A DNA stretch of 64,000 nucleotides from Kaistella treverensis (GTDB taxonomy: Bacteria > Bacteroidota > Bacteroidia > Flavobacteriales > Weeksellaceae): contig NZ_FORQ01000001.1 of NCBI RefSeq assembly GCF_900114045.1, positions 744,001 through 808,000 of the forward strand, read 5' to 3'. Within the stretch, counting starts at the first letter, position 1. Every line of letters starts with the position of its first letter. This document shows, piece by piece, positions 1 to 64,000 of this stretch. The translations under genes were made by a program, and so were the position numbers. A model generated the notes under the pieces. That model was not told the DNA's origin. It worked only from the letters and a program-made list of their open reading frames with translations, and searched no databases.

Positions 1-480
1 TGCTTCGATGCCTAAAACATCTACGATCATACCACCTTTGGTTCTTGATTTTACAAAACCATTTACGATTTCGCCGGTTTCGTGAAGTTCATTTACTCTA
101 TCCCAAGCTTTAAGCGTTCTTGCTTTTTTGTGAGACAATTGTAACTGACCTGATTTATCTTCTCTCCTGTCAACCATTACCTCAACTTCATCACCTACTG
201 CAAGGCCTTGGTTGTAACGGAATTCGTTTAAAGAAATAACTCCTTCAGACTTAAAGTTGATGTCAACAATCGCTTCTTTGTCGGTAAGTCTTACAACTTT
301 TCCGATCAGCACGTCGTTGTCCTGAAGATTGTTCAGCGATCCGTTGTAAATTTCTTCCAAATCACTTTTTTCTTTTCTTGATTCAGCATCAAGTCCAGAT
401 TCAAATGAATCCCAGTCGAATTGTTCCGGAGCTACGTTTTGGTTCATTAGAACCTCTTCTTTTGTTGTCGTTTCTGACAT
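1..480 (-). CDS. rpsA: 30S ribosomal protein S1, N-terminal part (runs off the window)
   Basis: The reverse strand reads in frame from an ATG at 480 to the window edge, giving 160 residues of the N-terminus. It starts MSETTTKEEVLMNQ, then an acidic stretch, then S1/OB-fold repeats visible as VLIGKVVRLTDKEAIVDINF with GVISLNEF, and a second repeat beginning GEIVNGFVKSRTKGGMIVDV. S1 binds mRNA on the 30S subunit and helps translation of structured or leader-poor messages, relevant in a group that rarely uses Shine-Dalgarno sites. The C-terminal S1 repeats lie outside the window. A promoter-like box is at 600-607, which would leave a leader of about 115 nt. Confidence 0.93.
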   Translation of the reverse strand, partial: MSETTTKEEVLMNQNVAPEQFDWDSFESGLDAESRKEKSDLEEIYNGSLNNLQDNDVLIGKVVRLTDKEAIVDINFKSEGVISLNEFRYNQGLAVGDEVEVMVDRREDKSGQLQLSHKKARTLKAWDRVNELHETGEIVNGFVKSRTKGGMIVDVLGIEA

Positions 481-599
481 AATAAAAAAATTTGTATCCT
501 GTAATTTCAATCAATGGCTTAATGTGGGATATTGAAAAATACAGAAGATGTTAGTTGTTAATGTTTTAACTTCGCCAAAGGCTTCCACAAAAAGTGGTG

Positions 600-607
600 C
601 AAAATTA
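600..607 (-). promoter_or_regulatory. Possible rpsA promoter -7 box
   Basis: The reverse strand reads TAATTTTG, matching the Bacteroidota primary sigma -7 consensus TAnnTTTG. No clear TTG/TTTG -33 element was found at the usual distance, so only half of the signal is supported. Confidence 0.4.
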
Positions 608-692
608 CGACAAATATTGATAATTTGCCTTATTTACCTGTAAAATTCTTCACCAATTTTAATTAAAAAACACTTTTAGCAAAGCTTTCTCT

Positions 693-700
693 TAACTTTG
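693..700 (+). promoter_or_regulatory. -7 box of the DbpA-like helicase, almost at the start codon
   Basis: TAACTTTG ends five bases before the ATG at 705. With the usual -7 geometry the transcript would begin at or within a few bases of the start codon, so the mRNA would be nearly leaderless. No convincing -33 box was seen. Confidence 0.45.
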
Positions 701-704
701 CAAA

Positions 705-2012
705 ATGGACTTACAGAAAATTTACGAAAACCTGCAGATTCAGGACATGAATCAAATGCAGAAAACCACCTATAAAGCCGCAGAAAAAAGCAAAGACATC
801 ATTTTGCTCTCGCCCACAGGCTCCGGAAAAACATTGGCTTTTTTGCTTCCTGTCCTTCGGAATTTAAGTAAAAACAGATCGGAAATTCAGGCGATGATTT
901 TGGTTCCGTCTCGCGAACTGGCGTTACAGATCGAACAGGTTTTTAAAAGCATCGGCAGCGATTTTAAAGTTACCGTGTGTTACGGCGGCCACGATAAAAA
1001 GATTGAGATGAACAATCTCGTCGAAGCACCCGCGGTTTTAATCGGCACGCCCGGAAGAATAGCCTATCATTTAAAAAATGAAAATTTTGATCCTTCGAGC
1101 ATCGAAAATTTGGTGCTTGATGAATTTGATAAGGCTTTGGAATTCGGTTTTCATGATGATATGAGTTACATCATCGAAGCGATGCCGAATCTTTCCCAAA
1201 GAATTTTGACTTCCGCAACCGCGATGGCAGAAATTCCAAAGTTCACCGGAATTGAAAACGCGGAAAAAATAGATTTTCTGAAAGTTCAGGAATCAAAACC
1301 GGATTTTCAACTTCGGAAAGTGATGACGACATCGGAGGAAAAGCTCGACACATTATTTCATCTGCTCTGTAAAATTGGCAACAAAAGGACCTTAATTTTC
1401 TGTAATCACCGCGATGCTGTGGACCGGATTTCTGCTTTATTAAAGGAGAAAGGAATTTCGCGCGAAACCTTTCACGGCGGCATGGAACAGGACGAAAGAG
1501 AACGCGCCCTGCTGAAATTTAAAAATGATTCTTCGCGAATTTTAATCACCACCGATCTGGCCTCACGCGGTTTGGATATTCCGGAAGTGGAATCGATTGT
1601 GCATTACCAGTTACCACCGAAAGAAGATGCTTTTATTCACCGAAACGGACGAACCGCGCGAATGAACGCGAAAGGTTTCGTCTATTTAATAATGACCGAA
1701 GACGAAAATTTTCCTTTCATTAAAAAGACCGTTGCCGAAGAAAAACTTACGCAAGACTACAAACTGCCCGCGCGAACGCCGTTTCTCACGCTTTACATCA
1801 GCGCTGGAAAAAAAGACAAAGTGAATAAAGTGGATATCGTCGGTTTTCTGATTAAAAAAGGCGGTTTGGAAAAAGACGATATCGGCTTGATTGAAGTGAA
1901 AGACACAACTTCTTACGTTGCGGTGAACCGCCAAAAAATGGTGGCTCTTTTAAAAACTTTAGAAAATCAAAGGCTGAAAAACAAAAAACTGAAAATAGAA
2001 ATCGCGTATTAA
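705..2012 (+). CDS. DEAD-box RNA helicase with DbpA-like RNA-binding domain
   Basis: ATP-dependent RNA helicase, probably acting in 50S subunit assembly. Two RecA-like domains are visible: Walker A SPTGSGKT (residues 36-43), PSRELALQ, TPGRI, motif II DEFD (139-142), SAT (170-172), then TTDLASRGLDIPEV and HRNGRTAR. The last ~75 residues (FLTLYISAGKKDKV through SYVAV) match the DbpA RNA-binding domain, which in the E. coli protein recognises 23S rRNA hairpin 92. Motif II is DEFD instead of DEAD, with the catalytic Asp-Glu kept. At 435 residues it is slightly shorter than E. coli DbpA. Whether its rRNA target is the same cannot be told from the sequence. Confidence 0.88.
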   Translation: MDLQKIYENLQIQDMNQMQKTTYKAAEKSKDIILLSPTGSGKTLAFLLPVLRNLSKNRSEIQAMILVPSRELALQIEQVFKSIGSDFKVTVCYGGHDKKIEMNNLVEAPAVLIGTPGRIAYHLKNENFDPSSIENLVLDEFDKALEFGFHDDMSYIIEAMPNLSQRILTSATAMAEIPKFTGIENAEKIDFLKVQESKPDFQLRKVMTTSEEKLDTLFHLLCKIGNKRTLIFCNHRDAVDRISALLKEKGISRETFHGGMEQDERERALLKFKNDSSRILITTDLASRGLDIPEVESIVHYQLPPKEDAFIHRNGRTARMNAKGFVYLIMTEDENFPFIKKTVAEEKLTQDYKLPARTPFLTLYISAGKKDKVNKVDIVGFLIKKGGLEKDDIGLIEVKDTTSYVAVNRQKMVALLKTLENQRLKNKKLKIEIAY

Positions 2013-2051
2013 TTGCTGATTTTCAGCATATTTTTTCGGCGTTATTTTATG

Positions 2052-2059
2052 TAAATTTG
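2052..2059 (+). promoter_or_regulatory. -7 box upstream of the MerR-like gene
   Basis: TAAATTTG fits TAnnTTTG. A TTG at 2057, in frame with the downstream gene, lies inside this box, so it should not be transcribed as a start codon. This supports the ATG at 2078. Confidence 0.5.
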
Positions 2060-2077
2060 CTCGGTAACCAGCGAAAA

Positions 2078-2419
2078 ATGAAACTTAATTTACCAGATAA
2101 ACTCTACTATTCCATTGGCGAAGTTGCCAAAGCTTTTGATGTCAACGCTTCTCTGATCCGCTACTGGGAGCAGGAATTTCCGATCATTAAACCCAAAAAA
2201 AACAAAAAAGGAAACCGATATTTCACGCCGGAAGACATTAAAAATCTGCAGATAATTTATCATTTAGTAAAAGAAAAAGGTTATACGCTGGACGGCGCGC
2301 GCGTTGCGCTGGCAACCAATTCCAAGATCTCGGAAACAGTTTCGATGATCGACCGACTGAATTTTGTAAAAGCAGAATTAATAAAACTCAAAGACTCTCT
2401 CGCGGACAAACCCGAATAA
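2078..2419 (+). CDS. MerR-family transcriptional regulator (HTH only)
   Basis: A 113-residue protein with an N-terminal winged helix of the MerR type: YYSIGEVAKAFDV, then IRYWEQEFPIIKPKKNKKGNRYFTPEDIKNLQIIYHLV, and a short helical tail. There is no effector-binding domain after the dimerisation helix. It is the short form common in Flavobacteriia, whose ligand and target are unknown. The start is set at ATG 2078 because the upstream in-frame TTG lies inside a promoter box. It is 66 nt downstream of the helicase gene and probably has its own promoter. Confidence 0.82.
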   Translation: MKLNLPDKLYYSIGEVAKAFDVNASLIRYWEQEFPIIKPKKNKKGNRYFTPEDIKNLQIIYHLVKEKGYTLDGARVALATNSKISETVSMIDRLNFVKAELIKLKDSLADKPE

Positions 2420-2502
2420 TTGGGTGTTTTCACCGGTAAAAATTAAGTGAATCTCGCAGTATGGCAATTCATTTAACATAATATTTTTACCAAAAATACC
2501 CA

Positions 2503-3927
2503 ATGAGATTACAAATACAATTTTCTTCCGCGAAAAACTATATTCTTGGTTTCGCGACTTCCGGCGTTTTTCTGGTCGCCGGTTTATTTTATTTCAACAA
2601 CACGCAGGCTACAGAAAATGCGCCTGACACATTTTCTGAAATCAGAAGCGACACGAAATCTTCGCTTTCGGACTTTAATCCAAATGAATTAAGCGCCACA
2701 GAATGGCAGCAGCTGGGTTTTTCGGAAAAGCAAGTGCAAACCATTTTGAAATATAAGTCGGTTTTAGGCGGAAATTTTCAGTCTAAATCAGAACTTCAGA
2801 AATGCTACGTGATTTCGGAGGAAAAATTCTCGGAGCTGGAACCGTATATTTTGCTGCCCGACGAAGTTTCCGGACACCAAAAATCTGCGCGCTTTGTAAG
2901 CAATTACAATAGCGACCGTCCAAATTTTGCTTATTCCGACAATTCATTTTCTAATAAAAAAACGCTCAAAATACCCGGAAAATTTAATCCCGACCACTAC
3001 TCTGCTGCTGATTTTGTGAATTTAGGATTTTCGGAAAAGCAGGCAACTTCCATTTTAAAATATAAAAATTATCTCGGCGGAAGTTTTCAGAGCAAAGAAA
3101 AATTTGGTGAATGTTTTGTAATCAGCGCGGAAAATTTTCAAAAACTCGCGCCATATCTGCTTTTACCGGAAAAATCATCGGCGGAAGCTGCAACATCAAA
3201 AAATTTCATTTCTAAAGATTTTAAAGCAGAAAAAAAGGATATCAGTTATGAACCTTTCGACCCGAATATCACCGATCTGGTCGGTTGGAAAAATCTTGGT
3301 TTTTCGGAAAAACAAGCGCAGGTTATTATAAATTACCGCGACCGGAATCTGAAAGGCAGTTTTAAAAATTTAGAAGACATCGCGCGCTGTTTTGTGATTT
3401 CACCTGAAAAATTTGAAGCTTTGAAACCGTTTATCGTTTTAAACCCTGAAAATATAAAAGAGAGAAAATTTGCCTCAAACACCACCGAAAATTCTGCAAA
3501 CCGCACGGAAAACAATTTACAAAAATTTGCCACAAATCCAACCGATTTCAGCAAAACAGATTTAAACCAAATTACCTTTAACCAGCTTATAGAATTTGGT
3601 TTTGATGAAAGAAGCGCCGCAAGCTTTTTAGGTTTCAGAAAAAAATTGGGCGGTTTTATGGCAAAAAATCAGATTTTGGAAACTTATAATATTGATAAAA
3701 ATTTAGCAAAGAAACTGGTGGAAATAGCACCTTTAAACACAGAAAATGTAGAACGGTTTTCGCTCCTCGACGCGCCGGAAGAATGGCTGAAAAGTCATCC
3801 GTACTTCAGATATTACGCCGATAAAATTGTTTATTACCGCATTTCATCAAAAGATGAAAAGAAAATTTTTAAAAGCCTGAACCTAAAAGCTGACGCTGAA
3901 AAAAAGATGAGGCTTTATCTGAAATAA
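2503..3927 (+). CDS. Membrane-anchored helix-hairpin-helix repeat protein
   Basis: A 474-residue protein with one N-terminal membrane segment (about residues 12-31), followed by tandem ~60-residue units resembling ComEA-type helix-hairpin-helix modules. Three units at 58-118, 161-222 and 252-313 share F-N/D-P-N at the start, an invariant LGFSEKQ, an LGG/LKGSF turn and a C-Y/F-VIS segment. A fourth, diverged unit spans 349-412, and a degenerate one ends the protein. ComEA-like modules bind DNA in competence proteins, but these units are separated by Lys/Ser/Asn-rich linkers and a DNA-binding role here is only inferred. The single TM segment would place the repeats outside the inner membrane. 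Function unknown. Confidence 0.75.
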   Translation: MRLQIQFSSAKNYILGFATSGVFLVAGLFYFNNTQATENAPDTFSEIRSDTKSSLSDFNPNELSATEWQQLGFSEKQVQTILKYKSVLGGNFQSKSELQKCYVISEEKFSELEPYILLPDEVSGHQKSARFVSNYNSDRPNFAYSDNSFSNKKTLKIPGKFNPDHYSAADFVNLGFSEKQATSILKYKNYLGGSFQSKEKFGECFVISAENFQKLAPYLLLPEKSSAEAATSKNFISKDFKAEKKDISYEPFDPNITDLVGWKNLGFSEKQAQVIINYRDRNLKGSFKNLEDIARCFVISPEKFEALKPFIVLNPENIKERKFASNTTENSANRTENNLQKFATNPTDFSKTDLNQITFNQLIEFGFDERSAASFLGFRKKLGGFMAKNQILETYNIDKNLAKKLVEIAPLNTENVERFSLLDAPEEWLKSHPYFRYYADKIVYYRISSKDEKKIFKSLNLKADAEKKMRLYLK

Positions 3928-4030
3928 CTTTTACTTTAAAAATTTAAAAGCAAAAAATTAGGTGTTTTAAGGCCGAAAAAATAAACTGGTCGCAGCTGTA
4001 GAAATATTTTAATGCTTTGTTCATTTTATT

Positions 4031-4038
4031 TATCTTTG
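4031..4038 (+). promoter_or_regulatory. -7 box upstream of the acyl-CoA dehydrogenase gene
   Basis: TATCTTTG matches TAnnTTTG, 16 bases before the ATG at 4055. No -33 element at a good distance was identified. Confidence 0.45.
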
Positions 4039-4054
4039 GGAGCAAATATAATTT

Positions 4055-5194
4055 ATGAATAGCGAGATAACTCACAACCTTGATATGATTGCAGAAACCG
4101 CGCGGGATTTTGCAGAAAAAAACATCCGTCCGAATATTATGGATTGGGATGAAAGCCAGACTTTTCCGGTAGACTTATTCCATCAGCTCGGCGATATGGG
4201 CTTTATGGGAATCGTAATACCTGAAGAATACGGCGGTTCTGGTTTAGGTTATCACGAATATGTAACGATTTTGGACGAAATTTCGCAGGTTGACCCATCA
4301 ATCGGTTTGTCGGTTGCGGCGCACAATTCATTGTGTACAAACCATATTTATGAGTTTGGAAACGAAGAGCAAAGACACCGATGGTTGCCACAATTAGCGT
4401 CCGGAAAAGTAATCGGCGCGTGGGGACTTACAGAACACAACACTGGTTCGGATTCCGGCGGAATGAGCACAACTGCTGTTAAAGACGGCAACGACTGGAT
4501 TATCAACGGTGCGAAAAACTTTATCACACACGCGATTTCCGGTGATATTGCCGTGGTAATGACAAGAACAGGCGAAAAAGGCGCAAAAAATAATTCCACC
4601 GCTTTTGTTTTAGAAAAAGGAATGGCCGGATTTACTTCCGGAAAAAAAGAAAATAAATTAGGAATGCGCGCCTCGGAAACCGCTGAGCTTATTTTTGATA
4701 ATGTTCGCGTTCCGGATGCAAACCGTTTGGGCGAAGTAGGTTCCGGATTCAAACAAGCGATGAAAATTCTGGACGGTGGTAGAATTTCTATTGCGGCGTT
4801 AAGTTTAGGAACTGCAAGAGGTGCTTACAAAGCGGCTTTAAAATATTCGTTGGAAAGACATCAGTTCGGGAAAGCGATTAACCAGTTCCAGGCGATCAAC
4901 TTCATGCTTGCAGATATGGCGACCGAAATTGACGCGGCGGAACTTTTGATCCGAAGAGCTTCTGACCTTAAAAACGCAAAAAAACCGATGACGAAGGAAG
5001 GCGCGATGGCAAAATTGTACGCTTCTGAAGCGTGTGTGAGAATCGCAAACAACGCGGTGCAGATTTTCGGTGGATACGGTTATACAAAAGATTTCCCGGC
5101 AGAAAAATATTACAGAGATTCCAAATTATGTACAATTGGTGAAGGAACTTCCGAAATCCAAAGACTGGTTATCGGCCGCGAGATTTCAAAATAA
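4055..5194 (+). CDS. Acyl-CoA dehydrogenase (short/branched-chain type)
   Basis: FAD-dependent alpha,beta-dehydrogenation of an acyl-CoA thioester, passing electrons to ETF. The length of 379 residues is standard. Visible family signatures are GAWGLTEHNTGSDSGG in the flavin-binding region, a central FAD/substrate segment around RHQFGKAINQFQ, QIFGGYGYTKDFP, and the C-terminal GEGTSEIQRL, whose Glu sits where the catalytic base lies in the short-chain and butyryl-CoA enzymes. Substrate chain length cannot be settled by eye. It stands alone, with its own promoter box and a terminator downstream, so it may serve either fatty acid or branched-chain amino acid breakdown. Confidence 0.93.
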   Translation: MNSEITHNLDMIAETARDFAEKNIRPNIMDWDESQTFPVDLFHQLGDMGFMGIVIPEEYGGSGLGYHEYVTILDEISQVDPSIGLSVAAHNSLCTNHIYEFGNEEQRHRWLPQLASGKVIGAWGLTEHNTGSDSGGMSTTAVKDGNDWIINGAKNFITHAISGDIAVVMTRTGEKGAKNNSTAFVLEKGMAGFTSGKKENKLGMRASETAELIFDNVRVPDANRLGEVGSGFKQAMKILDGGRISIAALSLGTARGAYKAALKYSLERHQFGKAINQFQAINFMLADMATEIDAAELLIRRASDLKNAKKPMTKEGAMAKLYASEACVRIANNAVQIFGGYGYTKDFPAEKYYRDSKLCTIGEGTSEIQRLVIGREISK

Positions 5195-5208
5195 GGAAAA
5201 TGAAAAAC

Positions 5209-5241
5209 TGAAAAAAACATCGATTTATCGGTGTTTTTTTT
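5209..5241 (+). terminator. Terminator after the acyl-CoA dehydrogenase gene
   Basis: A-rich left arm, ACATCGA, loop TTTA, TCGGTGT (one G-U pair), then a run of eight T. Confidence 0.75.
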
Positions 5242-5329
5242 GTTTTATAAAATCAGTAAAATGAAAAAAAAGGCTGAAATAGCAGCTAAAAAATTATTGT
5301 TCACCTCTCACATTATCGACTTCGTTGTT

Positions 5330-5337
5330 TATATTTG
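5330..5337 (+). promoter_or_regulatory. -7 box upstream of the MazG-like gene
   Basis: TATATTTG fits TAnnTTTG, 14 bases before the ATG at 5352. No -33 box at the expected distance. Confidence 0.4.
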
Positions 5338-5351
5338 TTTAAAATTATTGA

Positions 5352-5819
5352 ATGGAAAAAATAGATTCACTGAACCAGGTTGCTGAATTTCACCGGACTT
5401 TTAACGCACCGATTTTAGATGCACCACAAATCCCAAGCCCGGAAAGATGCGAACTAAGAATTTCATTGTTGCAGGAAGAACTAAACGAGCTGAAGGAGGC
5501 AATTGCCGAAAATAATTTAGTGGAAATTGCGGATGCGCTTTGCGACCTTCAATACGTATTAAGCGGCGCGGTTTTGGAATTTGGTTTGGGCGAAAAATTT
5601 GTTCCGTTATTTAACGAAGTTCACCGTTCGAATATTTCGAAAGCTTGTAACAGCGAAAGTGAAGCGGAAGAAACCATTCAGTTTTACAAAGAAAAAGGTG
5701 AAACTGCGTATGCGCAAAATTCCGGTGAAAAAATTAATGTTCACCGCAGCGCAGATCACAAAGTTTTGAAAAACAAATATTATTCGCCGGCAGATTTACA
5801 GTCGGTTTTAGAAAATTAA
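5352..5819 (+). CDS. MazG-like nucleoside triphosphate pyrophosphohydrolase
   Basis: A 155-residue all-alpha NTP pyrophosphohydrolase of the MazG/HisE/dUTPase-2 group. The metal-binding signature is visible as E42-E43-x2-E46 followed by E58-x2-D61 with D65 (EELNELKE ... EIADALCDLQYVL). Such enzymes hydrolyse non-canonical or excess NTPs to NMP and pyrophosphate in the cytoplasm. It is not HisE, which is fused to HisI elsewhere in the window. The C-terminal ~60 residues (INVHRSADHKVLKNKYYSPADL) resemble those of small phosphohydrolase-like family members. It is 17 nt upstream of the thioredoxin-like gene and probably co-transcribed. The preferred nucleotide is unknown. Confidence 0.8.
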   Translation: MEKIDSLNQVAEFHRTFNAPILDAPQIPSPERCELRISLLQEELNELKEAIAENNLVEIADALCDLQYVLSGAVLEFGLGEKFVPLFNEVHRSNISKACNSESEAEETIQFYKEKGETAYAQNSGEKINVHRSADHKVLKNKYYSPADLQSVLEN

Positions 5820-5836
5820 AAAAACAGAAATATTAT

Positions 5837-6397
5837 ATGAAAAAATTTACCAAAATTATACTTACAGCCGCTACCTGCATCCTGACTTTTCAATCTTGTG
5901 ATTCGCAAAAAGTAGTGATCAATCGCGAAGTAGAAACCACAAATGACGGTAAAATGCTTTTAGGACACCAGTCAAAAGACCAATTGTTGAAAGAACCTTA
6001 CAGCCAGTGGTATAATTTCGAGCACGACGAATACCAGCTCGACCAAAAAACCGTGGCGGAACTAAAAAAAGAAAAACTTAATTCTTACAATATGGTTTTG
6101 GTCATGGGAACCTGGTGTAGCGACAGTCACCGCGAAGTTCCGCGTTTTTTCAAAATTCTGGAAGCCACAGGTTTTCCGGATTCAAAACTGACGATGATTG
6201 CCGTGAACCGAAAATATGAATCACCAAGCGGTGAAGAAGGGCCGTACAACATCCAGCGTGTGCCAACGATCATCGTGAAAAAATACGGCAAAGAAATTGG
6301 CAGAATTATTGAAAGACCAAGCACCGGCTACCTCGAAAGAGATTTGCTCGCAATCATCAAAAAAGACAACACCTCAATAACCGACATTTTAAAATAA
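5837..6397 (+). CDS. Thioredoxin-fold lipoprotein with a single active-site cysteine
   Basis: A 186-residue protein with a lipoprotein signal peptide; the lipobox ends at Cys21 (TFQSC). A thioredoxin-like domain follows. The active-site position reads W93-C94-S95-D96-S97 instead of WCxxC, and the cis-proline loop is RVPTIIV. With one cysteine it cannot act as an ordinary dithiol oxidoreductase. Monothiol, peroxidatic or purely binding roles remain possible. It would sit in the periplasm, anchored to inner or outer membrane. The next gene starts two bases after its stop, so the two are translationally close. Confidence 0.78.
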   Translation: MKKFTKIILTAATCILTFQSCDSQKVVINREVETTNDGKMLLGHQSKDQLLKEPYSQWYNFEHDEYQLDQKTVAELKKEKLNSYNMVLVMGTWCSDSHREVPRFFKILEATGFPDSKLTMIAVNRKYESPSGEEGPYNIQRVPTIIVKKYGKEIGRIIERPSTGYLERDLLAIIKKDNTSITDILK

Positions 6398-6398
6398 A

Positions 6399-7013
6399 TT
6401 GAGAAAAAACCAACCACTTTTCTTCTTTCTGGGCGGCGCGGCGCTGATGCTACTCCTATTTTTGGTGTGGAATACCATGACCAAAAAAGTGGAAGACAAA
6501 GTGCAGAATGATTATTACATCATCACGAACCAAATTCGGAAAATGAACAAAATGGTCGTTATGGAGCAGGATTTTTCCAGTATGCAGAAAACCAAAATCA
6601 CTTCACAGATTTTGGGCAGCTCCATTTTCCCGGCCGCGGAAAAAGAGCTCATCACTTTTACCAAAACCAACGCGCAGGTTTCTTATGATCTGAACAAAAT
6701 GAAGGTAAAAGTAGATTCGGTCAACAAAAAACTAATAATTGAAGAATTGCCAACTGCTGAAATCCGTATTATTCCAAGCGTGGAAATTCAGTCCATGGAC
6801 GATTCTTTTTTTGACCGTTTTACAGACAAAGATTTTCAGAAAGTCACCAAATCTGCAAAAGAAAACGCCTACAAAACCGTCAACCAAAACCGCTTGCGCG
6901 CAGAAGGCCGGAAACAACTTTTAGAAAATCTGGAGCAAATCTTTGTTTTGGCAAAGGCTTTGAACTACACCATCGAAGACCAAACCGGTCAACTTGATCT
7001 CAGCAAAACCTAA
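6399..7013 (+). CDS. DUF4230 membrane-anchored protein (TTG start)
   Basis: A 204-residue protein with one N-terminal membrane segment (about residues 8-24, FFFLGGAALMLLLFLVW) and a soluble domain beginning EDKVQNDYYIITNQIRKMNKMVVMEQDFS, typical of the DUF4230 family of unknown function. No ATG precedes the hydrophobic segment in this frame. The start used is TTG at 6399, two bases after the stop of the upstream lipoprotein gene, which favours coupled translation. The rest is basic and helical with no catalytic motif that I recognise. Confidence 0.72.
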   Translation: MRKNQPLFFFLGGAALMLLLFLVWNTMTKKVEDKVQNDYYIITNQIRKMNKMVVMEQDFSSMQKTKITSQILGSSIFPAAEKELITFTKTNAQVSYDLNKMKVKVDSVNKKLIIEELPTAEIRIIPSVEIQSMDDSFFDRFTDKDFQKVTKSAKENAYKTVNQNRLRAEGRKQLLENLEQIFVLAKALNYTIEDQTGQLDLSKT

Positions 7014-7023
7014 AAACAAAACA

Positions 7024-7212
7024 ATGCACCACGACGAAACCAAAAAAACAATTGAATCCGACGTTAAAAAACAAAACCAGGACTTCCCGAATATTCCCGC
7101 ATCTTCCGATAAAGTAAAATCTGAAGAAACAGTAAAAAAAGAAGTCAAAGAAGGTTCAAAATTAAATCCGGACGGAAAAACCGACAATACTGAAAAAAAT
7201 CGCGAAAAGTAA
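7024..7212 (+). CDS. Small hydrophilic protein, function unknown
   Basis: A 62-residue, Lys/Glu/Asp-rich protein (MHHDETKKTIESDVKKQNQD...), without hydrophobic segment or cysteine and probably disordered. The ATG at 7024 is preferred over a TTG at 6994 that lies inside the upstream gene. It begins 10 nt after that gene's stop, so it is likely the last gene of the transcript starting at the MazG-like gene. Real coding status is moderately supported by position and codon pattern only. Confidence 0.5.
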   Translation: MHHDETKKTIESDVKKQNQDFPNIPASSDKVKSEETVKKEVKEGSKLNPDGKTDNTEKNREK

Positions 7213-7229
7213 TTTTCGCTTTTTTTGTG

Positions 7230-7400
7230 CTTTTAACAGCCAAAAATTTAGTTTTAAAAAAAGCCGTTAAAGCAGCTAATTTTTTCATTTTAAAATTTTA
7301 AACATTCCTCAATTCAAAAAAAACGGCGCTAAAACGCCCCAAATTTTGATTTTTTGAAAACGAAAAAAAATGCCCGTAAAGCAGCTAAAAAATATTTCTG
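7230..7400. repeat. Cluster of short TAAA-loop GC-box motifs in an AT-rich gap
   Basis: The 290-nt gap before the stress-protein gene holds three related motifs: GCCGTTAAAGCAGC before ATTTTTT (7258-7281), GGCGCTAAAACGCC before AAATTTT (about 7324-7347), and CCCGTAAAGCAGC before AAAAAAT (about 7373-7392). The middle one folds as a hairpin. No gene was recognised here. Some copies could act as terminators for the upstream transcript. Confidence 0.45.
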
Positions 7401-7505
7401 CAGTTGTTAAAAACTTCTAAAGTTTCCGCTAATTGAGCGCCTTGTCACGATTTTTGATGCACGTTAGTTACCAAATCACAAATTTTTAACGCAAAAATCA
7501 AAATT

Positions 7506-8027
7506 ATGTCATACACCGTTGTGGGAATGTTCCCGACCAATGAAGATGCCGATCAGGCGGCAAACAAACTCAATAATTCCGGTTTCACCCAGGATAATTA
7601 CAAGGTTTCGCGCTACTCCACCATCGGCGACCACGATAATCCCTCCGCCACATACAACTTCACTGAAGACAAAAATACTTCGGGTTTTTGGGACTGGCTT
7701 TTCGGTGACGACGATGATGAAAGACAAAAATACAGCTACGCCGGCACCAAAAGCAATATCGTTACCGTGTACGCGGATGATATGGACAAAGCCGAAAGAG
7801 CGCGCGACATTATGAACGAAAATGGCGCGATTGACGTAAATGAATTTACCAAAGACCGCTATCAGGATGAAGCGCGGACTTCCAGTGCAGATTTAAGCGA
7901 AAGAGAACGCGCCAGAATCATCAGCAAAGCAAAAAATAATCTCTACTTCATCGATGAAAACCGTACGTACACCAAAACCTACGACGGCATGGAAAACGAC
8001 ATGGATTCTCAGGGAAACGAAAATTAA
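7506..8027 (+). CDS. General stress protein (YflT/GSP17M-like domain)
   Basis: A 173-residue cytoplasmic protein. The N-terminus, SYTVVGMFPTNEDADQAANKLNNSGF, is typical of the general stress protein 17M/YflT domain, a ferredoxin-like fold without known catalysis. A second copy of the pattern follows around NIVTVYADDMDKAERARDIMNENGAIDV, with an acidic linker containing FWDWLFGDDDDE between. The tail is charged. Such proteins accompany osmotic and general stress responses in several Flavobacteriia, but regulation is not visible here beyond a stand-alone position and a good terminator. Confidence 0.7.
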   Translation: MSYTVVGMFPTNEDADQAANKLNNSGFTQDNYKVSRYSTIGDHDNPSATYNFTEDKNTSGFWDWLFGDDDDERQKYSYAGTKSNIVTVYADDMDKAERARDIMNENGAIDVNEFTKDRYQDEARTSSADLSERERARIISKAKNNLYFIDENRTYTKTYDGMENDMDSQGNEN

Positions 8028-8050
8028 AAACGAAAAAAACCATTAAAAAG

Positions 8051-8079
8051 GCCTCAAAATTTTGAGGTCTTTTTTTTTT
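8051..8079 (+). terminator. Terminator after the stress-protein gene
   Basis: Perfect stem CCTCAAAA/TTTTGAGG followed by TC and nine T. Confidence 0.85.
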
Positions 8080-8184
8080 AGGAGCAACACGATTTTGCAT
8101 TCCTTCACCATTTCAACCCGCTTTCACTACTCGCTTCCCGATGAATCGGGAGAGCTCAGACACGCCGTTCAATCGGGGCTAGAA
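8077..8184 (+). repeat. Dispersed intergenic element, copy A (inverted relative to copy B)
   Basis: Begins TTTAGGAGCAACA, contains ACCCGCTTTC (8116-8125) and ends CAATCGGGGCTAGAA (8170-8184). The same three blocks occur in the same order on the reverse strand of 28377-28487, with diverged sequence between them. Copy A also has the short palindrome TCCCGAT-GA-ATCGGGA. A spurious open frame crosses it. The nature of the element (degenerate repeat or structured RNA) is unknown. Confidence 0.65.
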
Positions 8185-8244
8185 GTTTATTTTCCGCTTC
8201 TTCGAAAAGCTGTGCGAATACCAAAAATAATCCCGAAAATTTCG

Positions 8245-8252
8245 TATTTTTG
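8245..8252 (+). promoter_or_regulatory. -7 box of the thrS-infC operon
   Basis: TATTTTTG matches TAnnTTTG, 23 bases before the thrS ATG at 8276. No clear -33 element. Confidence 0.5.
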
Positions 8253-8275
8253 CTGCTAAATTTTTCCCTAAAAAA

Positions 8276-10195
8276 ATGATAAAAATCACTCTTCCGGACG
8301 GAAGCATCAAAGAATTTGACAGCGCGGTAACGCCGCTGGACGTAGCAAAATCAATCAGTGAAGGTTTGGCCAGAAATACCATTTCCGCAATTGTAGACGG
8401 AACGCAGGTAGAAATCACCACGCCGATAACCACAGATTCTACGATTCAACTTCTTACCTGGAATGATGATTTGGGAAAAAAAGCCTTCTGGCATTCTTCT
8501 GCGCACCTTTTGGCGCAGGCAATTACGGAGTTTTATCCGAACGCGAAACTTACCATCGGACCGGCAATTGCACAAGGTTTTTATTACGATGTAGATTTCG
8601 GCGACGAAACTTTGTCGGAAAAAGACTTTGAGAAAATCGAGAAAAAAATGCTCGAAAATGCCAAGAAAAATTCAACTTTCAGTTTATATCCGGTTTCAAA
8701 AGCAGATGCTTTAAAAGAATATGCCGACAATTTGTACAAAACGGAATTGATCAGCAACCTGAACGACGGTGAAATTACTTTTGTAACTCACGATAACTTC
8801 ACCGATTTATGTCGTGGCGGCCACATCCCTGCCACCGGAATTGTAAAAGCTGCAAAAATATTGAACGCTGCCGGCGCATACTGGCGAGGCGACGAAAAAA
8901 ACAAACAGCTCACCAGAGTTTACGGAATCACCTTTCCGAAACAAAAGGATTTAACAGAGTTTCTTGAAAGATTAGAAGAAGCAAAACGTCGAGATCACAG
9001 AAAACTGGGCAAAGAGCTCGGAATTTTTGCGTTTTCTGAAAAGGTTGGCGCAGGTTTACCACTTTGGTTACCAAAAGGAACTGCGTTAAGAAAAAAACTG
9101 GAAGAATTTCTTTCTGCAGCGCAGAAAAAATCCGGTTACGAATTTGTGATGACACCACACATCGGTGCGAAAGAATTATATGTGACTTCAGGTCACTGGG
9201 ACAAATATGGCGCAGACAGTTTTCAGCCAATCAAAACACCAAACGAAGGTGAAGAATTCATGCTGAAACCTATGAATTGCCCGCACCACTGCGAAATTTA
9301 CAAAGTCGGACAATGGTCTTATAAAGATTTACCAAAACGTTTTGCGGAATTTGGAACAGTTTACCGCTACGAACAATCCGGCGAACTTCATGGTTTGACA
9401 CGAGTCCGTGGTTTTACTCAGGACGATGCGCATATTTTCTGTACTCCGGATCAGTTATTGGCGGAATTTGAAAACGTGATCGATTTAACGCTTTATGTTT
9501 TTAAATCTTTAGGTTTTGAAGATTTTGTAACTCAGGTTTCCCTACGTGATCCGGAAAATAAAGAAAAATACATCGGCAGCGATGAAAACTGGAAAAAAGC
9601 AGAAGACGCCATTATTCAGGCAGCACAGAAAAAAGGTTTGAACTATGTTATCGAAACCGGCGAAGCAGCTTTCTACGGACCGAAACTCGACTTTATGGTG
9701 AAAGATGCGCTAGGCAGAAAGTGGCAGCTTGGAACCATTCAGGTGGATTACAATTTACCGGAAAGATTTGATTTGTGGTACAACGGCAGCGATAACGAAA
9801 AACACAGACCGGTGATGATTCACAGAGCGCCATTCGGTTCTATGGAACGCTTCATCGCAATCCTTTTGGAGAATACGGCGGGTGATTTCCCATTATGGTT
9901 GGCACCAGACCAATTCACTATTTTACCGATCAGCGAAAAATATGTGGATTATGCAAAAAAAGTTTCACAATTGCTGGAAAATCACGATATTTGTGGCTTG
10001 ATTGACGAGCGCAATGAAAAAACCGGCAAAAAAATCCGGGATGCAGAAATTAACAAACTGCCTTTCATGCTTATAGTTGGTGAAAATGAAGAACTGAACG
10101 GCACAGTTTCTGTTAGAAGACGTGGCGAAGGCGACCTGGGCGCTATGAGCGTGGAGGACTTCATTAATTACTTCAAAAAAGAAGCAAAAATTTAA
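8276..10195 (+). CDS. thrS: Threonyl-tRNA synthetase
   Basis: Class II aminoacyl-tRNA synthetase charging tRNA-Thr, 639 residues, the normal full length. Domains in order: TGS domain (1-60), the editing domain with [10 protein letters not shown] and [10 protein letters not shown] (HxxxH and Cys/His zinc-type residues), the class II core with motif 2 at [22 protein letters not shown] and motif 3 at [11 protein letters not shown], and the C-terminal anticodon-binding domain. infC follows after 21 nt, the classic thrS-infC pairing. No T-box or operator mimicking tRNA-Thr was identified upstream. Confidence 0.97.
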
Positions 10196-10216
10196 AAAAA
10201 TTTCAGAAATTAACCA

Positions 10217-10795
10217 ATTAAAATAGACACCATAGCACAAAAATTTCATTACAGAGGTAGAGGTCCACAGAGACGTGTTCAAGAAGATTTGCACCAGATT
10301 AATCAAAAAATCCGTGCAAGAGAAGTACGTTTGGTAGGTGATAATGTGGAACCCGGCGTTTATCCGCTAGAAAAAGCTCTAGAAATAGCAAAAGATCAGG
10401 ACTTGGATTTGGTGGTTATTTCAGATAAAGCAGAACCTTTTATCTCCAGAATCCTGGATTATAAAAAGTTCCTGTACGAGCAGAAAAAAAAGCAGAAAGA
10501 GCTTAAAGCCAAGCAGGTAAAAGTTGTCGTAAAAGAAATTCGGTTTGGTCCACAGACTGATGAGCACGATTACGAATTCAAAAAGAAACATGCTGAAAAA
10601 TTCTTAGAAGAAGGTTCCAAACTGAAAACTTACGTTTTCTTTAAAGGACGTTCAATTATATTCAAAGACCAGGGCGAGATTTTGCTTTTAAAATTAGCGC
10701 AGGAACTGGAGCACGTTGGAAAAGTTGATCAATTGCCGAAATTAGAAGGTAAAAGAATGATTATGATGATGAGCCCGAAAAAACCAGCAAAATAG
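10217..10795 (+). CDS. infC: Translation initiation factor IF-3 (probable AUU start)
   Basis: IF-3 binds the 30S subunit and rejects non-AUG starts and wrong initiator tRNA. The product is 192 residues from ATT at 10217; the IF-3 N-domain begins [20 protein letters not shown] and the C-domain contains [20 protein letters not shown]. An in-frame TAA at 10211 limits the start to 10214 onward, and no ATG or GTG occurs before the conserved region. ATT 10217, ATA 10223 and TTG 10289 are the candidates. The TTG would remove the coding-looking basic segment [15 protein letters not shown], so ATT is preferred. A rare start fits the known autoregulation of enterobacterial infC. The exact codon is inference. 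Confidence 0.88.
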
Positions 10796-10862
10796 GTTGA
10801 TATGCTGATGTGATGATTTATTAATTTGATGATTACACAGTACAAATTAAAAAATAAAAAAA

Positions 10863-10888
10863 AGAGGCTTTTTTGCCTCTTTTTTTTG
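10863..10888 (+). terminator. Terminator of the thrS-infC operon
   Basis: AGAGGC, loop of T, GCCTCT, then eight T. Its presence shows the infC transcript stops here and does not run on to rpmI. Confidence 0.85.
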
Positions 10889-10979
10889 TGATTTACTTTC
10901 ATAAACATCTCATTCATTCATAAATCAAGTTTCTTTCTTGAATCATTTTTAATTAGCAATAACCATTAATCATTAATAA

Positions 10980-12602
10980 TTAAGCTAAAAAAGCTTTTTT
11001 AAATTCCGGTTTTACACGGTGTTTCGTCGCCTGTTCAAAAGCGTAGGCCATCGCGATAATTTCACCTTCGCGGTAAGCGCCGCTGAAAAAGGATAAACCA
11101 ACTGGCAAATCATACACTTTACCACACGGCACGGAAATGTGTGGATAACCGCTCATTGCAGCCGGTGCGGTGAGCGAAACTTCACCCCATTTATCGCCGT
11201 AAATCACATCGATGCTGCAGGCAGGTCCCATTGTTAAACCGGCGAAAGCGTCGAGGTTATATTTCTTCATTGCAGTGTCAATAATTTTTTTCGCGCCTTC
11301 GTGGCTGTTTTTTACCGCTTTTAGGTAGACCGGATCTTTCAAATCTTTTTTAGCTTCACTCTGTTCCAGCAATTCCTGTTTAAAAGTCGGCATCGCGGTG
11401 TCTTCATTTTCTTTATTGAATTTAATGACATCGGCCAGACTTTTCATTTTAGCGTTCGCATTCGAAAGATAATCATTCACACCGTCTTTAAACTCATATT
11501 TCAAAACTTCAAATTCATCATTTCCGAGTTTATTGATCCTGTCGACATATTCGAGCTCCACAATCGTTGCGCCCTGATTTTTCAGAACTTCCATTGCTTT
11601 TTGCTGTAATTCATTCAAAAACTGATTGGTAATTTTTTTCTTTTCTACGCCAATTCTTTTTCCTTTCAGGCCATCTTTTGTTAAAAATTTCGTGTAGCCG
11701 GTATTTTGACCGCGGCTTTCTTTGGTCACGGCATCAGCGTCGTCAACACCTGCTAAAACTTCCAGCAAAATAGCTGCATCTGCCACGTTGCGTGTCATCG
11801 GACCTGCGGTATCCTGAGTGTGGGAAATTGGGATTATTCCCGAGCGGCTAACTAAACCAACGGTCGGTTTTATTCCTACTCCACCGTTTATCGAAGCCGG
11901 GCAGGTTATTGAACCATCGGTTTCTGTGCCGACTGCAATTGCACACAGATTTGCAGCAACTGCAGAACCCGAACCTGCGCTTGAGCCGCACGGCGAGTGA
12001 TCTAAAATATAAGGATTTTTGGTTTGCGCGCCCCTGCTGCTCCAACCAGAAGACGAATTCGTGGAGCGAAAATTTGCCCATTCGCTTAAATTCGTTTTCG
12101 CAATAATTACAGCGCCGGCATTTCGGAGCTGCGTTACAATAAAAGCATCTTTCTTGGCATAATTTCCGACCATTGCAAGCGCGCCAGCCGTTGTCATCAT
12201 TTTGTCTGCCGTATCAATATTGTCTTTGATGACAACCGGAATACCGTGCAGCGGACCGCGTATTTTACCTTCTTTTCTTTCTTTATCCATCACTTTTGCA
12301 ATGTTTAAAGCGTCTGGATTTATTTCTATAATTGAATTTAGTATCGGGCCGTTTTTATCAATTGCTTCAATCCGGTTCAGGTAAAGTTGGGTAATTTGCG
12401 CCGAAGTGTACATTCCTTTTGCCATTTTTTCCTGAAGTTCAGCAATCGTGATTTCATCCAGTTCAAAATTATCGTTAGATTCCTCCATGATTTTTTCCGG
12501 GCTAGAACCGGCTTTTTTTTCGGTAAAGGAGTTTGTGGCAAATATCGTGGTGACACCAAGCGCGGCCAAAGCTGAGTTTTTTAAAAAATCGCTTCTTTTC
12601 AT
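10980..12602 (-). CDS. Exported amidase (amidase signature family)
   Basis: A 540-residue amidase signature enzyme hydrolysing a C-N amide bond. The Ser-cisSer-Lys triad is visible: Lys126 in IPVVIKDNID, the CGSSAGSG loop (about 205-212, cis-Ser near 207) and the nucleophile Ser231 in TETDGSITCPA. The N-terminus MKRSDFLKNSALAALGVTT is a signal peptide with a Lys-Arg Tat-like start, suggesting export. It lacks neighbours of a Glu-tRNA(Gln) amidotransferase and is not GatA by context or by its signal peptide. The natural substrate is unknown; peptide amide or acyl amide are possible. Confidence 0.87.
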   Translation of the reverse strand: MKRSDFLKNSALAALGVTTIFATNSFTEKKAGSSPEKIMEESNDNFELDEITIAELQEKMAKGMYTSAQITQLYLNRIEAIDKNGPILNSIIEINPDALNIAKVMDKERKEGKIRGPLHGIPVVIKDNIDTADKMMTTAGALAMVGNYAKKDAFIVTQLRNAGAVIIAKTNLSEWANFRSTNSSSGWSSRGAQTKNPYILDHSPCGSSAGSGSAVAANLCAIAVGTETDGSITCPASINGGVGIKPTVGLVSRSGIIPISHTQDTAGPMTRNVADAAILLEVLAGVDDADAVTKESRGQNTGYTKFLTKDGLKGKRIGVEKKKITNQFLNELQQKAMEVLKNQGATIVELEYVDRINKLGNDEFEVLKYEFKDGVNDYLSNANAKMKSLADVIKFNKENEDTAMPTFKQELLEQSEAKKDLKDPVYLKAVKNSHEGAKKIIDTAMKKYNLDAFAGLTMGPACSIDVIYGDKWGEVSLTAPAAMSGYPHISVPCGKVYDLPVGLSFFSGAYREGEIIAMAYAFEQATKHRVKPEFKKAFLA

Positions 12603-12672
12603 CGGTTTTTTTTGAATTTAAAATTTCAGATAATTAAAAATACAAAAAAATCGCACGCGCCATTATTTCTTT

Positions 12673-13203
12673 TTATATATCGTGAGTGATTTGCAATTTC
12701 ATCATAATATCGGTCTGTTCGTCGGTGCCAAGGAAAAAGCTGTGCTCACCGAATTTTTCGAAGCCGTTTTTGAGGTAAAAATTAATAGCGCGCTCATTTT
12801 TTTCCCAGACGCCGAGCCAGACAAAACCGACCTTTTTTTCTTTTGCAATCTGCATCGCGTGGTTGAATAAAATTTGTCCGACTTTTTTACCCAAAAATTC
12901 TTTTAAGACATAAATCCTTTCAATTTCGAGGGAATTTTCGTGTTGAAGCTCTGTTTGGGAATTTCCGGAATTTAGCTTGATATAGCCGGTAATTTTTGTG
13001 CCGCTTAGCGCGAAATAAAATTCTGAATTCTCCTCTGAAAGTTCCGCTGTCAAGCGCGACGTGCTTAAGGCTTCCGCTAAATATTTCTGCATATCTTCTG
13101 CAGAATTTTGCTCTGCAAAAGTTTCCTCAAAAGTTTGCCGGCTGATTTCCTGCAATTCTTGGAGGTTATTTAAGGTGACTTTTTTGAGGGTTATTTGGGG
13201 CAT
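12673..13203 (-). CDS. GNAT-family N-acetyltransferase
   Basis: A 176-residue acetyl-CoA-dependent N-acetyltransferase. The GNAT acetyl-CoA pyrophosphate loop is present as YVLKEFLGKKVGQILFNHAMQIA (R/Q-x2-G-x-G/A pattern slightly relaxed), followed by VGFVWLGVWEKNERAINFYLKNGFEKFGEHSF, the typical C-terminal beta-strand and helix. The substrate is unknown. It lies 12 nt from the next upstream gene (the nuclease-helicase), so the two may share a transcript. Confidence 0.85.
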   Translation of the reverse strand: MPQITLKKVTLNNLQELQEISRQTFEETFAEQNSAEDMQKYLAEALSTSRLTAELSEENSEFYFALSGTKITGYIKLNSGNSQTELQHENSLEIERIYVLKEFLGKKVGQILFNHAMQIAKEKKVGFVWLGVWEKNERAINFYLKNGFEKFGEHSFFLGTDEQTDIMMKLQITHDI

Positions 13204-13215
13204 TTTTTCATTATT

Positions 13216-15159
13216 TTAAAGTTCTTTTATTCCGGTACGTTTTAAATATTCATATGTTGTGTCGTAATTTTCATGTGGTCTCGTATGGTCCGTATCCGAA
13301 CCTTCTGGAATGAATAATATTAAACCTTCTCGCCCACGTGTTAATAGAACACGATACTTGTTTTTAATAAGCTGCTTTCTTTCATCTTGTCTTTCAAGTT
13401 GCCATTTAGTACCTTTAAATGCGTGAAAAGACCAACCCATATCTATTTTCCTAAAGTCATCTCCCCAGCAAAGACAAACCCAGTCAAGTTCCAAACCTTG
13501 CACCGCAAATTCAGTTGCTGGCAATTCTAAGAAGCAAGATGAACGAACATCTTCTTTAGGATTTAGAAACCAGTTTGCAACATCAATGTCTGCGGTTACA
13601 TCTAGCCCAAAAGGCTTTAAACGTCTGGCACCAGAACTTGCTACTATACCAGTACGTCTGTGTCCTCGATTTTTATTTCTTAAAAACTTTCTTGCTGTTT
13701 CAAGATTGCGAGTTAAGAAAATTGGATAGTCTTTTAAATGATTTTGTAAAAGCTCCTTCGCTGTTAAAGGTTCATCTTCTAACAACGCTACGACCCATTC
13801 AGAAAGTTTTTCTGCTTTATATGATCGAATAGAAACTTTTAAATGTAGTTCTGGCAATTCTGTTATGGAAAGATTAGGCGGTACAATTTCGAAAAGCTTA
13901 TAGTTCGCAATATTTGATGTTCCATCTTTAAGTTCTGGTGAAATGTAAATTTTCCAATTTGGAAACTTTTCATTTATTGTTTTTCCCCATTCTGCGAGTC
14001 CTGCTTCTCCGGTATTAATCTCCTGCCCACTTCCTATTAACGCAACAATAACAGCCCAACCTTCATTTCTATTCATTATGTTGAACAACATTTCTGCTTC
14101 TGAAAAGTTTCTGTCAAATTTTCTTTTTGAATGTTCCGCGTTCCAAGCTCTTTGAGCTTCGTCAAATAAAGTAATTTTGTCTTGTGGTATCTGGTCATTA
14201 TTGTGGTAGAAGTCAAGAAACTGATGAACGTTCTGAACGAAAGCAATTTCTCTCCTTGATTGGACCAACGGAATCTGATTTCTTTTTGAATTATCTCTCG
14301 CTAATGCTTCCGTTAATACCTTTACTAATGGTCCGTTTCCAGAAAGGAAAACTCCTTTTCCGGAATGATTTTCAACGTTGTGAACTATATTTAAACCTGC
14401 CAAAGTTTTTCCTGCACCAGGAACACCTGTAATAAAACATATGATTTTTTCATCTTTCTCTTGAGCTTCTATAATTGCTTTTAATATCGCATTTGTGGTA
14501 TCAGTTAAATTTTCTGAACCGGCGTGTGAACGAGAAATTTCCCTTACATCTTGTCTAGAAAATAGATGTTGAGCTGCTTCTATGATAGTAGGAGTAGGCA
14601 GATATTCACTATTGTTCCAACCAAGAGGATCTAGCTTCGTATTGGTTTGATCTGTATAGAACTCAAATGCGAATTTTATTGTTACATGTAAATTCTGTGT
14701 ATTTGAAAACAATGTTGGTTTCACAAAGTCACCGTTGTCAAAAAATTGATTTAATTTTTCGTTCGCATGAGAGGCCCAAAGAATTGGTATTAGAGTACGT
14801 GAGGATGATTGTTTATGAAAATCTCTAAGATCTAAAGAATAGTCTTCAACTTGACTAACAGCGTCAGGTGTATATCTTGTTTCTTTGTCTTTAAATTCAA
14901 TTACGAAAATTAATTCGTTAGCCAAAAGTATAACGTCAATGCGTTTCGATCGTCTTGGAATTGGATATTCTAGAATTATATACCAGTCCTCCGGGAGATA
15001 TTGCAAGGCTTCTTGTAAAAATGTCACTTGATGAGACCAAGAATCTCTTGCAGTTAATAATAGCTGCTGATTTCTAACGCCAATAGCTAAATGACCAACA
15101 ACAGTTTCATTGTCTGCTTTTAAAAATTCTGAAATTTTGTTTTGGTATTTTCCTGGCAC
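13216..15159 (-). CDS. RecB-like nuclease fused to DUF2075/Schlafen-type helicase, candidate defence gene
   Basis: A 647-residue two-domain protein. The N-domain has a PD-(D/E)xK pattern: D75 (RIDVILL), E88-x-K90 (VIEFK) and Q103-x3-Y107, like RecB-family nucleases. The C-domain is a DUF2075 SF1-like NTPase: Walker A GVPGAGKT (245-252), DEAQ (333-336), GSGQE (376-380), VQGLELDWV (553-561) and YRVLLTRGREG (602-612). Such nuclease-helicase fusions often occur near restriction and defence genes, but no partner defence genes are seen here. Codons rich in G/C thirds, common in neighbours, are rare, hinting at transfer. It sits in the accessory insert between infC and rpmI. A role in phage defence is inference; DNA repair is an alternative. 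Confidence 0.82.
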   Translation of the reverse strand: MPGKYQNKISEFLKADNETVVGHLAIGVRNQQLLLTARDSWSHQVTFLQEALQYLPEDWYIILEYPIPRRSKRIDVILLANELIFVIEFKDKETRYTPDAVSQVEDYSLDLRDFHKQSSSRTLIPILWASHANEKLNQFFDNGDFVKPTLFSNTQNLHVTIKFAFEFYTDQTNTKLDPLGWNNSEYLPTPTIIEAAQHLFSRQDVREISRSHAGSENLTDTTNAILKAIIEAQEKDEKIICFITGVPGAGKTLAGLNIVHNVENHSGKGVFLSGNGPLVKVLTEALARDNSKRNQIPLVQSRREIAFVQNVHQFLDFYHNNDQIPQDKITLFDEAQRAWNAEHSKRKFDRNFSEAEMLFNIMNRNEGWAVIVALIGSGQEINTGEAGLAEWGKTINEKFPNWKIYISPELKDGTSNIANYKLFEIVPPNLSITELPELHLKVSIRSYKAEKLSEWVVALLEDEPLTAKELLQNHLKDYPIFLTRNLETARKFLRNKNRGHRRTGIVASSGARRLKPFGLDVTADIDVANWFLNPKEDVRSSCFLELPATEFAVQGLELDWVCLCWGDDFRKIDMGWSFHAFKGTKWQLERQDERKQLIKNKYRVLLTRGREGLILFIPEGSDTDHTRPHENYDTTYEYLKRTGIKEL

Positions 15160-15247
15160 TATGTTGTGGTATTTTTTAATTTTGGTGTACTCTCAAATAT
15201 AAGCAATTTTAACAAATTGTTAACAAGAATGTTAATACAAATCGCAT

Positions 15248-15403
15248 CCCGAGTTAGGGATAGCAGCGGCTACCCCGCAGGTCCAGCGCGGCCTAAAGGC
15301 CGCGCCGGACCGAGGAGTATGAGCGAATAGCCCGGCCGGCGGAAGTGAATGGTCGCGCGAGCGCAGCGAGCGCGATAATGAATGACCAACGGACACGCCC
15401 AAA
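15248..15403 (+). repeat. 156-bp GC-rich direct repeat, copy 1
   Basis: Strikingly GC-rich against its surroundings. It contains GGTCC-A-GCGCGGCC, loop TAAA, GGCCGCGC-C-GGACC (a long hairpin), then GAGGAGTATGAGCG, GCCCGGCCGGCGG and GCGCGAGCGCAGCGAGCGC, and ends GGACACGCCCAAA. The same blocks recur in the same order and orientation 2,082 bp further on, at 17330-17485. The 305-nt gap between the nuclease-helicase gene and the next gene consists of this repeat and a terminator; no gene was recognised. Confidence 0.9.
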
Positions 15404-15410
15404 TACAAAA

Positions 15411-15436
15411 AAAAGAGACTTCAAGAAGTCTCTTTT
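15411..15436 (-). terminator. Terminator after the conserved hypothetical gene
   Basis: Twelve-base perfect stem AAAAGAGACTTC / GAAGTCTCTTTT with loop AA; T-rich on the reverse strand after the stem. Confidence 0.8.
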
Positions 15437-15463
15437 AATTTAGAAATATGTTTTATTAATCTA

Positions 15464-15991
15464 TCAGTCGTTTTTGTCTTTATTCGAGCTCAGGACACTT
15501 ACGGCAACTGCTGTTACCGCAGCTGCGACCGCGATTTTTAAAATAAAACCTTTCTTGTTGTGTTTCCATTTACCGGGCCAGCCCAATTCGGCCGCAACGT
15601 TCGGAATATGACCTTTCGTGAAATCGTCGATAATGCCTTCCACTACTCCAACCCGGTCCGCCAACATAAGCGGAAGCCATCTGCCGTAGCTGGATTCACT
15701 GTACTTGAAAGCATATTCCCGGATTTTCCCGGCCACACCATGTGGCGGTGCTGCGGTACCAAAAACTGCAGTTAAGTTTGGTCTTTCCACGGATTTCAGG
15801 ATTTCAACATCGGTTTCTTGCTGCACGGGCCGATCCCACGCGTAGCCTTGATGTTCTTCGTTCGTCCGCTTTTTAATGGGATAGGTGGGATCGTTCTGCG
15901 GGTCGGCATCTATGCCCCAACCTTTTATATGACTATGATCTGCCGGTTGACTTTTTTTAAAGTCTGAAGGCTTGGTTTCATCTGTATGCAT
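15464..15991 (-). CDS. Conserved hypothetical protein with C-terminal membrane segment
   Basis: A 175-residue protein of no known function. The N-terminal part is polar with motifs that look conserved in Bacteroidota homologues as I recall them: HSHIKGWGIDADPQNDPTYP, WDRP, and FGTAAPPHGVAGKIREYAFKYSE. A middle section (YGRWLPLMLADRVGVVEGIIDDF) is helical, and the C-terminus carries one membrane segment (FILKIAVAAAVTAVAVSVLSS) ending in charged residues. It lies 29 nt downstream of the zinc alcohol dehydrogenase gene in the same direction, with both flanked by the 156-bp repeats, so the two probably form one transcript and travel together. Confidence 0.7.
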   Translation of the reverse strand: MHTDETKPSDFKKSQPADHSHIKGWGIDADPQNDPTYPIKKRTNEEHQGYAWDRPVQQETDVEILKSVERPNLTAVFGTAAPPHGVAGKIREYAFKYSESSYGRWLPLMLADRVGVVEGIIDDFTKGHIPNVAAELGWPGKWKHNKKGFILKIAVAAAVTAVAVSVLSSNKDKND

Positions 15992-16020
15992 GTTGTGATA
16001 TTTTTAATTTTAAACACTTC

Positions 16021-17172
16021 TTAAGCTGTAGGCGGAATTAAAACAGTTTTAATACAGCCATCTAGCTTGTTCGAAAATATATGGTAAGCATCCGCCATTT
16101 CTTCAAGCGGTATCCGATGTGTAATAATTTCCTTCGGATTAATGATGCCGTTTTTCACATGTTCGATCAGTTTTGGAAGATGACGTTTCACGGCTGTCTG
16201 ATTGGCGCGAATGGTAATGCCTTTGTTGACTACATTTCCAATGGGAACCAGCGCATCGATAGGTCCGTAAACTCCTACTATGGAAACGATTCCACCTTTT
16301 TTAACGGAGTTTATTGCCCAGTGAAGTGCTGTAGTAGAACCTCCCTGCAACATCAGTTTAATTCCCAAAAGCGTGTTCATCGTGTTACCTTTTGCCTCAC
16401 AGCCCACAGCATCAATACAGACATCCGCACCGAGCGATTCGGTTTGTGTCTTGATGAAAACCACGGGATCGCCAATGCTGTTGAAATTGTAGGCTTCGCA
16501 CTGCGCATATCTGGCGACAAACTCCAGTCTTTCTTCAATATGATCAATTACGATAACCCGTCCGGCACCAAAAAGCCAGGCAGATTTTGCAGCCATAATC
16601 CCAATTGGTCCGGCACCGAAGACCACCACTGTATCTCCTTTCTGGATTCCCGCCATTTCCGCCGCCTGATACCCTGTCGGCACCACGTCGGTCAAGAGAA
16701 CGGCATCATCAGGATCCATCCAGTCCGGAATTACAGTTGGACCGACATCGGCATAAGGAACCCTGGCATATTCTGCTTGTCCGCCCTGATATCCTCCAGC
16801 GGTGTGTGAATATCCGAAAATTCCTCCGACTGCTGTAGCCATAGGATTCGATTCGTGGCAGTTGCCATAGAGTTCCTGTTTGCAAAAGGCACATTTTCCG
16901 CAAGAAATATTAAAAGGCACCATGACTTTATCTCCTACCTTTAATTTCTGTACGCCAGAACCAATTTCTACTACTTCGCCAATAAATTCATGGCCGAAAG
17001 TACTCCCCACACGGGTATCGGGAACAAGGCCATGGTATAAATGCAGATCGGAGCCGCAAATGCAGGATCTTAAAACCTTGACAATTGCGTCTTCCGGATG
17101 TTCGATTTGCGGCTCGGGCATATTGCGGTCGGCACGCACGCGGTATGGGCCGCGAAAGTTCATTGCTAACAT
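16021..17172 (-). CDS. Zinc-dependent medium-chain alcohol dehydrogenase
   Basis: NAD(P)-dependent oxidoreductase of the medium-chain family, 383 residues, closest in pattern to glutathione-independent formaldehyde dehydrogenase-like members. Catalytic zinc residues appear in CICGSDLH and FGHEFIGEVVE. The structural zinc cysteines are spaced as CGKCAFCKQELYGNC, and the Rossmann loop is VFGAGPIGIM. The extra segment around AVGGIFGYSHTAGGYQGGQAEYARVPYAD is typical of this subgroup. The actual substrate is not readable from sequence. It precedes the conserved hypothetical gene and lies inside the repeat-bounded module. Confidence 0.9.
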   Translation of the reverse strand: MLAMNFRGPYRVRADRNMPEPQIEHPEDAIVKVLRSCICGSDLHLYHGLVPDTRVGSTFGHEFIGEVVEIGSGVQKLKVGDKVMVPFNISCGKCAFCKQELYGNCHESNPMATAVGGIFGYSHTAGGYQGGQAEYARVPYADVGPTVIPDWMDPDDAVLLTDVVPTGYQAAEMAGIQKGDTVVVFGAGPIGIMAAKSAWLFGAGRVIVIDHIEERLEFVARYAQCEAYNFNSIGDPVVFIKTQTESLGADVCIDAVGCEAKGNTMNTLLGIKLMLQGGSTTALHWAINSVKKGGIVSIVGVYGPIDALVPIGNVVNKGITIRANQTAVKRHLPKLIEHVKNGIINPKEIITHRIPLEEMADAYHIFSNKLDGCIKTVLIPPTA

Positions 17173-17329
17173 ATTCGTATATTTTTTTGGTGTATGGTGA
17201 AATCCGCATCAAAAGCAAGACCGCCATAGCGCAAAGTTTTAAACTTTATGATTTTTTATGAAATGGCTGAATCGGAGTACGTTGAGGATTTAAAAAAAAT
17301 TTAGATTTAGATAAATTCGTTGTAATTGA

Positions 17330-17485
17330 CCCGCGTGAGGGATAGCAGGGGTTACCCCGCAGGTCCGGCGCGGCCTAAAGGCCGCGCCAGACCGAGGAGT
17401 ATGAGCGGAAAGCCCGGCCGGCGGGAGCGAATGGTGGCGCGAGCGCAGCGAGCGCCATAATGAGCGACCAACGGACACGCCCAAA
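17330..17485 (+). repeat. 156-bp GC-rich direct repeat, copy 2
   Basis: Second copy of the element at 15248-15403, same length and orientation. The central hairpin GCGCGGCC-TAAA-GGCCGCGC is identical. The flanking stem bases differ but keep pairing: in copy 1 GGTCC faces GGACC with an A-C mismatch; in copy 2 GGTC faces GACC, the mismatched pair becomes G-C and the next one is lost. Copy 2 ends about 50 bp upstream of the rpmI promoter box. The remaining part of the 456-nt gap between adh and rpmI (17173-17329) shows no gene. Confidence 0.9.
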
Positions 17486-17535
17486 ACCCGCAGATATTTA
17501 AACCAAATATCTTTTCGTATTTGCACGGAATTTCG

Positions 17536-17543
17536 TACTTTTG
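17536..17543 (+). promoter_or_regulatory. -7 box of the rpmI-rplT operon
   Basis: TACTTTTG fits TAnnTTTG and leaves a leader of about 80 nt before rpmI. This gives rpmI-rplT its own promoter, away from thrS-infC. Confidence 0.5.
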
Positions 17544-17628
17544 CAGTCTGAAAAACGTGGAAATTCCCCTCAAGGTGCTTTCTGCGCGCGACAGAAAGAA
17601 ATTGATAACAATATAAAAGCAGCAAGAA

Positions 17629-17826
17629 ATGCCAAAATTAAAAACTAAATCAGGTGCTAAAAAGCGTTTTAAGCTTACCGGAACCGGTAAAATTAAAAGA
17701 AAAGGTGCTTTCAAAAGCCACATCTTGACCAAAAAAGAAACCAAGCAAAAGAGAAATCTTACGCAAACTTCTTACGTGGCTGAAGTGGACAAAAAAAGTG
17801 TTTTACGCCAATTAGCTTTAAAGTAG
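17629..17826 (+). CDS. rpmI: 50S ribosomal protein L35
   Basis: A 65-residue, very basic ribosomal protein. The start [36 protein letters not shown] is diagnostic of L35, which binds 23S rRNA in the large subunit. Full length. rplT follows 116 nt later. In many bacteria the order is infC-rpmI-rplT under L20 autocontrol, but here infC is 6.8 kb upstream and ends in its own terminator, so coordination with IF-3 synthesis by read-through is lost. Confidence 0.97.
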
Positions 17827-17942
17827 TTTTTATAAATCAACCGGTTTATAAGGATTCCAGAAATTCAAAAATTTTAACCCTGAAACGGTGCAAAAAAGTT
17901 TCGCCACGGCGAACGCCCTTTTCAAAAAAACAAATGTAAATT

Positions 17943-18287
17943 ATGCCAAGATCAGTAAATGCCGTAGCTTCCCGAGCTCGCAGAAAAAAAGTAATTAAGC
18001 TGGCGAAAGGTTTTTTCGGTAGAAGAAAAAATGTTTGGACCGTAGCGAAAAACGCCGTGCAAAAAGCAATGCAATATGCTTACCGCGGTAGAAAAGAAAA
18101 GAAAAGAAGCTTCCGAAGCCTTTGGATCACGCGTATCAACGCGGGTGCAAGAGAACACGGGATGTCTTACTCCCAGTTTATGGGCGCTCTAAAATCTAAC
18201 AATATTGAATTGAACAGAAAAGTTTTAGCTGATTTAGCAATGAATCACCCTGAAGCGTTCAAAGCAATTGTAGATCAAGTAAAATAA
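17943..18287 (+). CDS. rplT: 50S ribosomal protein L20
   Basis: A 114-residue L20, an early assembly protein of the 50S subunit. The basic N-terminal helix [31 protein letters not shown] and the globular C-domain ([33 protein letters not shown]) are both present. L20 represses its own operon in E. coli and B. subtilis through RNA mimicry. The 116-nt rpmI-rplT spacer has a possible hairpin (ATAAA-TCAACCGG-TTTAT, 17831-17848), but I cannot show it is an L20 site. Confidence 0.97.
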
Positions 18288-18312
18288 ATGTAAAATTTTT
18301 GTTATCAATTAT

Positions 18313-18348
18313 AATCCCGCATCTTATGATGCGGGATTTCTTTTTTTT
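18313..18348 (+). terminator. Terminator of rpmI-rplT
   Basis: Eleven-base stem AATCCCGCATC / GATGCGGGATT followed by TCT8. It lies between convergent rplT and hisIE and is strong only in the rplT direction. Confidence 0.88.
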
Positions 18349-18369
18349 GGGCAAAAAACGGCTATTTTT

Positions 18370-18960
18370 TTATTTTTTATCACGAGCAAGCAAAACTTCT
18401 TCAATATCGCTTAGCGAAAATGATTTTGCTTTCAACAAAATTAAAAAGTGATACATGAGATCGGCAGCTTCATTTTTAAAAAGCTCTGCATTATCGTCTT
18501 TTGCTTCTATCACAAGTTCCACGGCTTCCTCTCCTACTTTCTGCGCCACTTTGTTGATGCCGCGCTGAAACAAATCGTAGGTGTAGGAATTTTCGGATTT
18601 TTGGTCGATTCTACCCGAAATTTTTTCTTCTAATTCATACAGAAAACCTTTGGAATTTTTTTCACCAAAGCAGCTGAAACTTCCGGTATGACACACATTT
18701 CCCGCCGGTTTTACCTGAATTAAAAGCGCATCGGAATCGCAATCTTCCGCAATGCTTTCTACGAAAAGATAATTTTCCGATGTTTCACCTTTAAGCCAAA
18801 TCCGGTTTTTAGTGCGGCTGAAAAAGTTAACTCTTCCTTCGTTTTTTGTAAGTTCCAGCGCTTCTTCGTTCATATAACCCAACATTAAAACCTGCTGCGT
18901 GCGGCTGTCCTGGATGATTGCCGGAACTAAACCGTTTCCTTTTTCAAAATCTAAGTTCAT
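18370..18960 (-). CDS. hisIE: HisIE: phosphoribosyl-AMP cyclohydrolase / phosphoribosyl-ATP pyrophosphatase
   Basis: Fused enzyme for steps 2 and 3 of histidine synthesis, 196 residues. The HisI part (about 1-110) shows [16 protein letters not shown] and the metal-binding [12 protein letters not shown] ... CHTGSFSCF. The HisE part, a MazG-like helical domain, has [14 protein letters not shown] and [14 protein letters not shown]. It is the last gene of the operon and overlaps hisF by 4 nt, so it is translationally coupled. Both domains look intact. Confidence 0.96.
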
Positions 18961-19709
18961 CTTACATTTATTTTGTTCATTTTTAAATTGCTTTTCAAGT
19001 CAGAAATCGTGATTTCGTTAAAGTGGAAAATGCTGGCTGCCAAACCGCCGGTAACATTTGTCTGCGTAAAAAGTTCAGTAAAATGTGCCATATTTCCCGC
19101 ACCTCCCGAAGCGATGATCGGAAGCGGACAAATCTCTGAAACATTTTGAAGCATTCGGATATCGAAACCATTTTTCGTTCCGTCGAAATCCATGGAAGTG
19201 AGTAAAATTTCACCCGCACCAAGTTCTGTTAAGGTTTTTACCCAGTCTAAAGTTTTCCAGCCGGTTTTGATTTTGCCGCCGCTGATAAATACGTAATCTT
19301 CACCCGCAATATTTTTCGTATCAATGGCAACCACAACGCATTGATTACCGAATTGCTGCGCGATTTCCCGAATCAGTTCTGGCCGACGAACCGCCGCGGA
19401 ATTGAGCGAAACTTTATCTGCACCGGCTTTTAATAAAGCTTCTACATCCTGAACAGATGAAATTCCACCGCCAATTGTAAACGGAATATTGATTTCTAAA
19501 CTGAGTTTTTCCACCAGTTCAATCATCGTTTTTCTACCTTCGATTGTCGCGGTGATATCCAGAAAAACCAATTCATCAGCGCCGTCTTTCACATATTTTT
19601 TTGCGAGTTCTACGGGATCGCCGGCAATCCTTAGATCTTCAAACTGAACTCCTTTCACCGTTTTCCCGTCTTTGATATCCAGACACGGAATAATTCTTTT
19701 TTTAAGCAT
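18957..19709 (-). CDS. hisF: Imidazole glycerol phosphate synthase, cyclase subunit
   Basis: A 250-residue TIM barrel that takes ammonia from HisH and converts PRFAR to IGP and AICAR. Visible features: [20 protein letters not shown] with the N-terminal catalytic Asp, PFTIGGGI and the phosphate-binding strands [10 protein letters not shown] and [13 protein letters not shown] links the pathway to purine synthesis. It abuts hisA without a spacer and overlaps hisIE by 4 nt. Confidence 0.97.
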
Positions 19710-20423
19710 TTATAAAAATTTTTGGAGTTCTTTTAAGGAAATATTTCCTTCGTATAAAGCTTTTCCAATGATTGCACCGGAACAGCCGATATTTTTCAAT
19801 TCTTCCAAATCTTTGATGGATGAAATCCCGCCGCTTGCGATTAAATCAATTTTAGTTTGTTTTAAAATCTCCGTATAAAGCTCAAAAGACGGCCCTTGCA
19901 ACATTCCATCTTTGGAAATATCGGTGCAGATTACCGACTGAATTCCGTTCTTCTGATAATCCTTTATAAAATCTAAAACGTCCAAATCTGACTCTGTAAG
20001 CCAACCGGAAATTTTAACTTTTCGATCTAAACAGTCGGCGCCTAAGATTAATTTTTCAGCGCCAAATTCTCCTAGCCATTCGGCACAAATTTCCGGATTT
20101 TCTACGGCAATACTTCCAACCGTAACCTGACTTGCGCCGGCACTAAAAGCGTTTTTTAAATCCTGTCTTGATTTTATTCCACCGCCGAAATCGATAATTA
20201 ATGCCGTTTTAGCAGCCAAAATTTCAAGCGTTTTCAGGTTTTTAATAGTCTTCGCTTTCGCACCGTCGAGATCAACGACATGTAAATATTGAATTCCGTT
20301 GGCTTCAAATTCTTTTGCAATGTCGAGCGGATTTTCATGATAGATTTTCTTCGTTTCGTAATCGCCTTTCGAGAGGCGCACACATTTTCCGTCGATAATA
20401 TCTATAGCTGGAATTATTTTCAT
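19710..20423 (-). CDS. hisA: ProFAR isomerase (HisA)
   Basis: 1-(5-phosphoribosyl)-5-[(5-phosphoribosylamino)methylideneamino]imidazole-4-carboxamide isomerase, a half-barrel-repeat TIM barrel of 237 residues. The start [22 protein letters not shown] carries the first catalytic Asp, DFGGGIKS and IASGGISS are the phosphate-binding loops, and [10 protein letters not shown] carries the second Asp. It is separated from hisH by an unusual 148-nt gap with nested inverted repeats, while it abuts hisF directly. Confidence 0.97.
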
Positions 20424-20472
20424 TTTATTTATTTATACCACAAAAGGCACAATAGTCTGCTATTCTTAAAGT

Positions 20473-20558
20473 AAATCACAAGAGCAAAAAAGTTTAATTA
20501 ACGCCAATCTTTTTTGCGTACTTTATTTCGACAAGATTTCACCATTTTTTTGTGATTT
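20473..20558. repeat. Nested inverted repeats inside the his operon, between hisH and hisA
   Basis: Outer arms AAATCACAA (20473-20481) and TTGTGATTT (20550-20558), and inner arms GCAAAAAAG (20484-20492) and CTTTTTTGC (20509-20517). AAAGTA/TACTTT just outside the inner arms can extend the inner stem. All other junctions of this operon are 11 nt or less, so the 148-nt gap stands out. It could be a small inserted palindromic element or an RNA stem affecting the downstream half of the operon. No gene or promoter was recognised in it. Confidence 0.6.
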
Positions 20559-20571
20559 TGAGGTTCCTGAA

Positions 20572-21150
20572 TTATAGTTTTAAAAAATTTTCTAAAATTT
20601 TCGCCCCTAAAACCCCGGATTTTTCCGGGTGAAACTGCGTTCCGTAAAAATTATCTTTTTGCAAAGTCGCGCTGAAAGGCAAAATATAATCACAAATCGA
20701 TGTCGTGCTTTCCCCGATTTCACAGTAATAGCTGTGCACGAAATAAAAGTTATCCTCGGCGGAAATTCCAGCTAATAATTCACCGTTCATCTGCTGCAAA
20801 TTATTCCAGCCCATATGCGGAACGATGTCCGTCGCGGGGAATTGTTTTACTTCCACATCGAAAATACCAAGACATTTGGTGTTTCCTTCTTCCGAAAAAT
20901 TACAAAGCAACTGCTGGCCGAGACAAATTCCCAAAAAAGGCTGCTTTAAGCTCGGAATTAATTCGTCCAGTTTCAAGTTTTTCAAATATTTCATCGCCGT
21001 GGAAGCTTCGCCAACACCAGGAAAAATAACTTTTTCAGCGTTTTTAATTTCCTCAAAATCTGAAGTGATGATGGTTTCAAAACCCAGTTTTTCTACGGCA
21101 TTTTGTACAGATTTTACATTTCCGGCGACATAGTCAATAATTGCAATCAT
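20572..21150 (-). CDS. hisH: Imidazole glycerol phosphate synthase, glutamine amidotransferase subunit
   Basis: A 192-residue class I glutamine amidotransferase supplying ammonia to HisF. The nucleophile Cys lies in [12 protein letters not shown], the oxyanion-strand motif is FPGVGEA, and the His-Glu pair is in [12 protein letters not shown]. Full length. It overlaps hisB by 4 nt upstream, but is followed by a 148-nt structured gap before hisA, so HisH and HisF, which work as a complex, are not tightly adjacent. Confidence 0.96.
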
Positions 21151-22241
21151 AAGGTTCCTTTTGTGCTTGGTATGGAGAAATTATTTTGATTTTGCTTTAC
21201 GGCATCTCGCAGAACTTTAGCAAAAGCTTTGAAAATTGATTCTATTTTGTGATGTTCATTTTCTCCTTCACACTGAATGTTCAGGTTACATTTTGCGGTG
21301 TCGGAAAAGGATTTGAAAAAATGAAAAAACATTTCAGTAGGCACATTACCAATTTTTTCACGTTTAAAATCCACGTTCCAAACAAGCCAGTTGCGTCCGC
21401 TAAAATCCAGCGCCACTTGCGCCAGACAGTCGTCCATCGGTAAGGCAAAAGCATAGCGTTCAATTCCTTTTTTGGAACCTAAAGCTTCCGCGAAACATGT
21501 TCCCAAAACCAAAGCTGTATCTTCAATAGTGTGATGTTCATCAACTTCTAAATCGCCTTTTACTGTGATTTCTAAATCGAAATTACCGTGCTTTGAAATC
21601 TGTTCCAACATGTGATCGAAAAAAGCCAAACCTGTATTGATGCGCGATTTTCCGCTACCGTCGAGATTAAGTTCCACTGAAATTTCTGTTTCTTTGGTTT
21701 TTCGCTGAACTTTTGCTTTACGTGGAATTTGCTTTAAATATTGATAAATTTCGTCCCAGCTTTTCGTAGTTAAAGTAGCATCTTCAAGTATTTCTTCACC
21801 AATAAAAATGGATTTTGTTCCTAAATTTTTCGCCAGCTCAACATCCGTTTTTCGGTCACCAATGACGTAGGAATTTTCCAAATCATAATTTCCATATATG
21901 TATTTTTGAAGCATTCCGGTGCGCGGTTTCCGGTTTGGAGAGTTTTCCGATTCAAGACTTTTATCGATTAAAATGTCTGAAAAAAAAATATTTTCATTTT
22001 CTAAAGTTTTCAGCATTTTTTTGTGTGGAAGGCTGAAATTTTCTTCCGGAAAAGATTCAGTTCCCAAACCATCCTGGTTGGTCACCATCACCAGTTCATA
22101 ATCCAGTTCAGTTACGATTTTTGCTAAATTCTGGATGACTTTTGGGTAAAATTCCAGTTTTTCTAAAGAATCTACCTGAAAATCTGTCGGCGGTTCAATA
22201 ATCAATGTGCCGTCGCGGTCGATGAATAATACTTTTTTCAT
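21147..22241 (-). CDS. hisB: HisB: histidinol-phosphatase / imidazoleglycerol-phosphate dehydratase
   Basis: Bifunctional enzyme of 364 residues. The N-domain is a HAD phosphatase starting [13 protein letters not shown] (DxD nucleophile) with VMVTNQDG and [12 protein letters not shown]. The C-domain is the manganese-binding IGP dehydratase with [20 protein letters not shown] and [11 protein letters not shown]. The N-B fusion is typical of Bacteroidota and enterobacteria. It catalyses steps 7 and 9 of the pathway. Spacing to hisC is 2 nt, overlap with hisH 4 nt. Confidence 0.97.
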
Positions 22242-22243
22242 AA

Positions 22244-23272
22244 TTAAATTTGTGCTAAAACATTTAGTAATTTGGAATTTTCTTCAGCTGTTCCGACGCT
22301 GATGCGAAGACAATTTTTTAAAGCCGGATGTCTTAAGCTTGTCAGAATTTTATTTTCAAGTAAAACTTGATACGCTTTTTCAGCATCTTTAAATTCGATC
22401 AGAAAAAAATTGGCCTCCGAAGTGTAAACTATTGTAATTTCTGATATTTGATTTAAACCATTTTTCAAGCGCACTTTTTCAGCCAGAATTTTTGAAATTT
22501 TTTCCTCAATTTGCACCGATTTTTTTAGCTGCTCTAAAGCAAGTTTTTGACTTTCTGAATTGATGTTGTACGGCGGTTTAAAACGGTTGAAAAAATCTGC
22601 AATTTCTTCAGACGCAATTCCGATTCCGATGCGCAAACCCGCCATTCCATAAGCTTTTGACAAAGTTTTCAGAACGATTAAATTTGGATATTTTGCTAAA
22701 AGTTTCACAGCTGAATCCTGTGCTGAAAATTCAATATAAGCTTCATCAACAACCACAATTCCATTAAAGTTTTGAATGTAAAATTCCAGATTTTCAATAG
22801 CATTTCCGGTTGGATTGTTCGGCGAACACAGAAATAAAATTTTGGCTGCTCTTTGAGCATTTTTTTCCAAAAAAGTATTTTTTTCCAGCTGAAAATCTGA
22901 ATTTAAATCGAGTTTTTCAACCTTCAGATTATTCATTTTCGCATAAATCTCATACATCACAAAACTCGGACTCATCACCAAAATAGCATCTTTCCCAGGT
23001 TCGCAGAACAGCCGCTGAATGAGATCTATAAGTTCGTCGCTTCCGTTTCCTAAAAATAAATTTGCGGCTTTAACGCCATTTATTCCAGCTAATCTATTCT
23101 TTAATTCCAGGGGATTTCCGGTCGGGTAACGGTTGAATTCACCATATGGATTTTCATTAGCATCTAAAAAGGTCATTTTTTCGCGCATGTAAAAATCGCG
23201 CAAAGTCTGGTAAGATTTTAAACTTGCTAGATGTGGTCGCACCAATTTTTCTAAATTAAATTCCATTTTCAA
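22244..23272 (-). CDS. hisC: Histidinol-phosphate aminotransferase
   Basis: PLP-dependent fold-type I aminotransferase of 342 residues, converting imidazole acetol phosphate to histidinol phosphate with glutamate. The PLP Lys lies in [22 protein letters not shown] and VVDEAYIEF are the cofactor-ring and Asp motifs, and [11 protein letters not shown] is the phosphate loop. It overlaps hisD by 17 nt. Confidence 0.95.
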
Positions 23273-24551
23273 GTGATTTTAAGCGCAGTGAAACTGCATT
23301 TTTGTGTGCTACTAAACCTTCCGCATCTGCCATAATTTCGATGGTTTTTCCGATGTTTTGGATTCCCTTTTTCGAAATTTCCTGAACCGTCATTTTTTTC
23401 ACAAAACTGTCCAGCGAAACGCCGCTGTAATTTTTCGCAAAACCATTCGTCGGCAAAGTGTGGTTGGTTCCGCTCGCGTAATCTCCGGCCGCTTCCGGTG
23501 TATAATTTCCAAGAAAAACCGAACCTGCATTTGTAATTTTGGAAACGTAATTCCGTGGATTTTCAACAGCTAAAATTAAGTGTTCCGGCGCGTAAAAATT
23601 GCTGATTTCAATTGCTTCTTCCACGGACTTCGCCAAAATAAATTGGCTGCTATTCAGGGCAATTTTTGCGATTTCCATTCTTGGGAGTTTCAGCAATTGA
23701 TTTTCGATTTCTTTTAGAGTTTTTTCTAAAATTTGCTCATTTGTGGTCAGAAAAACAACCTGAGAATCAGCACCGTGTTCCGCTTGGGACAGCAAGTCGG
23801 CCGCGCAAAATGCTGGATTTGCACGTTCATCGGCAATCAACAAAACTTCACTTGGACCGGCCGGCAAATCGACTGCAACGTTGTATTCCGTTGACAACTG
23901 TTTTGCCTGCGTTACAAACTGGTTTCCCGGACCGAAAATTTTGTCAACTTTGGGGATGCTTTCGGTGCCGAAAGTCAGTGCAGCGATTGCCTGCGCGCCG
24001 CCCACTTTAAAGATTTTTGTAACTCCACATAAATTCGCCGCATACAAAATAGCAGGATTGACGGTGCCGTCTTTTTGCGGTGGCGTACACAAAATTATTT
24101 CTTTGCAGCCCGCGATTTGCGCGGGAATAGCCAACATCAAAACCGTTGAAAATAGCGGCGCCGTGCCGCCTGGAATATACAAACCAACTTTTTCAATCGG
24201 TCGGGATTCGCGCCAGCAAACCACCCCTTCTGTCGTTTCGATTTCTACGGATTTTTCCCTTTGGGGAAAGTGAAATTTAAAAATATTTTCCTTTGCCTGC
24301 GCAATTGCATTCTTCAATTCATCGGAAACCTCTTTTGTCACAAATTCAATTTCTTCCGGTGAAACGGCCAAATTTTCCAGGTTTACCTGATCGAATTTTT
24401 CGGAGTATTTTTTTAAGGCAAAATCACCAGCATTTCTAACTTCACTGAAAATTTCCTGAACGGTATTTCGCAAGTTAGCTTTCTCAAGAACAGGCCGCTG
24501 TAAAAGAGTTTCCCACGTATTTTTTGCCGGGTATTTCAGTATATTTTTCAT
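23256..24551 (-). CDS. hisD: Histidinol dehydrogenase
   Basis: Zinc-dependent four-electron oxidation of histidinol to histidine with two NAD, 431 residues. Diagnostic stretches: YIPGGTAPLFSTVLMLAIPAQIAG, FGPGNQFVTQAK, the active-site region DLPAGPSEVLLIAD with AADLLSQAEHGADSQ, and FYAPEHLIL with SGTNHTLPT. Full length, second gene of the operon, 11 nt after hisG. Confidence 0.97.
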   Translation of the reverse strand: MKNILKYPAKNTWETLLQRPVLEKANLRNTVQEIFSEVRNAGDFALKKYSEKFDQVNLENLAVSPEEIEFVTKEVSDELKNAIAQAKENIFKFHFPQREKSVEIETTEGVVCWRESRPIEKVGLYIPGGTAPLFSTVLMLAIPAQIAGCKEIILCTPPQKDGTVNPAILYAANLCGVTKIFKVGGAQAIAALTFGTESIPKVDKIFGPGNQFVTQAKQLSTEYNVAVDLPAGPSEVLLIADERANPAFCAADLLSQAEHGADSQVVFLTTNEQILEKTLKEIENQLLKLPRMEIAKIALNSSQFILAKSVEEAIEISNFYAPEHLILAVENPRNYVSKITNAGSVFLGNYTPEAAGDYASGTNHTLPTNGFAKNYSGVSLDSFVKKMTVQEISKKGIQNIGKTIEIMADAEGLVAHKNAVSLRLKSLENGI

Positions 24552-24562
24552 AATTGCTGAAT

Positions 24563-25420
24563 TTACAAAACCATTTTTTCGATTGGAATAACCAAAATTC
24601 CTTCAGCACCGCACTTTTTCAGCTCATCGATAATTCGCCAAAACTCATTTTCGCGCACTACGGAGTGAACGCTGCTCCACCCAGATTCCGCCAGTGGCAA
24701 AACGGTAGGCGATTTCATGCCGGGTAAAATGTTAATGATTTGATCAAGCGATTCATTTGGTGCATTAAGCAAAATGTATTTATTTTCGCGCGAATTAACC
24801 ACCGCCTGAATCCGAAACAGAAATGATTCCAGAATTATTTCGCTTTCTGCAGGCAAATTTTCGTTGGAAATTAAAACGGCTTCGCTACGCAGAATTTCTT
24901 CTACTTCTTTCAGACCGTTGTGTAAAAGTGTGCTGCCGGAACTCACCAAATCTGCGATAGTATCTGCCAAACCGATGCTCGGAGCAATTTCTACACTTCC
25001 GGATATTTCCACGATTTCAGCAAAAATATTTTTATTTTCAAAATAATTTCTGACAATGGTCGGATAAGAAGTCGCAATCTTTTTACCTTTGAAAAAACTA
25101 AGGTTGCTATAGTCCGTTTCTTTTGGAATGGCGAGCGAAAGGCGGCAATTTGCAAAACCAAGTTTTCGGACGACTATCACATTTTTGTCCTGTTCCAGCA
25201 CTTCGTTTTCGCCGATGATGCCGATATCTACTATTCCCTGTTCCACATATTTGGGAATATCATCGTCGCGTAGAAAAAGGATTTCTAAGGGAAAGTTGGT
25301 AGCAGAATTTTTAAGTTTGCTTTTAAAATCGGGAAATTTTATTCCACATTCTTTTAAAAGTTCAAGAGATTTTTCGCTTAAGCGTCCACTTTTTTGAATT
25401 GCGATTTTTAATTTGCTCAT
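24563..25420 (-). CDS. hisG: ATP phosphoribosyltransferase, long form
   Basis: First committed step, joining PRPP and ATP. At 285 residues it is the long form, with a C-terminal ACT-like regulatory domain (HSVVRENEFWRIIDELKKCGAEGILVIPIEKMV), so no HisZ is needed and histidine feedback inhibition is expected. The PRPP loop region is IVSSGSTLLHNGLKEVEEI-like (SSGSTLLHNGL), and the N-terminus KLKIAIQKSGRLSEKSLELL is typical. First structural gene after the leader and attenuator at 25467-25587. Confidence 0.97.
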   Translation of the reverse strand: MSKLKIAIQKSGRLSEKSLELLKECGIKFPDFKSKLKNSATNFPLEILFLRDDDIPKYVEQGIVDIGIIGENEVLEQDKNVIVVRKLGFANCRLSLAIPKETDYSNLSFFKGKKIATSYPTIVRNYFENKNIFAEIVEISGSVEIAPSIGLADTIADLVSSGSTLLHNGLKEVEEILRSEAVLISNENLPAESEIILESFLFRIQAVVNSRENKYILLNAPNESLDQIINILPGMKSPTVLPLAESGWSSVHSVVRENEFWRIIDELKKCGAEGILVIPIEKMVL

Positions 25421-25466
25421 ATCAATCTGGAAATTGGTGCCTGAACAAATGTTTTCAATTTTGCAT

Positions 25467-25497
25467 AAAAAAAACCGTCTTTGTTCAGACGGTTTTT
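25467..25497 (-). terminator. Attenuator terminator of the his operon
   Basis: The reverse strand reads AAAAACCGTCT, loop GAACAA, AGACGGTTTTTTTT: a rho-independent terminator between the His-rich leader peptide and hisG. The left arm can alternatively pair with AGACG at the end of the leader reading frame, a possible antiterminator (5 bp, weak). Confidence 0.85.
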
Positions 25498-25530
25498 ATT
25501 ATTTTTTTAGTCACTTTCGACCACAATTAA

Positions 25531-25587
25531 TCAACTCGTCTTTTGGATGAGATGATGATGATGGATTGAAGTGAATGTATTTTTCAT
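25531..25587 (-). CDS. hisL: his operon leader peptide with four consecutive His codons
   Basis: The reverse strand encodes an 18-residue peptide, MKNTFTSIHHHHLIQKTS, ending TGA. It lies between a canonical promoter (25602-25633) and a rho-independent terminator (25467-25497) ahead of hisG. Four adjacent CAT codons in an 18-codon frame at this position are the hallmark of histidine-tRNA attenuation. Stalling at the His codons would leave the following AAAAGACG free to pair with the terminator's left arm; a ribosome reaching the stop would cover it and let the terminator form. Mechanism inferred by analogy with enterobacterial hisL; the sequence is not homologous. Confidence 0.85.
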   Translation of the reverse strand: MKNTFTSIHHHHLIQKTS

Positions 25588-25601
25588 GCTTTTTAACTCT
25601 G

Positions 25602-25633
25602 CAAAGATATCTAATAAAAATTTTAACTCGCAA
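25602..25633 (-). promoter_or_regulatory. Promoter of the his operon
   Basis: On the reverse strand, TTG (25633-25631), a 21-nt spacer and TATCTTTG (25609-25602): both elements of the Bacteroidota sigma consensus. It places the transcript start about 10 nt before the leader peptide ATG. Confidence 0.7.
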
Positions 25634-25762
25634 GAAACAATTTTATTTTATTTATAACCTGCTGATTTTCTGATACTTTAATTTTAGAAAATAAAAAATT
25701 TGACTTTAAAAGTAGCTTTTTTTGAAATTCTATTTAATTAAATTATAATTTTTTTAAAAAAA

Positions 25763-25785
25763 AATCCCAAAAAAAATGGGATTTT
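25763..25785 (-). terminator. Terminator after dapD
   Basis: AAAATCCCA / TGGGATTTT arms around an A/T loop, followed on the reverse strand by a long T run. Between this terminator and the his promoter (25634-25762) the DNA is extremely AT-rich and shows no gene. Confidence 0.75.
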
Positions 25786-25816
25786 ACCAGCTATTTTTTT
25801 TAAAAAAAATTCTATT

Positions 25817-26626
25817 TTAAACAGCGACGTTATTTTCTCTCAAAGCGTCGTTCAAGGATGTTTTTTTGTCAGTAGATTCCTTTCTTTGTCCGATGATCAG
25901 CGCGCAAGGCACCTGAAATTCACCTGCCGGGAATTGTTTCGTATAACTGCCCGGAATAACCACAGAACGCGCCGGCACGCGGCCTTTAATTTCCACCGGC
26001 GTTTCGCCTGTGACGTCGATTATTTTTGTGGAAGCGGTAAGCACAACATTTGCGCCTAAAACCGCTTCTTTTTCCACGTGAACGCCTTCCACAACGATGC
26101 AGCGCGAACCTACGAAAACGTTATCTTCGATGATTACGGGAGCGGCCTGCAACGGTTCTAAAACACCGCCAATGCCTACTCCACCGCTTAAATGTACATC
26201 TTTACCGATCTGCGCGCAGCTTCCAACAGTTGCCCACGTATCTACCATGGTTCCGGAGTCCACATAAGCGCCGATATTCACGTAAGATGGCATTAAAATT
26301 ACACCAGACGCGATGTATGCACCTTCACGCGCCACTGCATGCGGCACAACGCGCACGCCTTTTTCAGCATAATTTCTTTTTAAAGGCATTTTATCGTGAA
26401 ACTCAAACGGGCCAACTTCAATGGTTTCCATTTTCTGAATCGGAAAGTACATTACGACGGCTTTTTTCACCCATTCGTTTACTTTCCAACCGTTTTCAGT
26501 TGGTTCCGCTACGCGGAGTTCGCCCAAATCAAGCTGGCGAATGACTTCGCGGATGGATTTTTGGCTGTCTTCATTTTGAAGCAATTCCCGGTTATCCCAG
26601 ATATTTTCTATGGTTTGCTGTAACAT
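25817..26626 (-). CDS. dapD: Tetrahydrodipicolinate N-succinyltransferase
   Basis: Transfers succinyl from succinyl-CoA to tetrahydrodipicolinate in the succinylase branch of lysine/diaminopimelate synthesis. The 269 residues include an N-terminal helical domain and a left-handed beta-helix with hexapeptide repeats (YIASGVILMPSYVNIGAYVDSG, IGKDVHLSGGVGIGGV, IIEDNVFVGSRCIVVEGVHVEKEAVLGANVVL). Full length, stand-alone with its own terminator. Product feeds peptidoglycan. Confidence 0.96.
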   Translation of the reverse strand: MLQQTIENIWDNRELLQNEDSQKSIREVIRQLDLGELRVAEPTENGWKVNEWVKKAVVMYFPIQKMETIEVGPFEFHDKMPLKRNYAEKGVRVVPHAVAREGAYIASGVILMPSYVNIGAYVDSGTMVDTWATVGSCAQIGKDVHLSGGVGIGGVLEPLQAAPVIIEDNVFVGSRCIVVEGVHVEKEAVLGANVVLTASTKIIDVTGETPVEIKGRVPARSVVIPGSYTKQFPAGEFQVPCALIIGQRKESTDKKTSLNDALRENNVAV

Positions 26627-26666
26627 CAGTTTTTATTTATTTTATAAAGATTTTCAAGCGGCAAAT

Positions 26667-27206
26667 TTACAAAACTCTGCGCGCGAAAAGGTAAGCGTTG
26701 TTCCAATATTTTTCGTTAAGCGAAGAAATAATGACGCCTTTGGAAGTTGAAGCATGAATAAATTTCACTTCGCCGTCGCGGCCGATATCATTTACGATGC
26801 CCACGTGTGTTACGCGGCTGCCGCCGGAAGTTGCGAAAAATACAAGATCGCCGGGTTTTGCTTCTTTGATTTTGATTTCAACGCCTTTTTTGGACTGGTC
26901 TTCGGAGCGGCGTGGCAAATCTAACTTGTTTTCATCGAAAACTTTGACTACCAAACCCGAACAGTCGAAACCAGAAGAGGTATTTCCCGCATATTTGTAC
27001 GGCGCGCCCAGATATTTATGGGCATCTTTAATTAATTCGCTTACTAAAGCTGAGTTTTTTCCGGAATAGTAAGATTCCAGCACTTTGAGGTTTTCAGCAC
27101 GCTTTACGGTTTTTGTTGGTGCTTCTCTTTTTACCACCGTAGGTTTTGCGGAACCGCACGAAACCAACACCGCGGCGGAAAAAGCGATCATCAGGTATCT
27201 CTTCAT
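26667..27206 (-). CDS. NlpC/P60 (C40) cell-wall peptidase lipoprotein
   Basis: A 179-residue protein from ATG 27206, which places a lipoprotein signal (MKRYLMIAFSAAVLVSC, Cys17) at the N-terminus; a longer frame upstream would bury it. The NlpC/P60 domain follows, with catalytic Cys in FDCSGLVVKVF, His in THVGIVNDI and a second His in KFIHASTSKGV. Such enzymes cut gamma-D-Glu-diaminopimelate stem-peptide bonds. Located at the cell envelope. Its neighbour dapD makes diaminopimelate precursors, though each gene seems separately transcribed. Confidence 0.92.
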   Translation of the reverse strand: MKRYLMIAFSAAVLVSCGSAKPTVVKREAPTKTVKRAENLKVLESYYSGKNSALVSELIKDAHKYLGAPYKYAGNTSSGFDCSGLVVKVFDENKLDLPRRSEDQSKKGVEIKIKEAKPGDLVFFATSGGSRVTHVGIVNDIGRDGEVKFIHASTSKGVIISSLNEKYWNNAYLFARRVL

Positions 27207-27365
27207 TTTCAATCTCTCAATTTTTTCAAAAATACTGAAATTATTTTTCAAAAGAAGCAGTTTATGAGCAAAAAAGAGTGTTAAAAAATGAATATGGAAT
27301 TCCGGAAATAGCTTTGGTTTTCAGCAAAAAAGAAATTATATTTAAAAAAATAAAAACCGCAGAAA

Positions 27366-28229
27366 ATGACGCTGGAAAAACTGAAAACCTATTTTATAAA
27401 AGAAATTTCCGGGCAATATTCCGAAGCTGAAAGCAAAATTTTGTTCGAAGTTTTTACTGAAAAATTTTTGGAATTAAATACGATTCAGCAACGCGCACAA
27501 AAGCAGCTTAAGCTTTCAGCACCGCAAACTGCCCTATTTGAAAGAGCTATTTCGGAGCTTAGAAGTGGTAAACCGTATCAGCAGATTTTGGGCGAAGCGG
27601 AATTTTTTGGGTTGAAGTTTTTTGTGGATGAAAATGTGTTGATTCCGAGGCCGGAAACTGAAGAGTTGCTGGAACTCGCGATTGGAAAAATAAAAAAATT
27701 CGGTGCTAAAAGGCCAAATTTTTCGGTTTTGGATATTGGCACCGGCAGCGGAATTATTCCGATTATGCTGAAAAAACATTTTCCGGAAGCCGAAATTTCC
27801 GCGCTGGATTTTTCAAAAAATGCGTTGAAAATTGCTCGAAAAAATGCAGATTTCCATAATGTTGAAATCAATTTTATGCACCAAAATTATCTGGAGGAAA
27901 ATTTAACGGAAGCTTACGACATTATAATTTCCAATCCACCATACATTGGTATTGAGGAAGAGGACGAAATCGCAGCGTCCGTAAAAGAGTTTGAACCCAA
28001 AATGGCGCTTTTTTCGCCGACTTCAAATGCTTTGGTTTTTTATGAAAAAATAGCAAAAGACTGCCGAAAAAATCTAAGCGCAAATGCAATGGTTTTTCTG
28101 GAAATCAACCAAAAGCTTGGTAAAGAAACCTCGGAACTTTTTACTGATGTTTTGAGTGAAGTGGAACTTGTAAAAGATATTTCGGGGAATGAAAGATTTG
28201 TCTGGGGAAGGAAGACAGTTGACAGTTGA
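27366..28229 (+). CDS. prmC: Release factor glutamine methyltransferase
   Basis: Methylates the GGQ glutamine of RF1/RF2 using SAM, 287 residues. The N-terminal helical domain contains PYQQILGEAEFFGLKFFVDENVLIPRPETEELLELA, the SAM site is FSVLDIGTGSGIIPIML, and the catalytic NPPY motif is in IIISNPPYIGIEEED. The last residues and the stop codon (TGA 28227-28229) lie inside a heptamer repeat, so the C-terminus may vary with repeat number. Confidence 0.95.
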   Translation: MTLEKLKTYFIKEISGQYSEAESKILFEVFTEKFLELNTIQQRAQKQLKLSAPQTALFERAISELRSGKPYQQILGEAEFFGLKFFVDENVLIPRPETEELLELAIGKIKKFGAKRPNFSVLDIGTGSGIIPIMLKKHFPEAEISALDFSKNALKIARKNADFHNVEINFMHQNYLEENLTEAYDIIISNPPYIGIEEEDEIAASVKEFEPKMALFSPTSNALVFYEKIAKDCRKNLSANAMVFLEINQKLGKETSELFTDVLSEVELVKDISGNERFVWGRKTVDS

Positions 28230-28256
28230 GAGTTGAGAGTTGAGAGTTGAAAGCTG
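28215..28256 (+). repeat. Six-unit heptamer tandem repeat over the prmC stop codon
   Basis: Two ACAGTTG, three AGAGTTG and one AAAGCTG in tandem, 42 bp. The prmC stop TGA at 28227 is inside the array. The same heptad style recurs at 31911-31984. Confidence 0.8.
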
Positions 28257-28288
28257 AAACTAAGGGTTAATGGTTATAAAAAACCAAA

Positions 28289-28318
28289 AAATTTGCCGCT
28301 AAAGCGGCAAATTTTTTT
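28289..28318 (+). terminator. Terminator after prmC
   Basis: Twelve-base perfect stem AAATTTGCCGCT / AGCGGCAAATTT with loop AA, then T run; works in both directions by symmetry. Confidence 0.85.
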
Positions 28319-28376
28319 GGTGTAATTAAGGTTGTTTTCTGAATTTTTGGACTTTTCAAGGGGAAAAAATGTGGAA

Positions 28377-28487
28377 TTCTAGCCCCGATTGCAGCGGCAT
28401 CCTTTTTTGAGGACTAAGGACGAAAAAAAGATACAGCGGAAAGCGGGTGTAATCTTCGGGAGGTGCGAAAACCTTGTTGCTCCTAAA
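28377..28487 (-). repeat. Dispersed intergenic element, copy B
   Basis: Reverse-strand reading begins TTTAGGAGCAACA directly after the rhomboid stop codon, has ACCCGCTTTC in the middle and ends CAATCGGGGCTAGAA, the same blocks as 8077-8184. The part between the last two blocks is diverged, with a region that can fold (CTTTTTTTCGTCC against GGACGAAAAAAAG on the opposite strand). No gene is seen in this stretch. Confidence 0.65.
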
Positions 28488-29144
28488 CTACCCGATTTTC
28501 TTTTTCACGAAAACCTGATACGCCATATACAGCAGCGGAAGCGACATAATTCCTAAGAACAAAATATTATGTAACGCACGCTCCGGCTGCACCAAAATCG
28601 CGTAAACCAAGCCGAAAAATGCACCACCCAAATGCGCCGCGTGGCCGATATTGTCGTGCTGTCGCGGATTCAGCATCATATACACCGAATAGGCAAAATA
28701 CAGTGTACCGAAAATATAACCCGGAATCGCGATTGGGATGAAAAACAGGTACAATCCGAGATCAGGAATCATCGCAATTGAAGCAAATAAAATCCCGGAA
28801 ACTCCTCCGCTCGCGCCAATCGCAGAATACCACGATTGGTTTTGGTACAGATAAAGCGAGAAAATATTTCCAAGTAAAATAGACCCGAAATAGACCAATA
28901 AAAAGCCAACAGTTCCGAAAACTTCAATAACGATAGGCCCGAAGAAATAGAGCGTCATCATATTGAACAAAAGGTGCATTAAATCTGCATGAAGAAATCC
29001 TGCGGAAAGCAAGCGAATATATTCTTTGTCGCGTTTGATGGCGCCGACATTAAACTTGTATTTTTCGAAAATACTTTGGTTGCTGAACGCGTAATAGCTG
29101 ATAAGCGCGGTTGCCGCGATGATGATTAATAAAACAGGACTCAT
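28488..29144 (-). CDS. Rhomboid-family intramembrane serine protease
   Basis: A 218-residue, six-TM membrane protease. The conserved HLLFNMMTLYFFG (His/Asn of the oxyanion region), the catalytic GASGGVSGILF (GxSG Ser) and His in HAAHLGGAFFGLVYA are all present, so it should be active. It cleaves transmembrane substrates, unknown here. Its stop codon abuts the dispersed element at 28377-28487. Confidence 0.92.
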   Translation of the reverse strand: MSPVLLIIIAATALISYYAFSNQSIFEKYKFNVGAIKRDKEYIRLLSAGFLHADLMHLLFNMMTLYFFGPIVIEVFGTVGFLLVYFGSILLGNIFSLYLYQNQSWYSAIGASGGVSGILFASIAMIPDLGLYLFFIPIAIPGYIFGTLYFAYSVYMMLNPRQHDNIGHAAHLGGAFFGLVYAILVQPERALHNILFLGIMSLPLLYMAYQVFVKKKIG

Positions 29145-29186
29145 ATTTTTATATAAAATAAAAGTTTCGAAATCCGAAACTTTGGT

Positions 29187-29504
29187 TTAAACAATTTCTG
29201 AAGTTAAACTTCGTGCTAATAATTTTTCGTGCATGGGTTTGAGTTTTTCCAAACTTCCCGTTTTCACCGTGCATTTGCCTTTGTAATGCACGAGAATTGT
29301 GCACTGTTCGGCTTGCTCCAGCGTGTGTTCGCAAATTTCGACTAAAGCTTCGATGACATAATCGAAAGTATTGACATCGTCATTCCACAAAACGAGTTTG
29401 TAAACTTCGTCTTCTCTTTCGAGGAGCGCAACTTCTTCTTCGTACTCGCGCTGTGGATTTTCGTAATCTCTGATATTTTTTGGTTCGTACATTTTCCTTT
29501 TCAT
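29187..29504 (-). CDS. clpS: ClpS adaptor of the ClpAP protease
   Basis: A 105-residue N-end-rule adaptor delivering substrates with bulky N-terminal residues to a Clp ATPase. The core YKLVLWNDDVNTFDYVIEALVEICEHTLEQAEQ contains the NDD residues that read the N-degron amino group, followed by VHYKGKCTVKTGSLEKLKPMHEKL. A start four residues later (MYEPKN) is equally possible. The adjacent genes do not include clpA. Confidence 0.93.
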   Translation of the reverse strand: MKRKMYEPKNIRDYENPQREYEEEVALLEREDEVYKLVLWNDDVNTFDYVIEALVEICEHTLEQAEQCTILVHYKGKCTVKTGSLEKLKPMHEKLLARSLTSEIV

Positions 29505-29536
29505 TTTTTTAATTTTAAAAACTGGTATTTTTTAAA

Positions 29537-30895
29537 TTAAATTTCGCCCATCTCGTTTTCCAGGTCGCTTAAAATATTGGGTTCTTCATAGACCAATTCG
29601 ACCAAATCTACACTTTTATTCTGCATTTTCAGAATTTTTATCTGATAATGGTTGATAACAAATTCCTGGTTTTCGCCCGGAATATCTTCCAGTTCATGTA
29701 AAATATAACCCGCCAAGGTGTTATACTCACCATCTTCAGAAAGCGGGAACATCTTCGGCAGTTTTTCGTTGATTTCGTCCAAAGGCTGCGTAGCTTTTAC
29801 CCAGAAAACATTTTCTCCGACCTTATCGACGATTTTTTCCTCGTCGTCTTCCTCATCCTGAATTTCGCCCACCAATTCTTCTAAAATATCTTCCAAGGTT
29901 ACAATTCCTTCGGTACCACCAAATTCATCAATAACCACGGCTAAATGCTGCTTTTTTTGCTGGAAAACCTTCAATAAATCAGAAATTTTCTTGCTGCCCA
30001 CGACAAAGAATGCGTCGCGCATTAAATTTTCCAAATCAGCGTGCGTGATATTACCTTTGCTTTTTACATATTCGCGGATAATTTCCTTGGCGTAAAAAAT
30101 CCCAATAATATTATCGATGGAATCGCGGTACACCGGAAGTCTGGAATAACCGCCATCCATAATTACCGAAATAATATCTTCAACCGGTTCGTCTAAATCG
30201 ATAGACGAAATATTTTGGCGCGGCACCATAATCTGTTTCGCGGAATGATCTGTAAAATCAAAAGCATTTTTGATGATTTCGTAGTTTTCCTCTTCAATTT
30301 CGCCGGAATCTGCGGACTGTTTTACCAAAAGCTGCAATTCTTCGGTAGAGTGAATTTCCTGATCGGATGCGGGATGAATTTTCATTAAACGTAAAACGCC
30401 GTTCGACATTTTATTCATCGTCCAGATGAACGGTTTGAAAATCGTGTAAAAAATACGCAACGGCATGGCAATCGCCATCGACGTAGCTTCTGATTTACGA
30501 ATCGCGATGGATTTCGGAATTAATTCACCAAAAACAATATGCATTACCGTAATTAAGAGGAAACTGATGACCAATGAAATGGTAGTAACAGTCGCTGCTG
30601 GCACCGCGATATCAAAATAATGGAACATATTTTCAATGACGTGATGCATGGCGCTCTCTCCCACCCAACCTAAAGCAAGAGAGGCTAAAGTAATCCCCAG
30701 CTGCGTGGCAGAAAGGTATTCGTCCAGATGTTTGATAATGTGTTCCGCCTGCTTTGCCATGGAATGACCTTCGGCGGCTTTCAGCTGAATTTGGGAATAA
30801 CGAACTTTAACAATTGAGAATTCTGCGGCTACGAAAAAACCATTGAGTAATACTAAGAATACAGCTAATAACAGCTTGAGTATGTCCGAATCCAT
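29537..30895 (-). CDS. CorC/HlyC-type membrane protein (CNNM, CBS pair, CorC_HlyC domains)
   Basis: A 452-residue protein. The N-terminal CNNM domain has four hydrophobic segments (starting LLLAVFLVLLNGFFVAAEFSIVKVR), two CBS domains occupy roughly residues 210-340 (KQIMVPRQNISSIDLDEPVE ... HLAVVIDEFGGTEGIVTLEDILEELVGEI), and the C-terminal transporter-associated domain ends the protein. The family includes magnesium/cobalt efflux proteins. In some Flavobacteriia a paralogue (GldE) supports gliding, but nothing here decides between them. Confidence 0.88.
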   Translation of the reverse strand: MDSDILKLLLAVFLVLLNGFFVAAEFSIVKVRYSQIQLKAAEGHSMAKQAEHIIKHLDEYLSATQLGITLASLALGWVGESAMHHVIENMFHYFDIAVPAATVTTISLVISFLLITVMHIVFGELIPKSIAIRKSEATSMAIAMPLRIFYTIFKPFIWTMNKMSNGVLRLMKIHPASDQEIHSTEELQLLVKQSADSGEIEEENYEIIKNAFDFTDHSAKQIMVPRQNISSIDLDEPVEDIISVIMDGGYSRLPVYRDSIDNIIGIFYAKEIIREYVKSKGNITHADLENLMRDAFFVVGSKKISDLLKVFQQKKQHLAVVIDEFGGTEGIVTLEDILEELVGEIQDEEDDEEKIVDKVGENVFWVKATQPLDEINEKLPKMFPLSEDGEYNTLAGYILHELEDIPGENQEFVINHYQIKILKMQNKSVDLVELVYEEPNILSDLENEMGEI

Positions 30896-30989
30896 TTAGA
30901 AATTTAAAAAATATTGCTACAAAGATACGTTTTTTTGCGAATAACGATTTAGATATTATGCTGTAAATAAATTTTGAGTAGAAAGAAAA

Positions 30990-31017
30990 AAGAACATCTA
31001 AATGAATAGATGTTCTT
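30990..31017 (-). terminator. Terminator of the atp operon after atpG
   Basis: Ten-base stem AAGAACATCT / AGATGTTCTT with an eight-base loop, followed on the reverse strand by T6. No atpD or atpC follows. Confidence 0.85.
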
Positions 31018-31046
31018 AAATTTTTGCATTTAAAGCAGGGGATTTT

Positions 31047-31904
31047 TTACGAATTCTTCAATGCTTCTGCACCACCAACAATTTCCAAAATTTCATTGGT
31101 AATTGCTGCCTGTCGCGCTTTATTGTAAAATATTTTCAGCTCGTTTCTAAGCGCTTCTGCGTTATCAGTTGCTTTGTGCATCGCCGTCATACGCGCGCCG
31201 TGCTCTGATGCTATAGAATCTAAAACCGCTTTGTAAATTTGGGTTTTAATGGATTTTGGCATTAAAACGTCAAGAATTTCTTTAGCATTTTTCTCGAAAA
31301 TATAATCGGTGTTTAAAGCCTCTTTTATCTCCGGCATCTTGATTGGCAAAATCTGCTCAGTCTGTACTTCCTGTGTTGCTGCGTTGATGAATTTGTTATA
31401 AATCACATACACTTTGTCGAAGTGCCCTTCACGATAATCGCGCATCACATTTTCCACAAAATTAGAAACTACCTCGAAAGACATACCGTCGAAAATACCG
31501 CTTTGGTTGTCGTACACTTTTCGGCTGCGACGAACGGCATCAAAAACTTTTTTACCAACGGTAAGGATCTCAACTTCTTCTGCAGTATTTGCCAAATTCT
31601 GGTTCAGCTGCTTAATCACAGAAGAGTTAAAAGCACCAGCCAAGCCTTTGTTAGAAGTCACTACGATATAAAGTACTCTTTTAACTTCGCGTACTTCGGT
31701 GTAGGTAGAAACACCTTCAAGATCTGTTGTAGAACTTACATTCTCAATGATTTCCTGAAGTTTTTCCGAGTAAGGGCGCAACATTACAATGGCATCAGTG
31801 GCTTTCTTCAGCTTTGCTGCAGAAACCATTTTCATTGCACTTGTAATTTGCATCGTGGAAGAGATTGAAGTAATCCTGCCGCGTATTTCCTTTAAGTTTG
31901 CCAT
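31047..31904 (-). CDS. atpG: ATP synthase F1 gamma subunit
   Basis: Central stalk of F1, 285 residues. Conserved N-terminal coil NLKEIRGRITSISSTMQITSAMKMVSAAKLKKA and C-terminal coil RMTAMHKATDNAEALRNELKIFYNKARQAAITNEILEIVGGAEAL. It converts rotation into catalysis in the alpha/beta ring. Last gene of the cluster; the beta and epsilon genes must lie elsewhere, as is usual in Bacteroidota. Confidence 0.97.
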   Translation of the reverse strand: MANLKEIRGRITSISSTMQITSAMKMVSAAKLKKATDAIVMLRPYSEKLQEIIENVSSTTDLEGVSTYTEVREVKRVLYIVVTSNKGLAGAFNSSVIKQLNQNLANTAEEVEILTVGKKVFDAVRRSRKVYDNQSGIFDGMSFEVVSNFVENVMRDYREGHFDKVYVIYNKFINAATQEVQTEQILPIKMPEIKEALNTDYIFEKNAKEILDVLMPKSIKTQIYKAVLDSIASEHGARMTAMHKATDNAEALRNELKIFYNKARQAAITNEILEIVGGAEALKNS

Positions 31905-31910
31905 AAACTA

Positions 31911-31984
31911 TAGTTGTTGGTTGTCGGTTGTTGGCTGTTAGCTTTAGAAAAATTCCGTCAACTATCAACCAAAAACCATCAACT
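31911..31984. repeat. Inverted heptamer arrays between atpA and atpG
   Basis: Four units (TAGTTGT, TGGTTGT, CGGTTGT, TGGCTGT; 31911-31938), then a spacer, then four units of the opposite sense (GTCAACT, ATCAACC, AAAAACC, ATCAACT; 31957-31984). The two halves can pair, giving a hairpin in the atp transcript between the alpha and gamma genes. Units resemble those over the prmC stop. Confidence 0.65.
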
Positions 31985-31988
31985 AAAA

Positions 31989-33566
31989 TTAATTATATTT
32001 TGAAGCCAATTCTGTAGCTGCCTGTTTCAAAACTCCTGTAATATCGTTGTCGATTTTACCAGCTTTTATAGCTGCCATAGTTTCAGGATGTTTGGATCTT
32101 AAAAATTCCACGTATTCTTTCTGGAATTCTTTAACTTTATGAATAGGAATATTTCTCAATAAATTTTCCGTTCCGGCGTAAATCATTGCTACCTGACTGT
32201 CCACAGGAAGTGGAGAGTTTACAGGCTGCTTCAGGATTTCCACGTTTCGTTCACCTTTTGAAATTACAGCTTGCGTAGAAGCATCAAGGTCAGAACCGAA
32301 TTTCGCGAACGCTTCAAGTTCTTTATATTGTGCCTGGTCTAATTTCAGGGTTCCGGAAACTTTTTTCATTGATTTAATCTGCGCGTTACCACCCACACGA
32401 GATACTGAAATACCTACGTTGATCGCCGGGCGAACACCAGAGTTAAATAAATCGGTTTCCAGGAAAATCTGACCGTCGGTAATCGAAATTACGTTGGTTG
32501 GAATATATGCGGAAACGTCACCAGCCTGAGTTTCAATAATCGGTAAAGCAGTTAACGAACCACCACCTTTAACCAAAGGTTTCAAAGAATCTGGTAAATC
32601 ATTCATCTGAGCAGCAATTTTATCATCTTTAATGACTTTTGCAGCTCTTTCCAATAGTCTGGAATGAAGGTAGAAAACGTCACCTGGATAAGCTTCACGG
32701 CCTGGTGGTCTTCTTAACAATAATGAAAGCTCACGGTATGCTACCGCTTGTTTTGATAAATCATCATAAATAATCAAAGCCGGTCTACCAGTGTCACGGA
32801 AAAACTCACCAATTGCAGCACCCGCCATCGGCGCGTAAACCTGCATTGGAGCTGGATCAGAAGCGTTAGCCGCAACAATCACAGTATACGCTAAAGCACC
32901 TTTATCTTCTAAAGTTTTAACGATTTGCGCAACGGTTGAACCTTTTTGGCCAATCGCTACATAAATACAGAATACAGGTTCACCTGCATCATAAAATTCT
33001 CTTTGATTGATGATAGTATCGATCGCTACTACGGTTTTCCCGGTCTGACGGTCACCAATAATCAGCTCTCTCTGTCCTCTACCAACCGGAATCATGGAAT
33101 CAATCGCTACGATACCTGTTTGCAATGGCTCAGTTACCGGCTGACGGAAAATTACACCCGGAGCTTTTCTTTCTAAAGGCATCTCGTAAGTTTCACCAGC
33201 AATTGGTCCTTTACCATCGATAGGGTTACCAAGGGTGTCAACTACTCTACCCAACATTCCTTCACCTACGTTGATCGAAGAGATTCTGTTGGTTCTGTTC
33301 ACGGTGTCACCTTCTTTTACCAATTTAGATTCACCCAAAAGAGCGACACCTACATTGTCTTCTGCAAGATTCAAAACGATACCTTCCACACCACTCTGGA
33401 ATTTTACCAATTCCCCGTACTGTACGTTTTCCAGACCGTACACCAAGGCAATACCGTCACCGATTGTCAATACGGTACCTACTTCTTCTACATTTGATTG
33501 TGTCTCGAAGTTGGCGAGCTGTTGTTTAAGAATTGCAGATACTTCTGCCGGATTTATTTCTGCCAT
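31989..33566 (-). CDS. atpA: ATP synthase F1 alpha subunit
   Basis: Non-catalytic nucleotide-binding subunit of the F1 ring, 525 residues. Walker A GDRQTGKT and the alpha signature [14 protein letters not shown] are present, as is the N-terminal beta barrel ([28 protein letters not shown]). Full length. Follows atpH after 20 nt. Confidence 0.98.
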
Positions 33567-33586
33567 TTTATGGTTTTTTTTGTCTT

Positions 33587-34126
33587 TTAGTTTAATTGAA
33601 ATTCTTTTTTCAGTCGGTTCAATTTCGATTTTACCGATGCATCAACCTGCTGGTCACCAACGCGTAAAATATATCCTCCTAAAATTTCTGGGTTGATGAT
33701 GGATTTTACCTCAAACTGATTTTGATGATTCACTAAATCAGTGGATTTCAAAATATTTTGAATATTTTCCTGTGAAAGTGCTGTCGCCGATGTCAAAGTA
33801 ATTCTCTGTACACCGTTCATATCTTCCACTTTATTGATGAATTCCTGCCCGATATTACGCAAATGAGCTTCCCGGCCGTGCTTAATCACCATCTCCAAAA
33901 GATTGCGCGTAACCGGAGAAAAATCTTTAAAAATTTCCCGGGCTATACTGACCTTTTTTTTCAAATCCACGATTGGAGAACCGAAAAAGTTCTGCAACTC
34001 GCGTGATTTCTCAATGGTATTTACAAGATCTTTCATTTCCGGCAAGACAGAAGCAGTAATGCCGCTTTCCTGCGTGAAATTCAGGAGACCCTGAGCATAT
34101 CTTTTTGCTACTTTACTGGTAACCAT
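33587..34126 (-). CDS. atpH: ATP synthase F1 delta subunit
   Basis: Peripheral stalk subunit linking F1 to subunit b (OSCP-type), 179 residues. N-terminal helical bundle [17 protein letters not shown] and the C-terminal [34 protein letters not shown] motif. One nucleotide from atpF. Confidence 0.96.
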
Positions 34127-34127
34127 T

Positions 34128-34616
34128 TTAGTTTAAGTTAGAAGTATTAAGGATATTTGCTACCAAGTCATCCTGTGCGCTGTCATTATCCAAATTCTTT
34201 TTTAAGATAGATTCGGCGATGTTAACAGATAAAGTACCGATTTGGTTTTTAATGTCGGCAACCGCAGCAGATTTTTCTGCCTGAATGGTTTGTCTCGCTG
34301 CTTCAATCATTTTATCACCTTCATTTTTCGCAGCATCTTTTGCTTCACCTACAATACGGTCTTTGATTTCTCTTGCTTCTTTCAAGATCTGATCACGCTC
34401 AACTTTCGCTTCGCGGATGATGATATCGTTTTCAGCTTTTAGGTTTTCAACTTCCTGACGCGCTAATTTAGCCTGGTTTAGTGAATCTACAATCGTAACT
34501 TCTCTTTCATTAATAGCACCTAAAATTGGTTTCCATGCAAATTTCGCCAATATCAGTAAAAGGATTAAGAAGGTTAAAGTCATCCAAAACAATAAGCCTA
34601 TTCCCGGTTCTATCAT
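34128..34616 (-). CDS. atpF: ATP synthase Fo subunit b
   Basis: A 162-residue peripheral stalk protein with one N-terminal membrane span (LLFWMTLTFLILLLILAKFAWKPI), followed by a long charged coiled coil. Only one b-type subunit is present, as expected for a non-photosynthetic homodimeric stalk. Confidence 0.96.
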   Translation of the reverse strand: MIEPGIGLLFWMTLTFLILLLILAKFAWKPILGAINEREVTIVDSLNQAKLARQEVENLKAENDIIIREAKVERDQILKEAREIKDRIVGEAKDAAKNEGDKMIEAARQTIQAEKSAAVADIKNQIGTLSVNIAESILKKNLDNDSAQDDLVANILNTSNLN

Positions 34617-34707
34617 AATTGTAATTTTTTAATTTTTTTCTATATGGAATTTTAAAAAATCCTTAGCAGAGCCAACCGCGCTGCTAAGAATTTGTTTTTG
34701 AGGTTTC

Positions 34708-34929
34708 TTATTTTACGAACGCTCCGAAGATAATCGCGATCAAACCAGCACCCTCGATAAGACCAGCAGCAATAAGCATTGCTCCCTGGATTTTACCTGC
34801 TTGCTCCGGTTGTCTTGCGATAGCATCCATTGCGTGTCCACCGATTTTACCAATACCTAGACCTACGCCTAATACTGCTAAACCGATTCCTACGTAAATA
34901 AGTCCTACCCCTTGTGAAATCTCTTCCAT
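34708..34929 (-). CDS. atpE: ATP synthase Fo subunit c
   Basis: A 73-residue hairpin of two membrane helices forming the rotor ring. The ion-binding Glu is in GLIEGAGLIAIIFG. It is followed by Gly instead of Ser/Thr, which points to protons and away from a sodium-type site. The polar loop is RQPEQ. Confidence 0.97.
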   Translation of the reverse strand: MEEISQGVGLIYVGIGLAVLGVGLGIGKIGGHAMDAIARQPEQAGKIQGAMLIAAGLIEGAGLIAIIFGAFVK

Positions 34930-34967
34930 AATAAAAATATATATAGGTTAAAAAAATGTTTCTAAAA

Positions 34968-36083
34968 TTAATGTGCTCCTTCGTGCTCGTGCTCCTGCAC
35001 GGCAATTCCGATAAATAATGCCGAAAGAACCGTAAAAATATATGCCTGTAAAGCTGCTACCAACAATTCCAGAATAGAAATAAACAATCCCAGTGGAACG
35101 GAAGCAAAACCTAACAACGGCGTTTTAAAAATAAAGATCAAAGACATAATCGCCAAAATCATAATGTGACCCGCAGTAATGTTCGCAAAGAGACGCATCA
35201 TCAAGGCAAATGGTTTTGTGAAAACTCCGATGATTTCAATCGGAACCATAATCGGATACAGCAATAACGGAACTGGCGGCATAAAAATGTGCTTCCAGTA
35301 ATCTTTGTTCGCGCTGAAAATAGTAATTAAAAGCGTGATGATTGCTAAAACGGCTGTGGTTGCAATATTTCCGGTTAAGTTATAGCCAAACGGTGCAAAC
35401 GGAATCAAACCAAACATGTTGTTAATCCAGATAAAGAAAAATACCGTCAATAAATAAGGCATGTATTTCTTGTATTTTTTAGCACCGATGTTTGGGATTG
35501 CAACTTCATCACGGATGAAAATAATTAAAGGCTCCATAAATCTACCAGCACCACTCGGCACCAAAGATTTAGCATAACCTCTCGCCATTCCGACAAAAAT
35601 CAACAACATGAAAAGAACTGAAATAAAAATCGCTGCTACGTTTTTTGTAATTGAAAAATCGTAAAAAGCATTTTCTGAAGTATGTTTTCCGCTTAAAACC
35701 GAAAATAATTTAGCTTGCTCTAAACCTTGGGTAGATTTTACAATTCCGTGATCCAAAGTGTAACCGTCGTGCTCATGACCGTGTGCAATAGCGCTTGACA
35801 TAAAAGTGTGAATACCGTTTTTATCTTTAATGATTACCGGTAGCGGAATAGAAACGTGTTTTTCGTCCGGCGTTCCTTCATTCAACGTCCACAGGTGCCA
35901 TTCATTAGCATCGCTAATATGGCTCATGATCATATCTTTGGCATTGAATTCCTTATTATCTTCCTGAATTTTCTGTTCCAAAGTTTCCGCTCCGTGTGCT
36001 TCTGCCGGCTGCTGTGCAAAAGTAGAAACACCTGAAAGCGTTAGAAATAAAACCAAAAATAAAGAAGAAATTCTCTTGTTCAT
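34968..36083 (-). CDS. atpB: ATP synthase Fo subunit a with cleavable N-terminal extension
   Basis: A 371-residue subunit a, about 100 longer than the E. coli protein. It begins with a signal peptide (MNKRISSLFLVLFLTLSGVSTFAQ) and a ~110-residue hydrophilic domain before the first membrane helix, a layout typical of Bacteroidota. The essential Arg is in MMRLFANITAGH, the C-terminal helices contain LLVAALQAYIFTVLSALFIGIAV, and the tail is His/Glu-rich. It forms the proton half-channels against the c ring. Role of the extension unknown. Confidence 0.96.
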   Translation of the reverse strand: MNKRISSLFLVLFLTLSGVSTFAQQPAEAHGAETLEQKIQEDNKEFNAKDMIMSHISDANEWHLWTLNEGTPDEKHVSIPLPVIIKDKNGIHTFMSSAIAHGHEHDGYTLDHGIVKSTQGLEQAKLFSVLSGKHTSENAFYDFSITKNVAAIFISVLFMLLIFVGMARGYAKSLVPSGAGRFMEPLIIFIRDEVAIPNIGAKKYKKYMPYLLTVFFFIWINNMFGLIPFAPFGYNLTGNIATTAVLAIITLLITIFSANKDYWKHIFMPPVPLLLYPIMVPIEIIGVFTKPFALMMRLFANITAGHIMILAIMSLIFIFKTPLLGFASVPLGLFISILELLVAALQAYIFTVLSALFIGIAVQEHEHEGAH

Positions 36084-36087
36084 AAGT

Positions 36088-36095
36088 CAAATTTA
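36088..36095 (-). promoter_or_regulatory. -7 box immediately upstream of atpB
   Basis: The reverse strand reads TAAATTTG, ending five bases before the atpB ATG. As with the helicase gene this predicts a nearly leaderless message. No clear -33 element. Confidence 0.45.
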
Positions 36096-36164
36096 TCGGT
36101 TTGCAAATATATTGAATTAATTAAAACCTACCAATACTAAAAATTGATTTTTATCAGGAAAAAA

Positions 36165-36434
36165 TTATGACCTGTTCAGCATCTGTATTACTTTAAAATA
36201 AAGGAAAATAGACATCACCAAAAACACCCCGATTACCGCCAAAAAACTCTCCGTAGTATTTTGCAGTCTGCTCAGCCAAAAAACCACCCAAATCAAATCT
36301 TTGATAATATTAAGTCCCAAAAATTTCATCGCAGGATTTTCCATGCGGAAAATGAATTTTTTGAACAGAAAGAAAACCGCGACATTAAGAATCGCAGCAG
36401 AAATAATTAAAAATATAAATTCCGTAATATTCAT
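36165..36434 (-). CDS. Small three-TM protein at the head of the atp cluster
   Basis: An 89-residue membrane protein with three hydrophobic segments (about 4-24, 43-57, 62-82), basic loops and no recognisable motif beyond that. Its position 81 nt before atpB is where AtpI or other assembly proteins lie in many bacteria, so an assembly or accessory role is plausible, but sequence similarity to AtpI is not evident by eye. Confidence 0.6.
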   Translation of the reverse strand: MNITEFIFLIISAAILNVAVFFLFKKFIFRMENPAMKFLGLNIIKDLIWVVFWLSRLQNTTESFLAVIGVFLVMSIFLYFKVIQMLNRS

Positions 36435-36438
36435 GGTC

Positions 36439-36446
36439 CAAAAATA
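36439..36446 (-). promoter_or_regulatory. -7 box of the small membrane protein / atp cluster
   Basis: Reverse strand TATTTTTG, five bases before the ATG at 36434; divergent from the ffh box at 36478. Confidence 0.4.
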
Positions 36447-36477
36447 AGCAACTTTACCATAATTGAACGAAAATCCT

Positions 36478-36485
36478 TATTTTTG
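36478..36485 (+). promoter_or_regulatory. -7 box of ffh
   Basis: TATTTTTG, 19 bases before the ffh ATG. Confidence 0.45.
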
Positions 36486-36504
36486 CAATTCTTAAAGATA
36501 AATT

Positions 36505-37872
36505 ATGTTCAACAGTTTACAGGATAAATTAGATAAAGCGCTTCATAATATTTCCGGGCGCGGAAAAATCACCGAAATTAACGTTGCCGAAACGGTAAAG
36601 GAAATTCGTCGCGCGCTTGTAGATGCCGATGTTAACTACAAAGTTGCTAAAGACCTGACGAAAAGAGTTCAGGACCAAGCTTTGGGTCAAAATGTTTTGA
36701 CCAGTTTAACGCCGGGACAGTTGATGACCAAAATCGTTCATACCGAATTGGTGGAACTGATGGGTTCCACACAGGAAGGCATCAATCTTTCCGGAAAACC
36801 CAGCGTCATTTTGATCGCCGGTTTACAAGGTTCCGGTAAGACCACTTTTTCCGGGAAACTGGCAAATTATCTGAAACAAAAACGCAATAAAAAGCCGCTT
36901 TTGGTAGCGTGTGATGTTTATCGCCCGGCCGCGATTGAGCAGCTGAAAGTCTTAGGATCGCAGGTTGGAATTCCTGTTTACACCGAAGAAGGCGCTTTAA
37001 ATCCCTCTTCAATTGCGGAAAACGCCGTAAAATTTGCCAAAGAAAATAATCACGATGTCGTGATCGTGGATACGGCAGGTCGTTTGGCGATTGATGAGCA
37101 AATGATGAACGAGATTAAATCGGTTCATTATTTCATCAAACCAGATGAAACGCTTTTTGTGGTAGATTCCATGACCGGGCAGGATGCTGTGAATACTGCA
37201 AAAGCTTTCAACGAAGCTTTGAATTTCGATGGTGTTGTCCTCACCAAGTTAGATGGTGATACGCGTGGTGGTGCTGCATTAACCATCCGTTCGGTGGTAG
37301 AAAAGCCAATAAAATTCATTTCTACCGGCGAAAAAATGGAAGCGCTGGATGTGTTTTATCCGGAAAGGATGGCAGACCGAATCCTCGGAATGGGCGACGT
37401 GGTTTCCCTTGTAGAACGCGCGCAGGAGCAGTTCGACGAAGAAGAAGCAAAAAAACTTCATAAAAAGATTGCCAAAAATGAATTTGGTTTTGATGATTTC
37501 CTCAAGCAAATCAATCAGATCAAAAAAATGGGTAATATGAAAGACTTGATGGGAATGATTCCCGGAGTTGGAAAAGCGATGAAAGATGTTGATATTCAGG
37601 ACGATGCATTCAAACACATCGAAGCAATTATTCATTCCATGACACCGGAAGAAAGACGCCGACCGTCAATCATCAATACCCAAAGAAAAAACCGTATTGC
37701 GAGAGGCGCGGGAAGAAAAATTGAAGACGTCAATGCTTTGATGAAACAATTTGAACAGATGGGCAAAATGATGAAGATGATGCAGGGACCACAAGGAAAA
37801 CAGATGATGGAAATGATGAGCAAAGGAATGCCGAAAATGCCTGGAATGGGTGGAAATCTTTTCGGAAAATAG
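36505..37872 (+). CDS. ffh: Signal recognition particle GTPase
   Basis: SRP54 homologue that binds signal sequences and 4.5S RNA and docks with FtsY, 455 residues. N domain (1-85), G domain with GLQGSGKTT, DVYRPAAIEQL, DTAGRL and TKLDGDTRGGA, and a methionine-rich M domain with ERRRPSIINTQRKNRIARGAGRKIEDVNALMKQFEQMGKMMKMMQ. Full length, with its own promoter and terminator. Confidence 0.98.
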   Translation: MFNSLQDKLDKALHNISGRGKITEINVAETVKEIRRALVDADVNYKVAKDLTKRVQDQALGQNVLTSLTPGQLMTKIVHTELVELMGSTQEGINLSGKPSVILIAGLQGSGKTTFSGKLANYLKQKRNKKPLLVACDVYRPAAIEQLKVLGSQVGIPVYTEEGALNPSSIAENAVKFAKENNHDVVIVDTAGRLAIDEQMMNEIKSVHYFIKPDETLFVVDSMTGQDAVNTAKAFNEALNFDGVVLTKLDGDTRGGAALTIRSVVEKPIKFISTGEKMEALDVFYPERMADRILGMGDVVSLVERAQEQFDEEEAKKLHKKIAKNEFGFDDFLKQINQIKKMGNMKDLMGMIPGVGKAMKDVDIQDDAFKHIEAIIHSMTPEERRRPSIINTQRKNRIARGAGRKIEDVNALMKQFEQMGKMMKMMQGPQGKQMMEMMSKGMPKMPGMGGNLFGK

Positions 37873-37906
37873 CTTTCAGAAAAAATTCCGAGCTAAAAAC
37901 ATATAA

Positions 37907-37937
37907 AAATCCCGAATTGCTAAATTCGGGATTTCTT
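37907..37937 (+). terminator. Terminator between convergent ffh and beta-barrel gene
   Basis: Stem AATCCCGAATT / AATTCGGGATT, loop GCTA, then T-rich; symmetric enough to work for both genes. Confidence 0.82.
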
Positions 37938-37953
37938 TGTTTAAATATTTAAA

Positions 37954-38445
37954 TTAAAGTCTTAAACCTAAACCTACATTAAAAAGATTGAAATGAAGTT
38001 TCTGCCCGCTTGCCGGACTTTTAAATGCGTTGTTCAGCTGAAAAGAGTAACGCGCTTCAATTAGCAAACCTGAAATGATATCCGCGCCAAGTCCGAACGC
38101 AACTCCAAAATTTGTTTTGTTTATCGTGTCGGGAACATCACCGAGACGAAAGGCAAACTGCGGCCCTACCTGTACATTGATTTTTGGTAGAAAATAAAAT
38201 TTCGCCATCACGGGAATCTGCACGAAAGAATCGTCATTAAACCTTACATAATTCAGCGCGGGCTGCATCGTCGCAAAACCACGAATACCAAATTCTGTAA
38301 ATACGCCGGCGTAATATCCTGCGCTGAGATCCTCAAAATCATCGGAAACCGTCGCCGAAGAAAAACCTCCGTTAATCCCGAATTTCACCTGCGCATTCGC
38401 CAATCCACAAAAAATGATGGCAAAAGCAAGTAATACTTTTTTCAT
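37954..38445 (-). CDS. Small outer membrane beta-barrel protein
   Basis: A 163-residue protein with a signal peptide (MKKVLLAFAIIFCGLANAQ, cut after Ala-Gln) and alternating amphipathic strands such as VKFGINGGFSSATVSDD, VQIPVMAKFYFLPKINVQVGPQFAFRLG and a terminal LHFNLFNVGLGLRL ending on an aromatic/aliphatic strand, as in outer-membrane beta-barrel and PorT-like families. About eight strands fit. Ligand and function are unknown. A second, longer member is at 55931. Confidence 0.75.
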   Translation of the reverse strand: MKKVLLAFAIIFCGLANAQVKFGINGGFSSATVSDDFEDLSAGYYAGVFTEFGIRGFATMQPALNYVRFNDDSFVQIPVMAKFYFLPKINVQVGPQFAFRLGDVPDTINKTNFGVAFGLGADIISGLLIEARYSFQLNNAFKSPASGQKLHFNLFNVGLGLRL

Positions 38446-38668
38446 AAATAATTAATTTTCCTCAAAAATATCATTTTTAATTTGAGGACGAAAACCAACT
38501 AACATTACGAAAAAAATTCCGTGTTAAAACGGCAAAAAATTCAGTTTTTCAAAATGAAATTTTCTACTTTAATTCGATAAAATTTTGAAAAAGAAAATTG
38601 GAAAAATTTGCTGCTTTTTATCCTTTTTTTTCAAAATTCCCAAATTCCCAAATTTTCAAATTAAAATC

Positions 38669-39628
38669 TTACTCTTCCCGCTGCCGCGCTTCTTCTTTTC
38701 CGTAAGCATTAATGATTTTCCGGACTACCGGATGACGCACCACATCTTCTTCGGTTAAGTGTACAAAACCGATTTCGTTCACATCTTTCAAAATCCTCAT
38801 GGATTCTTTTAAGCCGGATTTTTGCCGCATCGGTAAATCCACCTGACTTGGGTCGCCGGTGATAATGAATTTTGCGTTCATTCCCATTCTCGTTAAAAAC
38901 ATTTTCATTTGAGAATGCGTGGTATTCTGCGCTTCATCCAGGATTACAAAAGCTTCGTCCAAAGTTCGGCCACGCATGAAGGCAAGCGGCGCCACTTCAA
39001 TCACTCGCTTTTCCATAAAACCTTCCAGTTTTTCATGCGGTATCATATCACGCAGCGCATCGTAAAGCGGCTGTAAATACGGATCGAGCTTTTCTTTGAG
39101 GTCGCCTGGCAAGAAACCCAAACTTTCACCAGCTTCTACCGCCGGACGAGTCAGAATAATTCGTTTTACTTCCTTATCGCGCAAAGCTTTCACCGCGAGC
39201 GCGACACTGGTGTAGGTTTTTCCGGTTCCTGCGGGCCCGATTGCAAAAACCATGTCTTTGGTTTCCGAAACTTTCACCAGTTTTTTCAGATTGGTGGTTT
39301 TGGCTTTTATTATTTTGCCGTTTACGCCTTTTACAATAAAATCCTGGTCAAATACCAGCTGTTTTTCCTCTTCGTCTTTGAAGTTCAGAATTCCCTCAAC
39401 ATCTTTTAAAGTCATGGAATGGTTTTGAGCCAAAAAGCTGACGATATCATCGAGTTTCAGGCGGAAAATGTCCAACGTGGCCTGATTTCCTTTTGCAAAA
39501 ATTGAGTGGTCTCGGCCGGTAATTTTTAAAGTAGGAAACTGCGATTTCAGCAAATTAAAATATTGGTTGTTTACGCCGTAAAAATTTTTAGAATCTACTC
39601 CGGTAATTTCGTAGCTGAGTTCAAACAT
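38669..39628 (-). CDS. PhoH-like ATPase
   Basis: A 319-residue PhoH family protein: an N-terminal KH-like region (ITGRDHSIFAKGNQATLDIFRLKLDDIVSFL), then the ATPase with Walker A GPAGTGKTYTS, Walker B AFVILDEAQN and GDPSQVDLP. The family is related to RNA metabolism and ribosome maturation, often next to ybeY. Here ybeY is not adjacent. The 223-nt upstream gap is AT-rich with one GTTAAAACGGC motif. Confidence 0.9.
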   Translation of the reverse strand: MFELSYEITGVDSKNFYGVNNQYFNLLKSQFPTLKITGRDHSIFAKGNQATLDIFRLKLDDIVSFLAQNHSMTLKDVEGILNFKDEEEKQLVFDQDFIVKGVNGKIIKAKTTNLKKLVKVSETKDMVFAIGPAGTGKTYTSVALAVKALRDKEVKRIILTRPAVEAGESLGFLPGDLKEKLDPYLQPLYDALRDMIPHEKLEGFMEKRVIEVAPLAFMRGRTLDEAFVILDEAQNTTHSQMKMFLTRMGMNAKFIITGDPSQVDLPMRQKSGLKESMRILKDVNEIGFVHLTEEDVVRHPVVRKIINAYGKEEARQREE

Positions 39629-39728
39629 ATAAATAGAATTTTGAATAAATTTTTAATAAAAGTATCATTTTTATTTTAAATAAAATTGTTACTTATCCAC
39701 AATGGTGCCTAAAATATTATATTTAAAC

Positions 39729-39736
39729 TAAATTTG
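39729..39736 (+). promoter_or_regulatory. -7 box upstream of the SAM hydroxide adenosyltransferase gene
   Basis: TAAATTTG, 19 bases before the ATG at 39756; -33 not seen. Confidence 0.45.
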
Positions 39737-39755
39737 TGAATCCCAAAAAACATAC

Positions 39756-40586
39756 ATGGCAGTTATCACTTTTACCTCCGATTATGGACTGGTTGACCAT
39801 CGCGTGGCCGCGGTGAAAGGTAAAATCCTAACTCTGAAACCAGATGTTAACATTGTAGACATCACCCATGAAATCCAGGCTTATAACCTGCTGCAGACCG
39901 CGTATATCGTAAGGAACGCTTATCCTTTTTTTCCGAAAGGCACCGTGCATATTATCTCGGTGGATAGTTTTCATACGCCGCAACGCAAGTTTATTTTATA
40001 CAAATCCGGCGACCATTATTTCATTGCCGCGGACAATGGAATTTTAAGTTTGATTTTTTACGATGTTAAACCCGATTCGGTGTATGAAATAACCTTTAAC
40101 AGCGGCTACGAAGATGATATTCACTTCACCTCTACCGATATTTTCGCGCCGGTTGCAGTTCACCTTCAAAACGGTGGTTTGCCGGAAGTTATCGGACGCA
40201 AGTTTAAAAACCCGAAACAGCTTTCTTTTCCTCACGCAGTTTTTAATGAAAGCGAAGGAATTGTGGTGGGCGAAATTCTGTATGTGGATAATTTCGGAAA
40301 TGTGGTATCAAACATTAACCGGAAATTTTTCGAAAAATGCAGTGTCGGCTATGATAATTTCATGGTTAAATTCCGCAATCTCGCACTGCCGAAAATTCAT
40401 ACGCGCTATACCGATATTGTCTACGACTGGAGCAAAGAAAATGAATTTCACGGTCGTGCTGCCGCCGTTTTCAATGATGCCGGTTTGCTGGAACTCACGA
40501 TCTATAAAGGAAACCGCGATAATGGCGCCCGTACTTTGTTCGGTCTTCAGGTAGGTGAAAAAATCTTTGTGGAATTTCAGAACTAA
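39756..40586 (+). CDS. S-adenosyl-L-methionine hydroxide adenosyltransferase (DUF62)
   Basis: A 276-residue member of the fluorinase/chlorinase/DUF62 fold, which uses water to split SAM into adenosine and methionine. N-terminal signature AVITFTSDYGLVDHRVAAVKGKIL, the DITHEIQ segment, then FIAADNGILSLIF, and the C-terminal IVVGEILYVDNFGNVVSNI. The Asp-His-Arg style residues of the hydrolase branch seem present (DHR at 13-15 area), so halogenase activity is unlikely. Physiological role unclear in this family. Confidence 0.86.
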   Translation: MAVITFTSDYGLVDHRVAAVKGKILTLKPDVNIVDITHEIQAYNLLQTAYIVRNAYPFFPKGTVHIISVDSFHTPQRKFILYKSGDHYFIAADNGILSLIFYDVKPDSVYEITFNSGYEDDIHFTSTDIFAPVAVHLQNGGLPEVIGRKFKNPKQLSFPHAVFNESEGIVVGEILYVDNFGNVVSNINRKFFEKCSVGYDNFMVKFRNLALPKIHTRYTDIVYDWSKENEFHGRAAAVFNDAGLLELTIYKGNRDNGARTLFGLQVGEKIFVEFQN

Positions 40587-40651
40587 AATAGCAGCTAAAA
40601 ATTCCGCCTTGTTTGGCTGTTTTTTTAATAAATATAAAACCGAAAAATTTG

Positions 40652-40677
40652 CCGTTATAAAGGCAAATTTTTTCGAT
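40652..40677 (+). terminator. Terminator after the DUF62 gene
   Basis: AAATTTGCC, loop GTTATAAA, GGCAAATTT followed by TTT. Same GCC...GGC/AAATTT build as the terminator after prmC. Confidence 0.72.
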
Positions 40678-40719
40678 TTTAATAAAGATTAGGAAGTTCT
40701 TTATTCCTCAGATATATAT

Positions 40720-40727
40720 TATCTTTG
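40720..40727 (+). promoter_or_regulatory. -7 box of hemJ
   Basis: TATCTTTG. An in-frame TTG at 40725 lies within it and so is not the start codon; ATG 40743 is. Confidence 0.5.
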
Positions 40728-40742
40728 TGCTCAAATTTTTCC

Positions 40743-41291
40743 ATGTTATATACCATACTCAAAGCTGTACATATCATTTTTATGGTGAGTTATTTTGCCG
40801 GGATTTTTTATCTCGTCCGGCTTTTTGTATATTATAAGGACACCGACGAATTTGAAAACCAAAAAAAAGCAATTCTTCGCCAGCAATATGTTTTTATGAC
40901 GACGCGTTTGTGGAACATCATCACCGTTCCGGCGGGTGTCATCATGCTGGCTTCGGGACTTGCATTAATTTTTTTGAATTTCGGTTTAATGAAAACGCCG
41001 TGGTTTCACCTTAAACTTACCTTTTTGCTCGGTTTAGCGGCTTATCATTTTTGGTGCTGGAAAAAAGTGCTACAAATGAAATCACTGAACGGCGAAAATT
41101 TCCCGATGGCGAATATAAAGCTTCGTCAGGCGAATGAAATAGCGACATTTATTCTTTTTTTGGTGGTTTTTACGGTTATTTTAAAATCGATGGTGATTGA
41201 ATATTGGTGGCAATTAATTCTCGGTTTTGTCGTTTTGGTCGGAAGCATCATGATGACAGTGAAACTGGTAAACAAAAAAAAATCTAATTAA
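40743..41291 (+). CDS. hemJ: Protoporphyrinogen IX oxidase HemJ
   Basis: A 182-residue, four-to-five-TM protein of the UPF0093/HemJ family, oxidising protoporphyrinogen in heme synthesis. Conserved elements: LKAVHIIFMVSYFAGIFYLVRLFVYY with an intramembrane His, MTTRLWNIITVPAGVIML, and PWFHLKLTFLLGLAAYHFWC with the second His and Lys. ATG 40743 gives the family's usual length. gldF follows after 17 nt, perhaps on the same transcript. Confidence 0.85.
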   Translation: MLYTILKAVHIIFMVSYFAGIFYLVRLFVYYKDTDEFENQKKAILRQQYVFMTTRLWNIITVPAGVIMLASGLALIFLNFGLMKTPWFHLKLTFLLGLAAYHFWCWKKVLQMKSLNGENFPMANIKLRQANEIATFILFLVVFTVILKSMVIEYWWQLILGFVVLVGSIMMTVKLVNKKKSN

Positions 41292-41308
41292 GCTAAAGCT
41301 TACTGCAT

Positions 41309-42037
41309 ATGTTTGCAATATTTAAAAAAGAACTTTGGACGTATTTTGGAAACTGGAGTGCGTGGATTATCATCGCGGCGTTCAGTTTAATCGGCACTTT
41401 ATTTCTGTTTTTTTTCGAAAACGATTTCAATATTTTCGATATTGGTACCGCGACTTTACAAAGTTATTTTGTGCTGGTTCCGTGGTTAATGCTATTAATA
41501 ATTCCGGCACTTTCGATGAAAACTTTAGCTGAAGAAGAACAGTCCGGAACTTTAAGCTGGCTTTTTTCTCAACCTTTGAAAATTTCTGACCTTATATTGG
41601 GCAAATTTTTCGCAGTTTGGGTTCTCGGAATTTTATGCTTAATTCCTTCAATCATTTACCTGTACACGGTGTACGTTTTGGGTATCACCGAAGGTAATAT
41701 TGATATGGGCGCAACTTTTGGCAGCTATTTCGGCACAATTTTGCTGATTGGCGCGTTTGCTTCCGTCGGAACTTTTGCTTCAGCTATTTCTCCGAACCAG
41801 ATAATGGCGTATTTGCTCGGCGTGATTTTGTCTTTTCTGCTTTATTTTGGGATTGAACAGCTGGCGAGTTATAAACTACTGGGCGCCGCAGATTATTACC
41901 TGTCTAACGTCGGTTTTTACAAACATTTTCTGTCTTTCACGAGAGGATTAATTGATTTTAAAGATGTCGCTTACTTTTTTCTGGTAATCAGTCTGAGCAT
42001 TTTATTGGCAGTTTATTTTGTAAACAAAAAGAAGTAG
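41309..42037 (+). CDS. gldF: Gliding-motility ABC permease GldF
   Basis: A 242-residue, six-TM ABC-2 type permease. The start FAIFKKELWTYFGNWSAWIIIAAFSLIGTLFLFFFENDFNIFDIG and MKTLAEEEQSGTLSWLFSQPLKISDLILGKF match GldF. With GldG and the ATPase GldA (not in this window) it forms a transporter once linked to gliding in Flavobacterium johnsoniae, though its exact role is debated and homologues occur in non-gliding relatives. gldG starts 3 nt later. Confidence 0.88.
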   Translation: MFAIFKKELWTYFGNWSAWIIIAAFSLIGTLFLFFFENDFNIFDIGTATLQSYFVLVPWLMLLIIPALSMKTLAEEEQSGTLSWLFSQPLKISDLILGKFFAVWVLGILCLIPSIIYLYTVYVLGITEGNIDMGATFGSYFGTILLIGAFASVGTFASAISPNQIMAYLLGVILSFLLYFGIEQLASYKLLGAADYYLSNVGFYKHFLSFTRGLIDFKDVAYFFLVISLSILLAVYFVNKKK

Positions 42038-42040
42038 ACA

Positions 42041-43708
42041 ATGAAGAATTTTGATACTAAAAATACATATTATAAAGCGTTAGTAATTATTCTCCCGGTT
42101 TTTATTCTGCTCAATTATTTGGGATTACGTATAGATCTTACGCAGGAAAAAAGATACACCTTATCAGATTCCACGGTGAAAGTTCTAGAATCGGTAAAAA
42201 ATCCGCTGAAAATCGACGTTTATTTAGAAGGCGACTTTCCGGCAAGTTTTCGCCAGATTCAAAATGAAACGCGCTTTATGCTCGAAGAGTTTCGGAAAAT
42301 AAATCCGAAAATCGATTTCCGCTTCATCGATCCCATCAAAACAAAAATGTCGAAAGACACCTTGCTCGCGATGGGCATGCAGCCTTCTATTCTCCCGGAC
42401 ATGAAAGATGGGAAAATTTCCGAAATCGTGATGTTTCCGTACGCTGCGCTGAAATATAATTCGCACGGCACTTCTATTCCGCTAATCATCACACAATCGG
42501 GCATTAATGCTGATGAACAGCTGACGCGTTCGGTGGAAAATCTGGAATATAATTTCATTTCCACCATTAAAAGTTTAACCACCGAAAGCAAAAAGAATGT
42601 TGGTGTACTGATAAATCAAGATGAATTGCGGCCAGACCAATTTTCAGGCTTTATGGAGATTGCGCTGGAAAATTACAACGCAGGGCCGATTATTCCACAA
42701 AATAAAACCGAACTCACCTACGCAGATTTGCCAGTGCTGAAAAATATGGACGCGCTGGTTATCGCAAAGCCGCGAAAAGCTTTTACCGAAGGTGAAAAAG
42801 TGCTTTTAGACCAATATATCATGAACGGCGGAAAAACGCTTTGGATGATTGATGCCGTAAATGCTGAAATGGACACGCTTTTTCAGGCTAAAAAAATTAT
42901 GGCATACCCGAGCGACATCAATATGACGGATTTCTTTTTCAATTACGGAATCCGGATCAATTCTGCTTTGGTTAAAGATTTTAAGAAATCGGCGCTGATT
43001 CGGATTGTTTCCGGTGAAGTTGCCGGAAATCCGCAATACAGCAGCTTTTTGTGGCCATATTTCGCTTTGGGAATTGCTGAAACCAAAAATCCGATCACCA
43101 AAAATATCAATCCTGTAAAGTTTGAATTTCCCACCGCAATTGATACGCTTGGAAGACCAAATATCAAGACAAATGTTCTGTTTGAATCCAGCGAACGCAC
43201 TACGGTGAAACAGGTTCCGAATTATGTTGCGCTTGGTGAAATTGTTCGCACCGATTCTTTAAGTGAATTTGAAAGACCAACAACGCCGAAAATTTTTGCG
43301 GTGAGTTTGGAAGGTAAATTTAAATCTGCTTATTCCGCGAGAAGTGAACGAAACAATTTTCCGAATTTTAGGTCAGAAAGCCCGGAAAATAAAATGATTG
43401 TAATTTCTGACGGCGACGTTGGCCGAAACCAAATGTACAAAGGAAATCCTTTGCCGCTGGGTGAAGATATGCTTACGAAGCAAACCTATGGCAATGCGCA
43501 GTTTTTGCGAAATGCGCTTGATTTTTTGCTTGATGACGCCAATTTAATGGAATTACGCAACCGCGACATCGAAGCGCGCCTGCTGGACCGGAATATTATC
43601 GATGAAGAAAAATCCTATTGGCAATGGCTGAATTTGCTTTTACCTTTAGGAATTATTGCCTTTTTAGGCGGAATTTTTTATTGGTGGCGAAAAAGAACTT
43701 TTGAATAA
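42041..43708 (+). CDS. gldG: Gliding-motility ABC component GldG
   Basis: A 555-residue protein with N-terminal (ALVIILPVFILLNYLGL) and C-terminal (WLNLLLPLGIIAFLGGIFYWWRKR) membrane segments around a large periplasmic domain, which begins RIDLTQEKRYTLSDSTVKVLESVKNPLKIDVYLEGDFP, typical of the GldG / ABC-type uncharacterised transport family. Partner of the adjacent GldF. Ends nearly tail-to-tail with the next gene (8 nt), with no visible terminator. Confidence 0.88.
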   Translation: MKNFDTKNTYYKALVIILPVFILLNYLGLRIDLTQEKRYTLSDSTVKVLESVKNPLKIDVYLEGDFPASFRQIQNETRFMLEEFRKINPKIDFRFIDPIKTKMSKDTLLAMGMQPSILPDMKDGKISEIVMFPYAALKYNSHGTSIPLIITQSGINADEQLTRSVENLEYNFISTIKSLTTESKKNVGVLINQDELRPDQFSGFMEIALENYNAGPIIPQNKTELTYADLPVLKNMDALVIAKPRKAFTEGEKVLLDQYIMNGGKTLWMIDAVNAEMDTLFQAKKIMAYPSDINMTDFFFNYGIRINSALVKDFKKSALIRIVSGEVAGNPQYSSFLWPYFALGIAETKNPITKNINPVKFEFPTAIDTLGRPNIKTNVLFESSERTTVKQVPNYVALGEIVRTDSLSEFERPTTPKIFAVSLEGKFKSAYSARSERNNFPNFRSESPENKMIVISDGDVGRNQMYKGNPLPLGEDMLTKQTYGNAQFLRNALDFLLDDANLMELRNRDIEARLLDRNIIDEEKSYWQWLNLLLPLGIIAFLGGIFYWWRKRTFE

Positions 43709-43716
43709 AATTCTGT

Positions 43717-44145
43717 TTAAATGTCTTTGATGAAATCTTCGTATTCGTAATAAATTTCTTCAAAACCTGCCATTTTATCCACGAAAAATTCGAAAATAGC
43801 TTGCCAGGTGTTTTTATTCAGAATCGAAACATTTTCTTTGGTCACCCAAAAACGCGCGATAATTTTGCCGTTTTCCAACGTGTAAAATTCGTCTTTCTGC
43901 ACTTCGCCTAAACGCTCTTCAAGCAAAGCTTCCAACGACCAGAATTTTTCGAAATAGGCATTCCGGAAAAGTTCATCTTTCATTTCAATATCCAGCGAGA
44001 CTTCAGCTTTTTTGTTATCTGCATAAAATTTAAAGGAAAAATCCTTGATTTTTGTATCATACAAAATCCATTTTCTTGGAAAACTTTTGCCAAAAGCAAT
44101 CCAGAATTCTTTTCGCAGCTGCTGTGCTTCGTGTTTGCTGAACAT
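43717..44145 (-). CDS. DUF4268 protein
   Basis: A 142-residue cytoplasmic protein: FSKHEAQQLRKEFWIAFGKSFPRKWILYDTKIKDFSFKFYADNKKAEVSLDIE, then a helical middle and FDFWVTKENVSILN-like end (ARFWVTKENV). This matches the DUF4268 pattern, a domain sometimes appended to nuclease-like proteins, but here alone and with no catalytic motif. Function unknown. Confidence 0.72.
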   Translation of the reverse strand: MFSKHEAQQLRKEFWIAFGKSFPRKWILYDTKIKDFSFKFYADNKKAEVSLDIEMKDELFRNAYFEKFWSLEALLEERLGEVQKDEFYTLENGKIIARFWVTKENVSILNKNTWQAIFEFFVDKMAGFEEIYYEYEDFIKDI

Positions 44146-44231
44146 TAAATTTTGATTTTATTGCGCTAACATAGTCAAAATTTTCAGCTTTGAAAAAACT
44201 TTCCGTTTCAGAAAATTTCAAAAAAAACCAT

Positions 44232-44259
44232 AAAAAACCCTCAAAAAATGAAGGTTTTA
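44232..44259 (-). terminator. Terminator after kbl
   Basis: Reverse strand AAAACCTTCA, T-rich loop, TGAGGGTTTT (one G-U pair), then T. Confidence 0.7.
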
Positions 44260-44279
44260 TTTTATGACTTTAATTCAAA

Positions 44280-45473
44280 CTAAATAACTTCGAGCTCCTT
44301 CCCAACTTTTTCAAAAGCTGCAATCGCTTTGTCCAGTTGTTCTCTGGTATGCGCTGCGGAAAGCTGCACACGAATTCTTGCTTTGTCGCGAGGCACAACC
44401 GGAAAGAAAAATCCGATTACATAAATGCCTTCATCCATTAGTTTTTCCGCCATTTTCTGTGCTAAAGGCGCGTCGTAAAGCATTACGGGAACAATTGCTG
44501 CATCGCCATCCGGAATATCAAAACCTTTGGCTTTCATTTCAGTCCGGAAATATTCCGCATTTTCCATGACTTTATCGCGAAGCGAAGTATCATCGGAAAT
44601 CATATCCAAAACTTTAATCGCTGCACCTACAATTCCGGGAGCTAATGAGTTCGAAAACAAATAAGGGCGCGAACGCTGGCGCAACATATCGATAATTTCT
44701 TTTTTTCCGGATGTAAATCCGCCCAAAGCACCACCCAAAGCTTTTCCTAAAGTTGAGGTGATGATATCTACTCTGCCCATCACGTCGTTGGCTTCATGTG
44801 TACCGCGGCCGGTTTTACCTATAAATCCGGTGGAATGCGAATCATCAACCATCACGAGACAACCGTATTTGTCTGCAAGATCGCAAACGCCTTTTAAATC
44901 GGCTACAATTCCGTCCATCGAAAATACGCCGTCGGTAACGATGATTTTAAAGCGGTGATTTTTTTCGGAAGCTGCTTTCAACTGCGCTTCCAAATCTTCC
45001 ATATTGTTGTTTCTGTAGCGGTAGCGCGCGGCTTTGCATAAACGCACACCATCTATTATCGAAGCGTGGTTCAGCTCATCAGAAATAATCGCGTCTTGTT
45101 CGGTAAATAACGGTTCGAAAACTCCGCCGTTCGCATCAAAACACGCCGCGTATAAAATGGTGTCTTCAAGACCCAAAAATTTAGAAATTTTAGCTTCCAG
45201 CTCTTTATGAATATCCTGAGTTCCACAGATAAATCGCACCGACGACATGCCGTAACCGTGACTGTCCACCATATCTTTCGACGCCTGCATCACTTCTTTA
45301 TTGTTGGAAAGTCCGAGATAATTGTTGGCGCAGAAATTCAGCAAAGTTTTGCCGTTGGCTTCGATTACCGCAGATTGTTGCGAAGTGATGATGCGCTCGG
45401 TTTTAAACAAGCCGTCCTTTTTTATATTTTGCAATTCATTTTGCAGCGTTTCCAGAAATTGTGTAGATATCAT
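44280..45473 (-). CDS. kbl: Glycine C-acetyltransferase (KBL)
   Basis: PLP enzyme of the alpha-oxoamine synthase family converting 2-amino-3-ketobutyrate and CoA to glycine and acetyl-CoA in threonine breakdown. 397 residues; the PLP Lys is in [17 protein letters not shown], with [18 protein letters not shown] and [15 protein letters not shown]-like ([12 protein letters not shown]) motifs. No tdh adjoins it. A serine palmitoyltransferase-like role is less likely given the kbl-typical N-terminus and motifs, but cannot be excluded. Confidence 0.9.
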
Positions 45474-45502
45474 ACTTAAAATTTTTCAAGGGCTAATTTA
45501 AG

Positions 45503-45537
45503 AAAAAAATGCCCTCAAAATCATATGAATTGAGGGC
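45503..45537 (-). terminator. Terminator after the cupin gene
   Basis: GCCCTCAA / TTGAGGGC stem, followed on the reverse strand by ATTTTTTTC. Confidence 0.8.
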
Positions 45538-45566
45538 TGTTTATGATATACAAAATATTTTTCAAC

Positions 45567-46112
45567 CTATCTATACACGATGCCCCACTTTTTATTAATT
45601 TTTTCATATTGTTCCTGAGATTTTGGCTGCCATGGTGTACCGGCGGGTGATCCAAATTCTCTAAAATAACCTTCAAAGCCTGCGGGAGTGTAACTAAAAG
45701 CCATGATGAAGATTTGACTACCAGTATTATTAATACTATGCCAGCAATTTTTCGGAACTAAAGCTACAGTACCCTTTCTGACCGGGATTTCTTTATAGTC
45801 CACGGTCAAAATCCCTTCCCCTGCATGTATAAAAATTAACTCGTCCTCATTCAAATGCTTGTGAACCGGAATGCCTTCGCCTGGCGCAATATCCTCGGTG
45901 CAGAAAGATACAGCTTTGTTTTTATTTTTTTGTCGCGAAATTTTTATGGTTAATGGAGAATTGCGTCGCCCAATCCAATAAGTTTCCCCTTCATCTGCAT
46001 GTACAATTACCGGTTCATTTTGATCGGTGGCCGACTGCAAATTTTCAGGAACGAAAAAGCCCACGAAAGCCCACGATACTGTGTTAATAAATTGTTTTCG
46101 CGACTGTATCAT
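45567..46112 (-). CDS. Cupin-domain protein with possible signal sequence
   Basis: A 181-residue single-cupin protein. The metal-binding motif 1 is visible as GEGIPVHKHLNEDELIFIHAGEG (His, His, Glu) and motif 2 as VPKNCWHSINNTG (His). The first ~25 residues (SRKQFINTVSWAFVGFF) look like a weak export signal. Substrate and activity are unknown. It follows an NTF2-like gene by 32 nt. Both have fewer GC-ending codons than nearby housekeeping genes, so they may have arrived together. Confidence 0.78.
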   Translation of the reverse strand: MIQSRKQFINTVSWAFVGFFVPENLQSATDQNEPVIVHADEGETYWIGRRNSPLTIKISRQKNKNKAVSFCTEDIAPGEGIPVHKHLNEDELIFIHAGEGILTVDYKEIPVRKGTVALVPKNCWHSINNTGSQIFIMAFSYTPAGFEGYFREFGSPAGTPWQPKSQEQYEKINKKWGIVYR

Positions 46113-46144
46113 TTTGGAGTTTTATTAAGATTGGATTTACCACA

Positions 46145-46975
46145 CTAGTTTATAAGACTTGTATGATCACTTGCGAGTACCCATTTACCATTATGATAGA
46201 ACCAGGTAGAGGTATAACGTCCTTTTTCAGTAAAAGGTTTGCCTTTGAATGTTCCTGATACATTAAAGACTCCCGTTTCTACAGCGGTACTGCGATGAAT
46301 TCGGAATTTTTTTTCCTCGGATTTTACGGAAGTTATTTTCAATTCGGGAGATTTAAACTGTGCGATTTCTTCTGCTTTAGACCTCATTTTACCATTTTCA
46401 TTAACCGAGGTAAATTCATCGGACAGTAAAGAATCAAATAACTTGGAATCCTGTGTCGCTATTGCCTTCTCAAAATCGTTACTAGCTATTTGAAGGGACG
46501 GCATTAATTCTTCGGGTGTATGAGCTTTTTCGGTCGAATGATCTGAAATTAACATCCATTTGCCGTCTCTGTTTTCAAATGCTGCGGTGTAAAATCCAGT
46601 ATCATTATGTGGTGATGCATCTGCTTCAAGACCGGAAGTTGAAGAATTCCAAAGGCCAGTCACAAACGCCAGATTACCATCCATTTTAACATTTACATCT
46701 TCGCTCCTAACATTCAGTAATTTATAAGATGGTTTTTCTTTTTCCATCTTGATACGTTCAAGAACTTGTGCACGGGTAACTTTGGATCCGTCCGGCTGAT
46801 AAGAAACAAAATCGGGAGCCAAGGTATTCTCAAAAAATTGTAAATCTCCGCTTAGCGAGGCCTTATCAAAAGCAGAATTTAGTTTTTTTACATTTTCAAT
46901 TTCGCTCTGTGCATTAGCTGCTGTGCTAAAAGTAATGATCAAAATAAAAGCGATCAGGTTGTGTAGTTTTTCCAT
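46145..46975 (-). CDS. Secreted protein with two NTF2/SnoaL-like (DUF4440) domains
   Basis: A 276-residue protein with a signal peptide (MEKLHNLIAFILIITFSTAANAQ). Two copies of a cone-fold NTF2-like domain follow: first about 25-145 (KLNSAFDKASLSGDLQFFENTLAPDFVSYQPDGSKVTRAQVLERI) and second about 165-276 (NDFEKAIATQDSKLFDSLLSDEFTSVNENGKMRSKAEEI), ending HNGKWVLASDHTS. It is the DUF4440 type of small-molecule or binding scaffold; no catalytic residue is evident. Likely co-transcribed with the downstream cupin gene. Confidence 0.75.
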   Translation of the reverse strand: MEKLHNLIAFILIITFSTAANAQSEIENVKKLNSAFDKASLSGDLQFFENTLAPDFVSYQPDGSKVTRAQVLERIKMEKEKPSYKLLNVRSEDVNVKMDGNLAFVTGLWNSSTSGLEADASPHNDTGFYTAAFENRDGKWMLISDHSTEKAHTPEELMPSLQIASNDFEKAIATQDSKLFDSLLSDEFTSVNENGKMRSKAEEIAQFKSPELKITSVKSEEKKFRIHRSTAVETGVFNVSGTFKGKPFTEKGRYTSTWFYHNGKWVLASDHTSLIN

Positions 46976-47129
46976 GGCTTTAAAATGTTTAATTAGTATT
47001 TCAACATCAATAAATTTTATAAATCGTGAAAATTTTTGCAGTTTTCAAACGTAAAATTATAATAAAATACTTTTGTGAAGTACCGCGAAAACACCCTTTA
47101 TCAAGAATTTGCCTCACTTCTGACTATAA

Positions 47130-47156
47130 AAAAAGTCTTCATTTCTGAAGACTTTA
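47130..47156 (-). terminator. Terminator after the M1 peptidase gene
   Basis: AAAGTCTTCA / TGAAGACTTT stem with a four-base loop, then T run on the reverse strand. Confidence 0.85.
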
Positions 47157-47158
47157 AT

Positions 47159-49087
47159 TTAATTCCTAATAAATTTGATATTTTGATTTTCAATATTTAA
47201 TAAGTAGACTCCTTCCGTGAGTGAACTGACATCAATATATTTTCCGGGGTTATATGTGCCGCTTTTAATTAACCGCCCGTCCACACTATAAATTTCGTAT
47301 TTCTGTACTTCTTTCACACCTGCAACTGAAAGATGTTCTGATACGGGATTTGGGTAAATCGTTACTGCTACTTTAGGAAAATCACTCGCAGCAAGAATTG
47401 AAGCGTCTTTAATAACAGTCGAGTTAGCTTCCACAATTTGCTTTTCCGAATTGAACTGAACGGAGGCGACCGTGAAATTCACCGGAATGCTGAAGGTTTG
47501 ATCATTAAACTGATTGTCCAAAGAATCCTCCAAAATTTCGCCCAAAGAGCCGGTAATTTTTATAGGTAAAGGCAGCTCAAAAAAACTGACGGATGAATGA
47601 CTTTGCGTTTGACCAATTTTAAAACGAAGGTTTTTATCGGAAGTTTGGTTCCATTTAATTTGATAGGATGGATAACCTTCACCGTAAATCCAGTCCTGAA
47701 AAAACCCGGTGAAATCTTTCCCGGTAGATTTTAATAATGAGTTTTTAAAATCTTCGGTAACCGCGTAATGGTAAGCCAAATTGGGTTGACTATGATAATC
47801 TTTCAGTGCCTGATAGAAAACTTCTTCACCTAAAATCCATTTCAACATCCGCAACACAAAACCTCCTTTGGAATAGCTTAATCGGCTGTCGAAAATTCGG
47901 TTAACATTGCCCAAATCACTTTCTGGCACATACACACTTCCGTTGGGAGCGCTAGTAATATAATTGATTTCGGAAGTTAAAAAACTTCGGAACTGGTCGC
48001 TGGTCATCAATAATTTTTCGTTAGCGAGTTGCGCGCCGAAAGTCGCAAAACCTTCGTTGAGCCAAATGTCATTCCACCTGCCACACGTCACTTTGTCACC
48101 AAACCACTGGTGTGCAAGTTCATGCGCAATCAGCGACTTCTGAAATGATCCCATGGACGACATCGTTGCGTGTTCCATTCCGCCGCCCCAACCGAACTGC
48201 ATATGACCGTATTTTTCGTTTCGGTACGGATAAGCGCCAAAATATTCTTCATAAACGTTCATCATGTCTTTGGTCCAGTTGATATTGCTCATCGCCGTAG
48301 AATTCGCGGCTGTGGACGGATAAACATAATTCACAAACGGAAATGGCGGACTTCCCATCGTGTCATTAAACTTGGTATAATTGGTAATTCCCAGCGCGAT
48401 AAGGTAAGCTGGAATTGGATAATTTGTTTGCCAGAAGGTGAGTTTTTTGCCGCCCGTAAGCTTTTCGGAAAATAATTTTCCGTTGGACGCAACGCTGTAC
48501 TGATTTGGCGTTGTGATTTTAAGGTCGACCTTTTCAATCTTGTCATTCATGCTTTGCTTTGTCGGAAGCCATTCCTGCGCGCCATAAGGTTCGGAAAGCG
48601 TGTATAAAACTGGCGTTCCGCTTTGAAGTGAAACGGTAAAAGCATCGCCGGCACTTCCAGAAGTATCCGGAACACCTGAATACGTTATCGACAGAGAATC
48701 GGAAATTTTAGCCGAAATAGCAGCTAAAAAATCTACTTTAATTTCTTTGGTTGGCAGCTGCGTAAACTTCAGATTTACGCCGTGGTATCTCACTTCCGAA
48801 ACCGTCAGCGTATTGGAAAAATCGAAATAAATAGAGGAAATATTTTCGGTCGGAACAAAATGGCTGGTGACAGTTCCGCTTACATAACGCACGGCTGGAT
48901 CCAAATCGAGTTCCAGCCGCTGATATACGAGATTATAATTTAATGTATTTGGATTTACATTATAATTAATCATCTTCGAATATTGGTCAGCTTCATTTTT
49001 GCTGAGGTTTTGCAAAGCAAAATTTGCTGTCTGCGCAAAATTCAAATTAAATATGAAAATGAGCGCAAAAAAATAAAGTTTTTTCAT
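47159..49087 (-). CDS. Secreted M1-family metallopeptidase with type IX sorting domain
   Basis: A 642-residue protein. Signal peptide MKKLYFFALIFIFNLNFAQ, then an M1 N-domain, the zinc site HELAHQWFGDKV ... NEGFATF (HExxH-x18-E), and the substrate loop GGGMEHATMSS where aminopeptidases usually have GxMEN. The C-terminal ~75 residues (VAVTIYPNPVSEHLSV ... VDGRLIKSG ... LTEGVYLLNIE) are a type-A Por/T9SS sorting domain, so the enzyme is exported across the outer membrane or attached to the surface. The altered MEN loop may change N-terminal recognition, but activity is inferred only. Confidence 0.92.
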   Translation of the reverse strand: MKKLYFFALIFIFNLNFAQTANFALQNLSKNEADQYSKMINYNVNPNTLNYNLVYQRLELDLDPAVRYVSGTVTSHFVPTENISSIYFDFSNTLTVSEVRYHGVNLKFTQLPTKEIKVDFLAAISAKISDSLSITYSGVPDTSGSAGDAFTVSLQSGTPVLYTLSEPYGAQEWLPTKQSMNDKIEKVDLKITTPNQYSVASNGKLFSEKLTGGKKLTFWQTNYPIPAYLIALGITNYTKFNDTMGSPPFPFVNYVYPSTAANSTAMSNINWTKDMMNVYEEYFGAYPYRNEKYGHMQFGWGGGMEHATMSSMGSFQKSLIAHELAHQWFGDKVTCGRWNDIWLNEGFATFGAQLANEKLLMTSDQFRSFLTSEINYITSAPNGSVYVPESDLGNVNRIFDSRLSYSKGGFVLRMLKWILGEEVFYQALKDYHSQPNLAYHYAVTEDFKNSLLKSTGKDFTGFFQDWIYGEGYPSYQIKWNQTSDKNLRFKIGQTQSHSSVSFFELPLPIKITGSLGEILEDSLDNQFNDQTFSIPVNFTVASVQFNSEKQIVEANSTVIKDASILAASDFPKVAVTIYPNPVSEHLSVAGVKEVQKYEIYSVDGRLIKSGTYNPGKYIDVSSLTEGVYLLNIENQNIKFIRN

Positions 49088-49112
49088 CGGTGTATTTTAT
49101 ATAAAGATAAAA

Positions 49113-49143
49113 AAAACCTCCCAATTATTATTGGGAGGTTTTT
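49113..49143 (-). terminator. Terminator after dacB
   Basis: AAAACCTCCCAAT / ATTGGGAGGTTTT stem, followed by T on the reverse strand. Confidence 0.85.
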
Positions 49144-49160
49144 GCACGTATTTTTTTGAT

Positions 49161-50606
49161 TTACAGACTTAAAGCCGGTTCCAGGATTTGTTCCATCTTG
49201 GTTTTAACCTGGTCCACCGAACCTGCATAATTGTTAATTAATAATGAGAAAACCAATGTTTTACCCGAATTGGTTTTCATATATCCGGCGAGCGTTTTCA
49301 CTTTATTTAAAGTTCCAGTTTTTGCAAAAATTTGCCCATTTCCCACGGAATAAAACATTTTTTTCAATGTTCCGGTTTGTCCGGCAATCGGCAAGGAATC
49401 GAAATACGACCTGTAGTATTTCTCGCCCATCAAGTTGGTTAGAAATTTCACCTGTGAAATTGGCGTCACCACGTTACTGCGGGAAAGCCCGCTTCCGTCG
49501 TAATAATTCAAGCCTTCAACATCGAAGTGAACACTTCTTAAATGCGTCATCACGGCATTTCTACCACTTTCCAAAGTTTGGTCACCGAATTTCTGGAAAC
49601 CAACCATCCGCAAAGTTGCTTCTGCCAAAGCATTATCGCTGTGCTGATTGGTGTACATCACGATTTCAGCTAAAGTTGGAGATTGGTATGCGGTTAGGAG
49701 ATTTCTGCTTTCCGGTTCCGGATCAGCCATCTTTGTAACGACTTTTCCGCTGATGCCAATGCCGCTTTTCAGCATTGTAGTTCTTAAAGTATTTGCTAAA
49801 TATGCGGGTGCATCTGGTAACTTTGTGGTTAAATAACCGCCATCAAACTTATCGGCGTACACCATTTTACCAATGTATGGTGAAATGTAATAGTAGTTTT
49901 TATTTTCAGCAAAAGGATTTGCCTGTTTTGCGATGAGCCGCTCATTTTGCGGATTTATTTCTTTCGTGGTACCAACCGGGAGATAATAGCTGCCGTTTTC
50001 TAACCAAACGATATTTTCCGGGAGATTTTGGGTTTTATTTAATTTAAATAAAGCCGTCTGGATAATAATATTTCCGTTGACTTTTTTAATTCCTTTTGCA
50101 GACATCGCCCCAATAAAATCGGCAACGATTTCGCGGTAAGAATAAGCGCCGGCTTTATTGGTGCCAAGCGACGGATCACCACTGCCAACCACGTAAAGAT
50201 TTCCTTCCAGAACACCTGCCTCATCGATGGTACCGGAATATTCCAGTTGTGTTACCCAACGGAATTTTTCACCAAGCAAGCCCATAGCGGTATCAGTGGT
50301 CAGCAATTTTGTGGTAGAAGCCGGAATTAAAGAAGCGTTTTCGTTGTAAGAACTTACGATTTTTTTTGTTTTTGGGTCGTAGACAACAAAACCCCAGTCA
50401 GCATTTCTTAAAACCGGGTCATTCATCATCGAATTAATTTTAATATCGACGAGCTCCTTTGCGGTTAAAAGTTTTTCAGCGGACGTATTGGCGTTTAGGT
50501 TGTCGTAAGATTGCGGATAATTGGAAGAAGTAAAGGTTCCCTGTCCGAAAGCAATTGCAGAAATTGCGAGAGCGGATGAAACCAGCGTTTTTTTAAGGTT
50601 AATCAT
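49161..50606 (-). CDS. dacB: D-alanyl-D-alanine carboxypeptidase/endopeptidase (PBP4 type)
   Basis: Class C penicillin-binding protein of 481 residues with a signal peptide (MINLKKTLVSSALAISAIAFGQ). The active-site motifs are SxxK as STTK in IPASTTKLL, SxN as SDN in NQHSDNALAE, and KTG in FAKTGTLNKV. It trims and hydrolyses cross-links of peptidoglycan in the periplasm. A stem of nested palindromes lies upstream at 50635-50669. Confidence 0.94.
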   Translation of the reverse strand: MINLKKTLVSSALAISAIAFGQGTFTSSNYPQSYDNLNANTSAEKLLTAKELVDIKINSMMNDPVLRNADWGFVVYDPKTKKIVSSYNENASLIPASTTKLLTTDTAMGLLGEKFRWVTQLEYSGTIDEAGVLEGNLYVVGSGDPSLGTNKAGAYSYREIVADFIGAMSAKGIKKVNGNIIIQTALFKLNKTQNLPENIVWLENGSYYLPVGTTKEINPQNERLIAKQANPFAENKNYYYISPYIGKMVYADKFDGGYLTTKLPDAPAYLANTLRTTMLKSGIGISGKVVTKMADPEPESRNLLTAYQSPTLAEIVMYTNQHSDNALAEATLRMVGFQKFGDQTLESGRNAVMTHLRSVHFDVEGLNYYDGSGLSRSNVVTPISQVKFLTNLMGEKYYRSYFDSLPIAGQTGTLKKMFYSVGNGQIFAKTGTLNKVKTLAGYMKTNSGKTLVFSLLINNYAGSVDQVKTKMEQILEPALSL

Positions 50607-50634
50607 TTAAAAAATTATTTGATTATCGAGTTTT

Positions 50635-50669
50635 AATGACTTGTCAAAAGCAGCTTTTGAAAAGTCATT
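50635..50669. repeat. Nested hairpin between priA and dacB
   Basis: AATGACTT (50635-50642) pairs with AAGTCATT (50662-50669) around CAAAAGC-A-GCTTTTG (50645-50659). No T run follows on the reverse strand, so it is either a weak terminator after priA or a site in the dacB leader. Confidence 0.5.
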
Positions 50670-50752
50670 TTAGGAACGCTCAAAAATATAAAATATTGTT
50701 GATTAACAATGAATTAGGAATTGTAAAAGAACCGATTTTCTGTTAAAATTTG

Positions 50753-53200
50753 TTAAAAGTCAACAAATATCAGCTTTTTGACAGAGTGATAAGCCTTAAT
50801 TTCAGCAAATTCCTCCAGACTTTTTAACACTAAATTTTTAAATTCCTCATATTTCTTACCGCGCGGCAATTTTAAAAGAATTTGGTATTGATACATTAAA
50901 TTCAGTTTTCCAATCGGTGCTTTTTCCGGACCAAGAATGCATTCTTCCGGTAAATATTTCCGCAAAACCGAACCTAAAAACTGCGAAGCACGGTCCACTT
51001 TGTCTTCGCGGCGGTGCTTCAGCTCAATCATAATCAGCTTTACGAAAGGCGGATAATTAAATTTTCGGCGTTCCGTAAGCAAATGTTCATACAGATTTGC
51101 TGAATCATTTTCCTGCAACATCTTGAAAACCGAATGTTCGGGATTAAAAGTCTGAATCAGCACTTTTCCTTCGCCAGACAATCTTCCGGCACGGCCGGAA
51201 ACCTGCGTGATAAGTTGATACGCGCGTTCTTCAGCACGGAAATCCTGGACATAAAGCATAGAATCTGCTTTTGGAATCGCGACAAGTTCGATATTATCGA
51301 AATCGAGACCTTTGGAAATCATTTGAGTTCCTACCAAAATATCTGTTTCCCCGGTTTCCAGTTTTTCGTAGAGTTTTTCGTAGGCAAACTTTCGGCGCAT
51401 GGAATCAACATCCATCCGGTCGATTTCAGCTTCGGGAAAAATATTCGAAATTTCTTCATGAATTTGTTCCACACCTACGCCACGCACATTCAGCTTTTCC
51501 GAATTACATTTCGGGCAGGTGCGCGGTTTAGCCGCTTTCTGGCCGCAATAATGACATTTCATCTCATTCGAAAACTTATGGTAAGTCATCACCACATCGC
51601 AGTTTGAGCAATAATTTACGTAACCGCAAGATTCACATTCCACCACATTCGCGTAGCCGCGGCGGTTATGGAGAATCATGGTTTGCTTTTCATTCTCTAC
51701 CTGCGAACGGATTTCTTCAATGAGTTTAAAAGAGAAATTTCCGACTGTATTTTTGGAGTCTTGTGCTTCTTTAAAATTAATCAGCTCAAAAGTCGGGACT
51801 TTCACCGCGCCAAAACGCTCTTTTAAATGAACATATTTTAAAATTCCTTTCTGAGCAGCATAATACGTTTCCACTGACGGTGTCGCGGAACCTAAAATGA
51901 CTTTCGCATTATAAAAATCGGCTAAAATCTGCGCAGAATCTTTAGCATTAAAATACGGTGAAACTTCTTTCGGTTTGTAAGCGGAATCGTGTTCTTCATC
52001 GACAACGATTAAGCCTAAATTCTGAAAGGGAAGAAAAAGTGCGCTTCGTGTTCCGATTAAAACCGAAATCTCGTTGTTTTTAATTTTTTGCCAGACTTCT
52101 ACACGTTCGAAATCGGTGAGTTTTTGGTGATAAAAGCCCAATTTTTGCCCGTATTTTTTTTCAAGCCGCTGTACGATTTGCTTGGTAAGCGAAATTTCGG
52201 GCAGCAGTAAAAGCGCATTTTTACCAGCTGCAACGGTTTCTTCAATTTTTTCGGCATAAATGTGCGTTTTTCCCGAAGAGGTCACGCCGTGAAGCAGGAC
52301 ATTTTTACCTTCCGCAAAAGCTTCGTCGATATCGGCTTTTGCTTTGAGCTGCGTTTCAGAAAGCGTTTCCAAATCTTCAACTTCACCTTCAAAACCCTGC
52401 AAACGGTCCTTTTGCAAAACATATTCGATGACCAGCTCTTTTTCAATTAAACCTTTCAGCTGCGCATGCGCGTAATTTCCGTCTTCAAAAAGCTGTGATT
52501 TCCTGATGAGTTTTTCAGAATTTTCGGTTTCCAATTCCAGAATGGTCAGAAAAAGTTCCTGCTGTTTGGGCGATTTTTTCAGTTTTAGCAAAATTTGCGG
52601 CAAATCGTTCATCGCCACTTTTTCGCTATTGATTTTTACAAATGAAACTTCTTTTGCTTTGTACTTTTCCGCAATTTTTTCATCGATCTCAATATATTGA
52701 ATATCAATGAGCGATTTGATGGTTTTTACGATATCTCGCTTTGGGATAAAAGCTTCAATCTCGGTGAGGTTAATGAGCTGACGCACTTCCAGCGCCTGAA
52801 TGAGATACATTTCGTTTACATCCAGATTCTGAAAATCTATGGCCGTATTCGGCTTTAATTTTAAATAGGTTTCGCTTTCAAGTTTTAATGAAGCCGGAAA
52901 AGCAAAACGGTAAATTTCGCCGATATTGCACAAATAATATTCCGAAAGCCAGGACCAAAATTTCAGCTGTTCAGGCGGTAAAATCGCCGATTCATCCAGA
53001 ATATTGATGAGCTCTTTCGGTTCGAAATTTTCCGGTCTGTCCGCATGAATTTTCTGAATAATGCCCGTGTAGATTTTTTTGCCACCGAACGGAACCAGCA
53101 CGCGCATTCCCGGCTGTACCACCTCCACAAGCTCATCGGGAACTTTATAGGTAAAAGTTCCTTTCAGATTAAGCGGTAAAATGATCTGGGCAAATTTCAA
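50753..53200 (-). CDS. priA: Primosomal protein N' (PriA helicase)
   Basis: Replication-restart 3'-5' DNA helicase of 815 residues. N-terminal 3'-DNA-binding domain (MKFAQIILPLNLKGTFTYKVP), Walker A LHGVTSSGKTHIY, DEEH box VVDEEHDSAYK, and the zinc region with eight Cys (CESCGYVNYCSNC ... MKCHYCGQKAAKPRTCPKC) inserted in the second helicase lobe, followed by LIGTQMISKGLDFDNI-like (LVGTQMISKGLDF) and QVSGRAGR. Reassembles the replisome at stalled forks. Full length. Confidence 0.97.
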   Translation of the reverse strand: MKFAQIILPLNLKGTFTYKVPDELVEVVQPGMRVLVPFGGKKIYTGIIQKIHADRPENFEPKELINILDESAILPPEQLKFWSWLSEYYLCNIGEIYRFAFPASLKLESETYLKLKPNTAIDFQNLDVNEMYLIQALEVRQLINLTEIEAFIPKRDIVKTIKSLIDIQYIEIDEKIAEKYKAKEVSFVKINSEKVAMNDLPQILLKLKKSPKQQELFLTILELETENSEKLIRKSQLFEDGNYAHAQLKGLIEKELVIEYVLQKDRLQGFEGEVEDLETLSETQLKAKADIDEAFAEGKNVLLHGVTSSGKTHIYAEKIEETVAAGKNALLLLPEISLTKQIVQRLEKKYGQKLGFYHQKLTDFERVEVWQKIKNNEISVLIGTRSALFLPFQNLGLIVVDEEHDSAYKPKEVSPYFNAKDSAQILADFYNAKVILGSATPSVETYYAAQKGILKYVHLKERFGAVKVPTFELINFKEAQDSKNTVGNFSFKLIEEIRSQVENEKQTMILHNRRGYANVVECESCGYVNYCSNCDVVMTYHKFSNEMKCHYCGQKAAKPRTCPKCNSEKLNVRGVGVEQIHEEISNIFPEAEIDRMDVDSMRRKFAYEKLYEKLETGETDILVGTQMISKGLDFDNIELVAIPKADSMLYVQDFRAEERAYQLITQVSGRAGRLSGEGKVLIQTFNPEHSVFKMLQENDSANLYEHLLTERRKFNYPPFVKLIMIELKHRREDKVDRASQFLGSVLRKYLPEECILGPEKAPIGKLNLMYQYQILLKLPRGKKYEEFKNLVLKSLEEFAEIKAYHSVKKLIFVDF

Positions 53201-53291
53201 GTGACAGTAAAGAATTTTGAAACTTCAACTTCAGTGAATTACAAATTTAAGAATTATTTACGGCAAAAATTCATTAATTAAAAGCAAAAAA

Positions 53292-53316
53292 AACGGGCTA
53301 AAACCCGCTTTTTTTT
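53292..53316 (-). terminator. Terminator after the proline dehydrogenase gene
   Basis: GCGGGTTTTAGCCCGT on the reverse strand with T8 after it; TAAA-type loop between CGGG and CCCG. Confidence 0.82.
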
Positions 53317-53334
53317 CATTTTGGAAAAGTAAAT

Positions 53335-54504
53335 TTATTTATTTTTTCGTCTTTTCAGTTCTTTTGCGATGAGTGCGAGTTCGCGTCCGGTTTGTCCGGC
53401 AACGGAGGTATTTTCCTGCGCACGACGTGTTAAATAGGGCACCACATCTTTCACCGGCCCGTATGGCAAATATTTCGAAACATTGTATTTTTCTGAGCCA
53501 AGGTAATAGGTAATATTGTCGCTCATGCCGTAAAGCTGGCCGAAATTAATCTGTCTATGATCATTTGGCAAACCGGCAGCTTTCATCTTGTCCATCACCA
53601 ATTCGGTAGATTTTTCGTTGTGTGTGCCAAAAAAGCCGGATACAACGTCTAAATTATTTAAAACAAAATCGATGGAAGCATTGTAATTATCGTCTGTCGC
53701 CTGTTTTGTTGGCTGAATTGGATCCGGATAATTCATTTCTGCCGCGCGCTCACGCTCTTTTTCCATATAAGCACCGCGCACGAACTTGTAACCTAAAAAG
53801 TAATTTTTCTCTTTTGCTTTACGCAAATCTTCTTCAAGATATTCCAGTCTGCCGGTACGGTACATTTGCAGCGTGTTCCAGACGATGGCTTTTTCTTTGT
53901 TGAATTTTTCCATCATATCGGTCACGAGCTGGTCGGTAGAATCCTGCATCCAGGTTTCTTCAGCATCGATCATCAAAACAACATTTCGGTCGTAAGCCAT
54001 CTGGCAAACCTCAGTGTATCTTCGGACAACTCTCGCCCACTCCTCTTTCTGAGAAGTGGTGAGTTCTACATTTTTACCAACTTCTTCATAAATTTCAATA
54101 CGGCCAAAACCTGTAGGCTTAAAAACCACAAACGGAATAGCTGGATTTCCTTCGGCAAATTTGATATTTTCCTTGATTTCTTCACAAGTGTGATCAAAAA
54201 CCGCTTCTTCCGCTTTTCCTTCAATTGCATAATCGAAAATACTGCCGACGTGATGCTTGAACATTTGTTTTACCACCTTCATGCTTTCCTCGCGAGTTTC
54301 ACCACCGCAAAACTGCTCGAAGAGCGTATTTCGCACAATGGTGTTTACAAAAGGAACATTGTTTTTTACGGTAAAATTCAGCACAGAGATTCCCATGTTG
54401 GTTACAGCAGGCTGTTCAATAGCTTTGAACATCCAGTAGGCTTTTTTCAGCTGGGCGTCGGTTCTGTCGGCAAAGGCAATTTGGGTATTATCGAAAATGC
54501 TCAT
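53335..54504 (-). CDS. Proline dehydrogenase
   Basis: FAD enzyme oxidising proline to pyrroline-5-carboxylate, as a single-function protein of 389 residues from ATG 54504. A TTG further upstream is out of keeping with the promoter box at 54523-54530. Barrel features include NVVLMIDAEETWMQ, KFVRGAYMEKERERA (Arg/Lys of the flavin pocket) and the C-terminal YLPYGPVKDVVPYLTRRAQENTSV, which carries the substrate-binding RRxxEN. The P5C dehydrogenase partner is not adjacent. Divergent from aroB. Confidence 0.93.
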   Translation of the reverse strand: MSIFDNTQIAFADRTDAQLKKAYWMFKAIEQPAVTNMGISVLNFTVKNNVPFVNTIVRNTLFEQFCGGETREESMKVVKQMFKHHVGSIFDYAIEGKAEEAVFDHTCEEIKENIKFAEGNPAIPFVVFKPTGFGRIEIYEEVGKNVELTTSQKEEWARVVRRYTEVCQMAYDRNVVLMIDAEETWMQDSTDQLVTDMMEKFNKEKAIVWNTLQMYRTGRLEYLEEDLRKAKEKNYFLGYKFVRGAYMEKERERAAEMNYPDPIQPTKQATDDNYNASIDFVLNNLDVVSGFFGTHNEKSTELVMDKMKAAGLPNDHRQINFGQLYGMSDNITYYLGSEKYNVSKYLPYGPVKDVVPYLTRRAQENTSVAGQTGRELALIAKELKRRKNK

Positions 54505-54522
54505 ATTGATTTTTAATTGAAA

Positions 54523-54530
54523 CAAATTTA
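54523..54530 (-). promoter_or_regulatory. -7 box of the proline dehydrogenase gene
   Basis: Reverse strand TAAATTTG, 18 bases before the ATG at 54504. Divergent to the aroB box at 54567. Confidence 0.45.
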
Positions 54531-54566
54531 ACAATACTCGGTGAATTGCTAAACTAAATTAAAGTT

Positions 54567-54574
54567 TAATTTTG
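54567..54574 (+). promoter_or_regulatory. -7 box of aroB
   Basis: TAATTTTG, 19 bases before the aroB ATG; no clear -33. Confidence 0.45.
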
Positions 54575-54593
54575 TGATAAAATTCAGGTAAAA

Positions 54594-55634
54594 ATGATTT
54601 CTATTTTAGACGAAAATTTCACTCAGCTAAACACTTTTATTCAGAAATTAAATCCAACGCAGCTTTTGATTTTGGTGGACGAAAATACACACGAATTTTG
54701 CCTGCCGATTCTGTTGGGAAACCTTGAGACCGAAATTCCGTTCGAAATCATTGAAATCGAAGCCGGCGAAGAAATGAAAACGCTGGAAACCGCCGCCCAG
54801 CTGTGGGAAATCCTGACGGAATTTAAAACCGACCGCAAAGCGCTAATGATTAATCTCGGCGGCGGCGTAATTACCGATATGGGCGGTTTTGTGGCTTCAA
54901 CGTACAAAAGAGGAATCAAATTTATCAATATCCCAACGACGCTTTTGGGAATGTGCGATGCTTCGATCGGCGGTAAAACCGGTATCGATCATCAGTTTTT
55001 AAAAAATATCATCGGAACTTTTGCAGAGCGGGAAGAAATTTTTGTCTATCCTGATTTTCTGAAAACTTTACCTTTTGCGCAATTGTGCAGCGGTTTTGCG
55101 GAAATGCTAAAACATGGTTTGATAGCAGATAAAAAGCATTGGCAGGATCTGAAAAATTTGCCCGAATTGCAGCCAGAAAATATTTTCCCTTTTATTGAAA
55201 CATCGATGAAGATTAAGGAAAATGTAGTTCAGCAAGATTTTCGCGAAGAGAATATCCGCAAAACCTTAAACTTCGGTCATACCATCGGCCACGCGCTGGA
55301 AAGTCTTTTCCTGAAAAACAGCACGCCAATTCTTCACGGCGAAGCGGTAGCGCTTGGAATGATCTGCGAAACGCAGCTTTCTTTTCTTCAAAACCTTTTA
55401 TCTGCAGAAGAAACCGAAGAAATTATAGCTGGAATTCTGAAGTTTTTCCCAATAATTTCAATTGCGCAGTTTACTGACAACGAAATTGTGGATTTAATGA
55501 AGAATGACAAAAAAAATGCTGCTGGAAGCATTAAATTTTCATTAGTAACTTCGATCGGGAAATCCACTTTTGACGTGTCGGTTTTGCCGGAAAATATTCT
55601 CCAAGCTTTGAATTTTTATAAAAATTTGGGCTAA
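54594..55634 (+). CDS. aroB: 3-Dehydroquinate synthase
   Basis: NAD- and metal-dependent cyclisation of DAHP in the shikimate pathway, 346 residues. NAD-binding GGGVITDMGGFVASTYKRGI, metal ligands in SGFAEMLKHGLI (Glu) and TLNFGHTIGHALES (His) and LHGEAVALGM (His), and the DKKNAAGSIKF loop near the end. Full length. Starts AAAAATGATT shortly after its promoter box. Confidence 0.96.
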   Translation: MISILDENFTQLNTFIQKLNPTQLLILVDENTHEFCLPILLGNLETEIPFEIIEIEAGEEMKTLETAAQLWEILTEFKTDRKALMINLGGGVITDMGGFVASTYKRGIKFINIPTTLLGMCDASIGGKTGIDHQFLKNIIGTFAEREEIFVYPDFLKTLPFAQLCSGFAEMLKHGLIADKKHWQDLKNLPELQPENIFPFIETSMKIKENVVQQDFREENIRKTLNFGHTIGHALESLFLKNSTPILHGEAVALGMICETQLSFLQNLLSAEETEEIIAGILKFFPIISIAQFTDNEIVDLMKNDKKNAAGSIKFSLVTSIGKSTFDVSVLPENILQALNFYKNLG

Positions 55635-55700
55635 AAAGCAGCAAATTTTTCATTTAGATAACATCAATTACCAGTCCCGGAAATGTTAAAATTACATCTA

Positions 55701-55725
55701 TAAGTATTTGAATATCAAATACTTA
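55701..55725. promoter_or_regulatory. Perfect palindrome upstream of the beta-barrel gene promoter
   Basis: TAAGTATTTG-AATAT-CAAATACTTA: ten-base arms, five-base spacer. It ends six bases before the -33 element at 55731, a position suited to an activator or repressor dimer. No T run, so not an obvious terminator of aroB. Confidence 0.6.
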
Positions 55726-55730
55726 CATAA

Positions 55731-55759
55731 TTGTTATTTTAAACATACGTTTAATTTTG
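55731..55759 (+). promoter_or_regulatory. Promoter of the beta-barrel protein gene
   Basis: TTG (55731-55733), 18-nt spacer, TAATTTTG (55752-55759): both parts of the Bacteroidota consensus. It would give a leader of about 165 nt. An alternative sigma-54-like site lies just downstream (see findings). Confidence 0.6.
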
Positions 55760-55930
55760 AAGGAAATTTGCAATTTTTGGCACAGCGTTTGTCAATACTC
55801 TGGCGTAAAACAATTTAAAAAAATGAAATGGTGATGAAGATTTTTAAGCAGAAAAATTTTAAACTTTTTAAAATTTAAAACTAAAATCTTTATTATCAAA
55901 ATCAAAAAATTAATTCGAAAATTTAAGATT

Positions 55931-56554
55931 ATGAAAAAGTTATTTTTAAGTGCAGCAGTAGTAGTTAGTTCATTAACATTTGCACAACAATTTGGTATTA
56001 AAGCGGGTATGAACGTTTCATCTTTATCAAAAGATGCTGACTTAAGTGACCAGGGATCAAAAATAGGCTATAACGCAGGTATTTTTATGAATGCGCCAAT
56101 TGCAGAAAATTTCAGCATTCAGCCGGAGTTAATTTATAACAACTTGGGATCTAAAGTTACTGTAAATGAATTTGATGTGAATAACACAACTTACAGAACA
56201 GAGTACGCAAGACATTTAGATTATGTTGCATTACCAGTAATGTTCCAGTATAACGCAACTCCATCATTCTATCTAGAAGCTGGTCCGGAATTCGGATTAT
56301 TAGTTAGCGCGAGAGATAAGAGAAAAAATACTGAAAATGGTACAACTCAAAACAGTGTGAAAAGCGAGTTAGACAAAGATAATTTCAACTCATTTAACGC
56401 AGGTATTGGTTTAGGTGCCGGGTATTATTTCACTCCGCAAGTAGGTTTAACTGCGAGATATGTTGCAGGTTTAACAGACATTATGAAAGACAGAGCAAGT
56501 GGTGACGCTGTGAAAAACAACGTATTCCAAGTAGGTTTGGCTTACAAGTTCTAA
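55931..56554 (+). CDS. Outer membrane beta-barrel protein
   Basis: A 207-residue protein with a signal peptide (MKKLFLSAAVVVSSLTFAQ) and a barrel of amphipathic strands beginning QFGIKAGMNVSSLS and ending NVFQVGLAYKF, with the terminal aromatic residue typical of outer-membrane insertion. A PEL-type segment (ENFSIQPELIYNNLGSKV) and LEAGPEFGLLVSARDK match the porin/PorT-like beta-barrel family. Codons favour those of highly expressed genes (AAC, GGT, GCA). The long regulated-looking upstream region suggests controlled, abundant expression. Function unknown. Confidence 0.82.
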   Translation: MKKLFLSAAVVVSSLTFAQQFGIKAGMNVSSLSKDADLSDQGSKIGYNAGIFMNAPIAENFSIQPELIYNNLGSKVTVNEFDVNNTTYRTEYARHLDYVALPVMFQYNATPSFYLEAGPEFGLLVSARDKRKNTENGTTQNSVKSELDKDNFNSFNAGIGLGAGYYFTPQVGLTARYVAGLTDIMKDRASGDAVKNNVFQVGLAYKF

Positions 56555-56581
56555 GAAAAAACACTCCATATATATCAAAGA

Positions 56582-56608
56582 AAAGGTTGGAAATAATTTC
56601 CAACCTTT
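56582..56608 (+). terminator. Bidirectional terminator between the beta-barrel gene and purF
   Basis: AAAGGTTGGAAAT / ATTTCCAACCTTT stem with a one-base loop (A), serving the convergent genes. Confidence 0.82.
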
Positions 56609-56615
56609 CTGCATT

Positions 56616-58106
56616 TTATTCGTCTGTATAATCAGGAACCGGGCCTGCCGGAACCGGATAAACTTCGGTAAAGCAACCAAAACAATGGTTAGAGCTACCC
56701 AAAATTATTTTTAGATTCTCCATGCTCAAAAATTCCAGCGTATCAACGCCTAAATACTGTCGCAATTCTTCTACACTCATATTGGCTGAAATCAAATCGT
56801 CTTTCGAAGGTGTATCAATTCCCAAATAACATGGGGCTATAATCGGTGGTGAAACGCTTCGGAAATGAATCTCTTTTACCCCTGCTTCTTTCAGAATTTT
56901 AACCAAACGTTTGGAAGTCGTGCCACGAACGATTGAATCATCAATTATGACGACGCGTTTGCCTTTAATTTCAGAAATAATTGGATTTAATTTCAGGTTA
57001 ACAATCCGCTCGCGCATTTCCTGCGTGGGAACGATAAAGCTTCTGCCGATGTACCGGTTTTTAATCAATACCGGACGGAATGGAATTCCCGATGCGATTG
57101 AAAAACCGATTGCCGCAGGAACACCGGAATCCGGTACGCCGATGACAATATCTGCCTCAACCGGTGCCTGTTCCCAAATTTTAGCTCCGGATCTTTCCCG
57201 GATTTCGTGAACATTAATACCTTCCATTACCGAATCGGGTCGCGCAAAATAAATATATTCAAAAGCGCAGATTCTTTTTTCGCAGTTTTCCTTCACCAAA
57301 AAGCTGTGCAAACCGGTTTCGTTTTCGTTGGTATACACAATTTCTCCCGGTAAAATATCTCTCACGTACTGCGCTCCGACGGCGTCTAAAGCTACAGATT
57401 CAGAAGCTACAACATAAGTTTTCTCATCAATTGCACCTAAAACCAGCGGGCGAATCCCGTGAAAATCACGGAAAGCAAAAAACTTATTCCGTGTCATACC
57501 GACAACGGAATAAGCGCCTTCAATTTTTTCCATTGTGGTTTTAATTGCTGCACGTAAACCTAAATCCAGGTTTTTCTGGATTAATCTTAAAATAACTTCG
57601 GAATCGGAAGTCGCCTTGAAAACAACACCTTCAGCTTCCAGTTCTTTTTTCAGCTCGTAAGCATTGGTGAGATTACCGTTGTGCGCAATAGAAAGAATAA
57701 TCTGATCATATTCGTTTTTGGCGAAAAATGGCTGAAAATTATATTTCTTTTTGTCGCCGGCGGTCGTATATCTGGTGTGCCCGATGGCAGAATTTCCCAT
57801 AAAAGTTTCCGGGTGGCGGATGTCTTTGTAGACATCGAGCACCAAACCTTCGTCTTTAATATTGAAAATTTTGCCGTGATTCATCACAGAAATTCCGCAC
57901 GCTTCCTGACCGCGGTGTTGCAGCGCGAAAAGCCCAAACTGCGAAAGCGAAAAAGTATCGACATCATTATCGGAATAAAGCCCGAAAATTCCGCATTCCT
58001 CCTGCGGAGCATCGAACGGATCTTCTTTTTTTAAGATATTCCGCTCGTAGACATGGTCTTTAAAATGGTTTAAATAATCTTCTCTGTGCTGGTGTATATC
58101 TTTCAT
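56616..58106 (-). CDS. purF: Amidophosphoribosyltransferase
   Basis: First step of purine synthesis, making phosphoribosylamine from PRPP and glutamine. ATG 58106 gives 496 residues; a longer frame upstream runs into a hairpin repeat. The nucleophile Cys in EECGIFGLYSDND lies after a ~37-residue leader that would need removal. The glutaminase domain has HRGQEACG and HNGNLTNAYEL, and the PRPP loop is VVIIDDSIVRGTTS. It is separated from purC by 48 nt carrying the hairpin repeat. Confidence 0.96.
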   Translation of the reverse strand: MKDIHQHREDYLNHFKDHVYERNILKKEDPFDAPQEECGIFGLYSDNDVDTFSLSQFGLFALQHRGQEACGISVMNHGKIFNIKDEGLVLDVYKDIRHPETFMGNSAIGHTRYTTAGDKKKYNFQPFFAKNEYDQIILSIAHNGNLTNAYELKKELEAEGVVFKATSDSEVILRLIQKNLDLGLRAAIKTTMEKIEGAYSVVGMTRNKFFAFRDFHGIRPLVLGAIDEKTYVVASESVALDAVGAQYVRDILPGEIVYTNENETGLHSFLVKENCEKRICAFEYIYFARPDSVMEGINVHEIRERSGAKIWEQAPVEADIVIGVPDSGVPAAIGFSIASGIPFRPVLIKNRYIGRSFIVPTQEMRERIVNLKLNPIISEIKGKRVVIIDDSIVRGTTSKRLVKILKEAGVKEIHFRSVSPPIIAPCYLGIDTPSKDDLISANMSVEELRQYLGVDTLEFLSMENLKIILGSSNHCFGCFTEVYPVPAGPVPDYTDE

Positions 58107-58112
58107 TTTTGT

Positions 58113-58149
58113 CCTCACCCCAACCCTCTCCACTGGAGAGGGAGTAAGG
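58113..58149. repeat. Short GC-rich hairpin repeat between purC and purF
   Basis: CCTCACCCCAACCCTCTCC, loop ACT, GGAGAGGGAGTAAGG: an eight-base perfect core stem with a longer imperfect one. GC content is unlike its surroundings, and the style resembles dispersed ctcacccc...ggagaggg intergenic repeats known from many bacteria. It could influence purC/purF transcript balance. Confidence 0.65.
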
Positions 58150-58154
58150 TATTT

Positions 58155-58874
58155 TTATTTGTTAAGAACTTTTTTTAATCGTTCGTAAATTTCCACATAG
58201 GCTTCGGTAACTTCACCCAGATCGCGTCTGAAACGGTCTTTATCCAGTTTTTTCATGGTGTCCTTGTCCCAAAGTCTGCAAGTATCGGGAGAAATTTCGT
58301 CGGCTAAAATTATTTTGCCGGAGGAATCTTTCCCTAATTCAATCTTGAAATCGACCAAAATAATATTCATTCCATCAAAAAGTTCAATCAGAATATCATT
58401 GATATCAGAGGTCAATTCATACATTTCATCAAGTTCTTCATAAGTGGCAGCACCTAGAAAAACCGCGTGGTGATCATTAATCAGCGGATCACCGAGCTCA
58501 TCTTTTTTATAGCAGATATCAAAAATGGTAACCGGCGATTTGATGCCTTCAGCAACGCCAAGACGCTGCGCCATGCTTCCGGCAGAATAATTACGCACCA
58601 CCATTTCCAAAGGAATGATGTGCACTTTTTTCACCAGCTGTTCTCTTTCATCAATTTTCCGGATGAAATGCGTAGGAATTCCTTTTTTGTTGAGGTATTC
58701 GAAAATCAATGTCGTTATGGCATTGTTCATTTCACCTTTAAGGTCCACATTTCCTTTTTTCTGTGCATTGAAAGCGGTGGCATCATCTTTAAAACGAACA
58801 ATTACCTCGTTGGGATTATCTGTTTCAAAAACCTGCTTTGCCTTTCCTTCATAAAGCATTGCTCCTTTTGTCAT
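58155..58874 (-). CDS. purC: SAICAR synthetase
   Basis: Phosphoribosylaminoimidazole-succinocarboxamide synthase joining CAIR and aspartate with ATP, 239 residues. Signatures: [12 protein letters not shown] with the nucleotide loop, [34 protein letters not shown] and [32 protein letters not shown] start at the second Met (MLYEGK) is possible. Follows the DUF3307 gene by 28 nt. Confidence 0.97.
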
Positions 58875-58902
58875 TTTTACTTTTTATTAGATTTTATTTT
58901 TT

Positions 58903-59604
58903 TTAAATTTTAACCCATATACCCGTTAAAATTGCTATTCCGAAACTTAACAAGGTTCCAATCAGCACATATTCGGTGAGTTTTCTCTGTTTTGCTTCTG
59001 CCAAATCGCTGAATCTGAAGACTGATTTCGCCGCGATCATAAAACCGACGCCTTCCCAATGATCCACAAGAATAAAAACAAAAACGAGCAGTCTTTCTAA
59101 AATTCCGATGTATTTTCCGGCGTTCACCAGCGATTCCGTCTGTAATTTGCTGTGCTCCACCGGTACCGGCGTCCAAATGGAAATGATGGTTTTTATAAAT
59201 ATTGAAGCTGGTACGGTGAGAAAAATTATCGCCGTTATTAAGCCCAAATTTCGGGAATTTATAAAGTCTTCCCATCTAAAAAACGGAAAATAAGTAATGG
59301 ATAATATCGCAATTACCAAAATATGCGCGGCCTGATCGATAAAAAACCAGTTTCTTTTGGTTTTTGAATTTTGAAACTGAAGTTTTGCCCAATCGATAAG
59401 CAAATGCGAAACACCGATAATTAAAGCAATCCACCATAAATCCCTATCCCAGAGCAAAATATAAGTGAGAAAGGCGTGTATAATTACGTGGAGGTAAAGA
59501 TAAATGCTTTGCCCTTTTTTCCGTTCTTTATCGGCTACCCAAGAATTGGGCTGAAGAATAAAATCTCCTATTAAATGTGCCAATATGAGGGGAATAAAAA
59601 TCAT
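58903..59604 (-). CDS. DUF3307 membrane protein with four His/Asp pairs
   Basis: A 233-residue multi-TM protein (about six segments). In the first 95 residues, four charged pairs spaced i,i+4 fall on successive hydrophobic helices: H10/D14 (AHLIGDF), H39/H43 (HVIIH), H67/D71 (SHLLIDWAK) and D90/H94 (DQAAH). This would fit a metal site inside the membrane. The C-terminal third is HWEGVGFMIAAKSVFRFSDL with a final helix. The family has no known function. The stop of satD immediately precedes its start codon, so the two are translated together. Confidence 0.78.
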   Translation of the reverse strand: MIFIPLILAHLIGDFILQPNSWVADKERKKGQSIYLYLHVIIHAFLTYILLWDRDLWWIALIIGVSHLLIDWAKLQFQNSKTKRNWFFIDQAAHILVIAILSITYFPFFRWEDFINSRNLGLITAIIFLTVPASIFIKTIISIWTPVPVEHSKLQTESLVNAGKYIGILERLLVFVFILVDHWEGVGFMIAAKSVFRFSDLAEAKQRKLTEYVLIGTLLSFGIAILTGIWVKI

Positions 59605-60210
59605 TTATAGTTCGGCGATTTTCTTTCGAAAGAATTGGTCGGTTTCCTGTAGCAAATCGAAGTTCGCCCTTTTAAGCCGCTGGCTGACTGATGATTGCGT
59701 GATATTCAGCGCTTTGGCGAGTTCGTCCTGTGTAAGCGCGGGATTCACTAAAAGTTGATGGATGATTTCTGCGGTTGCGGCTGTCCAGTTGTCAAAATCG
59801 ATTGCCGCCCATTTGAACAAAATATTCAGATCGCGGTTAACTTTGTCGTTTTCGGTTTGTATTGCGAGTGTTTTTCCCTGCGATTTTATTTCCGTGAGCA
59901 ACCTTCCGGAATTTACATACGCAGAACCGTTGGATTCTGTAATTTTTTCAGAAAGAAAAACCTCATTTCCAATACCGATTGCAAGGCGGACATCCAGATT
60001 TTCAAAAGTTCTGATGAGTGATTTTAGCAATAGTGCTTTGCGGAAAACTTCGTCCACGCTGCATTTCAGCTGAAATTCATCGCCGCGGTAAATTTCCCAA
60101 TTTTCGGGGCTTTCGGACCAGCTTGCCATCAAATCTTTCAGTTTGGGCAGCCAAAGTTCCGAATCGGACATTTGGGAATTAATGATGTCACCGGTAATAA
60201 TTGCAATCAT
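59605..60210 (-). CDS. SatD-family protein: cyclase-like domain plus helix-turn-helix
   Basis: A 201-residue protein matching the SatD family, named after an acid-tolerance operon of Streptococcus mutans and of unknown biochemistry. The N-terminal ~135 residues read like a class III nucleotidyl cyclase / GGDEF-type fold: ITGDIINS with D8, YRGDEFQL with D44 (the two expected metal Asp), then VRLAIGIGNE and NGSAYVNSGRLL. The C-terminal part is a helix-turn-helix, LTQDELAKALNITQSSVSQRLKRANFDLL (about 160-188). It should bind nucleotide and DNA; catalysis is uncertain. Four identical operators lie upstream. Confidence 0.78.
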   Translation of the reverse strand: MIAIITGDIINSQMSDSELWLPKLKDLMASWSESPENWEIYRGDEFQLKCSVDEVFRKALLLKSLIRTFENLDVRLAIGIGNEVFLSEKITESNGSAYVNSGRLLTEIKSQGKTLAIQTENDKVNRDLNILFKWAAIDFDNWTAATAEIIHQLLVNPALTQDELAKALNITQSSVSQRLKRANFDLLQETDQFFRKKIAEL

Positions 60211-60214
60211 AAGA

Positions 60215-60222
60215 CAAATATA
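60215..60222 (-). promoter_or_regulatory. Probable -7 box of satD, overlapping operator copy 1
   Basis: Reverse strand TATATTTG, five bases before the satD ATG at 60210. It overlaps the first operator (60219-60239), so a bound regulator would block it. No clear -33. Confidence 0.5.
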
Positions 60223-60343
60223 AGCAATTCTCCTAATAAACTGAAAATATAAGGTTTTTACCTAATAATTTTTAACTGGATGAGCTTTTAAAATATAAGC
60301 TAAATTACTAATAAATTGTAATTATAAGCAAAATAACTAATAA
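60219..60343. promoter_or_regulatory. Array of four operator-like repeats upstream of satD
   Basis: Four exact copies of TATAAG-N8-CTAATAA: 60219-60239, 60248-60268, 60294-60314 and 60323-60343. The outer hexamers TATAAG and CTAATA are near-inverted (TATWAG against its complement), so each copy is a pseudo-palindrome for a dimer. Starts are spaced 29, 46 and 29 bp. They fill the purL-satD gap and do not appear elsewhere in the window by eye. Copy 1 overlaps the satD -7 box. Most likely bound by SatD's helix-turn-helix or another local regulator. Confidence 0.8.
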
Positions 60344-60354
60344 CAAAATTAAAA

Positions 60355-63300
60355 CTATTTAAAATATTCCACCCCATTTTTAAAAATGTTGTGGTAATTG
60401 GCACTCGGAATATTTTTCATCAATCCTTCAGAAAAACGCTCCGGATGCCCCATTCTACCAAAAATTTTGCCCGATTTAGAGGTAATTCCTTCAATTCCGA
60501 AAAGCGAATTATTTGGATTAAACGGCATACCATGCGCAATATTTTCCGCATGATCGATATATTGTGTAGCAATCTGGCCATTTTCATACAATTCTCTAAT
60601 CACCGCTTCCGAAGCCATAAAGCGTCCTTCACCATGCGAAATCGGAATGGTAAAAACCTGATCTTTCATGCCCTTCAACCACGGTGAATCATCATTAGTT
60701 ACTCTCACATCCACCATTTGCGAAATATGGCGACCGATTGCGTTGTGTGCTAAAGTTGGTGAATCGGCATTTAAATCCCTGATTTCACCATACGGCAGCA
60801 AACCGGATTTCACCAAAGCCTGAAAACCGTTACAAATCCCGAGAATCATTCCGTCGCGTTCCAATAATTGGTGTACGGCATTTTTCATCTTCTCGTTTTT
60901 CAAAACATTTACGATGAATTTCGCTGAGCCGTCCGGTTCATCACCCGCAGAAAAACCGCCCGACAAAACCAAAATCTGTGCTTGATTAATTTCCGAAATC
61001 CACGCCTCCAAACTTTCATTTAAAAGCTGGTGATTAAGATTAATTAGGGGCAAAGATGAAACCTCCGCACCTTCTTTTCTGAAAGCATTTTGAGTTTCGT
61101 ATTCACAATTTGTTCCCGGAAAAATAGGTGCAAAAACTTTCGGTGCAGCTAAATTGTGTTTTAAAATATGAATCGTTCTCGACTGAACAGAATTTAGTTT
61201 CTCTTCAATTTCAACTACAAGTTTTCCTTTTTCTGTAGTCGGAAAAAGTTCTTCAAAAGTTCCGGTCCAAACCTCAAGTAATTTATTGATATTAAAACTT
61301 AAACTATTGATTATCAAATTTTCATTATTTGAAACTTCACCAATAACTTTAAGTAAATCACTTTGTAAATTTTCAGAACTTTCTATGATTAGACTGCCAA
61401 TATTTTTGGTTAAAAGTAATTCCTCAGCAACATTCATTTCAGCTCCAAGATGGTTTCCAAAACTCATTTTTGCTAAAGCCACCGCAACTCCACCTTCCTT
61501 AACCGTCTTTACCGAAACGATTTTTTTCGACTTAATATTTTCAAAAATAAAATCGAAAATCTGTTTTAAATCCCCATAATTCGGCATACCATTTTCCTGC
61601 GGCATATGCTGAAATAAATACAGTTTGTTACCCGCTTTTTTGAACTCCGGCGAGATGATATTTTTCTTGTCACCATTTGCACACGCAAACGAAATCAAAG
61701 TTGGCGGCACATGAATATCCTGAAAACTTCCACTCATCGAATCTTTTCCACCGATTGCAGCCAGTTCAAAATTCATCTGCGCATCATAAGCTCCAAGCAA
61801 CGATGCCAACGGTTTACCCCACTTTTCCGGGTTATTTCCGAGTTTCTCGAAATATTCCTGAAAGCTTAATCTAATATTTTTATAATCGCCGCCCATGGCC
61901 ACAATTTTAGCAACACTTTCTACCACGGCATTTGCAGCGCCCACCAAAGAATTTTGTGCGGAAATATCAGCATCAAAACCCCAGCTTGCCAGCGACACGG
62001 TTTCTACGTTTTTCGCATTTAAAACCGGCAAAGTTTGCACGCTTCCTTCCATTTCGGTCAGCTGATGCATTCCGCCAAACGGCATCGCAACGGTTGTTCC
62101 GCCCACAGAAGCATCGAACATTTCCGCCAAACCTTTTTGCGAAGCCACATTTTTGCCTGAAAGTATTTTAAAGAAATTTGCCTCATTAAAGGCCAAATTT
62201 TTATTTTCAACCGGTTTCAAATGCGAAACTTCAGCATGTTGTCTTTTCGCGCAGCCGTTGGTATCTAAAAATTTCCTGCTTAAATCAACAATTTTTTGGT
62301 TTTGCCAAAACATCTGCATCCTGCCAGAATCGGTTACTTTTGCAACTTCAACTGCTTTAATATTTTCTTTTTCACAAAAACTGATGAACTTTTCTTTGTC
62401 GGCAGCTTCAATGACGACCGCCATTCGCTCCTGAGATTCCGAAATAGCGAGTTCAGTTCCGTTTAAACCTTCATATTTTAAAGGCAGAATATCAAGGTTA
62501 ATTTCCAGTGAATCAGCAATTTCACCAATTGCCACGGACACACCGCCTGCACCAAAATCATTCGATTTTTTAATTAATCCGGTTACTTCCGGATTTCGAA
62601 AAAGTCTTTGAATTTTTCTTTCTTCAACCGCATTTCCTTTCTGAACTTCGGTTGACAAGGTGTGAATCGACGTTTCGTCCTGAACTTTAGAACTTCCGCT
62701 CGCGCCGCCCACGCCGTCTCTTCCGGTTGCACCACCAAGCAAAATTACGAGATCACCGCATTTTGGTTCTTCTCTTTTCACCCAGTCTTTTTTCACCGCA
62801 CCCACGACAAAACCAACTTCCATTCTTTTTGCTTTATAGCCGTAGTGGTAAATTTCATTAACCAAAGTTGTGGCTAAACCAATCTGGTTTCCGTAGGAAG
62901 AATAGCCGTTTGCGGCCTGTTTCGTGATTGTTCTTTGCGGAAGTTTTCCGGGTAAAGTTTCAGAAATCGGTTCCAAAACATCAGCTGCGCCGGAAAGACG
63001 CATCGCTTGATAAACGAAGGCACGGCCGGACAACGGATCGCGGATGGCGCCGCCCAAACACGTGGAAGCACCACCAAAAGGCTCAATTTCAGTCGGATGA
63101 TTATGTGTTTCGTTTTTAAAAAGCAAATACCACGGTTCTTTTTTACCGTCGAATTTAGCCTCGATTTCAATGGTGCACGCATTTATCTCCTCAGAAACGA
63201 CCAGATTTTCCAGTTTTCCTGTCTTACGGAAATAGCGCGCGCAAACGGTCGCCAAATCCATTAATGAAATCGGTTTTGCTTCCCGACCTAAAAATTTTCT

Positions 63301-64000
63301 CTTTTTTAAATAATCATTAAAAATATTTTCTAAAGTCGATTTAAATTCACCATTAAACTGAATATCAGTAAGTTCAGTTTCAAAAGTGGTATGTCGGCAA
63401 TGGTCGCTCCAATACGTATCGAGAACTTTTAGTTCCGTTTCAGTCGGATTTCTGCTTTCTGATTTGAAATAATTCTGGATAAATTCTAAATCATCAATAC
63501 CTAAAGCAAAACCATGATTTTGGTAAAAATTTGCCAATTCCGCGGCAGAAAAATTGATGAATCCTTCGTGAACCAAAACCGGATCCGGCGTTTCTTCCTT
63601 TGGAATTTCCAGTTTCGATAAATCTTTAAGCTGGGATTCAACTTTATTAATCAAATGATCTTTGATTTTTTCAACCTCTGAATCAAAAACACCAAAAAGT
63701 TCGATGAGTTTGCCGCTTCGTACTTTACCGTTCTCATTTCCAGTCAATAATGCGATGCATTGCTGCGCCGAATCTGCGCGTTGGTCATACTGTCCGGGCA
63801 AAAATTCCGTGGCAAAAAAGGTATTTTTTGCAGGATTTTCTTCGTGCAGAATATCGGTCACCGGGTCAACAAAAGTGTTGGTGACCACTTTAGAAAATTC
63901 ATCATCGTTCACGCCGAAAACATCGTAAATATTATAAACTTTTACATTTTCAACCGTCGAGACAATATTTTTAATTTCATTAAAAATCAAAGGACTTTCA
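60355..64000 (-). CDS. purL: Phosphoribosylformylglycinamidine synthase, 5' end beyond window
   Basis: Large single-chain FGAM synthase. About 1,215 residues are in the window, with the frame open to the edge ([11 protein letters not shown]), so the true start lies outside; a TTG at 63990 is only an internal codon. The synthase core has [46 protein letters not shown] and GGKDSMSG. The C-terminal glutamine amidotransferase has [17 protein letters not shown] (nucleophile Cys) and ISHGEGRF. First purine gene of the run; satD-DUF3307 separate it from purC. Confidence 0.97.
   Translation of the reverse strand, partial: [1214 protein letters not shown]

Follow-up and report, generated by a model that had tools for sequence, protein, structure and literature searches.

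SatD of Kaistella treverensis very probably binds its own promoter and controls it together with the membrane-protein gene behind it, as judged from sequence comparison. The explanation that best fits the data jointly, at a probability of about 0.83, is that four palindromes in front of satD act as SatD binding sites, and that SatD covers this array and represses its own operon, satD-DUF3307. The computational evidence comprises the array itself, its conservation and spacing, the co-change of the SatD recognition helix with the half-sites, the overlap with the -7 box and the linkage to DUF3307. The window analyzed is the whole stretch of 64,000 nucleotides, and the positions of its relevant features are collected in Table 1.

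Table 1. Features of the satD locus, in window coordinates.
Feature	Positions	Strand	Sequence or remark
purC	58155..58874	-	next after the DUF3307 gene
DUF3307 membrane protein gene	58903..59604	-	directly after satD
satD	59605..60210	-	N-terminal GGDEF/class III cyclase-like domain and C-terminal HTH (PF16264)
SatD recognition helix, residues 172-181 (QSSVSQRLKR)	59668..59697	-	from the AlphaFold model; tracks the half-site
satD -7 box	60215..60222	-	TATATTTG; begins 12 bases before the ATG
operator 1	60219..60239		TATAAGCAATTCTCCTAATAA; outer TATA belongs to the satD -7 box
operator 2	60248..60268		TATAAGGTTTTTACCTAATAA
operator 3	60294..60314		TATAAGCTAAATTACTAATAA; follows the 46-bp step
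operator 4	60323..60343		TATAAGCAAAATAACTAATAA

A probable operator array confined to satD

The initial annotation had claimed four exact copies of TATAAG-N8-CTAATAA with starts 29, 46 and 29 bp apart, and these were recovered at the positions in Table 1, all within the 144 bp that separate purL from satD. Searching the 2.38-Mb genome with the exact pattern gave four matches, every one of them before satD, and none for the backward control. The relaxed pattern TATWAG-N8-CTWATA returned the same four satD places only, and single-mismatch versions of the operator occur as scattered singles. On the question of random abundance, the exact motif thus proved to be confined to satD rather than scattered over the genome. 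Chance repetition was rejected on the basis of shuffles, genome-wide counts and control windows. A larger SatD regulon was likewise rejected, as clustered sites are absent elsewhere in the genome and the relatives show stray single matches only.

The underlying element is the palindrome TATAAG-N8-CTTATA, and the family consensus, TATAAG(C)-N6-(G)CTTATA, is perfect. The earlier description of a near palindrome therefore applies to the copies in the window, whose CTAATAA 3' arm is a one-base departure specific to this species. The regular spacing that had been noted is borne out by continuous 28/29-bp series in other species, while the 46-bp step is a lineage detail: it is common to part of the genus Kaistella, and many relatives have an unbroken 29-bp succession.

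Conservation and spacing across satD loci

SatD proteins were collected from Bacteroidota (105 of 392 genomes, plus further ones), three plasmids and four viral contigs. Upstream regions were taken for distinct SatD proteins, mostly from Bacteroidota (279 regions), and the viral contigs were handled separately. An array was called when at least two palindromes with one common half-site lay 27-30 bp apart. By this measure the motif type precedes orthologous satD genes in 254 of the 279 regions, compared with 36 after shuffling, in agreement with the conservation that an operator reading had led one to expect. A score of at least 30, as a rule three sites, was reached by 204 of the 279 regions; among the controls, no open frame of the window (0 of 56) and only one of 278 windows lying further upstream at the same loci scored as high. 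All 35 same-genus relatives examined carry satD, almost all with TATAAG-N8-CTTATA palindromes upstream, and in 36 Kaistella genomes nearly all of the matches listed are located at satD.

Within the permitted range of 27-30 bp, neighboring sites are separated by 28 bp in 288 pairs, 29 bp in 242 and 27 bp in one, so that 530 of 531 spacings are 28 or 29 bp. A palindrome span of 20 was enriched 12.5 times outside Kaistella/Chryseobacterium. The half-sites differ between clades (TATAAG, TATTAC, TGTTAC, TATCGG, TATCGT, TATTCC, TTAGCC and others) within a constant frame, mostly TAT followed by three variable bases. The half-sites are 14 bp apart within a palindrome and 14 or 15 bp apart between palindromes, with alternating orientation. 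Such an even lattice suggests that neighboring dimers are in contact. As 14 bp correspond to 1.33 turns, the SatD subunits would wind around the DNA.

No array was detected at the threshold in the remaining 25 of the 279 regions, including those of diverged SatDs with a different HTH. The latter (L218, L220, L222 and L227) belong to one Bacteroidota family. Outside Bacteroidota, TTAGCC-N6-GGCTAA palindromes stand before the satD of a Vibrio lentus plasmid, three in number and at intervals of exactly 28 bp. Three of the four viral-contig genes (L356, L358 and L359) have upstream repeats of other sequence, spaced by about 29 bp as judged by eye. No array was seen upstream of the satD on a Sphingomonas plasmid. 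On this plasmid (L236, Sphingomonas insulae), satD-DUF3307 adjoins genes annotated as a Pycsar effector, an adenylate/guanylate cyclase and a TIR protein, which in this one case gives a hint of a defense context. Another genome (G295) has two satD genes, L210 and L214, whose arrays share a half-site in different register (ATCAAC / GTTGAT); the two SatDs may cross-regulate.

The recognition helix changes with the half-site

Mutual information was calculated for 117 representatives sharing less than 80% identity. For half-site positions 4, 5 and 6, the largest excess mutual information of any SatD column was that of residue 177. Co-change was then assessed by parsimony on a tree built from N-terminal SatD residues only, leaving out the DNA-binding domain, with a hypergeometric null. 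Residues 177, 174 and 171 ranked first to third among all columns for co-change with the half-site triplet (p = 2e-7, 2e-4 and 9e-4, values that are approximate because the null treats branches alike and the test uses parsimony). Residue 177 also ranked first or second under four other threshold choices. Variation at residues 172, 174 and 177, and in several settings at 173, follows the sequence of the half-site.

K/R177 goes with C at half-site position 6 (31/37 versus 2/80) and D/E177 with C at position 4 (29/30 versus 17/87), while Q177 accompanies the triplet AAG. The associations are chemically sensible, C6 in the case of K/R177 corresponding to G on the opposite strand. In Flavobacterium-type SatDs with a called half-site, Q172 is found with TATTAC (46 proteins) and R172 with TGTTAC (two), so that the change from Q172 to R172 accompanies that from A2 to G2.

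This co-change indicates that SatD itself is the binder. Another, unlinked regulator could in principle occupy the array, with satD merely its regulated gene, and co-location alone would be compatible with this; nothing specific favors it. Such a regulator would not explain why the half-site changes follow the recognition-helix residues of SatD and not its other columns, and the arrays travel with satD on the Vibrio plasmid and on viral contigs. We therefore regard this alternative as very improbable. Autoregulation by SatD, put forward initially as the simplest reading, is supported by the conservation of the array, its confinement to satD and, as the stronger test, the co-change of helix and half-site, which points to SatD as the protein that binds the palindromes.

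Promoter architecture and operon layout

TAnnTTTG, the box of the primary sigma factor, occupies -12 to -5 in a flavobacterium (PMC9723704). Since the box of satD starts 12 bases before the ATG, the satD mRNA is predicted to be leaderless, with the A of the ATG as its start. A TAnnTTTG beginning 12 bases before the satD ATG was found in 112 arrays. In 97 arrays the center of the box is 10 bp from the center of an operator, and a half-site is then part of the box. In the window the initial annotation had placed copy 1 over the -7 box, and the two indeed have TATA (60219-60222) in common, the box reading from 60222 to 60215 on the minus strand. Its placement of copy 2 on the -33 region did not hold: copy 2 lies just upstream of the expected -33 (about 60243-60246, if the A of the ATG is the start). 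A second -7-like box, TAATTTTG, is present on the minus strand at 60344-60351, just behind purL, and a start from there would lie inside operator 4.

The palindromes might alternatively be RNA hairpins, or a DNA repeat without bound protein, as each copy can be folded into a 6-bp stem with an 8-base loop. With a transcript predicted to begin at the ATG, the array would be transcribed only via read-through. Moreover, an Rfam search gave no match, and the stem changes follow the SatD helix, leaving this explanation with a negligible probability.

With the proximal half-site inside the -7 box, negative autoregulation is likeliest in Kaistella, and we infer repression rather than activation. It is conceivable, but improbable, that SatD binds the array mainly as an activator, the upstream sites recruiting RNA polymerase and the proximal site setting a feedback limit. 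This would suit arrays whose upstream end is 100 bp or more from the promoter, and the many arrays in which no site falls on a recognizable -7 box. TAnnTTTG is missing downstream of the array start in 74 of the 254 arrays and lies within 14 bp of a site center in only 109, so a steric mode of repression is evident in part of the arrays only. Against activation, the proximal half-site in Kaistella forms part of the -7 box, and in Flavobacterium a -7-like TATATTTG sits inside a palindrome (TATTACTTATATTTGTAATA).

The gene order on the minus strand of the window is purL, satD, DUF3307, purC, purF. In 279 of 281 loci the gene after satD is DUF3307; among 116 representative loci, 50 show a 4-bp overlap of the two. 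In all 100 Weeksellaceae loci purC comes after satD-DUF3307, while purL stands in front only in Kaistella (33/35). From the satD -7 box down to 56707 the minus strand contains no TAnnTTTG (region 56616-60222), and purC may therefore share the satD transcript. Expression of purC and purF may thus rely on the satD promoter or on transcription reading through from purL.

Domains of SatD and of its membrane partner

The SatD of the window matches PF16264 over residues 2-186 with 47.3 bits, above the curated cut-off of 29, and is a member of this family. The name of the family goes back to satD in the sat operon of Streptococcus mutans. The AlphaFold model has high confidence (pLDDT 96.8). With the N-terminal domain as query, the top Foldseek matches were GGDEF diguanylate cyclases, class III cyclases and the Cas10 palm, with probabilities of 0.99-1.00 and weak E-values of 2e-3 to 1e-2. 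In a profile search, the RGD motif of SatD was aligned to the GGDEF of DosC, and residues 4-88 to the cyclase Ma1120 (E = 0.01-0.02). GD and RGD motifs are conserved in this domain. D8 and D44, kept in at least 90% of 73 SatD sequences, are a candidate metal-binding Asp pair. N100 and R103 are absent from the conserved columns, i.e. the active-site Asn/Arg pattern is not conserved. No cyclase or GGDEF family model was among the Pfam matches listed for SatD.

A PDB sequence search with the single SatD protein gave HTH matches only. Assignment to the MarR family was rejected, with scores below both cut-offs (MarR_2, 25.9 versus 27; MarR, 19.7 versus 24.6). A known defense protein was also rejected, as PADLOC models were matched only weakly, at the level of the HTH (E = 0.013 or worse). 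The window SatD was unmatched in phage records.

DUF3307 is predicted to be all-helical, with a confident structure model (pLDDT 91) for which the PDB yielded no fold match better than E = 1.8. Conserved H10, D14, H39, H67, D71, D90 and H94 occur in this membrane protein; their pattern is reminiscent of a metal site.

Proposed mechanism

SatD would read the TATAAG half-sites through its C-terminal HTH, using recognition helix 172-181, and would occupy the array most likely as cooperating dimers. When bound to the promoter-proximal site, which takes in the -7 box, it would keep RNA polymerase off the promoter. The satD-DUF3307 operon, and here perhaps purC-purF as well, would be held down by bound SatD. 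The cyclase-like N-terminal domain may respond to a nucleotide or comparable ligand, which would weaken or strengthen binding.

A more far-reaching proposal, offered tentatively and thought rather unlikely to hold in full, is that SatD represents an undescribed class of regulator. Its cyclase/Cas10-palm-like domain would sense (or make) a nucleotide and thereby control a SatD filament on the 14-15-bp lattice. The filament would silence satD-DUF3307 as a widespread, mobile two-gene signaling or stress module with the DUF3307 membrane protein as effector.

Relation to known systems and implications

Its repeated, specific sites at its own promoter place the system, on the sequence data, among autoregulated HTH regulators that have operator arrays. 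Antitoxins of type II toxin-antitoxin operons, such as Xre-RES of Pseudomonas putida (PMC12204516), are likewise autoregulatory repressors with several operators on their own promoter. Common to them and SatD are a small HTH protein whose gene comes first in an operon of two genes, which often overlap, repeated palindromes on its promoter and possible higher-order binding. SatD differs from them in its cyclase-like domain, its 14-15-bp half-site lattice and its partner, since the DUF3307 membrane protein is no known toxin and is not known to be toxic. The likeness to GGDEF diguanylate cyclases, class III adenylate cyclases and the Cas10 palm is one of fold, at weak E-values, and unlike these proteins SatD has an HTH fused on in a single protein of 201 residues. 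Its HTH is weakly similar to MarR/AdcR-type winged HTHs, but the domain order and the N-terminal domain differ. What sets the system apart is its cyclase-like domain, its constant membrane partner, the even spacing of its half-site lattice and a recognition code that can be read.

The initial annotation knew of no described operator for this family. The literature searched, which mostly does not extend to subscription journals, agrees in that no description of SatD DNA binding, of an operator or of a ligand was found. Titles, abstracts and counts revealed no described function of DUF3307, and papers naming the SatD family or DUF3307 are, by title and abstract, not about regulation.

SatD, a widespread family of unknown function, thus gains a predicted operator and a likely mode of action, the control of its own operon. 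Its recognition code of a few residues is readable and includes natural specificity switches. As SatD is tied to DUF3307 as a fixed partner, both families can be studied as one system. Moreover, the cognate operators are legible from the genome and, together with the cyclase-like domain, would offer a direct route to the ligand of SatD.
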